From: Xenococcaceae cyanobacterium MO_167.B27
GTDB taxonomy: Bacteria > Cyanobacteriota > Cyanobacteriia > Cyanobacteriales > Xenococcaceae
DNA length: 62,949 bases
Assembly: GCA_030065935.1 (NCBI GenBank)
Contig: JASJCP010000027.1
Coordinates: forward strand, 1 to 62,949
Direction of reading: 5' to 3'
The translations under genes were made by a program, and so were the position numbers. Of the stretch, positions 1-62,949 are shown one piece after another. A model generated the notes under the pieces. That model saw only the letters and a list, made by a program, of their open reading frames with translations, was not told the origin of the DNA and made no database searches. Each line of letters opens with the position of its first letter. The stretch's first letter is position 1.

Positions 1-102
1 TTTTTAATTCAGGTAATTCTAGCTTGTTTTGCCTTCAAACTATTGATTTGTCTAGGTTCTGGGCGTTGGGTTGGAGTTGCTGCTCTCAACCGCGCATTTA
101 CC

Positions 103-131
103 AATATACTTACTTCATTTATTAATGTCAA
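103..131 (-). promoter_or_regulatory. Consensus-like sigma-70 promoter firing leftward out of the window
   Basis: On the minus strand TTGACA (126-131) is followed after 17 bases by TATATT (103-108). Transcription would start near base 96 and leave the window, so the target gene is not visible. The rest of 1-242 holds no convincing coding sequence apart from the ribosome-binding region of glyQ. Confidence 0.5.
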
Positions 132-260
132 CCCCTTTTTGGAAATTTTCTAAAAAAATTTTGATTTTTAGAGTGAATAACTTTCTCAAATAACCCTGTG
201 ATATGGTGTTGAGGCATATTTTTATTACTGTCACCTAGTCTATTGAGGAGATTGTGGGAA

Positions 261-1139
261 ATGACTTCTTTGATGTTTCAGGAAATCGTTAGTGCTTTAA
301 ACACTTTTTGGAGTAGTCGTGGATGTTTAATTGCTCAACCTTATGACACGGAAAAAGGGGCTGGAACAATGAGTCATCACACCTTTTTACGTGCTATTGG
401 ACCTGAACCTTGGTCTGTTGCTTATATAGAGCCTTGTCGTCGTCCTACAGATGGGCGTTATGGGGAAAATCCTAATCGAGTTCAGCATTATTTCCAGTAT
501 CAGGTTTTGATTAAGCCTTCACCTAAAAACATTCAAGAAATTTATTTAGAGTCTTTGAAAACTTTGGGAATTAAACCAGAGGATCACGATATTAGATTTG
601 TAGAGGATAATTGGGAGTCTCCTACTTTAGGTGCTTGGGGAGTAGGATGGGAAGTTTGGTTAGACGGGATGGAAATCACTCAGTTTACTTATTTTCAACA
701 ATGTGGAGGAATTGATTGTCGTCCTGTCTGTATTGAAATTACTTACGGATTAGAAAGATTAGCGATGTATCTACAAGGTGTGGATAGTATTAATCAAATT
801 AAATGGAACGAAACTACTGATTATGGGGATATTTTTCTTCAAGCAGAGATAGAACAATGTACTTATAATTTTGAGGCTTCTGATCCTGACTTACTACTTA
901 GCTTATTCAATTTGTATGAGAAAGAGGCAACTCAGTTGATTGAAAGAAGGTTAGTGGTGCCTAGTTTGGATTATGTACTGAAGTGTTCTCACAGTTTTAA
1001 TTTATTGGATGCTAGAGGGGTAATTGCGGTTGCAGAAAGAACTCGTTACATTGGCAGAATTCGTAATTTGGCACGAAAAGTAGCTAACTTGTATCTACAG
1101 CAAAGAGAAAGTCTCGGTTTTCCGCTCCAAAAAAGTTAA
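261..1139 (+). CDS. glyQ: Glycyl-tRNA synthetase alpha subunit
   Basis: This is the catalytic alpha subunit of the bacterial alpha2beta2 glycyl-tRNA synthetase, which charges tRNA-Gly in the cytoplasm. The 292-residue product is near the usual family length, and the whole protein is recognisable: an N-terminal MFQEIVSAL segment, then [16 protein letters not shown], and the family core with [17 protein letters not shown] and [14 protein letters not shown] start at ATG 261 because GAGGAG at 245-250 is a good ribosome-binding site for it. An in-frame TTG at 243 would add six atypical residues. The beta subunit gene glyS is not in the window, as is common in cyanobacteria, where the two are unlinked. 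Confidence 0.97.
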
Positions 1140-1198
1140 GTGTTCCAAAATCTCTTGCTATGATTTTTCTGGGTTAAGAAATATTACGGCAAAGCAAA

Positions 1199-1687
1199 AT
1201 GGTTGAAAATTTAACTGATATCCTCAAGCCGATCGCTGATTGGTTTAATAGCTTGGGTACTCCTGAATTCATAGTTCATTGGGGTCATCCTTTTTTAATG
1301 GGAATTGTGATTTTTGTGATGGGTAGTTTTGTTGCATTGACAGGATGGCGTAGTCGAATCCTAGCAGCAACAAACGAAGATGTAGCAATAGAGAATAAAG
1401 CAGATCATCGTAAAATTGCACCCTTGATGTACATATTTTTAGCGTCTGGCTACACTGGAGGAGTTTTATCTTTAGTTATGCAAAACGAGCCAATAATAGA
1501 AAGTCCTCATTTTTTGACTGGTTCTATTGTATTGATTTTATTGACAATCAATGCAGTAATTTCTGGTACTGGCTTCATTGGGAATAAGGCTACCCTGCGT
1601 ACAATTCATGCTTATTTGGGTAGTGCTGCTTTAGCTCTGTTGTTATTTCATGCAATTTTAGGATTAAAGCTAGGCTTATCTATTTAA
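1199..1687 (+). CDS. DUF4079 family four-helix membrane protein
   Basis: The product has 162 residues and about four hydrophobic helices: near 28-48, 75-93, 105-125 and 138-160. Conserved-looking histidines lie at or near helix ends (HWGHPFLMG, then HAYLG and LFHAILGL). It matches the cyanobacterial/plastid DUF4079 family, whose function is not known to me. The histidine pattern resembles cytochrome b561-like proteins, so haem binding is possible but only inferred. It follows glyQ on the same strand after a 59-base gap and is closed by a strong terminator, so it may be co-transcribed with glyQ. Confidence 0.8.
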   Translation: MVENLTDILKPIADWFNSLGTPEFIVHWGHPFLMGIVIFVMGSFVALTGWRSRILAATNEDVAIENKADHRKIAPLMYIFLASGYTGGVLSLVMQNEPIIESPHFLTGSIVLILLTINAVISGTGFIGNKATLRTIHAYLGSAALALLLFHAILGLKLGLSI

Positions 1688-1724
1688 GTTTTTAAGTATT
1701 GTTCTTAAACTGAGAACAATCATG

Positions 1725-1758
1725 ACAACCATATCGTAGTAGGTATGGTTGTTTTTTT
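1725..1758 (+). terminator. Rho-independent terminator after the DUF4079 gene
   Basis: ACAACCATA (1725-1733) pairs with TATGGTTGT (1744-1752) across a ten-base loop and runs into a stretch of seven T. A second hairpin, ATTGTTCT/AGAACAAT, lies just upstream at about 1699-1720. Confidence 0.8.
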
Positions 1759-1813
1759 AGTTGTGCTATCTTGCGAAAGACCTAATAAGACGATGCAGTA
1801 AAACAATTAATCT

Positions 1814-4126
1814 ATGAATCGAGATAGCTGGATTATTACTTGTTGGAGTTATGTTCTAGGATTACTCACTACTGGAATTTTTTATTTTGATTACGTCAAG
1901 CTGTCTATCTGGAATGAAATTCAATTCCTAGCTTACTTAACTTTATTGGGTATTGTTATTGTCCTGATTTTATCTCGGTTAAAATATTTTCAATTTAAGA
2001 ATTTAGTATATGTTGGGATGATAGGAGTTTTTATTGTTGCTCCGATTTATTTCCAATTACGTTATCCTCAACCTAAAGTAGATGATATTAGTCGTGAATT
2101 AACTAAATTAGGAAATAGGGAACTAGTTGTAGTTACTGGCAAAGTTTTAGATGAGCCTAGGCTGACAGAAAGTAATAAGATTAGACTATGGTTGAAGGTA
2201 AATCAGTTTCAAAAATTAGAACCTCAAAACCTAGAAAACACAATTAAAGAAGTATCTGGTAAATTGTATGTCACATTACCTTTATTAGAAGTTAAAAATA
2301 TTTATCCTCAACAGTATTTGAAAATCAAAGGTTTTATTTACGAGCCTAAAATATCTCAAAATCCAGGTCAATTTAATTTTAAAAGGTACTTACAAAATCA
2401 AGGTTGTTTTGCAGGTTTTAAAGGACTAAATATTATTCAGGAGACAACAAAACAAAAACCAAGTTGGGGTTGGTGGAAAGTTAGGAGAAGAATTATTCGC
2501 GCTCAAGTCAGAGGTTTAGATAGTCCTATAGGACAGTTGGTAAGTTCGATGGTTTTAGGGAGAAGGGCTGTAGATTTACCCCATGATATTCGTAATTTAT
2601 TTATTAAAACAGGTTTAGCTCATATTTTAGCTGCTTCAGGATTTCATGTTTCTTTACTATTGGGAATGGTTTTAAGATTAACAAGTTCTCTAACAGCTAA
2701 ATTAAAATTAGGGATTGGACTAGGTTGTTTATTTATTTATAGCTGTCTAACAGGATTTTCTCCATCTGTTATGCGAGCAGTTTTAATGGGAAGTGGTGTT
2801 TTAATTGCACTTAGTATTGGAGGAAAAGTCAAACCTTTAGGCTCTTTATTATTATCTCTAATAATTCTTTTGTTAGTTAATCCTCTGTGGATTTGGAATT
2901 TAGGATTACAGCTTAGTTTTTTGGCTACTTTAGGGTTGATTATTTCTGTACCTGCAATAGAGAAAAAATTAGACTGGATGCCACCTTTATTTGCTACTGC
3001 GGTTTCGATTCCTCTTGCTGCATCCATCTGGACTTTACCATTAATTATTTTTACTTTTAATACTGTTTCTACTTACAGCATAATCGTGAATGTAGTTAGT
3101 ATGCCTTTAGTTACAGCTATTAGTTTAGGAGGAATGATTAGCTCTTTGATAAGTTTGATGATTCCTGTTATCGGTAGCTTATGTACTTCTGTTTTATATT
3201 ATCCTTGTATATTATTAATTGAAATAACTAACTTTTTTTCTAATTTACCTGGAAGTATTTTAGTGGTTGGAAAAATATCTTTAGGAATAGTAATTATAAT
3301 TTATGGCTTAATTTGTATGACTTGGTTAAATCAATGGTGGCAAAAAAAATGGTGGCTATCTTTATTGTTGAGTATTGTTATAATTTCTGTTCCTATTGCC
3401 TATACTAATTTAAGTTTATTTAAAATTACTGTCTTGAAAGCATACCGTGAACCAATTGTAGTAATTCAGGATCGAGGAGAAGTTGTCTTAATTAATAGTG
3501 GCAAAAATAGCAATACTGTAAAATATACTATTATCCCTTTTTTAGTTTCTCAGGGAATCAATAAAATAGATTACGGAATTGCTTTGAATAACAAATATAA
3601 TTCAAGTGAAAGTTGGTCTTATCTCAGCAAAAGCCTTGTTGTGAAAGACTTGATACTTAATAATAATGCTCAAATTTTGTCAGAAAATCAAGCAATTAAA
3701 ACTGATTCAACTGTTATTGATTTTATCGAAGATGAAGCACCAGTAATAAATATTAAAACTGATAAATATAACTGGCTGATTACTGATAATTTAGAGCGGG
3801 ATAATTTAAGTTATTTGGAGAATTATATTAAGCAAAATCAATTAAATTCTCTACCTCTTGTTTTACTTTGGGCAGGAAATAAGTTAGAACCAAAATGGCT
3901 AAATTTGTTACATCCTGAAGTTGCGATTGCTATAAATGTTTCCTCTTCCAATACCCTTTTCCGCCCCTCCGATAGAGAAACTCCATTGACGAAGTCGAAG
4001 GGACAAAATAAAAGACAACTAATAACACAATCGGATTTAGATTGGACTTATATCATAGAAAATGATGGTGCAATTACTTGGACTCCTAAAAGGGGATTTC
4101 AGAGCAATTTTCAGATTGATGAATAG
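1814..4126 (+). CDS. comEC: ComEC/Rec2-family DNA uptake channel
   Basis: ComEC forms the inner-membrane channel that carries single-stranded DNA into the cell during natural transformation. The 770-residue product has three hydrophobic N-terminal helices (about 8-75), a DUF4131-like extracytoplasmic domain (about 80-220), and the polytopic Competence core (about 240-530) with the family segment GLAHILAASGFHVSLL. The C-terminal region (about 545-690) looks like the ComEC beta-lactamase-like domain (VVLINSGKNSNTVKYTIIPF), but I see no HxHxDH zinc motif, so it is probably non-catalytic. The extreme C-terminus (about 718-740) is encoded by a dispersed repeat. Stand-alone gene, oriented toward the convergent ftsH. 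Confidence 0.9.
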   Translation: MNRDSWIITCWSYVLGLLTTGIFYFDYVKLSIWNEIQFLAYLTLLGIVIVLILSRLKYFQFKNLVYVGMIGVFIVAPIYFQLRYPQPKVDDISRELTKLGNRELVVVTGKVLDEPRLTESNKIRLWLKVNQFQKLEPQNLENTIKEVSGKLYVTLPLLEVKNIYPQQYLKIKGFIYEPKISQNPGQFNFKRYLQNQGCFAGFKGLNIIQETTKQKPSWGWWKVRRRIIRAQVRGLDSPIGQLVSSMVLGRRAVDLPHDIRNLFIKTGLAHILAASGFHVSLLLGMVLRLTSSLTAKLKLGIGLGCLFIYSCLTGFSPSVMRAVLMGSGVLIALSIGGKVKPLGSLLLSLIILLLVNPLWIWNLGLQLSFLATLGLIISVPAIEKKLDWMPPLFATAVSIPLAASIWTLPLIIFTFNTVSTYSIIVNVVSMPLVTAISLGGMISSLISLMIPVIGSLCTSVLYYPCILLIEITNFFSNLPGSILVVGKISLGIVIIIYGLICMTWLNQWWQKKWWLSLLLSIVIISVPIAYTNLSLFKITVLKAYREPIVVIQDRGEVVLINSGKNSNTVKYTIIPFLVSQGINKIDYGIALNNKYNSSESWSYLSKSLVVKDLILNNNAQILSENQAIKTDSTVIDFIEDEAPVINIKTDKYNWLITDNLERDNLSYLENYIKQNQLNSLPLVLLWAGNKLEPKWLNLLHPEVAIAINVSSSNTLFRPSDRETPLTKSKGQNKRQLITQSDLDWTYIIENDGAITWTPKRGFQSNFQIDE
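3959..4010 (+). repeat. Dispersed TTCG-rich repeat inside the 3' end of comEC
   Basis: The core GACGAAGTCGAAGGGAC (3988-4004) is G+C-richer than the surrounding gene and shares words with non-coding repeats near 8757 (GTCCCTTCG) and 30225 (ACTTCGTCGCCCTTC). It keeps the reading frame open, encoding roughly RPSDRETPLTKSKG. The relationship is inferred from short shared words only. Confidence 0.5.
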
Positions 4127-4202
4127 AGTAACTAGAACTTGAACTTTAAACATTTACCATTTAGCATTTATCAATTCAATGTTTAATATTCAATCAGTAA
4201 TA

Positions 4203-6110
4203 TTAGACTGCTAGTTTTTTCAGGGAAGATGCGGAAAACTTTTTAACTAGCTTGCGGAATTCTTCCCCTTCAATAGTTTCTTTTTCAACGAGAATATCGG
4301 TGATGCGATCAATAGTATAACGGTTCTCTTGAATGATTTTTTTAGCATTCTCATAACACTGTAAAACAATAGTGCGAACTTGAGAATCAATGCGAGCAGC
4401 GATCGCTTCTGAATATTCCGAACGTTGCATGGAGTCATTACCCAAGAATACTGGCTGCTCCTGACTTTCCAAGGCTAACAAACCTAAATCCGACATTCCA
4501 AATTTAGTTACCATCTGTCTTGCCATAGATGTTACCTTCTCTAAGTCGTTACTAGCTCCTGTGGTAACTTCAGTATCACCAAAAATTATATCTTCTGCTG
4601 CCCTACCCCCCAAGGTAGAAGTTATTTTCGCTAAAATTTGGCTTCTAGCGACTAAACCCTGTTCTTCATCGGGAGTAAACCAAGTTAGTCCCTTTGCTTG
4701 TCCCCGTGGAATTAGAGTGACTTTTTCTACCAAATCGTGACCAGGAGTGAGGGTAGCGACGATCGCATGACCAATTTCATGATAAGCAATCAATCGTTTG
4801 GCTTTACTATCTATCAGGGGAGTTCCCTCCATCCCTGCTACCACCCGATCTACCGCATCGTTAATTTCTGACATGGTCACTGCTTCTTTGCGTCTTCTGG
4901 CGGTGAGAATTGCAGCTTCATTGAGTAAATTAGCTAAATCCGCCCCACTAAACCCAGGAGTACGACGGGCGATCGCTTCTAAAGAAACTTCAGAGTCAAT
5001 TTTTTTGTCACGACTATGAACTTCTAAAATCCCCAGTCTGCCTTTATAGTCGGGGTAATCTACCATTACTTGGCGATCAAAACGACCAGGACGTAATAAA
5101 GCTGCATCAAGCACATCAGGGCGGTTAGTAGCAGCAATTACAATCACCCCTGAATTCCCTTCAAAACCATCCATCTCCGTGAGAAGTTGATTAAGAGTCT
5201 GTTCTCTCTCATCATTACCTCCCCCAATACCAGCACCTCTTTGACGACCCACCGCATCAATCTCATCAATAAAAATCAAACAGGGGGCATTTTCTTTAGC
5301 TTTACGGAATAAATCTCTAACTCTCGAAGCACCTACCCCAACAAACATCTCTACAAACTCTGAACCAGAAATACTAAAGAAAGGCACACCAGCTTCTCCT
5401 GCGATCGCCTTTGCCAATAGAGTTTTACCTGTTCCAGGGGGTCCAATTAACAACATTCCCCGAGGTATTTTTGCTCCTACTGCGGTAAATTTCTCTGGTT
5501 CTTTAAGAAAAGTGACAACTTCCTGTAATTCTTCCTTAGCTTCTTCAATTCCTGCCACATCATCAAATTTTACTCCTGTTTTGGCTTCCATTTGAAATCT
5601 AGCTCTAGATTTACCAAAACTAAAAGCTTGACCCGAAACATTGGCAGAACGACGGATAATCATAATCAGTCCTAATAACAGCAGAAAGATTACCAGTAAA
5701 TTAATCAAGATACTAGCAGTGGTAGAACGGTCGATAGAAGTCTTGTTCTCAAATTCTGCACCAGATTCTCTTATTTTAGAAGCCAAACCAGGATTATTCT
5801 CAAATACTAAAACATCCTTGCTTACTTCTGGCTGTTGTTTTAGAGTGACTTTCGCCCTATTGTTCGTTTCATCTAGTTCTACTTTGCTTACTTCTCCTTG
5901 CTCTAACTTTCGGAGAAATTCCCCGTAATTGAGAGATGACTGGTCTTTTTGTGCTAAAACAGGGGTTGCCAGAAGAACTGTTTGCAGAATCATCCAACCA
6001 GCAGCTAATCTACCCAGAGAACCCAGCCTAGCTTTGGGTTTTACTGATTTTGTAAGTCTGAGATTTTGTGGAGTGGAAGTGCAAAGATTCTTTTGAGACA
6101 GTCGTTTCAT
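4203..6110 (-). CDS. ftsH: ATP-dependent zinc metalloprotease FtsH
   Basis: FtsH is a membrane-anchored hexameric AAA+ protease. Cyanobacterial copies degrade damaged photosystem subunits and regulators. The 635-residue product has a basic N-terminus, a first membrane helix (about 36-53), an extracytoplasmic domain (54-128), and a second helix (about 133-152). The AAA domain follows, with Walker A GPPGTGKT at 223-230, Walker B LIFIDEID at about 278-285 and NRPD at 329-332. The zinc-protease motif is HEIGH at 444-448. The [15 protein letters not shown] segment of the extracytoplasmic domain looks closer to the FtsH1/FtsH3 branch than to FtsH2, but this assignment is from memory. The N-terminal extension of about 35 residues is longer than usual. 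Stand-alone, convergent with comEC. Confidence 0.97.
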
Positions 6111-6520
6111 CTGACAACTAGGTTTGATAAGAAAAATTGTTTGGGTAACTCAAAGATAACGAAAAAATCGTTAGATACGCTATTGATTCAATGAACCGAG
6201 ATAGAATAACGATGTTTTTACCCCCCAGAATCTAAAATAGCAGGAACAAAAATTCCAACTCTTCATTCTTGGTTTATGGATTCTGACGTAATTTCCTTAC
6301 CATAGCAATTTCTTAAGGAATGGTGGGTACTTTAGAGGGTGTCGATTAACTTTTTAGACAATACAAGATTCGCAGAATCCATCTGCTTAATCAATGTCTT
6401 TTCCATTCAATTTAGGAAATCTATCCAATTAATCTGGTAAATTCGCTGGGGATAAATATATTCCCCTATCTAACAGTCTATAAATTTACTGTCCAATAAT
6501 TTAACTTACAGAAAACTACC
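6111..6520. other. Intergenic spacer between divergent ftsH and the cohesin-like gene
   Basis: The 410-base spacer must hold both promoters. I see no credible small gene. It contains modest dyads, for example GATTC-GCA-GAATC near 6369 and TACCAT...ATGGT near 6299-6327, but no confident -35/-10 pair. Confidence 0.4.
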
Positions 6521-7558
6521 ATGAATGAAGCTACTGGCATAAATTTAAGTGTTGAAGGTTCAACAGGTGCGCCTGGGGAACTTGTCACTGTACCAATACT
6601 AATTGATGATGCTACAGATGTTGTCTCTTTAAATCTGCTTCTGACTTACGACACAACCTTACTGAGCATTCCTGACCCCAACACTGAAACAGAAGAGAAT
6701 GAAGGAGTCAGAAGAGCGGGAATTAGTGAAAATTGGGTATTTACTGACCCAGACCTAAATGACTTAAACCCAGTAGCCAATGTGAATCAAGAAACTGGAG
6801 AAGTCAGTATTAGTCTGGTCAAAACTGACACTGAACCAACTCAAGGCTCTGGTAGGATTCTCGAAATTGATTTTCTAATTGCTGAAGATGCGGAACTAGG
6901 TTCAACCACTTCTATAGATTTACAACCATCTAGACGTGATGATACCTCTCGTATTGGTATTGGTAATGAAGATTTACTCCTAACAGAAAGTGTTTTAACC
7001 GATGACGATATAACTGTAGGAGATTCTTCCAACACTATTGAAGATTCTTCCAACACTATCGAATTATTCAGATTCCGTAATACTACTTTTGATACAGGAA
7101 CTTACGTTTTTGTGGGAGAAGCAGAAAGAGATGCTATTTTAGCCAACCCCGATTTTAATCAAACTTTTGAACTAGAAGGGGATGGCAATCCTGCTTTTGT
7201 TGCTAGTACTGTATCAGGAGATGATTTAGAGGGTTTCTTTCGTCTCTCAAGTCTTGATAATCCAGGAACTTTTCTGTTTGTTGGACAAGGAGAATATGAT
7301 GCTATCTTTGCTCCAGACTCAGATCAAAGAGATAGGTGGGAACAACAAGGTTTTGATACTGATGGTACTACCGACATTCCCGAATTTTATCTCTATGGTG
7401 TTGGTGCTGGTCTAGGAACACAGTTTAATCGTTTCCAAAATCGGGCAAACAATACTTTCTTGTATGCAGGACCAGACGAAACAGCAGCAATCAATAATGA
7501 CCCGAATTTTTCAGCAGTTTTCTTCGATCAAGGCGCTGCTTTTGAATCCTTAAATTAA
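6521..7558 (+). CDS. Cohesin-like protein with a C-terminal DUF5648-type repeat region
   Basis: Residues about 5-160 look like a cohesin/CBM-like beta-sandwich (VEGSTGAPGELVTVPILIDD, then LTYDTTLLSIPD and GRILEIDFLIAEDAE). Residues about 178-345 hold repeats of the type FRFRNTTFDTGTYVFVGEAERDAI and FNRFQNRANNTFLYAGPDE, recognisable as the DUF5648-like segment often found at the C-termini of secreted cyanobacterial proteins. The protein is acidic and Asp/Asn-rich, as in calcium-binding exoproteins, yet it has no signal peptide, so type I or another Sec-independent export is possible (inferred). The linker contains a perfect duplication (DSSNTIE twice) coded by a tandem repeat at about 7022-7062. 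No operon partners. Confidence 0.6.
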   Translation: MNEATGINLSVEGSTGAPGELVTVPILIDDATDVVSLNLLLTYDTTLLSIPDPNTETEENEGVRRAGISENWVFTDPDLNDLNPVANVNQETGEVSISLVKTDTEPTQGSGRILEIDFLIAEDAELGSTTSIDLQPSRRDDTSRIGIGNEDLLLTESVLTDDDITVGDSSNTIEDSSNTIELFRFRNTTFDTGTYVFVGEAERDAILANPDFNQTFELEGDGNPAFVASTVSGDDLEGFFRLSSLDNPGTFLFVGQGEYDAIFAPDSDQRDRWEQQGFDTDGTTDIPEFYLYGVGAGLGTQFNRFQNRANNTFLYAGPDETAAINNDPNFSAVFFDQGAAFESLN

Positions 7559-7752
7559 TTTACACATTCTTTATGTGGTCATCAAATTTTGACTAAGGCT
7601 TGACAGACAACTGTTGGGTTATAATATCTTAATATTTATGATGATTAATCGTTCATCTTTTTATAGTTTGTGGCAATAAACTGTAGAGAGAGAGAAGTAG
7701 GTTTTTAATAAACCGAAGGAACACACCGCATTTATATTAAGAAGAGGACAAC

Positions 7753-7980
7753 ATGATGTTTGCGTTTTCTCTATGCTGTTTAGGAGTAGTGGCGATCGCA
7801 ATCTACCTTAGCACCAAAATTAAGGATGAAGTTTTTAAAGTCGGCATGGGCTTTACCGCCCTTGCTTTCTCCCTAGTTGTGCTAATCTGCGCGCCGTGGA
7901 CGCTTAAACTTATTGTGGCAGCTATTCCTTTAGTAATCAGTGCTTTGGGAAGTCTGTCTGTAGAAAATTTTAGATTGTAA
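7753..7980 (+). CDS. Conserved small two-helix membrane protein of unknown function
   Basis: The 75-residue product has hydrophobic helices at about 3-19 and 30-68, the second long enough to be two spans. A short charged loop (STKIKDEVFK) lies between them. A purine-rich stretch (AAGAAGAGGAC) precedes ATG 7753, and TTGACA (7600-7605) with TATAAT (7620-7625) lies upstream, though with a short 14-base spacing. I recognise it only as a typical small cyanobacterial membrane protein. The next gene is psb35 on the same strand, so a thylakoid role can be guessed but not shown. Confidence 0.55.
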   Translation: MMFAFSLCCLGVVAIAIYLSTKIKDEVFKVGMGFTALAFSLVVLICAPWTLKLIVAAIPLVISALGSLSVENFRL

Positions 7981-8332
7981 CAAAACACACAATATCGTTT
8001 TGCTTTTTAGTATATACAGATAATTGACAGGGAAATAGAGAAGATGGATAGGACACCCACATCAACAAGCCAAAAGCCTCCATGCTTCAAGCTAACATCT
8101 GTCTTAATCAAAAACTGAAGTGATATAAAGGCAAATTCAAAAAGCAAGACGACAAAATTTGAGTTCTAGTCCTTTGAACATCGACTTTTATATATAGCAA
8201 ACTCCTTAATTATTTGGTTTTATCGTACTGTATCAAGACATAAAATCAAGCAATTGGAACTGGATATCAATTCCACTGAATCAACAACTTTTGGTAATAT
8301 TATCTAAAGTTAAATTAAGGAGAGTTAAACTG
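7981..8332. other. Spacer before psb35
   Basis: The 352-base spacer has no credible gene. It contains TTGACA at 8024-8029 with a poor -10 (GATAGG) 17 bases on, and an AT-rich TATATATAG stretch near 8190-8198 that could be a -10 region for psb35. Confidence 0.3.
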
Positions 8333-8551
8333 ATGTCTTTATTGATGGAAGTAGCAAGTACAGGAGGTAAATTTCCCACTTACTTCGTAGCTGTTTATGT
8401 AGTGGGCTTTATTGCTGCTGTAGGCATCGGTTCATTTGCCTGGTACAATTCTAAACGCCCTGCTGGTTGGGAAGATGCAGAACGTCCCGATTTCATTCCA
8501 GAGATGAAATCAGATGAAAATCCTGAAGATGCTTCTACAAAAGAATCTTAG
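8333..8551 (+). CDS. psb35: Photosystem II assembly protein Psb35-like
   Basis: The 72-residue protein has one transmembrane helix (about 15-38) followed by the conserved WYNSKRPAGWEDAERPDFIP block and an acidic tail. This matches my memory of Psb35 (Ssl2148 in Synechocystis 6803), a thylakoid protein that stabilises the CP47 assembly module of photosystem II and its associated high-light-inducible proteins. I start at ATG 8333 because AAGGAGAG at 8317-8324 is an ideal ribosome-binding site. An upstream in-frame GTG at 8291 would add 14 basic residues and lacks one. No CP47 or hli gene is nearby. Confidence 0.65.
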   Translation: MSLLMEVASTGGKFPTYFVAVYVVGFIAAVGIGSFAWYNSKRPAGWEDAERPDFIPEMKSDENPEDASTKES

Positions 8552-8650
8552 AGCTTTTCCATTGAAGTAGCAAGTAAGATAAAATTGCCTTTTATTGGTA
8601 AAAGCGATCGCTGTTATACGTGAGTTCGATGAAGACCTAAATTTTGGAGG

Positions 8651-8680
8651 GGTCTCCAGGTCAGAGGGTCTCCAGGTCAG
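8651..8680. repeat. Direct repeat GGTCTCCAGGTCAG, two copies
   Basis: GGTCTCCAGGTCAG occurs at 8651-8664 and 8667-8680, followed by degenerate GGGGTCAGAGGG words. Related GGGGTCAG words occur at about 39256 and, on the other strand, at 61661-61681, so this is a dispersed low-complexity repeat. An open frame across it (8595-8804) is not a credible gene. Confidence 0.6.
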
Positions 8681-8822
8681 GGGTCAGAGGGTGAGAGGGT
8701 CAGAAATACTGAAAAATCCTTACCTTACTAATTTGTCAGCATACATACGGCTTGTTCGTCCCTTCGCGCTGGCTCGGCGAAAAAAATTCAGTATGTTATG
8801 TTAGGGAGTATCCTTGGCAGGG

Positions 8823-8852
8823 AGCCACAAAGTTTTGGCTTTGTGGCTTTTT
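8823..8852 (+). terminator. Strong rho-independent terminator
   Basis: AGCCACAAAG (8823-8832) pairs with CTTTGTGGCT (8839-8848) around a TTTTGG loop, and a run of five T begins at 8848. It acts on the plus strand. It lies 270 bases after psb35, so it ends either a long psb35 3' UTR or an unannotated small RNA. Confidence 0.8.
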
Positions 8853-8857
8853 AAGGT

Positions 8858-9838
8858 TCAAATTTGACCTGTGCTAAACAAGCGACCAATAACTTGTTCG
8901 ATAGGAGGGTCATTGACGCTTAAATCTCTAATAGGTAATTGAGCCACAATGCGAGAGACAGTTGCAGTTAAATTTTCTCTAGGAACAAAAAACTTGACTT
9001 CTTGTCCTTCTATAGATTCTAGTTCTCCATACTCTCTTAAAACTGCTTCTTCTATAGGTTGAGCCAATTCTACTTTGATTTCGCGACAGGGTGCAAAACG
9101 TTCTAATAAGCCATCGAGACTACCGTCATAGATAAGACGACCTTGATGAATTAGTAAAACGCGATCGCATAACGCGGTAATATCAGTCATGTAGTGACTA
9201 GTTAACAAAATAGTTGCTTGATACTGTTGATTGTATTGTTTCAAAAATTCCCTAACTGCTACTTGAGCATTAACATCTAAACCCAGAGTCGGCTCATCCA
9301 GAAATAATACTTGGGGATGGTGTAATAGTGCAGCTAACAACTCTGCTTTCATTCTTTCCCCTAAAGAAAGTTTCCGTACTGGTTGTGTGAGTTTACTTTC
9401 TAAAGACAACATAGAGCTTAACTGTTCTAGACGCTGGTTAAATACCTTGTCAGAAAGTTGATAAACCGCAGCATTAATCCTTAAAGAGTCGAGAGCAGGT
9501 AAATCCCAGAGCAATTGCTGTTTTTGCCCCATAACTAAGCTAGTTTTCTGCAAAAACTGGGGCTGACGACGAAAAGGGGTATAACCTGCTACCCTGACTT
9601 TCCCTTCAGAGGGATGAATTAACCCTGTTAGCATTTTCAGAGTTGTGGTTTTACCTGCGCCATTTGCACCCAAAAAACCCACCACTTCCCCTGGTTCAAT
9701 ATAAAATGTGACATTCTGTACCGCTTTGACTTGACGATAAGTACGGCGGAAAAAGTGATCTAAAGTACCTTTCAAGCCTGGTTGTTTAACAGCAACAGAG
9801 TAAATTTTGCTTAAGTTTTCGACAGCAATGATAGACAC
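8858..9838 (-). CDS. ABC-2 type transporter ATP-binding protein
   Basis: The 326-residue ATPase energises a membrane exporter. Walker A is GANGAGKTT near residue 57, the Q-loop region follows (TSLVMGQKQQLLWD), the signature is LSLGERMKAELL, Walker B is VLFLDEPTLGLD, and the H-loop lies in LLTSHYMTD. The N-terminal insertion (SVAVKQPGLKGTLDHFFRR) and C-terminal domain place it with the COG4586/daunorubicin-exporter-like group, which works with two ABC-2 permeases. None is encoded here. The start is GTG 9838 with AGGAAGG spaced five bases before it. It sits 115 bases downstream of the glycosyltransferase gene on the same strand, a possible operon. Confidence 0.9.
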   Translation of the reverse strand: MSIIAVENLSKIYSVAVKQPGLKGTLDHFFRRTYRQVKAVQNVTFYIEPGEVVGFLGANGAGKTTTLKMLTGLIHPSEGKVRVAGYTPFRRQPQFLQKTSLVMGQKQQLLWDLPALDSLRINAAVYQLSDKVFNQRLEQLSSMLSLESKLTQPVRKLSLGERMKAELLAALLHHPQVLFLDEPTLGLDVNAQVAVREFLKQYNQQYQATILLTSHYMTDITALCDRVLLIHQGRLIYDGSLDGLLERFAPCREIKVELAQPIEEAVLREYGELESIEGQEVKFFVPRENLTATVSRIVAQLPIRDLSVNDPPIEQVIGRLFSTGQI

Positions 9839-9953
9839 TATAACCTTCCTAAGTTTAATTATTAGGTATATGGGAATAATATAAAAGGGGGTAAGTAGTG
9901 GGTTGTAATCCTACTATTTATTGGTGCAATGAAAGAAGTAACTTATGAAACTA

Positions 9954-11039
9954 TTAGAGAAAAGAAGCAAAATAATTAATAACTTCTTGAGCTATAGTTT
10001 CTGAACCATCTTTAGCTAATTTAGTTTCTTTGTTGGGAGATAGGAGATTCTGATGTAAAAAATTCCAATTTCCTGCAAAAAAATCTTCGGCTTTAACTAT
10101 CTGATGTTGAGAATAATCTCTAATTCCTTGAAGTAAAATTTCAGACTCGGCAAAACCTTCACGGGTTAGAGAAACAATAGGAATATCTAATCTCAATGCT
10201 TCTGCAAAAGTGCTGTATCCTGGTTTAGATATTACTCTGCCACACAAAGGCATAAAATCTACAGGACGATAGTCTTTTCCTGATACTTTTAATAAGTTGG
10301 CAAAATCTCCACAATTGCGGTCAAAAGTAATAAACTGCCAATTAGGAAACTTTTGTAAAGTCTCATAAGGTATGGCTTGTAAACCCAAACCACCAAAAGT
10401 TAATAATACAGTCTTTTCTATAGGCGCAGTAATACCAAACCTGTCTCGTAACTCTTCTACAGTATATTGTGGTATTCCTCCCGTTAAACCCACATCAGTA
10501 ATAGATTTAAAAGCACTCATCGACTCAGCTAGAGGTAAGCGAAACAGGCTATCGCATTTACTATAACAATCTTCAATCCAAGTCACAATTTCCGCAAAAG
10601 CCTCTCCCCAAGGACGATATATAAAATCCCAACCAAAATTCCCCATACTCCAACAAGGAATACCTGCTGCTTCGGCGATTTTTCCAGCTAAAGGCGGAAT
10701 ATCAGCTAAAATTAGTCCTACTCCCAGCTTTTGAATCAAATCGACTTCTTGTTTAATGATTTCTTCTTGTTGCTCTTTTATTTGCTGCATTTTAGCCAGA
10801 GTAGTTGCTGCATCCATCGTCAAACTATCTTGTTGAATGACTCCTACATCAAAAATTCGGGGACGATAGACAAACTCATCTTGAACATAAGATTGCAACA
10901 ACCATTCTGGCGCAGTGGTAACAAAAACCAGATCAATATCAGGATTTAACCGTTTAATTGCTGCTGCAACTGAAGCTGTACGGACAGCATGACCAAAGCC
11001 GTGACTAGTTACAGCAATATAGATTGTGGGTTGAGTCAT
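9954..11039 (-). CDS. Glycosyltransferase of the MurG/GT28-like fold
   Basis: The 361-residue protein has a GT-B-like organisation. The N-terminal half begins IYIAVTSHGFGHAVRTASVA, a nucleotide-sugar-transferase start also seen in the N-terminal half of L-arabinokinases. The C-terminal half has TVLLTFGGLGLQ and GRVISKPGYSTFAEAL, the donor-binding loop. Substrates cannot be told. It is transcribed away from the acyltransferase cluster that begins at 11534, and it could glycosylate a product of that cluster, but that rests only on position. Confidence 0.75.
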   Translation of the reverse strand: MTQPTIYIAVTSHGFGHAVRTASVAAAIKRLNPDIDLVFVTTAPEWLLQSYVQDEFVYRPRIFDVGVIQQDSLTMDAATTLAKMQQIKEQQEEIIKQEVDLIQKLGVGLILADIPPLAGKIAEAAGIPCWSMGNFGWDFIYRPWGEAFAEIVTWIEDCYSKCDSLFRLPLAESMSAFKSITDVGLTGGIPQYTVEELRDRFGITAPIEKTVLLTFGGLGLQAIPYETLQKFPNWQFITFDRNCGDFANLLKVSGKDYRPVDFMPLCGRVISKPGYSTFAEALRLDIPIVSLTREGFAESEILLQGIRDYSQHQIVKAEDFFAGNWNFLHQNLLSPNKETKLAKDGSETIAQEVINYFASFL

Positions 11040-11533
11040 TAATTCTAGAGTGATATTTTTTGTAAGAAGTCTTTTAGTTACCAGGATACATTTTTGATTT
11101 CTCCAGTTAAGGAATGGGAAACTGTATCAGATCACATATTTATACCCATCTGGAGCAGATATTCAAAGATTATTTACAATTAATCTAGTGAAACAACTTA
11201 ATTATTTTCCTTCTCTAAAATTTTGGAGAAATATAGCTTTTACTTAGTTTATGAAACATCTTAATTTATATTTGAGCTTTAACTAGGAAAAATCACCATA
11301 AATTAATCATTCTCTAGTATATAGTCTTCTGGGCTATTTAATTTTCAAGTTATCAACAAGAGAAAAATTTAAACATCTTAATATTTTTTTAATAAATGTC
11401 TCTAACACATCTAATTATTGAGTTTTGGTTCATAAGTAATTTTAACTACAGATCTAGATCACTTGCTTTAATCTTTATTGAATTTAATCTAGTGAACAGA
11501 AAACCATCTAGATATGTAAACCTTTTTTATTAA
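11040..11533. promoter_or_regulatory. AT-rich divergent control region upstream of the acyltransferase operon
   Basis: The 494-base spacer has no gene. The 13-mer TTAATCTAGTGAA is present twice in the same orientation (11180-11192 and 11484-11496). CTAG-centred palindromes occur at 11451-11460 (GATCTAGATC) and 11506-11513 (ATCTAGAT). The repeat nearest the operon lies 37 bases before the start codon, so these are candidate operator sites. No clear -35/-10 pair and no Shine-Dalgarno sequence was found. Confidence 0.4.
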
Positions 11534-12319
11534 ATGTCCATTAGTATTGCAGAACACTTTTTTAATTATTTTTCTTTATCCATTGCAGATACACCAGAAC
11601 TTCAAAAAGAAGTTTATAAAATTCGTTATCAAGTTTATTGTGAAGAATTGGAGTATGAACCAAAAGAGAAATTTCCCGATGGAATGGAAACAGACATTTA
11701 TGACTCTCGCTCAATTCATTGTCTTTTAAAACATAAGCCCAGCGATCGCTATATCGGCTGTGTACGGATGGTATTATGCGATCTAGATCAATTAAATGAT
11801 AAATTCCCGATGGAAAATTTTTGTAATCATGATATTGATCTAAGTGGAACAGCCCGTCGTCGTTATGCAGAAATTTCTCGTCTTGCTGTTATTGGAGATT
11901 TTCGCAAGCGTAAGGGAGAAAAAACCTCTTCTGTGGGAATGGTATTATCTGAAAGCAATCCTAATATTGCAGAGCAAGAAAAACGGCGATTTCCTGTTAT
12001 AGCACTAAGTCTTTACCTCGCTTGCACTAGTATTGTAGTTACTTTAAAACTCGATGCTGCTTTTACCATTATGGAAGCCAGACTGTCTCGACATTTAAGG
12101 CGTTGTGGGATTCCTTCTTGTTTAATCGGCGATTTTGTGAATTTTCACGGCAAAAGAGGCCCATTCTTAGTATCACCTATAGAGGTACTGAATAGCATGG
12201 ATACAGAAATTCTTGCTTTATTTAATGCCATACATTCGGATTTAGCAGTTAATACTGAAAATCATCCACTAAGTATAAAATACCAGAAACAAATCTTACC
12301 TATAAATCAACTCGTATGA
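11534..12319 (+). CDS. PEP-CTERM/exosortase-associated acyltransferase (long-chain N-acyl amino acid synthase type)
   Basis: The 261-residue protein matches the TIGR03694-like family of GNAT/LuxI-fold acyltransferases. Visible landmarks are RYQVYCEEL (31-39), METDIYDSRSIHCLL (51-65), GCVRMVL (75-81) and AEISRLAV (112-119), which is the LuxI/FeeM-like core. Characterised members, found by linkage to exosortase loci and in environmental DNA, join a long-chain acyl group from acyl carrier protein to an amino acid, often tyrosine. The amino acid here is unknown. Its stop overlaps the start of the RND gene by four bases (ATGA), so translation is coupled. Three PEP-CTERM proteins lie in the window but no exosortase. 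Confidence 0.85.
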   Translation: MSISIAEHFFNYFSLSIADTPELQKEVYKIRYQVYCEELEYEPKEKFPDGMETDIYDSRSIHCLLKHKPSDRYIGCVRMVLCDLDQLNDKFPMENFCNHDIDLSGTARRRYAEISRLAVIGDFRKRKGEKTSSVGMVLSESNPNIAEQEKRRFPVIALSLYLACTSIVVTLKLDAAFTIMEARLSRHLRRCGIPSCLIGDFVNFHGKRGPFLVSPIEVLNSMDTEILALFNAIHSDLAVNTENHPLSIKYQKQILPINQLV

Positions 12320-15300
12320 GTTTTCATTTATCTTCATGGTCAATTAAAAATCCCATTCCCACTATTGTAATTTTTGCAGTTTTAGCGGTATTGGGATTAA
12401 GCTCTTTTACTGGGTTAGGAATTGATACTTACCCCAATATTGATATTCCTGCTATCAGCGTAACAGTAGTTCAGCAGGGAGCAAGTCCCACAGAGCTAGA
12501 GTCTCAAGTTACGAGAAAAGTGGAAGATGCAGTAGCAGGATTAGATAATATAGATCAGATTATTTCTTCAGTTCGAGATGAAGTATCAATTACCACAATT
12601 GGATTTGAAATTGGTACAGATAGCGATCAAGCTGTCAATGATGTACGCAGTGCTATTTATCAAATCCGTCAAGATTTACCAGAAAATATTAATGAACCAG
12701 TTGTAGAACAAGAAGAATTTTATCGTGAGTCGGTGATTACTTACGCAGTCATGTCTCCCAATCGTTCTGTAGAAGAACTAAGTTATTTAGTAGATCGCAC
12801 AATTAATCGTAATCTGCTGAAAATTCCAGGGGTAGCAGAAGTTACCAGATTAGGAGGCGTAGATCGAGAAATTCGCGTCAATTTAAGTTCTGAACGCTTA
12901 AAAGCTCACAATATTACTGCTACGGAAGTAAACGATCAAATTCGCAATTTTAATGTTAATTTGCCTAGTGGTCGTTTAGAAACAGGGGGAAATGAACAAA
13001 ATGTCAGGACTCTGGGAACAGCTAAAAATATTTCAATTTTAAAAGATTATGCGATCAATCTTTCTAATGGAGATACTGTTGCTCTATCGAACTTGGGTAG
13101 TGTAGAAGATAAATTTGCTGATGTTAGAAGTTCCGCTCATCTCAATAATCAATCAGTAGTGGCATTTTCTGTACAACGAAGTACAGGGAGTACCTTAGTA
13201 ACTGTCGAAAAAGATGTTCGTCAAGGAGTTGCTGAATTAGAGAAAACTTTACCTGATGATATTAACCTGGAAATTGTTTTTACTCGTGCTAATGCGATTC
13301 GTGCTTCTTATCAGGGTACAGTTAATTCTTTAATTATCGGTTCATTCCTGACTGTAGCTGTAGTGGGCTTGTTTTTGGGTGATTGGCGAGCTACCTTAGT
13401 TACAATTATTGCTTTACCTTTATCTATTATTCCTACTTTTTGGGTCATGAACTCCTTGGGTTACACTCTCAACACCATGACCTTAAATGCTTTAGCTTTA
13501 GCAGTGGGTAATTTAGTAGATGATGCTATTTGTGCTATTGAAAATATCGATCAGCATTTGAATTTGGGAAAAAAACCGTTTCAAGCTGCTATAGATGCTG
13601 CTCAAGAGATTGGATTAGCAATAGTTGCTACAACTGCTACTATCGTAGCTGTTTTTATACCTGTAGCTTTTATGGGGGGTGTTCCTGGTCAGTTTTTTCA
13701 ACCTTTTGGACTCACTTTTGCTGTCTCTACTAGCTTTTCCACTCTGGTAGCTTGTACTGTAACACCCATGCTTAGTGCTTACTGGCTAAAATCTAAAGCA
13801 ACTAATAGAAACAAGAACAGTCTGTTGCTTCAGTCATTACCTGGAAATAAAACCTCACAGCCATCTCGTCTTGCTCCTGCAAACAATAGTTTATTTAATC
13901 CTTCTTTACCAGAAACCAAGTCCAGAAGATTTCAACCTTATCGTCAATTACTCCAGTTATCACTAAGTAATCGTATCACTACTGTGATAGTTGCGATCGC
14001 AATTTTTCTTAGCAGTTTATTATTAAGTCAGTATATTCCTCAAGGTTTATCAGGTGGCGGAGATAAAGCCTTAAGCATTTTAGCTGTGGAATTACCCCCT
14101 GGTTCAGAATTAGCAGAAACCGAATCTGTACTTAGCCAAATCAATAAATTAGTTCAAGGTCATCTAGAAGTCAAAAAGGTGTTGACAGTAGCAGGAGAAG
14201 ACGGAAAAGTTAATGTCGGTAGTGTCTATATTTCTCTAGTACCTAAAGAAGAAAGAACCATCTCACAACAAAATTTTGAACAAGAACTAAGGAATGACAT
14301 TAAAACCATACCAGGTGCAAGAATCAGTTTTCGTAGTCAGGGGGTGGGAGTAGGAAATAAAGACTTGTCAATAGTTTTGAGGGGACAAGATACTGAAATT
14401 TTAGAGGAAGTAGCTCGCAATCTGGAAGAGCAGATGGAGACAATTCCTGGTTTAGTGGAAGTAAGTTCTAGTGCTAGTTTAGTTAAACCAGAGATTACTA
14501 TCGTACCCGATCCTTTTCGTGCTAAAGATTTGGGAGTTTCTGTACAAGCGATCGCCAATACTACTTCTCTGGCTTTACTGGGTGAGATAGAGTCTAATTT
14601 AGCTAAATTCAATTTAGCAGACCGACAAATTCCCATTAGAGTTCAATTAGACCCCAAAGAAAGAAAAAATATTGATACCATCAGAAACCTCTTAGTTCCT
14701 AGTGATCGTGGTACTTTAGTTCCTTTACGCTCAGTAGCAGATATTCGTTTAGCTAGTGGTCCTGTAGAAATCAATCGTCTCAACCGTAGTCGTCAGGTAA
14801 TGGTGGAGGCTAATTTACAAGATATTGCTTTAGGGGAAGCACTAAAACAAGTTAGAGCTTTACCCGCAATGAATCCTCTTCCTCCGGGTATTACAGAAGA
14901 GCCAGTCCCAGGAGGGGATGCAGAGATCATGCAAGATGTGTTTAACCGCTTTTCTAGGGCTTTAGCTTTTGGGATTTTGTGTATTTATGCCATTTTGATC
15001 TTGCTATATAACAATTTCCTTTATCCTCTTGCTATCTTGGTAGCCTTACCCATGTCTGTAGGAGGAGCTTTTTTAGCACTATTAATCACTCAAAAGGAGT
15101 TAGGATTATTTGCTTTAATTGGCATGGTACTGCTGATGGGCTTAGTTACCAAAAATGCAATTCTACTGGTTGATTTCTCTTTAGATGGAATCAGACAAGG
15201 AAAACCTTTGATTAAAGCTGTAGTTGAAGCTGGTGTATCTCGTTTACGACCAATCCTGATGACTTCTGTCTCTACTATCGCAGGAATGATTCCCATCGCC

Positions 15301-15483
15301 CTAGAATTTGGTGCAGATGGAGAAGTTCGCAGTCCTATGGCGATCGCAGTTATTGGGGGTTTTACTACTTCCACTCTCTTAACCCTAGTTGTTGTACCCG
15401 TACTATTCGTGTTTGTGAGTCAGTGGTATAGACAATTTACTAAAATATTCGGTTTATCTCAAAAATATTCGACTAAATCTTAA
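12316..15483 (+). CDS. RND-family efflux transporter (HAE1/AcrB-like)
   Basis: The 1055-residue inner-membrane, proton-driven exporter has the standard duplicated layout: an N-terminal helix with WSIKNPIPTIVIF, a porter domain, helices 2-6 with LVDDAICAIEN at about residue 400 (the paired Asp of the proton relay), a second porter domain, and C-terminal helices with GLVTKNAILLVDF. A Ser/Asn/Pro-rich linker of about 45 residues (near 495-540) joins the halves. It overlaps the acyltransferase start-to-stop by four bases and is followed three bases later by the flavoprotein oxidase, so the three genes form a tight operon. No membrane-fusion or outer-membrane partner is present. Confidence 0.95.
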   Translation: MSFHLSSWSIKNPIPTIVIFAVLAVLGLSSFTGLGIDTYPNIDIPAISVTVVQQGASPTELESQVTRKVEDAVAGLDNIDQIISSVRDEVSITTIGFEIGTDSDQAVNDVRSAIYQIRQDLPENINEPVVEQEEFYRESVITYAVMSPNRSVEELSYLVDRTINRNLLKIPGVAEVTRLGGVDREIRVNLSSERLKAHNITATEVNDQIRNFNVNLPSGRLETGGNEQNVRTLGTAKNISILKDYAINLSNGDTVALSNLGSVEDKFADVRSSAHLNNQSVVAFSVQRSTGSTLVTVEKDVRQGVAELEKTLPDDINLEIVFTRANAIRASYQGTVNSLIIGSFLTVAVVGLFLGDWRATLVTIIALPLSIIPTFWVMNSLGYTLNTMTLNALALAVGNLVDDAICAIENIDQHLNLGKKPFQAAIDAAQEIGLAIVATTATIVAVFIPVAFMGGVPGQFFQPFGLTFAVSTSFSTLVACTVTPMLSAYWLKSKATNRNKNSLLLQSLPGNKTSQPSRLAPANNSLFNPSLPETKSRRFQPYRQLLQLSLSNRITTVIVAIAIFLSSLLLSQYIPQGLSGGGDKALSILAVELPPGSELAETESVLSQINKLVQGHLEVKKVLTVAGEDGKVNVGSVYISLVPKEERTISQQNFEQELRNDIKTIPGARISFRSQGVGVGNKDLSIVLRGQDTEILEEVARNLEEQMETIPGLVEVSSSASLVKPEITIVPDPFRAKDLGVSVQAIANTTSLALLGEIESNLAKFNLADRQIPIRVQLDPKERKNIDTIRNLLVPSDRGTLVPLRSVADIRLASGPVEINRLNRSRQVMVEANLQDIALGEALKQVRALPAMNPLPPGITEEPVPGGDAEIMQDVFNRFSRALAFGILCIYAILILLYNNFLYPLAILVALPMSVGGAFLALLITQKELGLFALIGMVLLMGLVTKNAILLVDFSLDGIRQGKPLIKAVVEAGVSRLRPILMTSVSTIAGMIPIALEFGADGEVRSPMAIAVIGGFTTSTLLTLVVVPVLFVFVSQWYRQFTKIFGLSQKYSTKS

Positions 15484-15486
15484 ACC

Positions 15487-17082
15487 ATGAATCAATTAAC
15501 TGCTCAAGAAGCTTGGCAACAATTACTGGGAAAAGAATATGTCTTAACCGATACCGCAGTAAGACAAGATGCAGAACAAGCAACTTTTCTCTCTCATCAA
15601 AAAATATTAGCAATTCTCCGACCAGAAAATTGTCAGCAAGTACAAGAATGTTTAAAAATTGCCCATCAATCCAATACCCCTTTGTACCCCATTAGTGCTG
15701 GAAAAAACTGGGGTTATGGCTCTCGTGTTCCTGTAGAAGATGGTTGTGCCCTGCTGGATTTATCTCGTTTAAATCACATCGTTGATTTTAATGAAGAACT
15801 AGCTTACGTTACTGTTGAGCCTGGAGTAACTCAAAGACAACTCTATGAGTTTTTACAAAAACAAAATTCTCAATTATGGATGGATGCTACAGGTTCAACT
15901 CCTGATAGTAGTCTAGTAGGTAACACCCTAGAAAGAGGTTTTGGTCATACTCCTTATGGAGATCGCTTTGCTAATTGTTGTGGACTAGAAGTAGTGCTTC
16001 CTACAGGAGAAATGATCCATACTGGAATGGGGAGTTTTCCCAATGCTAAAGCAGCCCCAGTCTATCGTTGGGGAGTAGGGGCTTATCTTGATGGCTTATT
16101 TACCCAGTCCAATTTTGGTGTTATTACAAAGATGACTATCTGGTTAATGCCAGCCCCTGAATACTTCCAATCATTTTATTTTAGTATAGAAAGCGATCGC
16201 TCCTTACCAGAACTAATTAATGCTCTACGCCCTCTAAGGCTCAACGGTACAATTAAATCAGCAGTTCATGTGGGCAACAATTACAAAGTTTTATCTTCCA
16301 TTCGTCAATATCCTTGGGAAGAAGCAGAAGGAGTCACCCCCTTACCAGCCAAAACTATGGAATATTTTGCCAAAAGTTGGGATTTTGGGGCTTGGAGTGG
16401 CTCTGGAGGACTTTATGGGACAAGAAAACAAGTTGCAGAAGCACGTAGACTAATCAAACAAGCTCTGAAAGGGAAAGTTAGAAAGCTACAATTTCTCGAT
16501 GATTGCAAAATTAAATTAGCAGAGAAAATAGCCAAACAATATCAGCAGATAACAGGAACGAATTTACCTGAGATGTTGAAGCTAATTAAACCAGTATATG
16601 GCTTGATGCAAGGTATTCCTACAGCAACTCAATTAAAAAGTGCCTATTGGCGCAAAAAGTCTCCTCCACCAGAACAGATGAATTTAGATAGGGATGGTTG
16701 TGGCTTGATTTGGTGCGCTCCCGTTGCACCCCTAGAAGGAAAATGTGCCGATGAATTAAATGAGATTATTACCCATACTGTAGCGAAATATGGTTTTGAA
16801 CCTCTGATTTCTTTAACCCTTCTGACAGAGCGTTGTTTAAGCTGTATTGTGACTATAGCTTATGACCGTCATATCTCAGGGGAAGATGAAAAAGCAATGA
16901 ATTGTTATAAAGATATTCTCGAACAGTTAACGGATTCTGGTTACTATCCCTATCGCTTAGGAATTCACTCAATGGAGATGTTAAATTCTGCGGAAACTAG
17001 TTATCAAGAATTATTAGATAATATTAAACAGGCGCTCGACTCAAAAGGGATTCTTGCTCCTGGTCGCTATCTCAAAAATTAA
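15487..17082 (+). CDS. Vanillyl-alcohol-oxidase-type FAD oxidoreductase, copy 1
   Basis: The 531-residue protein is collinear with the VAO/4-cresol dehydrogenase family, which oxidises para-substituted phenols. The PCMH-type FAD domain has KNWGYGS (73-79), VEPGVTQRQL (110-119), NTLERGFGHTPYGDRF (146-161) and GLEVVLPTGE (166-175), then LFTQSNFGVITKMTIWLMP. The C-terminal substrate domain has GCGLIWCAPVAP (404-415) and PYR at 488-490. Tyr489-Arg490 align with the phenolate-binding Tyr-Arg pair of fungal VAO as I recall it. At the position of the VAO flavin-linking His I read Arg449-Cys450, so FAD may be bound non-covalently. Third gene of the acyltransferase-RND-oxidase operon. Its 3' end overlaps the convergent SGNH gene by 42 bases. 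Confidence 0.88.
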   Translation: MNQLTAQEAWQQLLGKEYVLTDTAVRQDAEQATFLSHQKILAILRPENCQQVQECLKIAHQSNTPLYPISAGKNWGYGSRVPVEDGCALLDLSRLNHIVDFNEELAYVTVEPGVTQRQLYEFLQKQNSQLWMDATGSTPDSSLVGNTLERGFGHTPYGDRFANCCGLEVVLPTGEMIHTGMGSFPNAKAAPVYRWGVGAYLDGLFTQSNFGVITKMTIWLMPAPEYFQSFYFSIESDRSLPELINALRPLRLNGTIKSAVHVGNNYKVLSSIRQYPWEEAEGVTPLPAKTMEYFAKSWDFGAWSGSGGLYGTRKQVAEARRLIKQALKGKVRKLQFLDDCKIKLAEKIAKQYQQITGTNLPEMLKLIKPVYGLMQGIPTATQLKSAYWRKKSPPPEQMNLDRDGCGLIWCAPVAPLEGKCADELNEIITHTVAKYGFEPLISLTLLTERCLSCIVTIAYDRHISGEDEKAMNCYKDILEQLTDSGYYPYRLGIHSMEMLNSAETSYQELLDNIKQALDSKGILAPGRYLKN

Positions 17083-18138
17083 CTTTTTTTTTCTACTTAA
17101 CTCAAACAATAAACTAACACCTAAAGCTATTAAGGCAAAAGTATTTCTCGGTTCAGGAACAAATTGCGGGTTGGAGGGATTAGGTACATCAATTCCCTGT
17201 TCTATTGTTTCTAATGCAGCGTCGCTAATCAAGCGATGTACTGAGCTAGTAAAGTGCTGATTATCAAAGTAAATAAATTCATTGGGATTATCACACCTTA
17301 CGACATTAGGATCGATGTTAGGGAAATTATCAGGAGAAAGACAAGTTTCTAGATGATTTTCGTTAAACCCAAAATCTGTGGGGTTATCAACAATTTCTTT
17401 GATGACACTGTTGGCATCAAAAAGAACAAAGTTAGTTTCAGGAAACAATGTACTAAGGGAGTCTAGCTCTGAAGTTAATAAACTATTATGTGCAGCAGTA
17501 AGCATATTTCCTTGTTCAGGGTTTCCTAAAACTTGACCTATGGGCATATGGCCGAAGTATGGTAAGTTTGGCACTAGAATATGTTTTGCTCCAGAATTAG
17601 CTAGCTCTGTCAGGGAATTAGAAATACGAGCAATCGAAACTTGTGGATTGAGAATAGTCCCCTGATTCAAAGCCTCAACATAATCATTTTCTCCAGACCA
17701 TAAAATAACTAGGGCATCTTCCGCAACTTCCGTACCATCGAGAAAATCAATAAAATCATCTACTTGAGTGGCGACACCAGGCAATCCTGGACCACCGAGA
17801 GATGTTGTTCCTGAAGTAGCACCACCGATGGCAAAGTTTATGCTACTATCTTTATTCTTAGCATCATTACTATAAAAATTAATCAAATCCAAGTCTAAAT
17901 CTTGGCTTAAATAGTCTGTCCAGACTAAACTATCAGAAAAGCGACCTTCATAATACAAAGGAGATGGAGGAAATGCACCACCAGTGAGATTAAATACGTT
18001 TCCTGTATCAGAGACACTATTGCCAAAAATCACAACTTGTTCAAAGCCGACATTTGCTGCGTTTACAGGGAGGCATAAGGATAAAGTACTACATACAATG
18101 GCAGTATTTATAAGGGTTTGACCATTTGTTGTTCCCAT
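17041..18138 (-). CDS. PEP-CTERM SGNH/GDSL esterase-like exported protein
   Basis: The 365-residue protein has a Sec signal peptide (about 1-28, cleavage after VNA) and an SGNH hydrolase domain. Block I is FGNSVSDTGN (38-47) with the nucleophile Ser41 but Asn in place of the usual Asp of GDSL. Block III is GENDY (149-153). Asp292 and His295 in FDNQHF complete the catalytic set. The PEP-CTERM sorting signal is VPEP (327-330), a hydrophobic helix, then RKKK (349-352). Thirteen residues follow the basic stop-transfer segment, more than usual. They are encoded in the overlap with the convergent oxidase gene. Such proteins are exported, then processed by exosortase. Esterase activity is likely but the substrate is unknown. 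Confidence 0.85.
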   Translation of the reverse strand: MGTTNGQTLINTAIVCSTLSLCLPVNAANVGFEQVVIFGNSVSDTGNVFNLTGGAFPPSPLYYEGRFSDSLVWTDYLSQDLDLDLINFYSNDAKNKDSSINFAIGGATSGTTSLGGPGLPGVATQVDDFIDFLDGTEVAEDALVILWSGENDYVEALNQGTILNPQVSIARISNSLTELANSGAKHILVPNLPYFGHMPIGQVLGNPEQGNMLTAAHNSLLTSELDSLSTLFPETNFVLFDANSVIKEIVDNPTDFGFNENHLETCLSPDNFPNIDPNVVRCDNPNEFIYFDNQHFTSSVHRLISDAALETIEQGIDVPNPSNPQFVPEPRNTFALIALGVSLLFELSRKKKLIFEIATRSKNPF

Positions 18139-18169
18139 TTTTGTACCTCTATTTTTTAAACTCAGTAAA

Positions 18170-18247
18170 ATCCTTATAGAATGTATAGTGCAATCTTTGT
18201 TAAATTATGCATCTAAACTCAATAAAATATTAAGTTTCTATAAGGAT
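18170..18247. promoter_or_regulatory. 12-bp inverted repeat between SGNH and response-regulator genes
   Basis: ATCCTTATAGAA (18170-18181) is repeated as its exact reverse complement TTCTATAAGGAT (18236-18247), 54 bases apart, in the divergent spacer. A near-repeat AAACTCA(G/A)TAAAAT is also present at about 18158 and 18215. The arms lie about 32 bases from the SGNH start codon and 76 bases from the regulator start, as expected for an operator. Confidence 0.45.
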
Positions 18248-18323
18248 ATTGTAATTTAGATAATGTTACTACTCCTTGTAATACTCACATTTTGAAGTTT
18301 CAGTAAAGTATGGAGATAATACG

Positions 18324-19001
18324 ATGAAAATTTTAGTAGTAGAAGATGATGAACTTATTAATGATGCTGTAGTGGAGTATCTTTGCGATCAACACTATGC
18401 AGTAGAAGCAGCCTATGATGGTCAATCTGCCTGGGATTTAGTAGAAGCATTTACTTACGATCTGATTTTATTAGATGTGATGCTCCCAGAAATGGATGGG
18501 ATTACCTTATGTCGTAAACTTCGTAATAAAGGAATAGATATTCCGATACTGATGTTGACAGCAAGAGATACCCTGGAAAACAAGATAGAAGGTTTAGATT
18601 CAGGAGCAGATGACTATTTAGTGAAACCTTTTGAGTTGCAAGAGTTATCAGCTAGAATTCGCGCTTTATTGCGGAGAGGTAGCTCAACTACTGCTCCGAT
18701 TTTGACTTGGGAAAAATTGAGTTTAGACCCTAGCACTTGCGAAGTTTTTTACCAAGAGAAAGAATTAGCCCTAAGTCCCAAAGAATATAAGTTGTTAGAA
18801 TTTTTCCTGCGTAATGGTCGCCGTGTTTTTAGTCGCGCTCAAATTCTCGAACATCTTTGGTCTTTTGAACAAGTCCCAGAAGAAGCTACGGTTAAAGCAC
18901 ATATTAGAGGTTTAAGACAAAAATTAGAGTCGGTAGGCGCGCCTAGTAATTTAATTGAAACAGTTTATGGTTTGGGCTATCGTCTGGGAGAAGAGCCGTG
19001 A
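18324..19001 (+). CDS. OmpR/PhoB-family response regulator
   Basis: The 225-residue regulator has a receiver domain (about 1-118) with acidic pocket E7-D8-D9, phospho-acceptor Asp51 (LILLDVMLP) and the conserved Lys in DDYLVKPFE. A winged-helix OmpR DNA-binding domain (about 126-222) ends in IETVYGLGYRLGEE. GGAGA precedes the ATG. The sensor kinase gene follows after 59 bases. It sits inside the acyltransferase/oxidase region, so it may control those genes. The nearby inverted repeat is a candidate target. Confidence 0.95.
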   Translation: MKILVVEDDELINDAVVEYLCDQHYAVEAAYDGQSAWDLVEAFTYDLILLDVMLPEMDGITLCRKLRNKGIDIPILMLTARDTLENKIEGLDSGADDYLVKPFELQELSARIRALLRRGSSTTAPILTWEKLSLDPSTCEVFYQEKELALSPKEYKLLEFFLRNGRRVFSRAQILEHLWSFEQVPEEATVKAHIRGLRQKLESVGAPSNLIETVYGLGYRLGEEP

Positions 19002-19060
19002 TTAACCTCTAGCTAAAAGCTAAAAAGGTTAATTAGTTTGTTTTATTTATTGATATTTTT

Positions 19061-20341
19061 ATGTTTCAAGGGTTGCGCTGGCGTTTATTGCTGTCTTATC
19101 TGACGATTATGGCAGCTATTTTGATAGCTTTTGGTAGCGGTGTCTATCTTTTCTTTAGTCGTAATCTTTACCGTCAATTGGATAAAAAACTTTTAACCTT
19201 AGCTCAGTCTGGTGCGCCTTCTTTTGCTGAAGTGCAAAGTGGTGGTAATAAATACCTGAATCAAGTAGATAAAGTCCCTTGGCGAGATATTTTTAATCGG
19301 GACAAGCAAAGTTTAGAATGGTTTGATGCAGAAGGAAATTTTTTGGGTTCTAAGGGATTTATTCAGCTAGAACTCAAGCCTGAAACTGGTGCTACTAATT
19401 TATTGAGTAATTCAGCAGGAGTACCAGTGCGAACATATACTATATCTGTTTTTAAGGATAGTACTGTTCCTAACGAGCCAACCTTAGAAGGCTATATTCG
19501 AGCTAGTCAATCTATTGAAGAGATAGAATCTGTCAAAAATCAGTTATTTTGGGTGTTGGTGCTGGGAGGAATGATGACCCTGATCTTAAGTGGGTTGGGG
19601 GGAATGTGGTTAACCCAAAAAGCAATTGAACCTATTGAAGCTAGTTTCTTTAAGCTAAAGCAATTTACTGCAGATGCTTCCCACGAATTACGAGGACCTC
19701 TGACTGCTATTAAAACTTCTATCGAAATTATCCAGAATCATCCAGAGCGAGTTCACCCTAAAGATCAGAAAAAAATTAAGGCGATCTCCACTGCTTCATC
19801 CCACATGGGTCAACTGATAGAAGATTTACTCTTTTTGGCTCGCACTGATAAATCTAATCAAACAGTAGCCATTCTGGAGCGAGAAAAAACGGAAATTTCT
19901 CTGAATAATCTGCTTTCTAATATAGTTATTCTCAATGAACCCTTAGCTCAAAAAAAACAGATCGACCTCCAATCTTATCTGGTTACAGAAGTTAAAGTGT
20001 TTGGCGATCGCCTCCAACTGACCCGCTTATTTTCCAATTTAGTACAAAATGCCTTACAATACACTCCTGAAGGAGGAATTGTTAGTGTCTATATAAAAAA
20101 GCAAAATCGTTTAGCTATTGTTAATATAAGAGATACGGGTATAGGTATTTCTACGGAACAGTTACCTCACGTCTTTGATCGTTTCTGGCGAGCGGATAAA
20201 GCACGAACTCGCAGGGAAGGAGGAACTGGCTTGGGTTTGGCGATCGCTCAGGCGATCGCACAACGCCACGGAGGCAAAATCGTTGTCACCAGCAAAGTCA
20301 ATGTTGGTAGTTGTTTCCAGGTGAAAATACCGATGCTTTAG
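19061..20341 (+). CDS. Sensor histidine kinase partner of the OmpR-type regulator
   Basis: The 426-residue membrane kinase has a first helix (about 9-32), a periplasmic sensor segment of about 130 residues without a domain I recognise, and a second helix (about 162-184). HisKA follows with ASHELRGPLTAIKTS, phospho-acceptor His208. The HATPase domain has N-box NALQYTPEGG, G1 DTGIGIS and G2 GGTGLGLAIAQA. The regulator upstream on the same strand is its likely partner. The signal is unknown. Confidence 0.95.
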   Translation: MFQGLRWRLLLSYLTIMAAILIAFGSGVYLFFSRNLYRQLDKKLLTLAQSGAPSFAEVQSGGNKYLNQVDKVPWRDIFNRDKQSLEWFDAEGNFLGSKGFIQLELKPETGATNLLSNSAGVPVRTYTISVFKDSTVPNEPTLEGYIRASQSIEEIESVKNQLFWVLVLGGMMTLILSGLGGMWLTQKAIEPIEASFFKLKQFTADASHELRGPLTAIKTSIEIIQNHPERVHPKDQKKIKAISTASSHMGQLIEDLLFLARTDKSNQTVAILEREKTEISLNNLLSNIVILNEPLAQKKQIDLQSYLVTEVKVFGDRLQLTRLFSNLVQNALQYTPEGGIVSVYIKKQNRLAIVNIRDTGIGISTEQLPHVFDRFWRADKARTRREGGTGLGLAIAQAIAQRHGGKIVVTSKVNVGSCFQVKIPML

Positions 20342-20592
20342 GAAACGAAAAGCATACTCGCCAATATAAAGTGCTAACCCCCTTGCTGAATCTAGTTATT
20401 TTCACTGAGCTAGGGGAACATACTACTTTATCAAAACTTTAAACAGTTACCCAGTTTTTTACATTTGTAATTTACGTTTTATATAGTAGTAATTATGTGT
20501 AATTATTCCTATAGATACTATAAACTAGTAATTAACTTTCACTAGTTTTCTATAGTTGAATACTATCCTCCTTATCAAACTGGAGCTTTTAT

Positions 20593-21366
20593 ATGGGAAC
20601 TATCACAACAGAAAGTCAGCTAGAATTAGAGAATTTTAGTATGCAAAAAATTCAACCTGAATCCCAACCAGTTATGGAGACTCACTTAGTTGATCGGGGA
20701 GATATCTTCTATACTAAAGGTCGCAACCTGGCAAAAGAAGTTTACCGAGATGTTTGGAATACCAGCAAACTAATTGACGGTAACGATTTTGGGGTGATTG
20801 TTACCTGTAATGGTGAAGTATTGGGGAATGCCAACATTCAACTAAAAGGAACAGATAAGCTTCTCAAAAGTGAGGTTTTTTTTGGAGCAAAGCACTGGCA
20901 AAGTTACTTTACAGTAGCAGATTCAGAAATAGCGGAAATCTCAGCTTTAGCCATAGCTCAAAATGCTGCTGAAGAGCTTAGAAGACCGATAATGATGATG
21001 TTGATTACAGGTATTCAAAACATTTGTCGGATACAGGGAATTAAGTACATCTCTACTGTACAGCATAGTTATTTATTAAGAATTCTCCGTAAGAGCTTAG
21101 GTCTACCTTTTTTCCAAAATCAAGTTGTCAACCAACCACAAGCCAATGTTCCTGATGATAATTACTGGAATCGAGGAAAGCTTCCAGCCATTTATTATTT
21201 AGAGCCTTTAAGTATTGATGTGGTAAATGCTTGCTATTCTTTCTTTAGTTATTTGAATTTCTCAGGTATCCAAACTAAGTTTTTCCCTCGTATCAAGCAA
21301 ACAAGTAAATTAAGCTATGCTACTTTTGTTAAACAGTGGCATCAAGATAGCCAGATAAATAATTAA
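20593..21366 (+). CDS. Second GNAT/N-acyltransferase-like protein (FeeM or thermostable-hemolysin-like)
   Basis: The 257-residue protein has a GNAT/LuxI-like core: DFGVIVTCNGEVLGNANIQL (about 65-84), AEISALAI (114-121), and MMLITGIQNICRIQGIKYISTVQHS followed by a LRKSLGLPF segment. AEISALAI parallels AEISRLAV in the first acyltransferase. It could be an N-acyl amino acid synthase that has diverged, or belong to the thermostable-hemolysin-like acyltransferases. I cannot decide from sequence alone. GGAG sits nine bases before the ATG. A second VAO-type oxidase follows after 184 bases, repeating the acyltransferase-oxidase pairing seen at 11.5-17.1 kb. Confidence 0.65.
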   Translation: MGTITTESQLELENFSMQKIQPESQPVMETHLVDRGDIFYTKGRNLAKEVYRDVWNTSKLIDGNDFGVIVTCNGEVLGNANIQLKGTDKLLKSEVFFGAKHWQSYFTVADSEIAEISALAIAQNAAEELRRPIMMMLITGIQNICRIQGIKYISTVQHSYLLRILRKSLGLPFFQNQVVNQPQANVPDDNYWNRGKLPAIYYLEPLSIDVVNACYSFFSYLNFSGIQTKFFPRIKQTSKLSYATFVKQWHQDSQINN

Positions 21367-21550
21367 TCAAAGTTTAGTTACAATTACTGAAGCTATAAGT
21401 AAAGGTGCGTAGGGTTTAAACCAGTTTAGTATCAATTAATTAAGTAATTATTTTTTATATTTTAAGCAAATAATTCCGAAGAAAAACGGACTTCATTATA
21501 TAGATTTCATTTTAGAATATTAACTGAAATTAAATATAGGATAAAGTCTT

Positions 21551-23236
21551 GTGGCAAATACCACCCAAGAGCAAGATATTGGTAATATTCTGAATAGAGA
21601 AATTATCTCAGCTTTAGTAGAAGTTTTAGGAGAGCAGTATGTCCAAAGTAATGATATTTCTCGACAACATCATTCTCAAGTTACGATACCCCTTCAAACT
21701 TTATGTTCTGCTGTAGTATCTCCTCAATCAATTACAGAAATTCAACAAGTACTGCAAATTGCTGCTCAGTATAAGCTGCAAGTTTGGCCCTTTGGTCGTG
21801 GTAATAATTGGGGTTACGGTACGAAAAACGGCCTGGAATCAGGGGCAATAATCATGATTCTGGAAAGGATGAATCGGATTTTAGAAGTCAATGCAGAATT
21901 GGCTTATGCCATAATTGAGCCAGGAGTAACCCAAAAACAACTAAATGATTATTTAAAAGAAAATAATATTCCACTTTGGGCAGATTGTACGGACTCCACA
22001 CCCTATGGTAGCGTTTTGGGTAATGCTATTGAGAGAGGCTATGGATATACTCCTCATGGCGACCATTTTGGTAATTTGTGTGGTTTAGAAGTAGTATTGC
22101 CCAACGGTGATGTGATAAAGACGGGGGATACATTATCGAATTCTAAAACTTGGAATACTTTTAAGTGGGGATTAGGTCCTTATATCGAAGGATTATTTAG
22201 TCAGTCTAATTTGGGAATTGTGGTTAAAGCTGGTATTTGGCTAATGCCTCAACCTGAATCATGGAATTTATTTACTTTTGACCTTACCAATGATTCTGAC
22301 TTACCACAATTTGTGGATCGTTTAAGACCGCTAATGCTAGAAGGGATAGTGCAAAGTCATGTTCACATGGTAAACGATTTTCAGATGTTATCAGTGGTGA
22401 GCAAATACCCTTATGAAGAGTTAAATGGTAAAAGTTGTTTATCAGATGAGACACTAACAACATTGAGAAAACAATATGGTGTTGCACCTTGGTCTTTAGT
22501 TGGTGGTATTTATGGTTCTAAAGAGCAGGTGAAACTCAGTAAGTCAAAGCTGAAAAAGAGTTTATCTGACCTGGGAAAAATCGAGTTTTTTGATAGTAAA
22601 AAAGTTAACACTGTTCGTAAATTTGTAGAACTATATCGCAAAACTGCTCCTGATTCGTTATTATTCAAAGTGATCAAAGGAGCTAAAGCTTTACTGTCTT
22701 CTAAAGATATTGAAGTAATGGCTCTTCTCCCTGAAATGCACGGTATTTTACAGGGAAATCCTACAGAAAGAATTATTAAATCAGCTTACTTCAAATCTCC
22801 TAATGTTCCTCCTGAAGACAAAGTAAATCCTGCACAGGATAATTGTGGGGTTATATGGTTAGCTCCTGCTGTTCCTGCGAGTGGTAAAAAGATAAAAGAA
22901 TTACTAGAAATAGTTAGACCTTTATACGATAAATCTGGATTTGATTTTTCTGGTTGTTTAACACGAATTAATAACAGAACTTTCTTTCTATTACTAGGTA
23001 TCTTTTTTCAGCGTGAAGATGAAGCAGAAAGCCAACAAGCTTTAGAACTTTATAATGCTTTAGCACAAGCAACTAAACAAGCTGGTTATCAGCCTTATCG
23101 TGGGAGTATTCCTTACTGGAGTCAACACAATAACTGCGATAATGCCTTGAGTAACTTACTATCAGGAATCAAGCAAACTGTCGATCCAGAAAATATATTA
23201 GCACCAGGAAAATACGGTATCAGAAATAGAGGGTAA
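21551..23236 (+). CDS. Vanillyl-alcohol-oxidase-type FAD oxidoreductase, copy 2
   Basis: The 561-residue paralogue of the oxidase at 15487 shares its main blocks: NNWGYGTKNG (85-94), EPGVTQKQL, NAIERGYGYTPHGDHF, GLEVVLPNGD, LFSQSNLGIVVKAGIWLMP, NCGVIWLAPAVP and PYR with Tyr516-Arg517. The VAO flavin-linking His position appears to be Phe (RTFFLLLGIFF), so non-covalent FAD is again likely. It is about 30 residues longer, mostly at the N-terminus and around 345-385. The start is GTG 21551 with AGGATAAAG upstream. The PhyH gene starts two bases after its stop, so the two are coupled. Confidence 0.88.
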   Translation: MANTTQEQDIGNILNREIISALVEVLGEQYVQSNDISRQHHSQVTIPLQTLCSAVVSPQSITEIQQVLQIAAQYKLQVWPFGRGNNWGYGTKNGLESGAIIMILERMNRILEVNAELAYAIIEPGVTQKQLNDYLKENNIPLWADCTDSTPYGSVLGNAIERGYGYTPHGDHFGNLCGLEVVLPNGDVIKTGDTLSNSKTWNTFKWGLGPYIEGLFSQSNLGIVVKAGIWLMPQPESWNLFTFDLTNDSDLPQFVDRLRPLMLEGIVQSHVHMVNDFQMLSVVSKYPYEELNGKSCLSDETLTTLRKQYGVAPWSLVGGIYGSKEQVKLSKSKLKKSLSDLGKIEFFDSKKVNTVRKFVELYRKTAPDSLLFKVIKGAKALLSSKDIEVMALLPEMHGILQGNPTERIIKSAYFKSPNVPPEDKVNPAQDNCGVIWLAPAVPASGKKIKELLEIVRPLYDKSGFDFSGCLTRINNRTFFLLLGIFFQREDEAESQQALELYNALAQATKQAGYQPYRGSIPYWSQHNNCDNALSNLLSGIKQTVDPENILAPGKYGIRNRG

Positions 23237-23238
23237 AA

Positions 23239-24351
23239 ATGACACAGCAATTAGATAAAGATATCAGTGTAGATTACGTAGAACAGTTTAAGCGAGATGG
23301 CTATGTTGTTATAGAAAATGCGTTACCAAAGGAGTTTATTGAACAAGTATCTCAAGAATTTATGGTAGCGATGAATGATAAAGTCAGAAGATTTAACCTG
23401 AAACGAGTGCAATCTCAAGATGGAAGAGAGAAAGGAAATAGCAATGTACAACTAGATTTTCGACCAGAAGGGGGAAATCATGACCTTAATCGTTGGAATA
23501 TGCACCTTCCAAGTAATCCAACTTTTATAAATGAACAATTAATTGCTAATCCTCAAGTTCTTAATACTATCGAACATTTTTTAGGACAAAACCCTATAGC
23601 TTTTATTCTGGCTTCAGACACTCCCTATCCTGGTTCAGGTTTTCAAAATATTCATCAAGATTTTCCTCGTTTTGGAATTACAGTTAATATTCCTCTAGTA
23701 GATTTTACAGAGGAGAATGCACCTATTGAAGTGTGGTTTGGTACTCATACGTATAACTCCACAGGAAAAAGTGAATTTCATACTAGAGAAGTTGATTTAT
23801 CTAAAGAACAGCTAGAGGAAATTGTAGCTAATGTTCCTTCAAAGCGGATGCTAATTAAAGCTGGTTCGATTTTAATCCGCGATCAAAGAATGGTGCATCG
23901 GGGAACAGGTAATAATAGTGAATTACCTCGTCCTTGTTTATCTATTTGGTATAAAAATATTGAGGAGTTTAGTTTGATGGGTTTAACGATACCCATTCCT
24001 CATCGTATTGTAGCTGATACTTTTGCTAGGGTTGCTTTATGGATGCGTCGCCAGGGAAGAGGAAATTCGGGTAAGGTACAAAACCAGAAACTTCTTAATT
24101 TTGGTAACTTTTTTGGCAGAGTAGTAGAAGAAATGTCTGGTTCGGATCGAGATTATCGTCGTGTTATCTCTGAAAAGATGTGGCGCAATTTTTCGCCTCA
24201 GATGCAATCTTTATTGCGATATGCTTCTGTTCAAGGGAAATTAAACAATACACCCCGTTCGATTATTGGTTCTTTTATTTTAGGTGCGATCGGAGTTATT
24301 TTTACAATTAATGGGTTACTACTATCAGCTTTTGAAATAAAACAAGACTAA
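23239..24351 (+). CDS. Membrane-anchored PhyH-family Fe(II)/2-oxoglutarate dioxygenase
   Basis: The 370-residue protein has the phytanoyl-CoA-hydroxylase-like fold: an N-terminal DYVEQFKRDGYVVIENALP, an iron-binding facial triad His139-x-Asp141 (IHQDF) with distal His220 (MVHRG), and an Arg near 231 (PRPCLSIW) suited to 2-oxoglutarate. Such enzymes hydroxylate or desaturate lipids and natural products. Residues about 342-363 form a C-terminal hydrophobic helix, unusual in the family, suggesting that it works at a membrane on a lipidic substrate (inferred). It is coupled to the VAO-type oxidase two bases upstream and closes the cluster. Confidence 0.88.
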   Translation: MTQQLDKDISVDYVEQFKRDGYVVIENALPKEFIEQVSQEFMVAMNDKVRRFNLKRVQSQDGREKGNSNVQLDFRPEGGNHDLNRWNMHLPSNPTFINEQLIANPQVLNTIEHFLGQNPIAFILASDTPYPGSGFQNIHQDFPRFGITVNIPLVDFTEENAPIEVWFGTHTYNSTGKSEFHTREVDLSKEQLEEIVANVPSKRMLIKAGSILIRDQRMVHRGTGNNSELPRPCLSIWYKNIEEFSLMGLTIPIPHRIVADTFARVALWMRRQGRGNSGKVQNQKLLNFGNFFGRVVEEMSGSDRDYRRVISEKMWRNFSPQMQSLLRYASVQGKLNNTPRSIIGSFILGAIGVIFTINGLLLSAFEIKQD

Positions 24352-24405
24352 GATAAATTAATATATACTTGAGAAAGTAATCCATTACATATTTTTGCAA
24401 TCAAA

Positions 24406-24434
24406 AAGAGAGTAATACCGATGATTACTCTCTT
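24406..24434. terminator. Bidirectional terminator between PhyH and PEP-CTERM genes
   Basis: AAGAGAGTAAT (24406-24416) pairs perfectly with ATTACTCTCTT (24424-24434). On the minus strand it runs into five T, and on the plus strand into CTTAAT. It can end both convergent genes. Confidence 0.75.
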
Positions 24435-24491
24435 CTTAATCTGGATGTTAGGTTTATTTTATTTAGTTATTCTGCTTTTAGAAGATTGAGT

Positions 24492-25313
24492 CTATCTTTT
24501 GAGCTTTTTTCTAGTTGCAAGTGCGCCTAGACCTAAAGCAATTACTCCTCCAATTGTAGAAGAAGGTTCTGGAACTCCCGTAACAGTCACAAACTGTCCA
24601 GAATAAGAAGTAAACCCAGTGTTACAAGTAACACCAGTAGCTCCACCACAAGCATCCCCTACAATCACTCCGCCAGACACAGTAGGATTATTCAAACCTT
24701 CAGCTGTTGTAACATCAGGATTAGCACCAACTACTAGGGGATCAAAGAAAGCTATGTCGTTTAGATTGGTGCTTGGAGGCAGTTGAGCTGTAATTAGAGA
24801 GAACTGGAAATCTACGGGAGTATCATCAAATCCCCCACCTGTAAACAAACCAGCAAGATTAAATTGAACTCTACCAGTGTTATCACTGGTTCTTCTCAAC
24901 CTTTCTAAGTCAAATTGGAGACCCGGAGCAGCAGCAAAGTCGTTTAAAAATCCAGTAACGGGAGAGCCAGTGAGAGCTACGAAATCATAGGTAACATTAT
25001 CCTCAATCAAGAAGGGTACTGCTTGTAAATCCTGAATCTCAGCCGTAGTACCAGCTAGGAAACTAAATGCACCGTCTGTAAATGGCACAGCACTGATTGC
25101 AATTGTTGCATCATCACCAGGACTGGGTTCAGATGGAGTTCCAGCGTTAGAAAAATCGATAACGTTATTACCGAAAAAAGCGCCACCACCGGCTGAATCG
25201 AATTGTAAAATTCCTGGTGCTAGTTGAGCAGCTTGAGCAACACCCGCACTAGTGAGTATGCTAACCACACCAACAGAAACTGCTCCTAATGAAACTAAAG
25301 ATTTGATTTTCAT
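24492..25313 (-). CDS. PEP-CTERM exported protein of unknown function
   Basis: The 273-residue protein has a signal peptide (about 1-29, VAQAA) and a low-complexity, beta-rich middle with a Cys-containing segment (DACGGATGVTCNTG). The PEP-CTERM signal at the C-terminus is GVPEPSST, a Gly/Ala/Leu helix, then RKKLKR. The mature region matches no enzyme family I recognise. The family is sorted to the cell surface by exosortase, which is not encoded here. Transcription runs toward the shared terminator with the PhyH gene. Confidence 0.8.
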   Translation of the reverse strand: MKIKSLVSLGAVSVGVVSILTSAGVAQAAQLAPGILQFDSAGGGAFFGNNVIDFSNAGTPSEPSPGDDATIAISAVPFTDGAFSFLAGTTAEIQDLQAVPFLIEDNVTYDFVALTGSPVTGFLNDFAAAPGLQFDLERLRRTSDNTGRVQFNLAGLFTGGGFDDTPVDFQFSLITAQLPPSTNLNDIAFFDPLVVGANPDVTTAEGLNNPTVSGGVIVGDACGGATGVTCNTGFTSYSGQFVTVTGVPEPSSTIGGVIALGLGALATRKKLKR

Positions 25314-25609
25314 GGGTTTTAAATACCTCTAAAATTTATGATGTTAGTAACTAAACACTTAAGTGTGTAGTATTTGCATGAGTTTTGCTTGTCTAGACTA
25401 ATAATAGACTTACTTACGGAGAATCCACAATAGAAAGATGGCTCATTTCATCGAAACTTCATATTTAAGAATGTAATAGTAAAGTTTTTATCAAGAAATA
25501 TAAAATCTTAACTGCAACATACTATTTACTTAGTAGAAATTAGTTATTAGAAATTAGCAAAATTTCATAAAATAAGTAGCTGTGCAGAATAAATTACATA
25601 GTGAGGACA

Positions 25610-25630
25610 GGGAATAGGGAATAGGGAATA
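25610..25630. repeat. Heptanucleotide repeat GGGAATA, three copies
   Basis: Three head-to-tail copies with exact seven-base period, a short tandemly repeated repetitive sequence of the kind common in cyanobacteria. Confidence 0.8.
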
Positions 25631-25767
25631 AAATATGTAAATAATTTTGCCTAAGTACGTATATGTATGCGTTTTATGTATGAACAATTGGAAATAAAGT
25701 AGTGAGAGAAGAATCATAACCCGTTAGGAAATAAATTTACCTCTCTCATATATAAAGTCGGTTCAAA

Positions 25768-25880
25768 TATTGCACCAGTCTCCACAACCGCCAGGAAATT
25801 AATTTCCTGGCTTATAGGAAAAGTCTTCTAAAGAAGACTGGATAAGTATTTTATCTTACTGTGCTGATGGTAAGGTGCAA
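25768..25880. repeat. Twin-hairpin dispersed element, copy 1
   Basis: CCAGGAAAT-TA-ATTTCCTGG (25791-25810) and AGTCTTCT-AA-AGAAGACT (25822-25839) form two adjacent perfect hairpins 11 bases apart. TTGCACC at 25770-25776 and its inverse GGTGCAA at 25874-25880 flank them like terminal inverted repeats. A second copy at 61.5 kb has the same layout with compensatory changes in both stems. The 25314-26533 spacer otherwise contains no gene. An open frame at 25947-26141 has no coding character. Confidence 0.75.
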
Positions 25881-26229
25881 GATATGAGCTTCTATAAGCA
25901 GCCAGAAACTTATCTAGTTAAATCAATTTAAAGTACTAAAAATTCGTTGAGCGACAAAATTTATAGTTCGATAAATTTTGCTCATATATCTATCGAGTAT
26001 TTGCCGAAAATAACCCCTATCTCCCTATTTCCCCACCTGTCTCATCCTAGAATGAAACAGCCCTGCCCAACATTGGGGGTATTTCTGGGGGACTTTACAT
26101 TCTTTTTCCCCCCAAACTTGGCTCCGCTAGGGGGGCGATAATCAACCATGGTTCGGGATGTTCAACTTATATGTACACAATAGCTCTGATTAATAGAAGG
26201 GTAGCCAAAAGATGTCATTTTTAATCTCG

Positions 26230-26383
26230 TCAAACTCACAGAGATTTCAGTCTATTTTAATAGACTTTTAGTTTGAGTCGTAAAATTGATTTTACGGCGG
26301 GTTATTGAATAGACAATTAACCTTTAAATGGTATTGTTTTTCCCAGGTATAGGTGATTGCGTTTAAGAGAGTCCGCAGACTCT
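26230..26383. other. Structured intergenic region with nested hairpins
   Basis: TCAAACT (26230-26236) and AGTTTGA (26270-26276) enclose AGTCTATT-TT-AATAGACT (26249-26266). CGTAAAAT-TG-ATTTTACG (26279-26296) follows, then AGAGTC-CGCA-GACTCT (26368-26383). An AAGGGCGCAAGCCTT dyad is at 26419-26433. No protein is encoded. It looks like the end of an IS200/IS605-type element or a structured RNA, but I cannot assign it. Confidence 0.45.
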
Positions 26384-26477
26384 ACACAGATGAAAAGGTT
26401 GAGACATATAAACACTCTAAGGGCGCAAGCCTTACGAGGATACCATGAGCTAATCTATAGTTCGACTGCTATAGGTG

Positions 26478-26507
26478 GAAAAAAAAAGAACGGGTAAAGA
26501 CCCATTC
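26478..26507 (-). terminator. Terminator of the petC-petA operon
   Basis: On the minus strand a GAATGGGT...ACCCGTTC hairpin with a CTTT loop (26488-26507) runs directly into nine T (26479-26487). It lies 26 bases past the petA stop. Confidence 0.85.
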
Positions 26508-26533
26508 CATAAGATTTATTTAAGTAATAAAAT

Positions 26534-27520
26534 TTAGAAATTCATTTCGGCTGCTTGGACTCTTTCTACTTGTTTCTTCTTAACAACTAAAAGAATTTGG
26601 CAAAGCATTATACCGCCGATGAATACCATTAAGCCACCGATACGAGCAGGGCTTTGTAATACTACTTCGGTGTCTTTTTGTCCGAAACCACCAACGTTGG
26701 GGTTGTTGGTTAAGGGTTCACCAGCAGCAATTTCTTGTCCTTGACTTACAATCAATTCAGGACCAGCAGGAATGGTGTCAACTACAGTATCTTCACCAGT
26801 TTTGATTGTTACTTCGTAGCCTCCTATTTCTGTTTCGCTAATGCTAGCAATTGTTCCAGCTACAGAAGCTTTAACTTCATTATTATTGCTAGGGTCGCCT
26901 GTAGGATAAACTTGTCCTCTTCCACGGTTAGCACCTAAGTGAACTTGGAACTTACCGAAGTTGACATTTTTATCAGTGCTTGGGTCGGGAGCAAGTACAG
27001 GGAAGACAATCTCTTGATATTGATCTCCTGGTAAGGGACCTACTATATATACGTTTTCTTGGTCTTCTCTATATTTTTGGAAATATAGTCCGCCGACTTT
27101 TTCCTTCATTTCTTCGGGAATGCGGTCTTCTGGTGCAATTTTGAAGCCTTCGGGGAGCATTAATACTGCACCTACGTTTAAACCGCCTTTAGAGCCGTCT
27201 CCTAAGACTTGTTGACTCTCTAAGTCGTAAGGAATTTTTACTACTGCTTCAAAAACGCTATCAGGTAATACTGAGTGAGGTATTTCAATTTCTGCGGGTT
27301 TCTGCGCTAGGTGACAGTTAGCACATACAATTCTACCTGTAGGTTCTCTAGGAGTTTCAGGAGCAGTTTGCTGCGCCCAAAAGGGATAGGCGGATGCTGC
27401 TTGGGGTACAGCTAAATCACTAGCTAAAAATATAGCTAAAGTTGCGATCGCCAGAATGACTGTTTTGGTTACAGTCTCTTTTACAAAACGTCTTACTGCT
27501 AATGGTGCAGGTATTCTCAT
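26534..27520 (-). CDS. petA: Cytochrome f (cytochrome b6f complex)
   Basis: Cytochrome f accepts electrons from the Rieske protein and passes them to plastocyanin or cytochrome c6 in the thylakoid lumen. The 328-residue precursor has a signal peptide ending ASA, then YPFWAQQ, whose Tyr supplies the axial haem ligand. The haem-binding CANCH follows, then the lumenal beta domain and a C-terminal anchor (about 290-312) ending in [16 protein letters not shown] start at ATG 27520. A TTG at 27535 is also in frame, but the ATG gives the typical length. Co-transcribed downstream of petC. Confidence 0.97.
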
Positions 27521-27577
27521 CTCTCTTGTCAACAATTTTCAAATTCCAAAAAATTACTAATAGCTTGGTTGGGGAAA

Positions 27578-28120
27578 TTAGGCCCACCAAGGTTTATCTC
27601 CAGTACGGAAATCGGTTTCTGACCAAGTGCTAAATACTAGCTTGTCGTCTTCGGTCACATCTGCATGAGCTAGTGCTAAGGAAAGGGGTGCAGGTCCTCT
27701 TACTACTTTACCTGTTGCGTCATACTGAGAGCCATGACAAGGACACATAAACTTGTTTTCACTAGCATTCCAAGGAACAACACAACCTAAGTGGGTACAT
27801 ACTGCGTTGATTCCGTAGTTGGCGATCGCTCCATCTTCTTTTACTACTACGTAAGTAGGATCGCCTTTCAGTCCTTGAGCTAATTGGCGATCGCCAGGAA
27901 GATGATCTTTTAAATACTCACTAACAATAATGTCATTACCTAGTGCATCTTTAGCAGTCACGCCAGCACCAGCACCACCGCTAGAAGGAGGAATAAAGTA
28001 TTTTACTACTGGATATAATGCTCCCAAAGCTACTCCTGTGATTGAGCCAAAGGTGAGCAAGTTCATAAATTGTCTGCGCCCTAAATCTGGGACATCAGAA
28101 GAGCCTGAAATTTGAGCCAT
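27578..28120 (-). CDS. petC: Rieske iron-sulfur protein of cytochrome b6f
   Basis: The 180-residue [2Fe-2S] protein transfers electrons from plastoquinol to cytochrome f. It has an N-terminal membrane helix after the RRQFMNLL start (about 18-42), a Gly/Ala hinge (SSGGAGAGV), and cluster motifs CTHLGC and CPCHGS. First gene of the petC-petA operon, 57 bases from the petA ATG. It is divergent from the DUF3067 gene across a 324-base spacer that must contain both promoters. I see no consensus boxes or other genes there. Confidence 0.97.
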
Positions 28121-28444
28121 AACTAAACGTCAATTGTATATTTTTGTAAACTAAGATTAAGGACAAGGTAATTGTATATGATGCTTTCTGCTGGATGGTT
28201 AAATCCCGATAAATGAATCTTTAGCAGAGTTGCAAAGTTTCTTGTCTTTAGAAAGATTAACAACTACTGTATTAAATTATTACAGAATTTGAGTCCCGAT
28301 CCCTCCGAAAGACTATGAATCAGCCAAAAAAAATTTAATTGATGGTTTATAGGAGAGATAAGAAGATTGCAATATTGGGGGATACAGAGCTTACAAGGTT
28401 TTTTAATTTAATTTTGGAATAGAGGCAATTTTTAAGAACTAATT

Positions 28445-28756
28445 ATGACAGGACAAGAGTTAAGGGGTATTTTACGGGAAAAATGGGGCTATTCTTTTGA
28501 TGTTCAGTTAAGGAAGGTCAAAGATAAGATCTATGTTCAAGTGATGTGGCGTTATCTAGAGCAAGCTTCTTTTCCTCTATCAGAAACAGAGTATCTCGAA
28601 CATTTAGATGCAGTTGCTAATTATCTCAATGCTTGGGGTGGAGTGGAGCAAGTCAAAGAATTCATTGTTAAAACTCGTGAAAAACCCCGTTTAGGTAAGG
28701 CTGTTAGTATTCCCCTAGACTTGGGGGAACGGGCTTCAGAGTGGATTATTGATTAG
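28445..28756 (+). CDS. DUF3067 family protein
   Basis: The 103-residue soluble protein (TGQELRGILREKWGYSFDVQL at the N-terminus, DLGERASEWI near the end) matches DUF3067, a family conserved in cyanobacteria and plants. Its biochemical role is not known to me. It stands divergent from petC, so a link to cytochrome b6f biogenesis or regulation is a reasonable guess. The stop codon TAG lies inside the first unit of a heptamer repeat. Confidence 0.8.
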   Translation: MTGQELRGILREKWGYSFDVQLRKVKDKIYVQVMWRYLEQASFPLSETEYLEHLDAVANYLNAWGGVEQVKEFIVKTREKPRLGKAVSIPLDLGERASEWIID

Positions 28757-28787
28757 TGGTTAGTGGTTAGTAGTTAGTGGTGAGTGG
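28753..28787. repeat. Heptanucleotide repeat TTAGTGG, five units
   Basis: Five contiguous seven-base units (TTAGTGG, TTAGTGG, TTAGTAG, TTAGTGG, TGAGTGG). The first contains the stop codon of the DUF3067 gene, so repeat expansion begins exactly at its 3' end. Confidence 0.75.
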
Positions 28788-29004
28788 TTGGGGGTTATTA
28801 GTACTTTTGTTTTAAGTTTTTCTCAGTAGTTACTTCTAGTTGTGAATCAGTATTTTTGACTATTATTGACAAGTTATAAGTATTTTAAACAAATAATTGA
28901 TTAAAGCTTCATTTTACTAGCAAATAAGTTTATTTAAGGTTTAAAATTAATACATACTATTATTTGCTGCGTATTTAGTTACATAATCAGTCAAAAAATT
29001 GAGA

Positions 29005-29919
29005 ATGACCCATACAAGTTTCAAACCACAATCTATAACAAGAGTAATAAGCTCAATACCTCTTTGTTTAAGTTTTGCTTTAATTAGTACTCACTCAGCA
29101 AAAGCTCTAACCATAACACCTACAAGTGATGGAAACACTTTAGTGGAGACTATTACGGGTTCTGGAATTACTATTGATCGATCATCAATTAACTTTATTG
29201 GAGCGAGTGGTTCATCAGGTACTTTTAGCGACGGTTTGGCTTCGGGAATTGGTATCGAATCAGGAATTATTTTAACTACTGGTCAGGCTTCATCTGCTAT
29301 CGGCTCTAACACTTCTGATGTTACTACAACTGTTAATGGTGTTGCTGGAGATAGTGATCTAGATGCTCTTAGTGGTGCGACTACTTCTGATGCGTCAGTT
29401 TTAGAGTTCGAGTTTGAATCTACAGGAGGAGATGTCTTCCTACAGTATGTTTTTGCTTCAGAAGAGTACAATGAATTCGACAGTGCGCCCTCTAATGATG
29501 TGCTGGCTTTCTTTCTAGATGGAGAAAATATTGCTCTAGTTCCAGACACAAATACTCCTGTTTCTGTTACTACTGTCAATGATGGTAATTTCTTATCAGG
29601 GGACGATCATTCCCAGTTCTACAACAATAATGACATTAGTGATGGGGGACCATTTTTTGATATCGAATATGATGGTTTCACTGATGTGTTTACCGCCAAA
29701 TTCTTAGGGTTAGCTCCTGGCTCTCATACACTTAAGTTAGCTATTGCTGATGGATTGGGTGATGGTGCTATTGATTCAGCAGTGTTTATTGCTAGTGGTA
29801 GCTTAACTGATAATGATGGTGACTCTACTACTGTTCCTGAACCAACTTGCATCTTAAGTCTATTAGGGATGGCATTTGTTGGCTCGACTGCTTTGAGTAA
29901 AAGAAAAAAAGTAGCTTAG
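29005..29919 (+). CDS. PEP-CTERM protein with a choice-of-anchor L domain
   Basis: The 304-residue exported protein has a signal peptide (about 1-35, ending HSAKA) and a choice-of-anchor L domain, recognised by GASGSSGTFSDG, GIILTTGQASSAIGSN, LQYVFASEEYNEF, NDVLAFFLDG and LKLAIADGLGDGAIDSAVFI. The C-terminal sorting signal is TVPEPTCI, a hydrophobic helix, then KRKKVA. The domain is typical of surface proteins with variable anchors. I start at ATG 29005. A TTG two codons earlier is in frame but less likely. It stands alone. No exosortase is nearby. Confidence 0.82.
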   Translation: MTHTSFKPQSITRVISSIPLCLSFALISTHSAKALTITPTSDGNTLVETITGSGITIDRSSINFIGASGSSGTFSDGLASGIGIESGIILTTGQASSAIGSNTSDVTTTVNGVAGDSDLDALSGATTSDASVLEFEFESTGGDVFLQYVFASEEYNEFDSAPSNDVLAFFLDGENIALVPDTNTPVSVTTVNDGNFLSGDDHSQFYNNNDISDGGPFFDIEYDGFTDVFTAKFLGLAPGSHTLKLAIADGLGDGAIDSAVFIASGSLTDNDGDSTTVPEPTCILSLLGMAFVGSTALSKRKKVA

Positions 29920-30001
29920 ATTTCAGAGAGCTTTAGTCTAGTAGCGGATTTAATAGACAAAGCTGTACAATCTTTGACAAGATGTCAAGGAAAATAACTC
30001 A

Positions 30002-30109
30002 ATGCGACCAGGAGAATTTGCCAAGCGAATTGGAGTAAGTGTCAAAACTCTTCATCGATGGGATGAAACAGGAAAATTACCTGCTAAACGAATAGTTCTA
30101 AGCTTGTGA
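30002..30109 (+). pseudogene. Truncated N-terminus of an IS607-type serine recombinase
   Basis: A 35-codon frame (MRPGEFAKRIGVSVKTLHRW, then DETGKLPAKR) is the MerR-like helix-turn-helix of IS607 TnpA. It ends at TGA soon after LPAKR, and the catalytic serine-recombinase domain is absent. The palindrome TTGACA-AGA-TGTCAA (29974-29988) and AAGG lie just before it, probably the intact left end of the element. This appears to be a decayed insertion. A tnpB lies about 1 kb downstream, but hisIE lies between them and the tnpB is on the other strand. Confidence 0.7.
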
Positions 30110-30222
30110 ACTACACTTACTTAAATAAACTTTAGCAAAAAACAGTTTATTTCTTCTAATGATAAGATTGACCAGGGTTTCCGCCCTTAAAGGATGAATT
30201 GTGAGGGATGAATTATCAGGGG

Positions 30223-30266
30223 TCGCTAGACTTCGTCGCCCTTCACCGAACGCGCACCTTCGGTGA
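30223..30266. repeat. Dispersed TTCG-rich hairpin repeat
   Basis: TCACCGAA (30243-30250) and TTCGGTGA (30259-30266) form a hairpin, preceded by ACTTCGTCGCCCTTC. It shares words with repeats in comEC (3988) and near 8757. The rest of 30110-30359 has no gene. Confidence 0.55.
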
Positions 30267-30359
30267 GAGGAGTGAGGAAAGTTTTTCCCACTTATTTATA
30301 GTCTATTGATATTTCCCGATCCTTTATCCGTTATCCCTCGTATCCCCAAACCCTCATCC

Positions 30360-30998
30360 TTATTTTGAGTTTCTTCTTTTATCTAATTGGCGATAGACAT
30401 CACGGATATCTACATTGTGATGAGCTAAAGCTACTAGGGTGTGATAGAACAAGTCTGCTACTTCAGATGCAATTGCATCTTGGTCATCATCTTTACACGC
30501 CATAACTACTTCTGCGGATTCTTCCCCAATTTTTTTCAGAATCTTATTATCTCCCCCTGCAAATAACTTACAAGTGTAAGAACTTTCTACGGGGTGTTTT
30601 TGGCGATTGCGAATTACTTTAAATACTTCTGATAAAGTATCTGCTGGAGGAGTATCTTTACTATCTGCTACTTGATGGAAACAGCTTCTTTCTCCTGTAT
30701 GACAAGCAATGTCTCCTATTTGTTCGATAGTTATCAGCAACGCATCACTATCACAGTCGTAACGAATACTCTTCACTTTCTGAATATGTCCTGATGTTGC
30801 GCCTTTATGCCATAATTCTTGTCGGGAGCGACTCCAGTACCAAGTTTCACCTGTTTCCAGGGTTTTCTGTAAAGATTCTCGATTCATCCAAGCCATCATC
30901 AACACTGTACCATCGAGATAGTCTTGTGCGATGGCTGGTACTAATCCTTGTTCATTGTAGCGGATTTGATCTAAAGGAATTACTTGAGATAAAGACAT
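30360..30998 (-). CDS. hisIE: Bifunctional phosphoribosyl-AMP cyclohydrolase / phosphoribosyl-ATP pyrophosphatase
   Basis: The 212-residue protein carries out the second and third steps of histidine biosynthesis. The HisI half (about 1-115) has [21 protein letters not shown], the metal-binding YDCDSDALL and CHTGERSCF. The HisE half (about 118-210) has [22 protein letters not shown] and EVADLFYH. It lies 56 bases downstream of the tnpB at 31055 on the same strand, so its native promoter has probably been displaced by that insertion. Confidence 0.96.
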
Positions 30999-31054
30999 TA
31001 TTATGAGCGAGATTGTTTAGCGGACTGGATACCTTATTGACATTCTGCGCCTCT

Positions 31055-32257
31055 TTAGAGCCCAGATTCTTGGTTCAACGAGTCTCCATAACCCAGCAGG
31101 TTTTCACCAACTGAGCTAGAGGAAGTCTCTCCCCAAGCGTGAGTTAGGGCGTGCCCCGCCCTACGCAACCCTCGTTGCAAAATAATTATGGCTGACTCAA
31201 TATCTCGATGTTCTTGATGCCCACAAGTACATTGATGGGTTCGAGTTGATAGAGTTTTCTTCACCAATCTCCCGCATTTAGTACACTCTTGACTTGAGTA
31301 GGCAGCAGGAACAGGAATGGCTATCTTACCATATTTACTGGCAAAATACTCTAGCCAAGTCCGAAACTGATACCAGCCAGCGTCATTAATTGATTTAGAG
31401 AGCTTTCCTATCTTTACCATGTTCGCTATTCTTAAATCTTCATAGGCTATCAAATCGTTAGATTGAATTAAGCGGAGTGCTAATCTTTTAGCGTGTTCTT
31501 TTCGCTGCCTACTTACTTTTAAGTGTTTGCGAGCATAACGGTTTAGAGCTTTCTTATAGTTGTTGGTTTGGGGTTGTCCTTTGCGGAATTTTTTAGATTT
31601 TTGACGATTTAAACGATTAAGCTGCTTTTCTCCTGTGCGATAAAACCTAGGGTTAGGCTCTTGATGTTTGTTGCTGTCAGAGTAAAAATATTCTAAGCCA
31701 ACATCTAGACCTACTGCTTTTTTAGTAGGAAGTGTGTCTATTTGAACATCCACAGAAACACAAAATTGACAGTAATAACCATCTGCTCGCCTAATTAAAC
31801 GAACTCTTTTAATTTGTTTCTCGTCATAGAAAGCTAAATCCCAAGTACCAACCAACTTAAACTTACCGATATTATTTTTGTCAGTAAATTGAATATGTTT
31901 TGGATCTAAAAGTTTCCAACACTGAGTTTTAAACTCAACAGAACGACTGTTCTTTTTAAACCGTGGATAACCTTTTTTACCTGGTACTTTCTTTTTGCAA
32001 TTGTCATAGAATCTAGCTATGGACGACCAAGCTCGTTCAGCACTAGCTTGTCTAGACATAGCGTTAAGTTTGCTGGCAAACCAATACTCTTTAGCTAACT
32101 GTTTTGTGTACTTGCTTAAGTCAGCACGAGATACTTTTGAATTGTCCATCCAAAATCTAACGCATTTATTTCTAATAAATTGCGCTGTTCGGATAGCTTC
32201 ATCAATAGCTTTATATTGGTGTTGTTTGCCTTTTAACTTAAACTCTAGAACAATCAT
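31055..32257 (-). CDS. tnpB: TnpB RNA-guided nuclease (IS200/IS605 or IS607 accessory gene)
   Basis: The 400-residue protein has the TnpB layout: a WED/REC-like N-terminal half, then a split RuvC with Asp185 (VGLDVG), Glu273 (AYEDL) and Asp352 (HRDIESA). The zinc finger is Cys325, Cys328, Cys343 and Cys345 (CTKC, CTC). All three catalytic acids are present, so it may be active, although the usual Asn after the last Asp is Glu. TnpB proteins cut DNA guided by an RNA made from the 3' end of the gene and the adjacent element end. Here that end would lie in 30999-31150. No TnpA partner is adjacent. Confidence 0.9.
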   Translation of the reverse strand: MIVLEFKLKGKQHQYKAIDEAIRTAQFIRNKCVRFWMDNSKVSRADLSKYTKQLAKEYWFASKLNAMSRQASAERAWSSIARFYDNCKKKVPGKKGYPRFKKNSRSVEFKTQCWKLLDPKHIQFTDKNNIGKFKLVGTWDLAFYDEKQIKRVRLIRRADGYYCQFCVSVDVQIDTLPTKKAVGLDVGLEYFYSDSNKHQEPNPRFYRTGEKQLNRLNRQKSKKFRKGQPQTNNYKKALNRYARKHLKVSRQRKEHAKRLALRLIQSNDLIAYEDLRIANMVKIGKLSKSINDAGWYQFRTWLEYFASKYGKIAIPVPAAYSSQECTKCGRLVKKTLSTRTHQCTCGHQEHRDIESAIIILQRGLRRAGHALTHAWGETSSSSVGENLLGYGDSLNQESGL

Positions 32258-32310
32258 AACTATATACTAACACACTCAGCATATAATTCGCCTATGACGG
32301 TGAATAAATA

Positions 32311-32441
32311 GGGCGCAAGTTCCTTGCGCCCGTACATAATTATTAAGTATTAAGTATTAAGTATTACTCCCTCTGCTACCCCTACTCCCTATTCCCTACT
32401 CTCCCACTCGCGAAGTGACAAGCGTTGGTCTAGCTTCGCGA
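32311..32441. repeat. Cluster of hairpin and heptamer repeats
   Basis: GGGCGCAAG-TTC-CTTGCGCCC (32311-32331) is a nine-base-pair hairpin. TTAAGTA is repeated three times at 32343-32363. TCGCGAAG (32408-32415) and CTTCGCGA (32434-32441) form an inverted repeat. This is a repeat landing site between tnpB and the methyltransferase gene, with no coding content. Confidence 0.7.
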
Positions 32442-32494
32442 CGAGTTGGGTCTCCCGAATCACTATTCCCCATTCCCCATTCCCTTATAAAAAC

Positions 32495-33247
32495 ATGAAT
32501 AATCAAAATTGGAATGTTCAACAGTATAAAGAAAGTGCGAGTTTTGTTCCTCAGTTGGGAACTCCAGTAATGGAACTTTTAGCACCGCAAAAAGGAGAGA
32601 AAATTCTCGATCTTGGTTGTGGCGATGGAAAACTAACTCTAGAAATAAAAAAATGTGGATGTGATGTTCTGGGTATCGACTCCAGTATAGCAATGGTTAA
32701 TGCAGCTAAACAACTAGGTTTGAATGCACAGATTTTAAATGGTGAAAGTTTAAATTTTAATCAAGAATTTGATGCTGTATTTAGTAATGCTGCTTTGCAT
32801 TGGATGACTAATTCACATCAAGTAGCAGCAGGAGTTTATCAAGCATTAAAGCCCAAGGGAAGATTTGTGGGAGAATTTGGCGGAAAGGGAAATATTCAAG
32901 ATATTGTAGTTACAATGTCAGCAATTTTTCAAGAATTTCCTGAATTTGGAGAATTTAATAATCCTTGGTATTTTCCTTCAGTTGCAGAATATTCTAAAGT
33001 GTTAACAAAAGCAGGGTTTAATATGGAATATATCGAATTAATCCCACGACCAACCCCTCTTAGTAATGGTATTACTCCGTGGTTGAAAATTTTTGCTAAT
33101 GGTATTACGAATCATTTAAACAAGGAACAGCAAGAAATTTTTATCAAGGAAGCAGAAACTAGATTATATCCTTTGATTTTTTCAGAAACTCAAGGTTGGG
33201 TTGCTGATTATGTTCGCCTTAGATTTAAAGCAATTAAGAATCCTTAG
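32495..33247 (+). CDS. Class I SAM-dependent methyltransferase
   Basis: The 250-residue protein has the Rossmann-fold motif I ILDLGCGDGKLTLEI (about 37-51), motif II VLGIDSS, and SNAALHWM near 98-105. It resembles trans-aconitate 2-methyltransferase-like enzymes (COG4106), which is a broad resemblance. The substrate cannot be inferred. It stands alone between repeat-rich spacers. Confidence 0.85.
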   Translation: MNNQNWNVQQYKESASFVPQLGTPVMELLAPQKGEKILDLGCGDGKLTLEIKKCGCDVLGIDSSIAMVNAAKQLGLNAQILNGESLNFNQEFDAVFSNAALHWMTNSHQVAAGVYQALKPKGRFVGEFGGKGNIQDIVVTMSAIFQEFPEFGEFNNPWYFPSVAEYSKVLTKAGFNMEYIELIPRPTPLSNGITPWLKIFANGITNHLNKEQQEIFIKEAETRLYPLIFSETQGWVADYVRLRFKAIKNP

Positions 33248-33617
33248 AAAGGTAAATACTGAAATTTAATACAAGTAGTTAGAGATCAATAAAAACAACT
33301 ATATTAAGAAGCATGAAACAACTATTCTAGGGTTCATTCATGAATTATACCAATTATCGAAACTAACTAAATACATGAGAAATTACTTTTTATTAGAAAA
33401 AAGCTCCCAAACCCTTGTTTTATCTGTTAGCTGCTCCCTGTTGCCTGTTGCCTATTGCCTTTTCCTCTACTAAGTCTCTTATTACTTTTGAGAAATGATA
33501 TTACCCCTACTAACTACTATAAGGGCGCAAGCCTTTAAAGATAAGGACGCACGCCTTTAGCTCCTACACAAATAATTAACTTTATTTGTGTCCCAATAGC
33601 CATAAGTTATCGTTTTA
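33248..33617. other. Repeat-bearing spacer
   Basis: The 370-base spacer contains two related dyads, AAGGGCGCAAGCCTTT (33521-33536) and AAGGACGCACGCCTTT (33543-33558), 22 bases apart. The first is shared with 26419-26433. GTTGCCTGTTGCC low-complexity sequence lies near 33430-33455. No gene is seen. Confidence 0.5.
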
Positions 33618-34202
33618 ATGTCAATGAATTATATTAATCTCGAATCATACCAATATTTTTTAGTAATTGACCTGGAAGCTACTTGTAGTAGTAAAAAAGA
33701 AATAGCTCCACAAGAAATGGAAATTATCGAAATTGGCGCAGTAATGGTAGAAGCTAAAAATCTGAATATTTTAAGTGAGTTTCAAACCTTTATTAAGCCT
33801 GTTCGCCATCCGATTTTGACGGAATTTTGTACCGAATTAACGTCTATTACTCAAGAACAAATAGACAAAGCACCAGATTATCAAGAGGCGATCGCAATTT
33901 TTAAGCAATGGCTATATCAATATTCTAATTTTATCTTTGGTTCTTGGGGGGATTATGACCGTAAACAGTTTCAACAAGATAGTGATTTTCATCAGTTACC
34001 TTATCCTATTAGTAGTGGACATATTAATCTTAAAAAACTATTTTCTACTAATCAAGGATTTAAAAACCGTTATGGTATGGCGCAAGCTTTAAAATTAGCA
34101 GGAATCAAATTAGAAGGTACTCATCATCGTGGTATTGATGATGCTAAAAATATTGCCCAACTAATGCCTTATATTTTAGGAAGAAAAAAAATCAATTCTT
34201 AG
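33618..34202 (+). CDS. DEDDh-type 3'-5' exonuclease
   Basis: The 194-residue protein is a single exonuclease domain of the ERI-1/KapD type. Exo I is VIDLEATC (Asp and Glu near 18-20), Exo II lies around GSWGDYDRKQF, and Exo III is HHRGIDDAKNIAQL with the His and Asp. The family trims RNA or DNA 3' ends. The bacterial substrate is unknown. It is followed by the right end of an IS605 element. Confidence 0.88.
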   Translation: MSMNYINLESYQYFLVIDLEATCSSKKEIAPQEMEIIEIGAVMVEAKNLNILSEFQTFIKPVRHPILTEFCTELTSITQEQIDKAPDYQEAIAIFKQWLYQYSNFIFGSWGDYDRKQFQQDSDFHQLPYPISSGHINLKKLFSTNQGFKNRYGMAQALKLAGIKLEGTHHRGIDDAKNIAQLMPYILGRKKINS

Positions 34203-34428
34203 AAAAGTAATAACTTGTCTGCTTCAAGATCAATATTAGGAAAAGAAACTGTCTGGTAATGACGTACTGCCGGGGGTTTCTTGCCTAGATAAGTGCCGAG
34301 CCTCCAAATACCAATCTGCGAGGATTGGAAGCCCGTACTCTATCCGTTATAGATTCGATAGCGTCAAATATAATAATTGAACCTCTAAGACTAACTCTGC
34401 AAGTATAGTCTTAGATTCTGAAGACAAA

Positions 34429-35940
34429 TCACCTTGTCTCCCATTCCTTAAAATCCAATAATTCTAGTTGAATGTATTTGATTTTATTAGGATTACCAGA
34501 CTCACTAACCAACGTCGGTGATAACTTCCTCTTGGGAGAATCTGTTGATTCAGATTTGGTCGTAACTTTCGGGCTGACCACCCGTAGGGTATCTATACCA
34601 AGCTTTTCTTTCCCACGTTGCGCCAATACACATCCTGCCTGAGTATCAGCATCTTCGTGGTGGGAGCAATTTTCACAGACAAACTTTTCCTTGTCCCGAT
34701 TTTTGGGGCTAACATACCCACATTGATGGCATTCTTGAGATGAACCACGTGGATTTACTTCAATTACCCAGTTCCCTAATTTAGCTGCTTGATGTTTGGT
34801 TTTTTGTCGCAGTGAGTACCAGGCAGCGTCAGAAATAGCTTTGTTCAATTGTGATTTAGCTTTCTGATTATTCCTTAAATACCTACCAGTTTCAGGACAG
34901 AGTTTAGGTTTGCATCGTCGCTTCATACCTTGAATATTTAATGCTTCAAATGAGATAACATCAGCCATAGAAGCTATTTTTTTCCCTAACTTCCATTGAA
35001 AATCCTGACGACGACGACGAATATCTCTATGAACTTTGGCTACAACTTTTCCCGCTTTTTTCCAATTGTTACTACCTTTTTTCTTACGAGATAAACGCTT
35101 TTGTCTTATTCTTAACCTTCGTTCTAATTTCTTACTGATATTCGGGTTAGGAATTGTCTCACTCGTGCTGAATGCAGCTATTTTTTTAATGCCGACATCA
35201 CAACCAATGATAGTATTTAACTCATCTTCAACTTTTGGACAATAATCAGGAATCGTTCGATCTCTTAGTAATACAGATACGTACCAATCCTCTATATCAA
35301 GAGTTATTGTTACTGTCCTAATCTCCCAGTTATCACCAATATTTCTAGATTTGGCAAATTTCATCCAGCCTAGTTTTGGGAATTTGATTCGATTCCCTTG
35401 TATTTTCACTGTCCCTGGCTTAAATTCAATACCTATATCACGAGTTTTCTTGAATCTAGGAAATTTAGCTCGTCCTGAAAAGAAATTGTTAAATGCCTTA
35501 TCTTGATGTCTTAAGGCTTGCTGCAATACATCAGAACTGACATCTTCATACCAAGGTTTCGTTTGTCGCCAATTAGTAGAAAAAGATGAATGAATCTCAA
35601 AACTAGATCGTCGAGGATTAAAAGGAGGACAAGACTGACGGGGTTTCCCCGTCAGCTTAATATGTCCGTTTTTATTTTTATTTCCACGTCTATGGGGGGG
35701 GTTATCTTCTTTCCAAAATTCTCCTTTAGATGCGGACTTATTTACCGAACAAGTTAAGGGGGTAGCAACTCCCTTACTTCTGAGATTACAAAACTCACCC
35801 TGTTTGAAACTATCGTGATAAGTGTCTATTCGGTCAGCTAAACATACATTAAGCAGTGAACGTATTTTGCTTTGCCATTCACTGAGTCTAGTAGATTGTG
35901 CAGAAGAGGGGTATAACTTAAAGCGATATGTAACTTGCAT
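34429..35940 (-). CDS. tnpB: TnpB RNA-guided nuclease of the IS605 element
   Basis: The 503-residue protein keeps the RuvC acids Asp248 (GCDVG), Glu332 (FEALNI) and Asp432 (EDADTQAG), and the zinc finger CHQC/CENC. I start at ATG 35940 (MQVTYRFKLYP) because GGAGG lies five bases upstream. A longer frame to 36159 runs back across tnpA and is not real. Residues about 52-125 are a Pro/Lys/Arg/Ser-rich insert not usual for TnpB, coded by DNA with a perfect nine-base-pair hairpin (35635-35655) and a run of eight G (35694-35701). The gene may therefore have captured a repeat. The C-terminal tail after the RuvC is also long. Confidence 0.88.
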   Translation of the reverse strand: MQVTYRFKLYPSSAQSTRLSEWQSKIRSLLNVCLADRIDTYHDSFKQGEFCNLRSKGVATPLTCSVNKSASKGEFWKEDNPPHRRGNKNKNGHIKLTGKPRQSCPPFNPRRSSFEIHSSFSTNWRQTKPWYEDVSSDVLQQALRHQDKAFNNFFSGRAKFPRFKKTRDIGIEFKPGTVKIQGNRIKFPKLGWMKFAKSRNIGDNWEIRTVTITLDIEDWYVSVLLRDRTIPDYCPKVEDELNTIIGCDVGIKKIAAFSTSETIPNPNISKKLERRLRIRQKRLSRKKKGSNNWKKAGKVVAKVHRDIRRRRQDFQWKLGKKIASMADVISFEALNIQGMKRRCKPKLCPETGRYLRNNQKAKSQLNKAISDAAWYSLRQKTKHQAAKLGNWVIEVNPRGSSQECHQCGYVSPKNRDKEKFVCENCSHHEDADTQAGCVLAQRGKEKLGIDTLRVVSPKVTTKSESTDSPKRKLSPTLVSESGNPNKIKYIQLELLDFKEWETR

Positions 35941-35998
35941 TGCCCCTCCTAACTCAATTTGATAAACTAGGACTAAGTATATCACATTAGCTATAGTA

Positions 35999-36403
35999 AT
36001 GCAAAAGTTAAGTGGAGGAACAGTATATGACTTATCTATACATTTAGTACTAGTTACTAAATACCGAAGAAAAGTCATTAATTCCGCTATGTTGAAACGA
36101 TTAGAAGAGATATTTGCTGATACTTGTCGCAAGTGGGACTGTGAGCTAAAAGAGTTCAACGGCGAGGATAATCACTGTCATTTGTTAATAGCTATTAATC
36201 CTAAAGCTCAAATTAGTGCTTTAGCTAACAATCTCAAAACTGTTAGCTCAAGACTAATCAGAAAAGAATTCCCCGATAGATGCGCTCAGTTTTACCACAA
36301 GCCTGTTTTTTGGAAAATTGGTTATTTTGTTTCATCTACTGGTGGTGCTAACTTAGAAACGGTAAAGCGTTATATTCAACATCAAAATTCCCCCAGTAAA
36401 TAA
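35999..36403 (+). CDS. tnpA: IS200/IS605-family Y1 HUH transposase
   Basis: The 134-residue single-strand transposase has the HUH metal-binding motif His59-Cys60-His61 (DNHCHLL) and catalytic Tyr125 (TVKRYIQ). It starts GGTVYDLSIHLVLVTKYRR, typical of the family, and its length is standard. It would mobilise the element and the divergent tnpB through single-strand intermediates that recognise the subterminal hairpins. Confidence 0.95.
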   Translation: MQKLSGGTVYDLSIHLVLVTKYRRKVINSAMLKRLEEIFADTCRKWDCELKEFNGEDNHCHLLIAINPKAQISALANNLKTVSSRLIRKEFPDRCAQFYHKPVFWKIGYFVSSTGGANLETVKRYIQHQNSPSK

Positions 36404-36520
36404 AGGCGTAAAATTCCCCTACGCCCAACCTGCGGTATCGACGCAGTACCCTTTTACGAAATGCCGATGGTTTCTGTATTCTTTAGGTATTGAACATAAT
36501 CTTACTAATTACTGATAATA

Positions 36521-39244
36521 ATGGATTTAATATTATGTCACCAAACCGCAGACTTTGACGCTTTAGGCGCAGCAGTGGGTTTATCACTGTTAATAAAAGG
36601 TGCAAAAATAGTGTTGACTGGTGGCGCACACCCGACGGTAAGAGAATTTCTCGCACTACATCGAGATGAATTCCCTCTGATAGAATTGCGTAGTATTCAC
36701 CCTGAGAATATTCGCTCGCTGTACATTCCAGATACTCAAAAAAGCGATCGCCTGGGGAAAGCTGCTACTTGGTTGGATTTACCAAATATCAAGACTATCG
36801 AAATTTACGATCATCACAGTAATTTAGAGTCAGATATTCCTGCAACTAAAATCAATATAGAAGAAGTAGGGGCGATAACTACGGTAATAGCGGAATTACT
36901 ACAGCAACAAGAAATTACACCCACAGCTTTTGATGCGACAGCAATGGCGTTGGGTATTCATGTAGATACAGGCTCCCTCACTTACGATCAAACTAGTCCC
37001 AGAGATGCAAAAGCTTTAGCTTGGTTGATGGAAAATGGTGCAAACATCAAAACCATAGCAGAATATGTCGAACCTGGTTTATCCTCTCATTTACAAGAAT
37101 TACTCCAACAAGCTTTATCAGAATTAGAAACAGTAGAAATAGGAGGCTATAAAATAACTTCCGTACTGCTAAAAACCCCAAAATTTGTCCAAGGTTTATC
37201 CAGTCTTACTTCTAGATTAATTGATTTAACAGAAGCAGATGCCTTGTTACTAGGACATGAATATCCTAAAAAAGATAGTAACAAATTAACTGTGATTGGG
37301 CGATCGCGGATCCGAGAAATTAATCTCAATCAACTATTTACATCTTACGGTGGTGGGGGACATTCCCAAGCAGCTTCCATGACAATCACCACAGAAAAGA
37401 GTGAAGGGATATTTCAGCAATTAGTTACGGAATTGCGATCGCAAATACCAGAACCTCCCACAGCAAGAGATTTAATGTCATCTCCTGTAAGAACAATTCG
37501 CCCCGACACTACTATAGAACAAGCAGAAAGAATTTTATTTCGTTATGGTCATTCGGGTTTATCCGTCGTAAACACCACAGGAAAATTAGTAGGAGTAATT
37601 TCCCGCAGAGATTTAGATTTAGCATTGCATCATGGATTTTCTCATGCGCCAGTCACAGGATACATGACGCGGAATCTTAAAACCATTACTCCCGATACAA
37701 CTCTTCCTGAAATTGAAGCAATTATGGTGACTTATGACGTAGGGAGATTACCAGTATTAGATCAGGGAGAACTAATCGGTATTGTTACCCGTACTGATGT
37801 ACTGCGTCAACTACATCAAGATCGAGAAGAATTAGAAACAGCCAATAATAAAACCCCTGCGTTAACATCTTGTTTATTACCCGCCCTAAAATCTCGATTA
37901 GCCCATCCTATCTGGGAACTATTATCCCAAATCGCGGACGAAGCTCAAAATAGAGGCTGGAATCTTTATCTAGTAGGGGGTGGTGTCAGAGATTTACTTT
38001 TAACTGAAGATAGCACGCCCTTATTATTACAAGATATAGATTTAGTAGTAGATGGATTTCATCGCGCAGCAGACGATCAAGCAGGAGTTATTCTAGCCAA
38101 TACTATTCAAGAAAAATATCCCCACTCCCGTCTTTCGATTCATGGAGAATTTCAAACTGCTGCCCTAATATGGCACAAAGACCCGATACTAGGCAACCTG
38201 TGGTTAGATATTGCCACTGCTAGAACCGAATTTTATCCTTATCCTGCTGCTAATCCCGAAGTAGAAGCCAGTTCCATTCGTCAGGACTTGTATCGCCGAG
38301 ATTTTACGATTAATGCTTTAGCAATAAGGCTTACATCTCCTCGAAAAGGAGAATTTTCCCGAAAAGGAGACTTATTAGACTTTTTTGGCGGATTATTAGA
38401 CTTGCGATCGCGTCAAATCAGAGTACTTCATGCTAACAGTTTTATTGAAGACCCGACCCGTATCTATCGTGCGGTAAGATTTGCAGTAAGATTACAGTTT
38501 AAGATCGAACCACAGACAGAAGAGTATATTAGATATGCGATCGATAGTGGTGTTTATGAAAGACTTAGATTAAGTAATAAACAAGCACCAGCTTTAACCA
38601 CCAGACTAAGAGCAGAATTAAAATATATCTTACAGTCCAACTATTGGAAACCTGCATTAAAATTCCTGGCAGATTTAGGAGCATTACGCTGTCTCCATCA
38701 AGATTTACAATTAACCGAAAAACTATGGTGGGAAATTCGTTGTGTTTCCCGTTGGCTAAATTATCTTGATCCAGAAAATAAATTACAACATTGGTTAATT
38801 AGATTAGAAGTTTTAATCTCCGCCTTACCTGCTTCAGAAAGAGGAATAGTAGCAACTAATTTACAGTTACCAAAAGATAGTATTAGCCGAGTTAAGCAAT
38901 TAGAACAGGTTGAACACAAAGTTCTCAATAAATTACCTGATTGCCAGCTTCCTAGCGAAATATATAAATTATTACATCCTCATAAATATGTTGGTTTAAT
39001 TCTATTAGCAGTCAGAACCTCTACCCAAAACCGTAAGATTCTTTGGCAATATCTCACTAAACTGGCAAAAGCTCAACCAATTTTAAACGGTAATGACCTA
39101 AAAAAACTAGGCTACAAACCAAGTCCAGCTTATAAACAAATGCTAGAAGACTTATTGGTTGCAACTCTAGATAATAAAATTACCAATCGTGATGAAGCAG
39201 AAGCTTTAATTAGAGGCAAATACTATTTAAAAGATGAATTATGA
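36521..39244 (+). CDS. DHH-DHHA1-CBS-tRNA nucleotidyltransferase fusion protein
   Basis: The 907-residue protein has four parts: a DHH phosphoesterase domain (about 1-200: [12 protein letters not shown] and YDHHS), DHHA1 (about 205-305: [10 protein letters not shown]), two CBS domains (about 315-435), and a class II poly(A) polymerase/CCA-adding domain (about 475-890) with [11 protein letters not shown] and the metal-binding DIDLV. In cyanobacteria this architecture is annotated as the CC- or A-adding enzyme that repairs tRNA 3' ends. The DHH part may act on oligonucleotides and the CBS pair may sense adenine nucleotides (family knowledge). Stand-alone gene. Confidence 0.9.
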
Positions 39245-39321
39245 GGTCATAACTCAGGGGTCAGAGGGATTGATTGTGAATACTGAATACTTTTTCCTAA
39301 TCCTTCATCCCTTGAATTGAC

Positions 39322-39351
39322 TTGCCAAAAGTCACACTCATCAGATATAAT
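39322..39351 (+). promoter_or_regulatory. Predicted promoter of the rplC operon
   Basis: TTGCCA (39322-39327) and a perfect TATAAT (39346-39351) are 18 bases apart. They are the best promoter-like pair in the 479-base spacer before rplC. Confidence 0.55.
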
Positions 39352-39723
39352 GCGTGATTGTGGCTAAATAAAATTAGTAATTACTCCATTAAAAGTGAAG
39401 CAGCATATTTACTTTGGGAGTGAAACTCAGTGTTTTCAGCCTTCTCAAGATACTGAAAGGACAACCTTTTAAGTCTTAAGAGAATCAAGGCAAATATGAA
39501 GATCAAAAGCCCAGAGTAACTTATTACCAGGGTAACTAGATCGTAAATTTTAGAACACAAGACTATATACGTAAGTAGCTGCAAATCTTGTCTTTAAACA
39601 GTTTTTAACCAAACTACACTTAGACAAGATGACTTTTACTGTCAATTGAAGTATTAACCAAGATTAAAACTTCAGATTGGCAAAATATTGATGTTGTTTA
39701 GCAAGAAAAGGGGTTAACAAAAA
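39352..39723 (+). promoter_or_regulatory. Long untranslated leader of the rplC operon
   Basis: If the promoter at 39322-39351 is used, the rplC mRNA has a leader of about 365 bases. It contains CAGT...ACTG pairing around 39428-39456 and AT-rich stretches. An antisense frame at 39381-39584 has no homology I recognise. The length suggests attenuation or autoregulation, as for other ribosomal operons, but no known leader motif is recognised. Confidence 0.35.
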
Positions 39724-40368
39724 GTGTCTGTTGGCATATTAGGTACCAAACTAGGCATGACCCAAATATTTGACCAGGAAACAGGAAAAGCAATTCCCGT
39801 TACTGTGATTCAAGCAGGTCCTTGCACTATCACTCAGGTAAAAACCAAAGAAACTGATGGTTACACCTCAGTTCAAATTGGCTTCAAAGAAGTCAAAGAA
39901 AAAGCTCTGACCAAACCAGAGTTAGGACATTTAAAAAGAGCTTCCGCCTCTCCTCTACGCCATCTGAAGGAATATCGTATCCAAGATGTCAGTGGATATG
40001 AGCTAGGTCAAACTATAAAAGCAGACCTATTCAATCCAGGGGAAATTGTCGATGTCAGTGGAAATACTATCGGTCGAGGTTTTGCTGGTTATCAAAAGCG
40101 TCACAACTTTAAACGGGGTAATATGACTCATGGGTCTAAAAACCATCGTTTGCCAGGTTCTACGGGTGCTGGTACTACTCCAGGTCGCGTATATCCAGGT
40201 AAAAAAATGGCAGGACGTTATGGCGGAACAAAAGTTACTATCCGTAAACTTCAAGTTGTAGAAGTAGATAGTGAACAAAATGTACTCCTGATCAAAGGTG
40301 CTGTCCCTGGAAAGCCAGGAACTTTATTAAGTATCGCTCCAGCTAATATTGTCGGGGCAAATAATTAG
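39724..40368 (+). CDS. rplC: 50S ribosomal protein L3
   Basis: The 214-residue L3 shows [15 protein letters not shown] at the N-terminus and the [26 protein letters not shown] region that reaches the peptidyl-transferase centre. The start is GTG 39724 with AAAGGGG upstream. First gene of the S10-type cluster here; rpsJ and tuf are not upstream. Confidence 0.98.
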
Positions 40369-40394
40369 GCGTTAATAACCGATAACAAATAACT

Positions 40395-41027
40395 ATGGTT
40401 AATTGTGCAGTCAAAAATTGGCAAGGGGAAAATGTCGCAGAGACATCCTTAGAGCTAAAAGTAGCAAAAGAAGAAACAGCTAACCACATTGTTCACCGAG
40501 CTTTAGTAAAACAGATGACTAATGCTCGTCAAGGGACTGCTTCCTCTAAAACTAGAGCAGAAGTTCGTGGTGGAGGAAGAAAACCTTGGAGACAAAAAGG
40601 TACAGGACGCGCTCGTGCTGGTTCTACCCGCTCTCCCCTGTGGCGTGGTGGTGGTGTAATCTTTGGACCCAAACCCAGAGACTTCAACCTTAAAATGAAC
40701 CGTAAAGAGCGACGTTTGGCATTAAGAACTGCCTTGATGAACCGCTTAGAAGATGCAGTAGTGGTGGAGAATTTCTCAGAGCAAATTACTCGTCCTAAAA
40801 CCAAAGAGATAACATCTGCATTGGAACGTTGGGGAATAGACCCTAATGACAAAATTTTACTGATTCTTACTGATATCTCCGAGAATATACATCTTTCATC
40901 CCGCAACATTAGCAATCTTAAACTACTTAAAGCTAATAGTCTTAATGTTTATGATTTGCTCAATGCTAACAAAATCGTGATCACTAATGACGCTGTGGCT
41001 CAAATACAGGAGGTATATGGTGACTGA
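40395..41027 (+). CDS. rplD: 50S ribosomal protein L4
   Basis: The 210-residue L4 has the long internal loop lining the exit tunnel ([20 protein letters not shown]) and the [13 protein letters not shown] motif. In proteobacteria L4 represses its own operon. Whether it acts on the long leader here is unknown. It overlaps rplW by about 8-11 bases. Confidence 0.98.
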
Positions 41028-41322
41028 TTACAATCCTAGAGACTTAGCAGATCTCATTCTCAAACCTATAGTCACTGAGAAAGCTACTCGACAACTAGAG
41101 GAAAATAAATACGTATTTGACGTACTTCCTAAAGCAACCAAGCCAGAAATTAAAGCAGCTATTGAAAGCTTGTTTGATGTTTCTGTAACTAGCGTTAATA
41201 CTCTCAAACTACCCCGCAAAAAACGTAGAGTCGGTAGATATATTGGCTACAAAGCCCAATATAAAAGAGCTATTGTGACGTTGAAAGAAGGGGATACTAT
41301 CACCCTCTTCCCTGACGTATAA
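41017..41322 (+). CDS. rplW: 50S ribosomal protein L23
   Basis: The 101-residue L23 ([18 protein letters not shown] near the start, [19 protein letters not shown] near the end) binds 23S rRNA at the tunnel exit and docks trigger factor and SRP. AGGAGG at 41008-41013 leaves three bases before ATG 41017 or six before GTG 41020. The GTG may be the real start. Either way the gene overlaps the end of rplD. Confidence 0.95.
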
Positions 41323-41389
41323 ATAAGGTAATTTTTCAGACCCGAAAAATAACGAGCTAATATCAACAATCTAAAACTTTATTAAAATT

Positions 41390-42217
41390 ATGGGTACTCG
41401 TTCATTTAGACCATACACCCCAGGAACTCGTCAGGCGACAATTTCTGACTTTTCCGAAATCACTAAAACTGAGCCTGAAAAGTCTTTAACTAAGTATAAG
41501 CACAGAGTTAAAGGACGTAACAACCGTGGTGTAATCACCAGTCGTCGTCGTGGAGGCGGACACAAACGCCTTTATCGCATCATTGATTTCAGAAGAGATA
41601 AGCTAAATATCCCTGGTACAGTAATTGCTATTGAGTACGATCCTAACCGCAACGCTAGGATTGCTCTAGTAGAATACCAAGATGGAGAAAAACGCTACAT
41701 CTTAGCACCTGTAGGTATCAAAGTCGGTTCTGAAATCATATCTGGTCCCGATTCTCCTATAGAAGTTGGCAACGCTCTTCCCCTATCCAAAATTCCTCTT
41801 GGTGAAACAATCCACAACATTGAACTAAGAGTGGGTAGAGGTGGTCAAATTGTCCGTGCTGCTGGTACAGCAGCCAAGGTAATGGCAAAAGAAGGCAATT
41901 ATGTCACCGTGGGATTACCCTCTAAAGAAGTCAGAATGATTCGGAAAGAGTGTTATGCCACCATCGGACAAGTAGGGAATGCAGAATTTAGAAACCTCAA
42001 ATTAGGAAAAGCAGGTAAAAGTCGTCATTTGGGGAGAAGACCTCAAGTTAGAGGTAGTGCCATGAACCCTTGTGATCACCCTCATGGTGGTGGTGAAGGT
42101 CGCGCACCCATCGGAAGAAGTGGACCTGTTACTCCTTGGGGTAAGCCAGCTTTGGGGATGAAAACTCGCAAGAAGAAAAAATCTAGTGACAAACTAATTG
42201 TGCGTCGTCGTCGTTAG
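41390..42217 (+). CDS. rplB: 50S ribosomal protein L2
   Basis: The 275-residue L2 has [21 protein letters not shown], the core KVGSEIISG region, and the highly conserved [19 protein letters not shown] loop whose His is essential for peptidyl transfer. It follows rplW after 67 bases. Confidence 0.99.
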
Positions 42218-42273
42218 TTTTTCCCTTTAACTCTGTTTGCTCCTATTGTTTATTATTTACCGTCTATTGAATT

Positions 42274-42552
42274 ATGGGTCGTTCTTTAAAAAAAGGTCCT
42301 TTTATTGCAGACAAACTTCTGAAAAAAATTGAGAAGCTAAACGCTGACAACAAAAAAGAGGTGATCAAAACTTGGTCACGGGCTTCTACTATATTGCCTC
42401 AGATGGTAGGTCATACCATAGCTGTTCACAATGGTCGGCAACATATTCCTGTTTTTATCTCCGACCAAATGGTGGGTCATAAATTAGGTGAATTTGCTCC
42501 GACTCGTACCTTCAAAGGTCACGCCAAAAGTGACAAAAAAGCTCGCCGATAG
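42274..42552 (+). CDS. rpsS: 30S ribosomal protein S19
   Basis: The 92-residue S19 begins [15 protein letters not shown] and ends [21 protein letters not shown], both diagnostic. It sits in the 30S head next to S13. Confidence 0.99.
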
Positions 42553-42576
42553 CAAGATTTAACACCGAATATAATC

Positions 42577-42936
42577 ATGGCAATAGATACTACAAAACAA
42601 GCTAAGGCGATCGCTAAATACATCCGTATGTCTCCTTTCAAAGTCAGAAGAGTATTGGATCAAATTCGCGGTCGTCAGTACAGAGAAGCTTTAATCATTC
42701 TCGAATTTATGCCTTACAAGGCTTGTGAACCAGTACTGAAAGTATTGCGCTCCGCAGTAGCCAACGCAGAACACAACTTAGGAGTAGACCCTACAACCTT
42801 AGTAGTTAGTCAAGCCTTCGCTGATGGGGGTCCAGTTCTCAAACGCTATAGACCAAGAGCGCAAGGTAGAGCTTATCAAATTCGCAAGCCAACCTGTCAC
42901 ATTACCGTAGCAGTTGCTCCTGAAGTAACTGAATAA
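42577..42936 (+). CDS. rplV: 50S ribosomal protein L22
   Basis: The 119-residue L22 has [19 protein letters not shown] at the N-terminus and the tunnel-lining hairpin in [21 protein letters not shown]. Confidence 0.99.
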
Positions 42937-42964
42937 CACAACATTTTATACAGAGGAAATATTT

Positions 42965-43687
42965 GTGGGTCAGAAAATACATCCAGTTGGGTTTCGTTTA
43001 GGCATTACCAAAGAGCATCAATCTTGCTGGTATGCTGACACTAAGCGTTATCCAGAGCTTCTTCAAGAAGACCGTAAAATTAGAGATTATGTCTCCAAAC
43101 AACTCAGCAATGCGGGCATTTCTCAAGTCAAAATCGAACGCAAAGCCGATCAAATCGATCTAGCAATTCATACCGCTCGCCCTGGTGTAGTAGTAGGTCG
43201 TGGTGGTACAGGGATTGAAAAATTACGTACCGAACTACAAGAAGCCGTAGGGAACAATCGTCAAATTCGGATTAACGTAATTGAAGTTTCCCGAGTTGAT
43301 GCGGACGCTGCTCTGGTTGCAGAATATATTACTCAACAACTAGAACGTAGGGTATCTTTTCGTCGTGTAGTGCGCCAAGCAATTCAACGGGCGCAAAGAG
43401 CAGAAGTACAAGGCATAAAAATTCAAGTGAGCGGTCGTCTCAATGGCGCAGAAATTGCCCGAACTGAATGGGTGAGAGAAGGGAGAGTGCCACTGCATAC
43501 CCTAAGAGCAGACATTGACTACGCCTACCGCACAGCTTTAACCATTTACGGAATTCTGGGGGTTAAAGTTTGGGTGTTTAAAGGAGAAATTATCCCAGGA
43601 CAAGAAGATACTTCTGCTTCTACTCCTGCTCAAACACCCCGTCGCCAACAGCGTCGTCGTCAGAAATTTGAAGACCGTTCCGAGTGA
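42965..43687 (+). CDS. rpsC: 30S ribosomal protein S3
   Basis: The 240-residue S3 has the KH domain ([16 protein letters not shown]) and the C-terminal helicase-like domain. The start is GTG 42965 with AGAGGAA upstream. It is normally followed directly by rplP. Here a 519-base non-coding insert separates them, starting right after the S3 stop codon. Confidence 0.98.
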
Positions 43688-44206
43688 CATACCTCTATGC
43701 CTTCAGGCTAGAGGCTTCTTGCTTCATCCCGACATATCTAGACAAGAACAACAAATGTTGAAAACAAGCCCCCGAAAGAGGTCGATCCACAAGCTTTTTA
43801 CTACTCTTGCAAGTAGTCCGTTCCCGATAGCCCATCGGTACGGTGAAACACAAAAGTCTCTAACCGACATGCTTGGATATTTTACCCATACGAGCTTTTC
43901 CGTACAGAACCCATTATCCAGTTTTCAAGGTACTTATCTCCTACTGCTTGGTTTTCGCTTTATGTAGGACAAACTTATTGTACAACAGATGGATGAAGTG
44001 ATGCTCCAAGAGCGCGAAAAACTAGGATACAAGGCGAAAAATTAACTGTAGAGCATCGTTTCCGCCCCTCGATCTATGAAGTTATGGGTCAAAATTATAA
44101 AGACTCTACCCATAGGTTATCCCTCTCGCTTTCATCCCATACCATAAAGGGATATGGGTATTCTCGCTCGCAAGTATAAATATCAGCAACTAGCAAATAA
44201 CTCACT
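43688..44206 (-). mobile_element. Transposase-less IS605-type insert between rpsC and rplP
   Basis: The hairpin CCTCTA-T-GCCT-TC-AGGC-TAGAGG (43692-43714) has the same architecture and GCCT/AGGC core as the right-end hairpin of the tnpB element at 59729-59749, and is followed likewise by CTT...ATCCC. Near the other end TACCCATA (44106-44113) and TCCCATA repeat as ATATGGGTA (about 44136-44161), like a folded left end. Neither strand encodes TnpA or TnpB. A frame at 43668-43967 has no coding character. The minus strand reading toward the hairpin may be a relic guide-RNA region (inferred). The insert does not interrupt a gene but lies inside the operon. Confidence 0.65.
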
Positions 44207-44626
44207 ATGCTAAGTCCTAGAAGAACTAAATTTCGTAAACAACAACGTGGTCGCATGAGAGGAATGGCTTACCGAGGTAGCACTCTCAACTTTGGGGACT
44301 ACGCCCTCCAAGCTACAGAGCCTTCTTGGATTACCTCTCGTCAAATCGAAGCAGCCCGTCGAGCCATGACTCGTTATGTTCGTCGTGGTGGTAAAATCTG
44401 GATTCGGATCTTTCCTGATAAACCAGTTACCATGCGCCCTGCTGAAACCAGGATGGGTTCTGGTAAAGGTTCTCCCGAATATTGGGTAGCAGTAGTCAAA
44501 CCAGGAAGAATCATGTTTGAGATGGCAGGAGTTCCTGAACCAGTAGCTAGAGAAGCAATGCGTTTAGCTGCACAAAAGTTACCCATCAAAACCAAGTTTA
44601 TTACTCGCGAAGAGGAGTATATCTAA
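44207..44626 (+). CDS. rplP: 50S ribosomal protein L16
   Basis: The 139-residue L16 begins [19 protein letters not shown] and has [17 protein letters not shown] and [17 protein letters not shown]. It lies at the A/P-site region of the 50S subunit. The gene follows the IS605-like insert, so read-through of that insert or an internal promoter must feed it. Confidence 0.99.
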
Positions 44627-44629
44627 ATT

Positions 44630-44866
44630 ATGGCATTACCCAAAATTGAAGAGGTAAGAAAACTCACAGATGAGGAACTATCGGAGGAAATCTTAGCAGT
44701 TAAGCGAGAACTTTTCCAACTTAGATTAGAGCAAGCTACTCGTCGTTTAGAGAAGCCACACTTGTTTAAGCACAAAAAACATCGTCTCTCTCAATTGTTG
44801 ACTGTAGAGCGGGAACGTGAGCTAGGAATCTCGCCTAAAGCTACAACTAAATCGGAAGAGGAGTAA
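44630..44866 (+). CDS. rpmC: 50S ribosomal protein L29
   Basis: The 78-residue two-helix protein (EEVRKLTDEELSEEILAVKRELFQLR) is typical L29 at the tunnel exit. It starts three bases after rplP. Confidence 0.98.
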   Translation: MALPKIEEVRKLTDEELSEEILAVKRELFQLRLEQATRRLEKPHLFKHKKHRLSQLLTVERERELGISPKATTKSEEE

Positions 44867-44874
44867 TTTGAATT

Positions 44875-45123
44875 ATGGCAGTAAAAGAAAGAGTAGGAGA
44901 AGTCGTCAGCGACAAAATGGATAAAACCGTAGTTGTAGCTGTAGAGAATCGTTCACCCCATCCTAAATACGGAAAAATTGTTGTCCGCACCAAGAAGTAC
45001 AAAGCTCATGATGCTGATAATCAATGCAAAATAGGCGATCGCGTCAGGATTCGCGAAACTAGACCTCTTAGTCGAACTAAACGTTGGACTGTAGCAGAAA
45101 TTCTGGAAACTAAAAATTCATAA
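44875..45123 (+). CDS. rpsQ: 30S ribosomal protein S17
   Basis: The 82-residue OB-fold protein ([20 protein letters not shown] and [18 protein letters not shown]) is S17, a primary 16S rRNA binder. Confidence 0.99.
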
Positions 45124-45148
45124 CTTTTATTAGATAAATCTTACAGCC

Positions 45149-45517
45149 GTGATACAACAACAGACTTATCTTAATGTTGCTGATAATAGTGGAGCTCGTA
45201 AACTTATGTGTTTAAGAGTTCTAGGGACGGGGAACTGTCGCTACGGTCATATTGGTGATGTAATTGTCGCTGTGGTCAAAGATGCCCTTCCCAATATGGG
45301 AGTCAAAAAATCAGATGTGGTTAGAGCAGTGATAGTCCGTACCAAGCAACCAGTACGTCGGGAAAGCGGAATGAGTATCCGTTTCGATGATAACGCTGCG
45401 GTAATTATCAACAACGATAATAATCCCAGAGGAACTAGGGTTTTTGGCCCTGTAGCTCGGGAATTAAGGGAAAAAAACTTTACCAAAATCGTTTCTCTAG
45501 CCCCAGAGGTGATCTAG
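45149..45517 (+). CDS. rplN: 50S ribosomal protein L14
   Basis: The 122-residue L14 begins [20 protein letters not shown], with [15 protein letters not shown] inside. It starts at GTG 45149. It contacts S12 and L19 at the subunit bridge. Its stop abuts the rplX start. Confidence 0.99.
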
Positions 45518-45865
45518 ATGGCAAAAACACAAAAATCCCCTACACGCTTCAAAATGCACGTCAAGAAAGGAGATACAGTTCAAGTGATCTCTGGACGAGA
45601 CAAAGGCAAAGTAGGAGAAGTATTACAATCTATTCCCAAAACTAGTCAAATAGTTGTTAAAGGGGTTAACGTTCGCACCAAGCACGTTAAACCTCAGCAA
45701 GAAGGAGAATCTGGTCAAATTGCTACCTTTGAAGCTCCCATTCACAGTTCTAATGTGATGCTTTATTCCGAAAAAGAGAAAGTAGCCAGCCGTATCTGCT
45801 ACACCTTCACTGATGATGGTCGAAAAGTGCGGATGCTCAAAAAAACAGGTGAAATTATCGACTAA
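45518..45865 (+). CDS. rplX: 50S ribosomal protein L24
   Basis: The 115-residue L24 has the KOW motif [20 protein letters not shown]. It starts directly after the rplN stop and is an assembly initiator of the 50S subunit. Confidence 0.98.
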
Positions 45866-45931
45866 TTAAGCAACTCCAACTAACTATTTTTTCCTGACCA
45901 AGCCCAGGAACAGTGAGAAAAAATTAAAATT

Positions 45932-46477
45932 ATGGCAAAGACACTTAAAGAAAAATATACAACTGAGATTGTTCCCAAACTTAAAGAGCAATTCAGTTAC
46001 AGCAATATTCACCAAATCCCCAAAGTGGTTAAAATAACAGTTAACCGTGGTCTGGGAGAAGCCTCTCAAAACGCCAAAGCTTTAGAGTCTTCGATCAAAG
46101 AAATGGCAACCATTACAGGTCAAAAACCCGTTGTAACTAGAGCCAAAAAAGCGATCGCTGGCTTTAAAATTCGTCAAGGAATGCCTGTAGGAGTTATGGT
46201 AACTCTGCGTGGCGAACGGATGTACGCTTTTCTCGAACGGCTCATCAATCTAGCTCTCCCTCGTATTCGGGACTTTCGTGGTATTAGCCCCAAGAGTTTT
46301 GATGGGAGAGGAAATTACAGCTTGGGAGTTAGAGAACAGCTAATTTTTCCAGAAATTGACTACGACACTATCGATCAAATTCGGGGACTAGATATTTCTA
46401 TAGTCACCACCGCCAATACAGATGAAGAAGGGCGGGCTTTACTCAAAGAAATGGGAATGCCCTTTCGTACAAATTAA
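45932..46477 (+). CDS. rplE: 50S ribosomal protein L5
   Basis: The 181-residue L5 shows [33 protein letters not shown] and [10 protein letters not shown]. It binds 5S rRNA with L18. rpsN, found after rplE in many bacteria, is absent here as in other cyanobacteria. Confidence 0.99.
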
Positions 46478-46510
46478 ATCCTTAGTATCAGGAGATAAAA
46501 ACAGGACATA

Positions 46511-46912
46511 ATGGCAGCAACCGATACTATCTCAGATATGCTGACTCGCATTCGTAATGCGTGCCTAGTCAAGCATCCTACAACCCAAGTACCTTCCACC
46601 AAAATGACAAGAAGTATTGCCAAAGTACTTCAAGAAGAAGGTTTTATTGAAAATTACGAAGAAATGGGAGAAGGTATCAAAAAACATCTTTCCCTCTCTC
46701 TCAGATATCAAGGCAAAAATCGTCAACCCACTATTAACACTCTGAAACGGGTCAGTAAACCAGGGCTTCGAGTCTATTCCAAACGCAAAGATATCCCTCG
46801 TGTATTAGGTGGTATTGGCATCGCGATTATCTCTACATCTCGTGGAGTAATGACCGATAGAGAAGCCCGTCGTCAGGGAGTTGGCGGAGAAATCCTCTGT
46901 TATATCTGGTAA
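46511..46912 (+). CDS. rpsH: 30S ribosomal protein S8
   Basis: The 133-residue S8 begins with [18 protein letters not shown] and ends GGEILCYIW. The [13 protein letters not shown] motif is conserved. In E. coli S8 regulates the spc operon. No such site was identified here. Confidence 0.99.
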
Positions 46913-46930
46913 TAAAAGGAGTAACTATTA

Positions 46931-47467
46931 ATGTCTCGCATCGGCAAGCGTCCCATACCAATTCCTTCTAAAGTCACCATAGATATTAAGGGACAACACA
47001 TAACAGTCAAAGGACCTAAAGGAACTTTAGAAAGAGAAATATCTAACCTAATTCAAGTATCACAACAAGGGGATACTCTGGAAGTAGTACCAGAAAACAA
47101 CTCTCGTACCGCTCGTCAACGTCATGGTTTATCCCGTACTTTGATTGCCAACATGGTAGAAGGAGTATCCAAAGGGTTTGAAAAACGCCTACAAATCCAA
47201 GGGGTTGGATACCGCGCTCAAGCTCAAGGAAGAAAATTAACCCTTAACGTAGGCTACAGTAAACCCGTAGAAATGGATATGCCAGAAGGTATCCAAGTTG
47301 CTGTAGAAAAAAATACCGAAGTTATTTTAAGCGGAATCGACAAAGAAGTTGTTGGTAACACCGCAGCAAGAATTAGAGCAGTTAGACCACCCGAACCCTA
47401 CAAAGGCAAAGGAATTCGCTATTTAGGTGAAATGGTCAGACGTAAAGCAGGTAAAACAGGTAAATAA
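46931..47467 (+). CDS. rplF: 50S ribosomal protein L6
   Basis: The 178-residue L6 begins MSRIGKRPIPIPSKVTI and has the C-terminal PEPYKGKGIRYLGE motif next to the sarcin-ricin loop. AAAAGGAG precedes the start. Confidence 0.99.
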   Translation: MSRIGKRPIPIPSKVTIDIKGQHITVKGPKGTLEREISNLIQVSQQGDTLEVVPENNSRTARQRHGLSRTLIANMVEGVSKGFEKRLQIQGVGYRAQAQGRKLTLNVGYSKPVEMDMPEGIQVAVEKNTEVILSGIDKEVVGNTAARIRAVRPPEPYKGKGIRYLGEMVRRKAGKTGK

Positions 47468-47477
47468 ATAACGAACA

Positions 47478-47840
47478 ATGAAGTTATCTCGCAGAGAATC
47501 TACCGCTCGTCGTCATCGACGAATCCGCAAAAAAGTAAATGGCTCTCCCGAGCGTCCCCGTTTGGCAGTGTTTCGCTCCAACAAACACATCTATGCTCAA
47601 GTCATTGATGACACCAATCATCACACTTTGGCTGCTGCATCAACATTAGATGGGAATCTCAAACAAGAGTTAGAATCTAGTTCTACTTGTGATGCTTCTT
47701 CTGCTGTAGGGAAACTCCTAGCTCAAAGAGCTTTGGATAAAGGAATAACTAAAGTTGTCTTTGACCGTGGTGGCAATATTTATCACGGAAGAGTTAAAGC
47801 ATTAGCGGATGCTGCTCGTGAAGCAGGTTTAGAGTTTTAA
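47478..47840 (+). CDS. rplR: 50S ribosomal protein L18
   Basis: The 120-residue L18 ([21 protein letters not shown] and the C-terminal [19 protein letters not shown]) binds 5S rRNA with L5. Confidence 0.99.
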
Positions 47841-47866
47841 TTACAAACAAAACCCAGACTAAAACT

Positions 47867-48400
47867 ATGGCAAAATCATCATCAAAGTCGCGCAAAAAAA
47901 ATCGCGCTAGAGATAAAGAATCCAATTGGCAAGAAAGAGTAGTACAAATTCGTCGTGTTAGTAAAGTTGTCAAAGGTGGTAAAAAACTCAGTTTTCGCGC
48001 CATCGTAGTTGTCGGTAACGAAAAAGGACAAGTAGGGGTTGGTGTTGGTAAAGCTGCTGATGTTATTGGAGCAGTAAGAAAAGGTGTTGCAGATGCCAAG
48101 AAGCAACTGGTGGAAGTAGCTCTAACCAAATCTAACTCAATTAACCACGTGACCCAAGGTATTGCTGGTGGAGCTAAAGTTTTTATGCGCCCTGCTGCTC
48201 CTGGTACTGGGGTAATTGCTGGTGGAGCAGTCCGCACTGTGTTAGAACTGGCAGGAGTCAAAAATATTTTGGCTAAACAATTAGGCTCAAATAATCCTCT
48301 TAATAATGCCAGAGCAGCAATTGATGCCCTCGAAAGTTTACGGACTTTTTCAGAAGTAGCAAGAGAAAGAGGTATTTCTTTAGAGCAGTTATACGCTTAA
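47867..48400 (+). CDS. rpsE: 30S ribosomal protein S5
   Basis: The 177-residue S5 has a basic N-terminal extension, then [28 protein letters not shown] and the C-terminal [15 protein letters not shown]. It maintains decoding accuracy. rpmD is missing between rpsE and rplO, as expected in cyanobacteria. Confidence 0.99.
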
Positions 48401-48423
48401 TCTTTAAAGTTAGGAGAATATTT

Positions 48424-48873
48424 ATGAAATTAAATGAACTCGCACCCAACAAAGGAGCTAAAAGGCGTAGGCGCAGAGTGGGGCGGGGAATTTCCGCAGG
48501 TCAAGGCGCAAGTTGTGGCTTTGGAATGCGTGGACAAAAATCTCGCTCTGGTACTGGAACGAAGCCTGGATTTGAAGGTGGACAAATGCCCCTCTATCGT
48601 CGAGTTCCCAAGCTAAAGCATTTTCCTCTAGTGAATCAAAAACAATATACCATTATCAATGTCGAGGGACTATCCTCTTTGGATGCTAATACCGAAGTTA
48701 CCCTAGAGTCTTTAATGGAAACTGGGATTATCACTAGTAATAATGGACCTCTAAAAATTCTGGGTAATGGGGAAATTAATACTGCTTTAAACGTTAAAGC
48801 AGCAGCCTTTACTAAAAGTGCCAAACAGAAAATCGAAGCTGCTGGTGGGAGTTGCGAAATAATTACCAAATAA
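48424..48873 (+). CDS. rplO: 50S ribosomal protein L15
   Basis: The 149-residue L15 has the basic N-terminal tail ([24 protein letters not shown]) and [22 protein letters not shown] lies upstream. The 111-base gap to secY is AT-rich and without further genes. Confidence 0.99.
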
Positions 48874-48984
48874 GTAAAAACTGAATTTGGTATATCATAA
48901 AATTCTGAGGTGTAACAATTAATTAAATAAGATTTAACACCACACAATTTAACTTTCCGCTAACCACAACAGAGGTAGCCTTGC

Positions 48985-50301
48985 ATGGTTCGAGATAAAT
49001 CACCAACAGCACAAGAAACTTTTTTGCAAATGGCACAAGCAGCAGGTCTTAGAGGTCGGCTGCTAGTAACTATTGGTCTTTTAATATTAGTACGTTTAGG
49101 TATATTTATTCCTGTACCTGGAATCGATCGAGATTTGTTCGCCCAGGGGATTCAAAATCTTCCAGTCTTAGGGTTCTTAGATATTTTTACAGGGGGTGGA
49201 TTATCCGCTCTGGGGATTTTTGCCTTGGGAATTCTGCCATTTATTAATGCTTCTATTATTATGCAGTTACTCACGGCTGCAATTCCTAATTTAGAAGATT
49301 TACAAAAAAATGAGGGAGAAGCAGGAAGACGCAAAATATCCCAAATCACTCGCTATGTTGCTGTAGGATGGGCAATTATACAAAGCTTAGGGATCACTAT
49401 TGGCTTATTACGCCCCTACGCAGCAGATCCAGGAATTTGGTTTGTTATTGAAACAGTGTTGGCATTGACTGCTGGCTCTATGTTTGTGATGTGGGTATCA
49501 GAGTTAATTACAGAAAGAGGTATTGGGAATGGTGCTTCTTTACTAATTTTTGTCAACATTGTAGCTACTTTACCTAGGACTTTAGGCAATGGAATTCAAA
49601 TTGCTCAAACTGGAGGTCGGGAGGCTATAGCTCAGGTAGTAGTTTTACTCGTTGTCTTCTTGGTGATGATTGTAGGTATTGTTTTTGTTCAAGAAGGTAC
49701 TCGCAGAATTCCCATCATCTCAGCACGCCGTCAGGTAGGGAGAAGACTATATAGAGAAAGAACTAGTTACCTCCCTCTAAGGCTCAACCAAGGTGGGGTA
49801 ATGCCAATTATCTTTGCTTCTGCTGTGTTGATCTTGCCATCTTCTTTGGCAGGATTTGTCAGTAATGAGGGCGCGCTAGGAAGTATATTTGGTCAGATAT
49901 CAATAGCTCTACAACCTGGTAGTTGGGTGTATGTAGCAGTTAATTTAGTGTTAATTGTGTTTTTCAGCTATTTCTATGCTTCTCTAATCGTCAATCCTGT
50001 AGATATGTCCCAGAACTTGAAGAAAATGGGTTCTTCTATTCCAGGTATTAGACCAGGAAAAAATACCAGTGCTTATTTAGAAAAAGTTATCAATCGTTTG
50101 ACTTTTTTAGGGGCAATATTCCTCGGTATCGTCGTAACAATACCCATTGCTGTGGAAGGAGCAATACCTATTGGCACAACTGTATTTAGAGGACTGGGGG
50201 CTACATCTTTGTTGATTTTGGTTGGGGTTGCTATTGATACAGCCAAACAAATACAAACTTACGTGATTTCCCAGCGTTATGAAGGAATGGTTAAACAATA
50301 A
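48985..50301 (+). CDS. secY: Preprotein translocase subunit SecY
   Basis: The 438-residue channel protein has ten predicted membrane helices, with GIFIPVPGIDRD in the first part, GGGLSALGIFALGILPFINASI (plug region) and the cytosolic loop RRIPIISARRQVGRR. It exports proteins across both the plasma and thylakoid membranes in cyanobacteria. The N-terminal KSPTAQETFLQMAQAAGLRGR is usual for cyanobacteria. It follows rplO in the spc-type cluster and precedes adk. Confidence 0.99.
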   Translation: MVRDKSPTAQETFLQMAQAAGLRGRLLVTIGLLILVRLGIFIPVPGIDRDLFAQGIQNLPVLGFLDIFTGGGLSALGIFALGILPFINASIIMQLLTAAIPNLEDLQKNEGEAGRRKISQITRYVAVGWAIIQSLGITIGLLRPYAADPGIWFVIETVLALTAGSMFVMWVSELITERGIGNGASLLIFVNIVATLPRTLGNGIQIAQTGGREAIAQVVVLLVVFLVMIVGIVFVQEGTRRIPIISARRQVGRRLYRERTSYLPLRLNQGGVMPIIFASAVLILPSSLAGFVSNEGALGSIFGQISIALQPGSWVYVAVNLVLIVFFSYFYASLIVNPVDMSQNLKKMGSSIPGIRPGKNTSAYLEKVINRLTFLGAIFLGIVVTIPIAVEGAIPIGTTVFRGLGATSLLILVGVAIDTAKQIQTYVISQRYEGMVKQ

Positions 50302-50396
50302 CTCTGTGGATTATTAGTCAGTAGCAATAACTAAACTTTGATTATTGCTACCGACTAGAGATTGATTCTAAAATTTTGCTCAAATTATTTACAATA

Positions 50397-50951
50397 GTGA
50401 AAAAGTTAATTTTTTTAGGGCCTCCAGGCGCAGGTAAAGGCACTCAAGCTCAGATATTATCAAGTTCATATCATATACCTCATATTTCTACTGGGGATAT
50501 TTTAAGAAAAGCTGTAAAAGAACAAACTCCTTTGGGTCAAAAAGCTCAAAGTTACATGGATCAAGGAGAATTAGTACCTGACCATTTGATTCTTGATTTG
50601 ATTAAAGAGCGTTTAAGTCAACCTGATACCGAAAAAGGTTGGATCCTAGATGGGTTTCCTCGTAATGTTAGCCAGGCTTCCTTCTTGCAAACACTGCTCA
50701 AAGACTTAGATTCCGCTGCTGATTACGTTTTAAACTTAGAAGTACCAGACGAAGTTTTGGTAGCAAGACTGTTGGGAAGAAAACGCAAAGATGATAATGA
50801 AGACACAATTCGCCGTCGTCTAGAAATATACCATAAAGATACAGTACCAGTAATTAGTTTTTATAGCGATCGCCATATGCTTAAAGCAATAAATGGCAAT
50901 ACTTCTATGGAAAAAGTAACAGCTTCCCTCAAAGCAATTATTGATGAGTAG
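50397..50951 (+). CDS. adk: Adenylate kinase
   Basis: The 184-residue short-form kinase interconverts AMP, ATP and ADP. It has P-loop FLGPPGAGKGTQAQ, the AMP-binding HISTGDILR and DGFPRNVSQA, and DEVLVARLLGRKRKDDNEDTIRRRL. The short LID lacks the zinc-binding insert. I start at GTG 50397 to give VKKLIFLGPPG. A TTG at 50376 is in frame but adds seven unusual residues. No good ribosome-binding site is seen for either. Confidence 0.96.
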   Translation: MKKLIFLGPPGAGKGTQAQILSSSYHIPHISTGDILRKAVKEQTPLGQKAQSYMDQGELVPDHLILDLIKERLSQPDTEKGWILDGFPRNVSQASFLQTLLKDLDSAADYVLNLEVPDEVLVARLLGRKRKDDNEDTIRRRLEIYHKDTVPVISFYSDRHMLKAINGNTSMEKVTASLKAIIDE

Positions 50952-51066
50952 GCAATACTTTTAAGTAGCAGGTGAAGGTTAGGTTAAAAGTTATAGAAAA
51001 GTTGGAAACAAAATCAGAAAAGAGCGTCAATAGTACTTATTTAATTCATACCCAAGGAGGTAAAAA

Positions 51067-51291
51067 TTGTCTAAACAAGACCTTATAGAAATGGAAGGGA
51101 CGGTTACAGAGTCTCTTCCTAACGCTATGTTTCGAGTGGATCTAGATAACGGATTTAATGTTTTAGCACATATTTCAGGGAAAATTCGCCGAAATTACAT
51201 CAAGATTTTACCAGGCGATCGCGTGAAAGTCGAGCTAACTCCTTACGATCTAACTAAAGGAAGAATTACTTACCGTCTCAAAAATAGATAG
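51067..51291 (+). CDS. infA: Translation initiation factor IF-1
   Basis: The 74-residue OB-fold factor ([19 protein letters not shown] and [19 protein letters not shown]) occupies the ribosomal A site during initiation. The start codon is TTG 51067. AAGGAGG at 51054-51060 spaced six bases away fixes it, and no in-frame ATG gives a full-length protein. A rare start codon under a perfect Shine-Dalgarno sequence may limit expression. Confidence 0.97.
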
Positions 51292-51320
51292 GGTAAATCA
51301 ATTCAATGTCTTGACAATTC

Positions 51321-51349
51321 TTGACATAGTACAGAAATATAATTATAAT
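51321..51349 (+). promoter_or_regulatory. Perfect consensus sigma-70 promoter before rpmJ
   Basis: TTGACA (51321-51326) and TATAAT (51344-51349) are exactly 17 bases apart. A second TTGACA (51311-51316) and an overlapping TATAAT (51338-51343) lie alongside. Transcription would start near 51356, about 20 bases before rpmJ, and serve the rpmJ-to-prfA genes. Confidence 0.8.
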
Positions 51350-51374
51350 TATAAGCTTGCAGTGTGCCTAAAAG

Positions 51375-51488
51375 ATGAAAGTTAGACCATCCGTCAAAAA
51401 AATGTGTGAAAAGTGCCGTGTCATTCGCAGACGCGGTCGAGTTATGGTGATTTGCGTTAACCCCAAGCACAAACAACGTCAGGGTTAA
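51375..51488 (+). CDS. rpmJ: 50S ribosomal protein L36
   Basis: The 37-residue zinc-ribbon protein is [20 protein letters not shown] followed by [17 protein letters not shown], with ligands Cys11, Cys14, Cys27 and His32 (CEKC, then CVNPKH). It is the Cys-containing form. It sits between infA and rpsM, the usual order, directly behind the strong promoter at 51321-51349. Confidence 0.98.
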
Positions 51489-51541
51489 GTAATTATAATC
51501 AACCAAATTTTTAGTAAACAAATAAGCAAAGGAGAAACCCC

Positions 51542-51925
51542 GTGGCACGGATTTCAGGAGTCGATCTACCCCGTGACAAGCGCGTGGAGATTGGGCTGAC
51601 ATATATTTTCGGGATAGGACTACCTAGCTCTCAAGCTATCTTAGCAGCAACAGGAGTAAATCCTGACACCAGAGTTAGAGACTTATCTGACGAAGACGTT
51701 GCTAAATTACGCGCCCATGTTGAAGCTAACTATCAGGTTGAGGGAGACTTGAGACGATGGGAAGCAATGAACATCAAGCGTTTAGCTGATATCGGTACTT
51801 ATCGTGGTCGTCGTCATCGTATGGGACTACCAGTTAGAGGTCAAAGAACTCGCACCAATGCTCGTACTCGCCGAGGCAGAAAGTTAACTGTAGCAGGGAA
51901 GAAAAAAGCACCTTCTAAAAAATAA
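51542..51925 (+). CDS. rpsM: 30S ribosomal protein S13
   Basis: The 127-residue S13 begins [20 protein letters not shown] and ends with a basic tail after [18 protein letters not shown]. The start is GTG 51542, with AAAGGAG upstream. Confidence 0.99.
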
Positions 51926-51982
51926 GTATCACTATAAACTTTGTTCAATCTATTCTAATCACGAGCCAAATAAAGGAATACA

Positions 51983-52375
51983 ATGGCGCAACCTAAGAAA
52001 AAAAGCGGCGCAAAAAAACAGAAAAAAAACGTTCCTAACGGAATTGCCCATATTCAATCTACCTTCAACAACACAATCGTTACTATCTCTGATACAAGAG
52101 GAGACGTTGTATCTTGGTCTTCTGCTGGTGCTAGTGGTTTTAAAGGAGCCAAAAAAGGCACTCCTTTTGCTGCTCAAACCGCAGCCGATAGTGCTGCCAG
52201 AAAAGCGATAGATCAGGGTATGCGTCAGATAGAAGTTATGGTTAGTGGCCCTGGTGCTGGACGAGAAACAGCAATTAGAGCATTGCAAGCAGCAGGATTG
52301 GAAATTACCTTAATTCGCGATGTTACTCCGATTCCTCACAATGGATGTCGTCCTCCAAAACGGCGTAGGGTGTAA
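51983..52375 (+). CDS. rpsK: 30S ribosomal protein S11
   Basis: The 130-residue S11 has [36 protein letters not shown] and the C-terminal [15 protein letters not shown]. Confidence 0.99.
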
Positions 52376-52467
52376 GAAAAATCGCAATAAAACACGCGAT
52401 TAGATAAAAGTTCTATCAAAGCTTAGGGTAGCAACCAATCGCTGTAACAAGGAAGGGAGGTCAATCT

Positions 52468-53457
52468 GTGGCGCAATTTCAAATTGAATGTGTAGAATCT
52501 AAAACACAAAAAAATCAGCAGCAATATAGTAAATTTGTTCTTGAACCGTTAGAAAGGGGTCAAGGTATAACTATAGGAAATGCTTTACGCCGAGTTCTAT
52601 TATCCAATCTTGAAGGTGCTGCGGTCACAGCAATTCGCATTGGTGGAGGCATGGCAAAAGATGAGAGCAAACAAGAACATAAGTTTGGCTTTGCTACTCA
52701 TGAGTTCGCCACTATAGAAGGGGTTAGAGAGGATGTTTTGGAAATTATCCTCAATATGAAAGAGATAGTTCTCAAAAGTTACACCAATCAGCCTCAAATA
52801 GGTCGCTTAACTGCAAATGGGCCAAGAACAGTTACCGCTAAAGATTTTTCTCTACCTTCTGAAGTAGAAACAATCGATCCTAATCAATACATAGCAACCC
52901 TTGCTGCTGGCTCATCTTTAGAAATTGAATTTAGGGTCGAGAAAGGTAAAGGTTATCGTGCCGTTTCAAGAGGCAAAGACGATGGAAGTTCTCTAGACTT
53001 TTTGCAAATAGATGCTGTTTTTATGCCAGTGACCAAGGTAAACTACAGTGTTGAAGATGCCCGTGTTGATGGTGCTATTGTCCGAGAACGCCTAATAATG
53101 GAAATATGGACCAACGGCAGCATTAAGCCAGAAGAGGCTTTATCCCAAGCAGCAGGGATTGTAGTGGATTTATTTAGTCCTCTCAAAGACTTAACTCTTG
53201 AGCCAATTCAAGATGAATTTCCAGAAGATGAAGACCCCACTAGTCAAATCCCCATAGAAGAGTTGCAACTATCTGTAAGAGCTTATAACTGCTTGAAACG
53301 CGCTCAAATTAACTCAGTTTCCGACCTGCTAGATTATACTCAAGAAGACCTCTTGGAGATCAAAAACTTCGGTCAAAAATCTGCTGATGAAGTGATCGAA
53401 GCCTTACAAAAACGTTTGGGTATTACTTTACCCCAAGAAAAATCAGGTAAAAGCTAG
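52468..53457 (+). CDS. rpoA: RNA polymerase alpha subunit
   Basis: The 329-residue subunit has the N-terminal dimerisation domain (PLERGQGITIGNALRRVLLS and EDVLEIILNMKE), an acidic linker, and the alpha-CTD (LSVRAYNCLKRAQINSVSDLL and GQKSADEVIEAL) that binds UP elements and activators. It starts at GTG 52468 after AAGGGAGG. Confidence 0.99.
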   Translation: MAQFQIECVESKTQKNQQQYSKFVLEPLERGQGITIGNALRRVLLSNLEGAAVTAIRIGGGMAKDESKQEHKFGFATHEFATIEGVREDVLEIILNMKEIVLKSYTNQPQIGRLTANGPRTVTAKDFSLPSEVETIDPNQYIATLAAGSSLEIEFRVEKGKGYRAVSRGKDDGSSLDFLQIDAVFMPVTKVNYSVEDARVDGAIVRERLIMEIWTNGSIKPEEALSQAAGIVVDLFSPLKDLTLEPIQDEFPEDEDPTSQIPIEELQLSVRAYNCLKRAQINSVSDLLDYTQEDLLEIKNFGQKSADEVIEALQKRLGITLPQEKSGKS

Positions 53458-53477
53458 TTCGTAATCATTAAATAATC

Positions 53478-53828
53478 ATGCGTCATCGATGTAAAGTACC
53501 ACAATTAGGGCTGCCAGCAGATCAAAGAAAAGCTTTACTGCGCTCTTTGGCAACCCAAATTATTCGTCACGGTCAAATTACCACCACCAAAACCCGTGCT
53601 AAGGCAGTAAGAAAAGAAGTAGATCGAATGATTACTCTAGCTAAAGACGGCTCTCTTGCTGCTAGAAGGAGAGCTTTAGGCTATCTTTACGATAAAGAAT
53701 TAGTTAGTGAATTATTCAAAGCCGTTGGCGATCGCTATAGCGATCGCCAAGGCGGTTATACTAGAATCGTCAGAACCAAGCGTCGTCGGGGAGATAATGC
53801 GGAAATGGCAATTATTGAGCTAGTTTAG
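53478..53828 (+). CDS. rplQ: 50S ribosomal protein L17
   Basis: The 116-residue L17 begins [21 protein letters not shown] and ends [17 protein letters not shown]1-like GCGATCGC words lie within it at about 53728-53746. Confidence 0.99.
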
Positions 53829-53843
53829 ACAAATAACCGATGA

Positions 53844-54677
53844 ATGGTGTCTAAATTGCCCCAAAACCCTGATTATCAAAGAATTGCCCTAGTAATTCAA
53901 TATCTAGGGACTAACTATAATGGTTGGCAAAGACAGCCCAAGGGAACAACAACCATACAAGGGGAAATCGAATCCGCGATAGCCTCGGTTGTGGGTCATC
54001 CTGTAACTATTTATGGTGCTGGAAGGACTGATGCTGGAGTTCATGCAGCAGCACAAGTAGCTCATTTTGAGTATTCTGGCTCTATACCACCCCATAAATG
54101 GGGAAAAGTTCTTAATTCGAGACTGCCAGAAGATATACTAATCAGGGCTTCTGCCCAAGTACCTTCTGATTGGCACGCTTGCTTTAGCGCGATCTGGCGA
54201 CGCTATCGTTATACAATATACACTGGCAAAATACCAAATTTATTTGTTAAATCTATAGCTTGGCACTATTATCAAAACACCTTAAACGAACTTTGGATTC
54301 AGTCTGCTTTAAATCCTTTGATTGGTAGGCATAACTTAGCAGCCTTTAGAAGAGCAGGTTCAACTAGGAAACATTCTTGGGTGAATGTCCAAGAAGCTAA
54401 GTGTTATCGCCAAGATTATTTTCTTCATTTGGAAATACAAGCTGATGGATTTTTGTATGGCATGGTACGCCTATTAGTGGGAATGTTAATTGAGGTGGGA
54501 ATTGGCAAAAGAAGCTTGGAAAGCTTTACCGAAATATGGCAAAATCAACGGCGGGAAGAAGTTAAATACTCTGCTCCAGCTAAAGGTTTATGCTTATTAA
54601 GGGTTGGCTATCCCACTTTTCCTTTCTCGAAACATATTTGGTTTGATACCCAGCCTACTTATGTTCTAACTCCCTAA
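53844..54677 (+). CDS. truA: tRNA pseudouridine(38-40) synthase
   Basis: The 277-residue enzyme isomerises uridines in the anticodon stem of many tRNAs. It has GTNYNGWQRQP at the N-terminus and the catalytic Asp in GAGRTDAGVHA, then a second-half FLYGMVRLLVG. It is inserted between rplQ and rplM as in other cyanobacteria and starts 15 bases after rplQ. Confidence 0.97.
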   Translation: MVSKLPQNPDYQRIALVIQYLGTNYNGWQRQPKGTTTIQGEIESAIASVVGHPVTIYGAGRTDAGVHAAAQVAHFEYSGSIPPHKWGKVLNSRLPEDILIRASAQVPSDWHACFSAIWRRYRYTIYTGKIPNLFVKSIAWHYYQNTLNELWIQSALNPLIGRHNLAAFRRAGSTRKHSWVNVQEAKCYRQDYFLHLEIQADGFLYGMVRLLVGMLIEVGIGKRSLESFTEIWQNQRREEVKYSAPAKGLCLLRVGYPTFPFSKHIWFDTQPTYVLTP

Positions 54678-54719
54678 ATTGTCTTCACTATATAAAACTA
54701 GTTACCAAATACAGGAAAA

Positions 54720-55175
54720 ATGAGTAAAACTCCTTTACCAACTAAAGATACTCTAGAGCAGAAATGGTACGTAATAGACGCAGAGCAACAGCGTTTAGGT
54801 CGTCTAGCTACTGAAATAGCTATGATTTTGCGGGGTAAAAATAAGCCTACTTATACTCCTCACATGGATACAGGAGACTTTGTGATTGTTGTCAATGCTG
54901 AAAAAGTAGTAGTTACAGGTAGAAAAGGACAACAAAAACTCTATCGTCGTCACTCTGGAAGACCAGGGGGGATGAAAACAGAAACTTTCGATCAGCTTCA
55001 AGCACGCATACCCGAACGCATTATTGAAAAAGCAGTCAAAGGGATGTTACCCAAAAATGCTTTGGGACGCAAGCTGTTCACTAAACTTAAAGTGTATAAG
55101 GGTTCAGAACATCCTCATCAAGCACAGCAACCTGAACCACTAACTATTAACACAATTCCCGCAGGAGATAAATAA
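54720..55175 (+). CDS. rplM: 50S ribosomal protein L13
   Basis: The 151-residue L13 has [33 protein letters not shown] and [19 protein letters not shown]. Its stop codon shares one base with the rpsI start. Confidence 0.99.
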
Positions 55176-55588
55176 TGGAAGGAACAGAAAATCAAGATCG
55201 AGTAGTATATTGGGGTACAGGTCGTCGTAAATCTGCTATTGCTAGAGTGCGCCTCGTCCCAGGAGAAGGTAAAGTAGTAGTGAATGGAAAACCAGGAGAT
55301 GACTACTTTAACCGAATTCCCAACTATATTCAATCTCTTAAAGCCCCTCTGGAGACTTTGGGTTTTGAAAATGAGTATGATATCTTAGTTAATGCTCATG
55401 GTGGTGGTTTAACAGGTCAAGCGGATGCTGTGAAACTTGGTGTAGCTAGAGCCTTATGCCAACAAGACCCCAGTAATCGTCAGCCTCTTAAAACTGAAGG
55501 TTACTTAACCCGCGATCCTCGTTGTAAAGAGCGGAAAAAATACGGATTGCACAAAGCTCGTAAAGCTCCTCAATTCTCCAAGCGTTAA
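55175..55588 (+). CDS. rpsI: 30S ribosomal protein S9
   Basis: The 137-residue S9 has [38 protein letters not shown] and the C-terminal APQFSKR that touches P-site tRNA. It overlaps rplM by one base, so translation is probably coupled. Confidence 0.99.
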
Positions 55589-55614
55589 AATTGTTATTAG
55601 GAGGAATAATTATT

Positions 55615-55860
55615 ATGCCCAAACCAGATATCCATCCTACTTGGTATCCTGAAGCCAAAGTTATTTGTAACGGTGAAGTGGTGATGACTGTAGGTTCGAC
55701 ACAACCAGAAATTCACGTTGATGTTTGGTCAGGAAATCACCCCTTTTATACTGGAACACAAAAAATTATTGATACAGAAGGACGAGTTGACCGCTTTTTA
55801 CGTAAATACGGTATGCTCGACTCTAGTGCTAATAATACTGATTCCAAAAAGGAAAAATAG
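55615..55860 (+). CDS. rpmE: 50S ribosomal protein L31
   Basis: The 81-residue L31 begins MPKPDIHPTWYPEAKVICNG and has SGNHPFYTGTQKI. It retains only one Cys of the zinc-binding set, so it is the zinc-independent form usual in cyanobacteria. TAGGAGGA at 55598-55605 fixes ATG 55615. An upstream TTG at 55591 is not used. Confidence 0.97.
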   Translation: MPKPDIHPTWYPEAKVICNGEVVMTVGSTQPEIHVDVWSGNHPFYTGTQKIIDTEGRVDRFLRKYGMLDSSANNTDSKKEK

Positions 55861-55881
55861 CCAATTAAATAATTTTATAAG

Positions 55882-55917
55882 CCCAGCAGTTAGTAAATAT
55901 GACTGCTGGGTTCGTTA
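55882..55917 (+). terminator. Hairpin terminator between rpmE and prfA
   Basis: CCCAGCAGT (55882-55890) pairs with ACTGCTGGG (55902-55910) and is followed by T-rich but interrupted sequence (TTCGTTATATTTT). It is probably a partial terminator that reduces prfA expression relative to the ribosomal genes. Confidence 0.6.
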
Positions 55918-55953
55918 TATTTTGATGTTTATTAATTTAATCAGGAGTTTAAG

Positions 55954-57066
55954 ATGGCAGAAAGTTATTTGCTAGAAAAACTGAAATCAGTAGAGCAAAC
56001 TTATCAAGAATTAACTCGTCGCTTGGGAGATCCCGATATTGCTACTAACCCAGATGAGTTACAGAAAATTGCTAAAGCTAGATCTTCTTTGGAAACAACA
56101 GTTAATACTTATGAAGAATGGAAACAAGCGGTAGAACAATTAGCAGAAGCCAAAGAAATCTATAAAGAATCTGCTAGCGATCCTGAAATGAAGGAAATGG
56201 CTGCTATGGAAATAGAGGAGTTAGAAGAGACAATTCCTCAACTAGAAGAACGTCTCAAAATCTTGTTGTTACCTACAGACCCCAATGATGATAAAAATAT
56301 CATGTTGGAGATTCGAGCAGGTACAGGAGGAGATGAAGCTAGTATTTGGGCTGGTGATTTAGTTCGGATGTATTCTCGATATGCAGAGTCACAAAACTGG
56401 ACAGTCAAACTAGTTAGTGAGTCTTTAGCTGATATGGGAGGATTTAAAGAAGCCATCCTCGAAATTCAAGGAGACTCAGTATATAGTAAGCTCAAATTTG
56501 AAGCAGGAGTACACCGAGTACAAAGAGTTCCTGTAACAGAAGCAGGGGGTAGGGTACATACTTCTACTGCTACAGTGGCAATTATGCCCGAAGTAGATGA
56601 TGTAGAAGTGAAAATCGATCCCAATGAGATCGAAATGAAAACCGCTCGCTCTGGTGGTGCTGGAGGACAAAACGTCAACAAGGTAGAAACTGCTGTGGAT
56701 TTGATACACAAGCCTACTGGAATTAGAATTTTCTGTACAGAAGAGCGATCACAGCTACAAAATAGAGAACGGGCTATGCAAATTTTGCGGGCTAAACTAT
56801 ATGAAATGAAACTGGCTGAACAACAAGAAGCTGTGACTTCGATGAGGCGATCACAAGTTGGTACAGGAGCGCGTTCTGAGAAAATACGTACTTATAACTA
56901 CAAGGATAATCGTGTTACTGACCATAGATTAGGGCAAAACTTTACTCTTGCTGGTGCATTAGAAGGAAATATTGAACACATGATTCAATCTTGTATTTCC
57001 CAAGATCAACAAGAAAGATTAGCTGAATTGGCGAATTCTCCTGATACAGCAGAAGCGTTGAATTAA
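55954..57066 (+). CDS. prfA: Peptide chain release factor 1
   Basis: The 370-residue RF1 recognises UAA and UAG and releases the peptide. It has the GGQ loop in [18 protein letters not shown] and the RF1-type C-terminal [21 protein letters not shown] precedes ATG 55954. Last gene of the ribosomal supercluster. Confidence 0.97.
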
Positions 57067-57094
57067 GATTTTGCATAAGGCGCGATCAATCTCG

Positions 57095-57236
57095 GTATCC
57101 GCAATTGATGAATTGCGGATACTACCTGAAAAGCATTCGAGCTATAGCAATCCGATTTGATTTGTGACCATTCTTCGTAGTAGAGCGTCAACACCGCGAT
57201 TAGAGAGGCTTCCTAGCCGGAAGCCTCTCTCGCGGT
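57095..57236. repeat. Two strong hairpins after prfA, possibly an element end
   Basis: GTATCCGCAATT-GATG-AATTGCGGATAC (57095-57122) is a perfect 12-base-pair hairpin without a T-run. ACCGCG (57193-57198) and CGCGGT (57231-57236) extend AGAGAGGCTTCC-TAGCC-GGAAGCCTCTCT (57202-57230) into an 18-base-pair stem with a three-base bulge. The GAGGCTTCC word resembles guide-RNA/right-end sequences of tnpB elements. A minus-strand frame across it (57142-57345) is probably not a gene. The remaining spacer to 57458 holds nothing recognised. Confidence 0.5.
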
Positions 57237-57458
57237 CAATATTAATTTGAGGGGTAAATCTTGATAAATATTCCCCCTCTGCTTGTTTCAACCCATCAAT
57301 TAAAAGTTGACAGACCAGTAGTGCGAGCGTCTCCCTCACCACCAAGATGTCTACACTAAATCTCTCATTTAATTTAGTATTACTGTAAGATAAAAAGTTG
57401 ACTTTCGTGAGATATCTACTAAATAGTTTAGAGAGCGCAATTATTAGGGTTTGTTCCT

Positions 57459-58580
57459 ATGATTCCAATTATTTCTAGTTATGATTTGCTGCAACTTGCA
57501 TCGGGAGATATGTTATGTCTTCAGGTATATAAATTTATTGGTAATCAACCAGGAAAAAAAGTTTATATTCAGTCGAATCTTCATGGCGCAGAAATTGTCG
57601 GGAATGGAGTTATTCAACAGTTAATTGATTTTCTTTCATCCCTAGATTCTAGTGCAATTCAGGGGGAAATTTGGTTAGTTCCTGTCTGTAATCCTTTGGG
57701 TACAAGTCAGAGGAGTCATGTATTTTCTACTGGTCGGTTTAATAGTTATGATGGCAAAAATTGGAATCGTATTTTTTGGGACTATGAAAAAAAATGTCAG
57801 TATTTAACAGAGTTTGCCCAGTCTCAAATAAATAATGATCCAGAGGTTATTAAGAAGAATTATCGAGCAAAGATTCAATCTGCGTGGGAAGAAGAATTAG
57901 TAAAATTACAGCAGCCTAAAAGTGGCACAGTTAGCAAACAATATCGAGCTAAATTACAGTCTTTGTGTTTGGATGCAGATTATGTAATTGATATTCATAG
58001 CTCTACTAATCAGGGGCTAGATTTTTTGTTTTGTTTTGGCACAAGAGAAGAATCCGCCCAATATTTTTTAATGGAATATGGCGTTTTAATGACAGAATAT
58101 GACGGAGATGCTTTTGATGAGGCTTTTTTAAAACCCTGGTTAGCATTAGAAAGAGAACTGAATAAATTAGGAAAAAAAATTCTATTTGATTTAGAATCTT
58201 GGACTGTAGAATTAGGTTCGGGTATGACTATGAATTCCACATCAATTGTCAAGGGAGTACGAGGAATTAAAAACTATTTATCTTATAAAAAAATCTTAAA
58301 TACTGGGTCTAGATTAGAGAGTAAACCTATTAAATTAGTTAAGAGAAATACCGTTAATAGCTATTACGCGCCTCGCGGTGGGATGATTCAAAATAGACTA
58401 CCTTTGAAAACAGCAGTAAGACAAGGCGATCGCCTTTATCAACTGTTGAGTTTTAATAAGAAAAAACAATTACCTGAAGTGATTGATATTCACGCAGAAA
58501 CAGATGGCATAGTATTTGATAGATCTATTAACCAATGTGTTAACCAAGGGGAATATGTTTTAGATATTTTAGCAATATAA
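57459..58580 (+). CDS. Succinylglutamate desuccinylase/aspartoacylase-family zinc hydrolase
   Basis: The 373-residue M14-like protein has the zinc-binding SNLHGAE (His42, Glu45) and a second ligand in VIDIHSS (about 181-187). It also has the VCNPLGTSQRSH substrate loop, an ESWTVELG segment with the probable catalytic Glu, and a C-terminal beta-barrel ending DGIVFDRSINQ. Family members deacylate N-acylated amino acids. The exact substrate is unknown, though such an activity is notable in a genome segment that also encodes N-acyl amino acid synthase-like genes. It precedes era by 14 bases, so the two may be co-transcribed. Confidence 0.85.
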   Translation: MIPIISSYDLLQLASGDMLCLQVYKFIGNQPGKKVYIQSNLHGAEIVGNGVIQQLIDFLSSLDSSAIQGEIWLVPVCNPLGTSQRSHVFSTGRFNSYDGKNWNRIFWDYEKKCQYLTEFAQSQINNDPEVIKKNYRAKIQSAWEEELVKLQQPKSGTVSKQYRAKLQSLCLDADYVIDIHSSTNQGLDFLFCFGTREESAQYFLMEYGVLMTEYDGDAFDEAFLKPWLALERELNKLGKKILFDLESWTVELGSGMTMNSTSIVKGVRGIKNYLSYKKILNTGSRLESKPIKLVKRNTVNSYYAPRGGMIQNRLPLKTAVRQGDRLYQLLSFNKKKQLPEVIDIHAETDGIVFDRSINQCVNQGEYVLDILAI

Positions 58581-58594
58581 ATTATTTAGTTACA

Positions 58595-59524
58595 ATGACT
58601 GAAACTCAATTTACTATACCTATTGCACCAGATAATTTTAAATCTGGTTTTGTAGGAATTATTGGCAGACCCAATGTGGGTAAATCCACTTTAATGAATC
58701 AATTAGTAGGGGAAAAAGTAGCCATAACTTCTCCTGTTGCCCAAACTACTCGTAACCGTCTTCAAGGAATATTAACTACTCCCGAATTTCAGATTATTTT
58801 TGTTGATACTCCTGGGATTCATAAACCACATCATGAATTAGGTAGAGTCTTAGTTAAGAATGCTAAATTAGCCATTAATTCTGTAGATTTAATCTTATTT
58901 GTAGTTGATAGTTCCACTTTTTCAGGAGGAGGCGATCGCTTTATTATTGAGCTTTTAAAAGATAGTAAAACTCCTGTAATTTTAGGACTCAATAAAATTG
59001 ATTTACAACCTGAAAATTATCAAGAAATTGATGATAGTTATTTAGAGTTAATTGATCAGACAAATTGGTCAGTAGTAAAATTTTCTGCAACCACAGGAGA
59101 AGGGACAGAAACTCTACAGAAGATTTTAGCTGAAAACTTAGAAACAGGTCCTTATTATTATCCCCCTGATTTGGTAACAGACCAGCCAGAAAGATTTATT
59201 ATGGCGGAATTAATTAGAGAGCAAATTTTATTACACACTCGTCAAGAAATCCCCCATTCTGTGGCTATTTCTATTGAAAAAATTGAAGAAACTCCTAAGA
59301 TAACTAAGGTTTTTGCAGCAGTTAATGTTGAGAGAAAATCCCAAAAAGGAATTATTATAGGCAATAAAGGTAGTATGCTAAAGCAAATAGGCTCGGAAGC
59401 ACGTCAACAAATTCAAAAACTAATTGCAGGTAAAGTTTATTTAGAATTATTTGTGAAAGTAGAACCGAAATGGCGACAATCAAGATTACGTTTAGCAGAA
59501 TTTGGCTATCGTGTAGAGGAATAA
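58595..59524 (+). CDS. era: GTPase Era
   Basis: The 309-residue GTPase binds 16S rRNA and supports 30S maturation. It has G1 GRPNVGKST, G3 DTPGIH, G4 NKID, and the C-terminal KH domain with GIIIGNKGSMLKQIG. The start is ATG 58595, 14 bases after the aspartoacylase-like gene. Confidence 0.98.
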   Translation: MTETQFTIPIAPDNFKSGFVGIIGRPNVGKSTLMNQLVGEKVAITSPVAQTTRNRLQGILTTPEFQIIFVDTPGIHKPHHELGRVLVKNAKLAINSVDLILFVVDSSTFSGGGDRFIIELLKDSKTPVILGLNKIDLQPENYQEIDDSYLELIDQTNWSVVKFSATTGEGTETLQKILAENLETGPYYYPPDLVTDQPERFIMAELIREQILLHTRQEIPHSVAISIEKIEETPKITKVFAAVNVERKSQKGIIIGNKGSMLKQIGSEARQQIQKLIAGKVYLELFVKVEPKWRQSRLRLAEFGYRVEE

Positions 59525-59595
59525 GTAATTGGGGAATGGGGATTGGGGATTGGGGAATTGGGGAGAGTCGGGGACTGGGGGAGGTGGTGGTTGAT

Positions 59596-59623
59596 GATAA
59601 CTGATAACTGATAACTGATAACT
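59596..59623. repeat. Heptanucleotide repeat GATAACT, four copies
   Basis: Four exact head-to-tail GATAACT units in the spacer after era, next to G-rich GGGGAATGGGGATTGGGG low-complexity sequence (59529-59570). Confidence 0.85.
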
Positions 59624-59728
59624 TCTGAGTCCTTCATCCTTCATCTTTCATGTTTTGCCAGAGGTTTTTTATGGAACAATTGTCAATAATTGGTACTATT
59701 TTTGATGTCAGACTCTTCTGTAAACACA

Positions 59729-59749
59729 CCCCAGCCTGAAGGCATGGGG
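59729..59749. repeat. Right-end hairpin of the tnpB element
   Basis: CCCCA-GCCT-GA-AGGC-A-TGGGG is a hairpin with one unpaired base, the form recognised by IS200/IS605 transposases. It lies nine bases past the tnpB stop, and the core is shared with the insert in the ribosomal operon at 43692-43714. Confidence 0.75.
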
Positions 59750-59757
59750 CTTTATCC

Positions 59758-60912
59758 CTAAGCGTAGTTCATCGGAAAAAGACTCAGCTGTCCTTCCAAT
59801 TGACAAACAATACCTGAGATTTCGGGATGGTTTACATACACCCCCGAAAGCTGGGAAATTACAAAAGATGCATTCACGTCTGCATTATGCGACCAACTAC
59901 AATTACCACATTTGAATCGTTCACCACTCCGATAAGATTTTCCTTTTTCGGGATGAACGTGGTGGCACACAGCGCAGGTTTGCGAAGTATATGCTGGCGG
60001 AACAAAAACCACCTCAACTCCAGCTATTGCAGCTTTGTAGATAACGTATTGCCTCAACTGGTAAAATGCCCAGTTGTTAGTTTTACGCCGTTCTTTTCGG
60101 CTACGAGGCTTTTTGTTAAGAGACTGCCTTATTCCCTTCAAATCCTCAAATGCCAATGCAGAATTAGTATTTTTAGCTTCAGTTACAAGCTCTTTAGCTA
60201 TATTGTGGTTCAACCACGATTGAAACCGACGTTCTCTACCAGAGAGCCTTCTAAGAAGTCTTTTAGAACTCTTAGTGCGTTTGCTTTGAACGTTAGCTCT
60301 GACTCGACTATACCTATCTCTAGTTTGATTAAGTTTGTCACCATTCCAAGTTTTTTCGGTAGAGGTAGCAGCAATGCTACGTCGTCCGAGGTCAACTCCT
60401 ATGGTTCTGGGAGTATGAGATGGTGGTTGAGTAGGAATATTGACTGCTATCTGAATGTAGTAATCTCCATTCTTTCGCTTAACCAAAGTGGCGGACGTAG
60501 GAATATGACCTTTAAGCAATCCTCTTTGATAGTTACCAATAGAAAGGTTGAACTTTTTTCTCCCACTAATCAAAGTGACTCCTACTATTTGATTTTCTTC
60601 TTCATATTTAAAAGTACGAGCATCAAGAGAAATACTTGTAGGACGAAATTGTTTGATTCTGTAGGTAGCTTTCAGATTGCCAACAACCCTACGAATAGCT
60701 TGACAGACATGGTTTGCTTTCAAGCCAGTAGCACCTCTAACATCTTTATATATCAAGTGGTGCAACTTGGTTGTGTTGGTTACATTTTCCATCAACGCAG
60801 TATCGAGTATGTGATTACAAGCATCCGCAAACTTCTCCAGAGTCTTATCTATTTCTGGAGCGATATTTGGCGGAACTTCAAGCTTGCAAGATACTGTTAT
60901 AGTCTGAGTCAT
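59758..60912 (-). CDS. tnpB: TnpB RNA-guided nuclease, stand-alone element
   Basis: The 384-residue protein has all canonical features: RuvC Asp174 (IGVDLGRRSIA), Glu256 (AFEDLKG), and Asp345 with the expected Asn347 (HNADVNASF). The zinc finger is Cys313, Cys316, Cys335 and Cys338 (CAVC, CGNC), with a basic bridge (RKERRKTNN). I start at the ATG at 60912 (MTQTITVSCKLE); 16 upstream in-frame residues look non-coding. It belongs to a different TnpB branch from the two others. No tnpA is adjacent, so it depends on TnpA in trans or is retained for nuclease activity. A clean right-end hairpin follows it. Confidence 0.92.
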   Translation of the reverse strand: MTQTITVSCKLEVPPNIAPEIDKTLEKFADACNHILDTALMENVTNTTKLHHLIYKDVRGATGLKANHVCQAIRRVVGNLKATYRIKQFRPTSISLDARTFKYEEENQIVGVTLISGRKKFNLSIGNYQRGLLKGHIPTSATLVKRKNGDYYIQIAVNIPTQPPSHTPRTIGVDLGRRSIAATSTEKTWNGDKLNQTRDRYSRVRANVQSKRTKSSKRLLRRLSGRERRFQSWLNHNIAKELVTEAKNTNSALAFEDLKGIRQSLNKKPRSRKERRKTNNWAFYQLRQYVIYKAAIAGVEVVFVPPAYTSQTCAVCHHVHPEKGKSYRSGERFKCGNCSWSHNADVNASFVISQLSGVYVNHPEISGIVCQLEGQLSLFPMNYA

Positions 60913-60960
60913 AACTAGATTATAACTCATCCAGTTACATTTGTATATTGCAAATCTCAA

Positions 60961-61045
60961 CCCGCTTTGAGTGGCGGGAAGGGGGCTTCAATAGACCTTG
61001 AATATGTTGCTCAGTCAAACAACCTCTGTTTTCAAGCCCCCTCCC
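60961..61045. repeat. Overlapping inverted repeats between tnpB and moaD
   Basis: CCCGC (60961-60965) can pair with GCGGG (60974-60978). AGGGGGCTT (60980-60988) pairs perfectly with AAGCCCCCT (61034-61042) across a 45-base loop, extended by GGG/CCC. The GGG at 60976-60978 can join only one fold at a time. This is probably the left end of the tnpB element, but it could also form the 5' leader of moaD. Confidence 0.5.
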
Positions 61046-61101
61046 GGCGATTTGCAACATTCCTCTCCTCCCTAAAGTAAGGAGTCTCTCGGAGATTTAA
61101 G

Positions 61102-61347
61102 ATGACTGTAATTATAAAATTATTTGCTGCTTATCAGGAAGCTTATAACTTACCTGAACTAGAGTTGGATTTTCCGTCTCGAACTACTGTAGGTGAAGTA
61201 TTAGATTATGTATTAGCGCAACAACCACAACTAGAAAAGTGGCGCGATGTTACTCGTTTTGGTGTCAACTTAGAATTTGTGGAAGCTGATACCATACTCA
61301 ATGATGGTGATGAAATAGTTTTTATCCCTCCTGTTAGTGGTGGATAA
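61102..61347 (+). CDS. moaD: MoaD/ThiS-family sulfur carrier protein
   Basis: The 81-residue beta-grasp protein ends in the diagnostic GG (FIPPVSGG), which is adenylated and thiocarboxylated to donate sulfur, in MoaD to the molybdopterin synthase. KLFAAYQEAYNLPELELDF and TVGEVLDYVL fit MoaD better than ThiS. A GGAG lies eight bases upstream. No other molybdopterin gene is in the window. Confidence 0.85.
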   Translation: MTVIIKLFAAYQEAYNLPELELDFPSRTTVGEVLDYVLAQQPQLEKWRDVTRFGVNLEFVEADTILNDGDEIVFIPPVSGG

Positions 61348-61482
61348 TAATACCATTTTTATTTAAGTTTGCGTGACTATGATTGACGCGGAGACAGGGA
61401 GACAAACCAGACACGGAGATCGATGTGTAGCAGTAATTTTTGGAATTGGTATAAGTCTCTCGATAATATATGAGAATTGGTA

Positions 61483-61570
61483 TTATATCTTGCACCATCT
61501 GCGATAAATCACCAAGAAATAAATTTCTTGGTTAATATTATCAAGTCCTCTCAAGAGGACTATTATCTAG
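61483..61570. repeat. Twin-hairpin dispersed element, copy 2
   Basis: CCAAGAAAT-AA-ATTTCTTGG (61512-61531) and AGTCCTCT-CA-AGAGGACT (61544-61561) repeat the architecture of 25791-25839. One base pair differs in each stem and both partners change, so pairing is kept. ATATCTTGCACC (61485-61496) precedes it. The same word ends copy 1 in inverse form. The other parts of the 61348-61738 spacer are AT-rich with a CTGACCCCTGACCCCTGACC repeat (about 61659-61681). Confidence 0.75.
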
Positions 61571-61738
61571 TTTTTATAACAAAGAGCTATTTTTTTTATA
61601 TCAAGTCCGTTTAATTAGTTAGAAAAAAACTTATGAGCGCAATTAATTAATGTTAAACTTTCTGACCCCTGACCCCTGACCTTGTTTCTAACCTAAAATG
61701 TAACTATAAAGAGCGGACTTCATATTATCTGTGTAAAG

Positions 61739-62476
61739 TCACAACTGTGATTTAATATATTCTCGACGCATCATCGCAATAGCATCAATAGAGATACCTT
61801 TAGGACAAACTGCTTCACATTCTCCGTGGTTGGAACAGTCGCCAAAGCCTTCTTGCGCCATTTGTTCAGTCATTCTATTGACTCGTAACTTTCTTTCAGG
61901 ATCTCCTTGAGGAAGCAACGCCAAATGAGATATCTTAGCAGCAGTAAATAGAGAAGCAGAAGCGTTAGGACAAGCTGCAACACAAGCACCACAACTGATA
62001 CAAGCAGCATAATCAAAAGCGCGATCGCTCTCTGCTTTTGGTATAGGTAAAGAGTTAGCATCGGGTGGTGCCCCTGTATTTACTGAAACATAACCCCCTG
62101 CAATCATAATTCTGTCTAGAGAAGAGCGGTCTACTACTAAATCTTTAATTACAGGAAAGGCTTTAGCACGCCACGGCTCAACTATAATAGTTTCTCCATC
62201 TTTGAAAGAGCGTAGATGTAGCTGACAAGCAGCAGTGAGTTTTTGCTTTCCATGAGCAATACCATTAATTACCATCCCACAAGAGCCACATATTCCCTCT
62301 CTACAGTCATTATCAAACTCTACAGGTTGTTGATTGTTTTTAATCAGTTGTTCGTTTAGTACATCCAGCATTTCTAGAAAGGACATTTCAGGATCTACGT
62401 TGGATAGGGTATATTGGACAAATTTTCCTGTAGCTTCTCGGTTGTGTTGTCGCCAAATTTTGAGATGAAGTTTCAT
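61739..62476 (-). CDS. sdhB: Succinate dehydrogenase/fumarate reductase iron-sulfur subunit
   Basis: The 245-residue subunit passes electrons between the flavoprotein and the quinone site. It has the [2Fe-2S] motif [10 protein letters not shown] with the fourth Cys in LTAC, and two cubane motifs: [15 protein letters not shown] and [25 protein letters not shown] resembles the type found with single-anchor (type B) enzymes rather than the E. coli SdhB. The flavoprotein and anchor genes are not in the window. Stand-alone, as is common in cyanobacteria. Confidence 0.93.
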
Positions 62477-62875
62477 AAATAGTTAGGTGATGGGAGCAGA
62501 TATTGTTGAATCTGCTTACATTGTAAAGTCCGTAATATCTACCTTGCGACTTGTTTAATACAAAATCCCAAAATGTTGGCAATAGGTTACAGATTGGTAG
62601 GTAGGATTAAATAATAGTGCAACCCAATAATTATTTGTAGATGTTGGGTTGAGGGACGAAACCCAACCTACTAGCAAGTCTAGATTCATTTGTTGGATAG
62701 TGTGAGGGTCTCGCTCGCAATTAATATTATCTTTTATCAAATTTGAACCCAGAATTTTAGCTTAGACGTGCTACTACTCAATACGACACTTACTAAAATT
62801 AAATCAAATTATACCAATTTCACTAACTTCAGCTACACTTGTAGAAGTAGTTACTTATAGCGATCGCCAATAAAT
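62477..62875. repeat. Spacer with a REP-like hairpin
   Basis: GTTGGGTT (62643-62650) pairs with AACCCAAC (62660-62667), and another ACCCAA word lies at 62611-62616. This GTTGGGTT/AACCCAAC unit is a common cyanobacterial dispersed repeat. The spacer contains no credible gene. Confidence 0.6.
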
Positions 62876-62949
62876 ATGTCAGGGGTAGTAAAAATTGAAA
62901 TAACTGAATCGGCAGAAACTCTTAAACAACTTTTACAAAATGCTTCTAC
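62876..62949 (+). CDS. N-terminal fragment of an IS630-like transposase or HTH protein (runs off the window)
   Basis: The open frame starting at ATG 62876 reads MSGVVKIEITESAETLKQLL, then QNAS, to the window edge. This resembles the N-terminus of cyanobacterial IS630-family helix-turn-helix proteins (xxKIEITESAETLK). Only 24 full codons are present, so the call is tentative. Confidence 0.5.
   Translation, partial: MSGVVKIEITESAETLKQLLQNAS

Follow-up and report, generated by a model that had tools for sequence, protein, structure and literature searches.

Trans-encoded standalone ωRNA loci have reportedly been described for IscB by Altae-Tran et al. in 2021. For TnpB, the known guide RNAs come from the 3' end of the tnpB gene (as set out in passages of PMC10097598), and ISDra2 goes in on the 3' side of a fixed target, which is not duplicated and doubles as the transposon-associated motif (TAM), while the RNA lies at the right end (passages of PMC8612924). 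According to PMC11061315, RAGATH-18-derived reRNAs are structured RNAs used by IS607 TnpB, and a PATE-like element of Halanaerobium, as presented in part of PMC7290912, is a tnpB-less IS605 derivative that retains the last 58 nt of tnpB together with the right end. Elements that carry a guide RNA and no tnpB are not described in the passages considered of PMC10278001, PMC7290912, PMC12558985, PMC10711439, PMC11870625, PMC10097598 and PMC8612924, nor was a description found among the titles and abstract openings listed from the open-access literature, and one may be published elsewhere. The locus analyzed here is probably an element of this kind, namely an IS200/IS605 derivative lacking both tnpA and tnpB whose sole gene specifies a guide RNA, and which would be parasitic on TnpA and TnpB supplied in trans.

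The locus lies in the window (the whole stretch of 62,949 nt that was analyzed), where rpsC (42965-43687) and rplP (44207-44626) are separated by 519 nt. A preliminary description of this DNA had taken the two genes to be normally adjacent and the 519 nt to be an insert, and comparison with relatives bears this out. A search for rplP in 60 genomes, the own one among them, gave matches in 58. When the loci of the own genome and 29 relatives were compared, the rpsC-rplP gap of the relatives ranged from -1 to 102 nt and was 27 nt in all three congeners (G001-G003; completeness 76-81%); the long spacer is therefore not general, the insert being missing from this gap in 29/29 relatives examined, the three congeners among them. 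The borders of the element follow from three things: comparison of the filled site with the congeners' empty site, where the junction reads GA|A TAA; the TTTAT target; and a right end, GTCAC, that family copies have in common with it:

43684-44175, minus strand: whole element, 492 nt, with its left end at 44175 and its right end at 43684.
43682-43687, plus strand: last codon and stop of rpsC, GAG TGA (GAA TAA in the congeners), the last four bases being supplied by the element.
44176-44206, plus strand: ancestral A TAA (codon remainder and old stop) and the 27-nt spacer before rplP, reading A TAA ATATCAGCAACTAGCAAATAACTCACT; of the 27 spacer positions, 3 are different in G001.

Read on the minus strand, the junctions are TTTAT, then the element ACTTGCGAG...GTATGTCAC, then the flank TCGGAACGG. 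A single 492-nt insertion between GA and A TAA, without target duplication, is the simplest account of the filled and empty sites. Because the element's last four bases re-create both the Glu codon (GAG) and a stop (TGA), the RpsC protein is unchanged, and the insertion would have been tolerated because A-TAA has been exchanged for G-TGA at the gene end; an element of this kind can thus enter the stop codon of a gene and leave the protein as it was before. The span originally proposed, 519 nt from the rpsC stop onward with a hairpin right behind it, keeps its hairpin (43692-43714) but not its borders: the element also includes the last base of the final rpsC Glu codon and the TGA, and 44176-44206 is ancestral.

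The ends of the element are those of an IS200/IS605 derivative, as had been proposed earlier, with neither tnpA nor tnpB between them:

44176-44180, minus strand: TTTAT target, the would-be TAM.
44133-44175, minus strand: left end with a subterminal hairpin (44136-44156); over 39 nt it matches its counterpart in the tnpB element of contig C129 at 87%.
43692-43714, minus strand: right-end hairpin, read from the sequence; family copies have the same layout.

Both subterminal hairpins are present, insertion is 3' of a fixed target of 4-5 nt that is not duplicated, and the ends are common to tnpB-carrying elements, as seen in the match to C129 at the left and in a match of the right part to a tnpB locus of genome G016 (L177; 80% over 45 nt); no single tnpB element was found with a strong match to both ends of the own copy. 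A GCGAGYGRGAATACC-like motif at the left end recurs in family copies, and among nine left-end contexts found by one motif (copies and tnpB elements together) TTAT stands directly upstream in eight and TTTAT in six; the ninth, on contig C154, is truncated by the contig end and reads ATTAT. In G016 two near-identical copies occupy different places, and TTTAT precedes both. Comparison of multi-copy genomes by eye gives other targets for other subfamilies (TCAT in G117, TTAC in G163).

Most of the minus strand next to the right end is taken up by a predicted RNA, described with three models: R1 was built from 11 of 23 listed copies (those without nested inserts or with short ones), R2, for the 5' domain, from 18 of the same 23, and R3, for the 3' domain, from 11:

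43684-43970, minus strand: predicted standalone guide-type RNA (ωRNA-like), with the R1 core at 43715-43932 and a 5' end guessed from the P1 stem at 43940-43968.
43870-43932, minus strand: 5' domain (helices P2/P3) of the standalone RNAs, 75.7 bits with R2.
43718-43842, minus strand: 3' domain (P5, P6, P7), common to tnpB-linked guide RNAs, from R3 and from alignment to the tnpB 3' ends on contigs C153 and C154 and, marginally, C129.
43977-43982, minus strand: TACAAT, a -10-like box and candidate promoter immediately before the RNA.

The 287-nt RNA region of the own copy folds at -88.7 kcal/mol (z -3.26), a value equaled by none of 200 shuffles, and the whole 519-nt gap gives z -2.03, with 2 of 100 shuffles as good. 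Across copies the structure covaries. In alignment A1 (11 copies, MAFFT), from which the structure of R1 was derived, 26 of 41 pairs show a two-sided change; in alignment A3, which was fitted to R1 and retains all 44 matches at E 1e-6 from 43 hand-chosen sources (32 genomes), 39/41 pairs do, a result reached by none of 500 shuffles. Paired cells make up 94.8% in A3 vs 69.3% in shuffles and 27-43% in slid versions, and cells with a two-sided change number 413 vs 126 in shuffles. The insert is thus real and its predicted RNA structure not a matter of chance, with a fold that beats shuffles and a structure that covaries across genomes. The own copy scores 220 bits with R1, a model built with that copy included.

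The strand of the RNA can be read from the same alignments: G-U/U-G cells outnumber A-C/C-A cells by 223 vs 15 in A3 and by 67 vs 4 in A1, and the RNA strand therefore fits the minus strand of the window. Together with the position of the box, this finding agrees with the earlier view that the element lies antisense to the operon; the ribosomal operon is transcribed in the direction opposite to that of the RNA, which counts against an element whose sole product is a guide. A TA...T box (at least 4/6 positions as in TATAAT, its first base 32-70 nt before the core) is found in 38/44 copies, compared with a mean of 19.9 and a maximum of 29 in 200 shuffles, and would be consistent with transcription from the element's own promoter.

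HEARO-type RNAs are included in Rfam. In the window no Rfam family, those of HEARO and the IscB-IsrB ωRNA included, scored as high as its gathering cut-off, and no match to RAGATH-18 occurred in the window or the family loci examined. At lax thresholds an unrelated nematode snoRNA model matched at 44044-44140 within the insert (E 0.036, 23 bits vs a cut-off of 80), a xanthine riboswitch model, likewise unrelated, matched sub-threshold in rpsC, and unrelated snoRNA and miRNA models matched sub-threshold in 2/9 family loci.

Some copies of the RNA contain nested repeats. By tblastn, residues 388-421 of the C129 TnpB match copies in L074, L080 and L089; as a remnant of tnpB this match was rejected, the stretch being by eye a separate palindromic repeat, GCGGTCTTGG...CCCCCATGAG, that is nested in RNA loops and also in the C129 tnpB, where one such palindromic repeat falls within the stretch that encodes the C-terminal part of the protein (L073, about 1860-1990). 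The RNAs of L080, L076, L083, L081 and L091 contain palindromic repeats as well, this one and others, frequently within a loop at AAGC. Palindromes of another kind, ~80 nt long (GGGGGCTT...AAGCCCCC), lie near or inside IS605-type left ends (window about 60965-61050, the left end of L120, and L080 about 2120-2200).

The 3' domain links the RNA to the guide RNAs of tnpB genes. With R1, the tnpB 3' ends of the own genome score 44 bits (C153), 40 bits (C154) and a marginal 18.7 bits (C129; E 0.018), and a 49-bit match in G016 falls inside the tnpB locus L177; among the matches listed, tnpB-linked RNAs thus score 19-49 bits vs 220 for the own copy, a gap that counts against the guide reading in that compatibility with a given TnpB is only presumed. 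R3 matches 42 places in the own genome, at least 8 of them, judged by position, at tnpB 3' ends (C153, C129, C154, C69, C147, C119, C31, C196), and one more at the window's own tnpB at 31055-32257 (31.6 bits). That gene, on the minus strand, is the third tnpB of the window, intact and encoding 400 aa; its 3' end (GGGCGGGGCACGCCC...CTCGTTGAACCAAGAATC) looks by eye like another guide-RNA class, which also has standalone relatives (e.g. L014, L022).

Similar kinship is seen within other genomes. A tnpB-less 352-nt copy in G117 matches five tnpB elements of the same genome over its left 42-50 nt (92-95%) and its right 64 nt (86-89%), and a G016 copy has its last 109 nt in common with L177 (75%, 6e-13); a mononucleotide-shuffle control for these end matches gave 0 hits in 100 shuffles. 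The 5' domain behaves otherwise: when R2 was run on 50 tnpB loci or tnpB 3' stretches no match fell below E 5, and the domain has no counterpart there, which again counts against reading the RNA as a guide and nothing else. By its 3' domain the RNA is homologous to RNAs at tnpB 3' ends, and its position, strand and predicted fold would have the structured RNA end at the element's right end with the guide position in the flank. The element has no tnpB whose 3' end the RNA could overlap, and the RNA is therefore called ωRNA-like and not a classical ωRNA.

TnpB genes are missing from the surroundings of most family copies. Neighborhoods were counted on 58 loci found with R1 and 34 further loci by means of 23 TnpB queries, which divergent TnpBs may escape; the further loci comprise 24 exact-pattern loci from named genomes (Xenococcaceae, Crocosphaera and Symploca MAGs, and Baaleninema simplex PCC 7105) and 10 R2 matches in five genomes, and the two sets overlap at some sites (e.g. 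L234 is G012:C86, L242 is G001:C318 and L255 is G012:C136). No TnpB match lay within ~1.5 kb in 52/58 R1 loci, and 33/34 of the further loci had none nearby, the remaining match being ~2.7 kb away. As for the other six R1 loci, in L115 and L120 the RNA overlaps a tnpB 3' end, L096, L099 and L112 hold short TnpB stretches only, and in L113 (G000:C64:43022-43163) an RNA of the standalone type stands head to head with a long TnpB match ~300 nt away, either as a divergent arrangement or as two neighboring elements.

Possible helpers in trans are abundant. In the own genome PF07282 is matched at 150 places or more (150/150 scored candidates matched), and there are 43 matches to PF01797 (Y1), some of which are fragments. 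One transposase gene lies in the window itself:

35999-36403, plus strand: Y1 transposase (tnpA) gene, a possible helper in trans (Pfam PF01797, 5e-42).

It belongs to a divergent tnpB/tnpA pair at 34429-36403 (Y1_Tnp 5e-42), a possible source of transposase in trans. The preliminary description had likened the right-end hairpin of the insert to that of the tnpB at 59.7 kb. The general kind is indeed the same, with a similar GCCT..AGGC core by eye, but the terminus differs; as best partner the 59.7-kb tnpB is unsupported, neither R1 (E up to 10) nor R3 (E up to 0.01) having a match there, and better-matching ends than those of that tnpB were found elsewhere in the genome (C129, C154, C69). To judge from its sequence, a tnpB of the C154 or C69 type is the likelier partner. 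The C154 TnpB is intact (384 aa, with PF12323, PF01385 and PF07282), its left end is identical over 28 nt, 4 of them target, to the family copy G012:C86, and its right end reads GTGTGTCAC; the right ends of C154, C69 and C196 are GTGTCAC, near the ATGTCAC of the insert. The weak match of the own copy to C154 DNA (best 21 nt, E 0.05) counts against C154 as the partner.

Beyond this locus the family is widespread. DNA of the insert was matched in 14/60 near genomes (own included). At E 0.01 R1 has 41 matches in the own genome, and at E 0.001 it has one or more in 70/148 genomes of the order (own included; 67/141 good ones), tallies that take in some tnpB-linked RNAs; R2 finds the 5' domain in 39/244 genomes of the phylum (own included), 38 in the order and 1 elsewhere in the class, a figure that measures the spread of the standalone form more conservatively. 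Equal-scoring standalone copies within one genome (at least 6 at 111.7 bits in G117, on C1; several pairs in G163) suggest recent spread. Matches of the middle of the insert elsewhere in the own genome had been entertained as a second element; this idea was dropped, and the matches are read as the 5' leader of sister copies because an R1 match directly adjoins those at C62, C39, C47 and C195. Three others (C58, C153:10850, C221:19889) are without an R1 match among the matches listed.

If the RNA ends in the flank, its guide would be the antisense of the rpsC end:

43664-43683, minus strand: flank, would-be guide (rpsC end, antisense); TTTAT with its first 17 nt was searched.

With up to 2 mismatches this pattern occurs at 0 places in the own genome and at one place per congener, the empty rpsC site, where the match is exact in G002 and G003 and has a single mismatch in G001; a reversed control pattern had no match in four genomes of the genus. 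It follows that, if the RNA guides a TnpB, the uninvaded allele is the target and the filled allele is not. The suggestion made earlier that the insert carries a guide-RNA scaffold for a TnpB encoded elsewhere is thus supported on two counts, both drawn from sequence comparison: the 3' half is homologous to guide RNAs of real tnpB genes, and TTTAT joined to the right-end flank corresponds to the empty site of relatives. A cycle can be envisaged in which a Y1 TnpA encoded elsewhere moves the element in single-stranded form and inserts it 3' of TTTAT; RNA would be made from the element's own promoter and end in ~16-20 nt of flanking DNA, the guide; a TnpB encoded elsewhere (the best candidates here being those of C154 or C69) would load the RNA and cut the empty site (TTTAT plus flank), whether left by excision or present on an uninvaded chromosome; and repair from a filled copy would restore or spread the element.

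Other explanations of the insert have to be weighed against this one. A passive relic or MITE, moved by TnpA and carrying an RNA that is a functionless leftover of an internal tnpB deletion, would agree with the lack of a protein gene, with the tnpB-less PATE-like derivative described for Halanaerobium (part of PMC7290912) and with own-genome matches that look partial (e.g. C274); it is nevertheless rather unlikely, given the two-sided changes in 39/41 pairs over 44 matches and 32 genomes, and given a 5' domain absent from 50 tnpB loci and a -10-like box, neither of which is expected from a plain deletion. The same extra domain and box would be compatible with a trans-acting RNA of another sort, a functional decoy that occupies and dampens TnpB (or TnpA) and does not guide it. 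Retention of the junction between right end and flank where a guide needs it, and of the target motif at the left junction, makes a decoy unlikely.

The remaining two explanations concern this site in particular. From its position inside the operon, and from an RNA that would run antisense into rpsC, the element might be thought to serve the host, by antisense control of rpsC or as an attenuator between rpsC and rplP; the rpsC-rplP gaps of 29 relatives lack it, and family copies adjoin various other genes, so that host regulation is very improbable. An assembly artefact is hardly credible, even though the draft genome comprises 282 contigs: the insert is internal to a contig of 63 kb and is flanked by intact genes, it is the sole full-length match in that genome, and it ends as family copies end.

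The preferred reading, a guide-RNA element dependent on proteins supplied in trans, extends to the family with less assurance. It is an even call whether these copies constitute an order-wide class of cyanobacterial mobile elements with a guide RNA as sole gene, in effect a gene drive that lacks a nuclease gene, parasitizes the TnpA and TnpB of its relatives and is equipped with a dedicated 5' RNA domain that would enable production and loading in trans. If such elements exist, the nuclease would be a common resource that cheaters can exploit, guide and nuclease having come apart in a way reminiscent of CRISPR systems, and a large natural set of guide RNAs acting in trans, unexplained 5' domain included, would be available for work on TnpB; multi-copy carriers (G117; Baaleninema simplex PCC 7105) render the idea testable.

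Of the known systems, the standalone ωRNA of IscB resembles the insert in having a guide RNA gene apart from the nuclease gene; the nuclease family differs. In the 3' domain the insert RNA is like the cyanobacterial tnpB-linked RNAs found here. Likeness to the ωRNA/reRNA of the ISDra2 type, as far as passages of PMC8612924 and PMC10097598 describe it, consists in the position at the right end, in a 3' end that would enter the flank as guide, and in a left-end target that corresponds to the TAM; unlike the ωRNA/reRNA known from those passages, which overlaps the 3' end of tnpB, the insert RNA has no tnpB and comes with its own -10-like box and an additional 5' domain. The RAGATH-18-derived reRNA of PMC11061315 adjoins the tnpB of IS607, whereas the insert RNA is likewise structured but has no adjoining tnpB. 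With the PATE-like element, as portrayed in passages of PMC7290912, the insert has in common ends without a transposase and presumed mobilization in trans; yet the PATE-like element is described there as an ends-only remnant, whereas the family of the insert carries a long conserved RNA gene in many genera.
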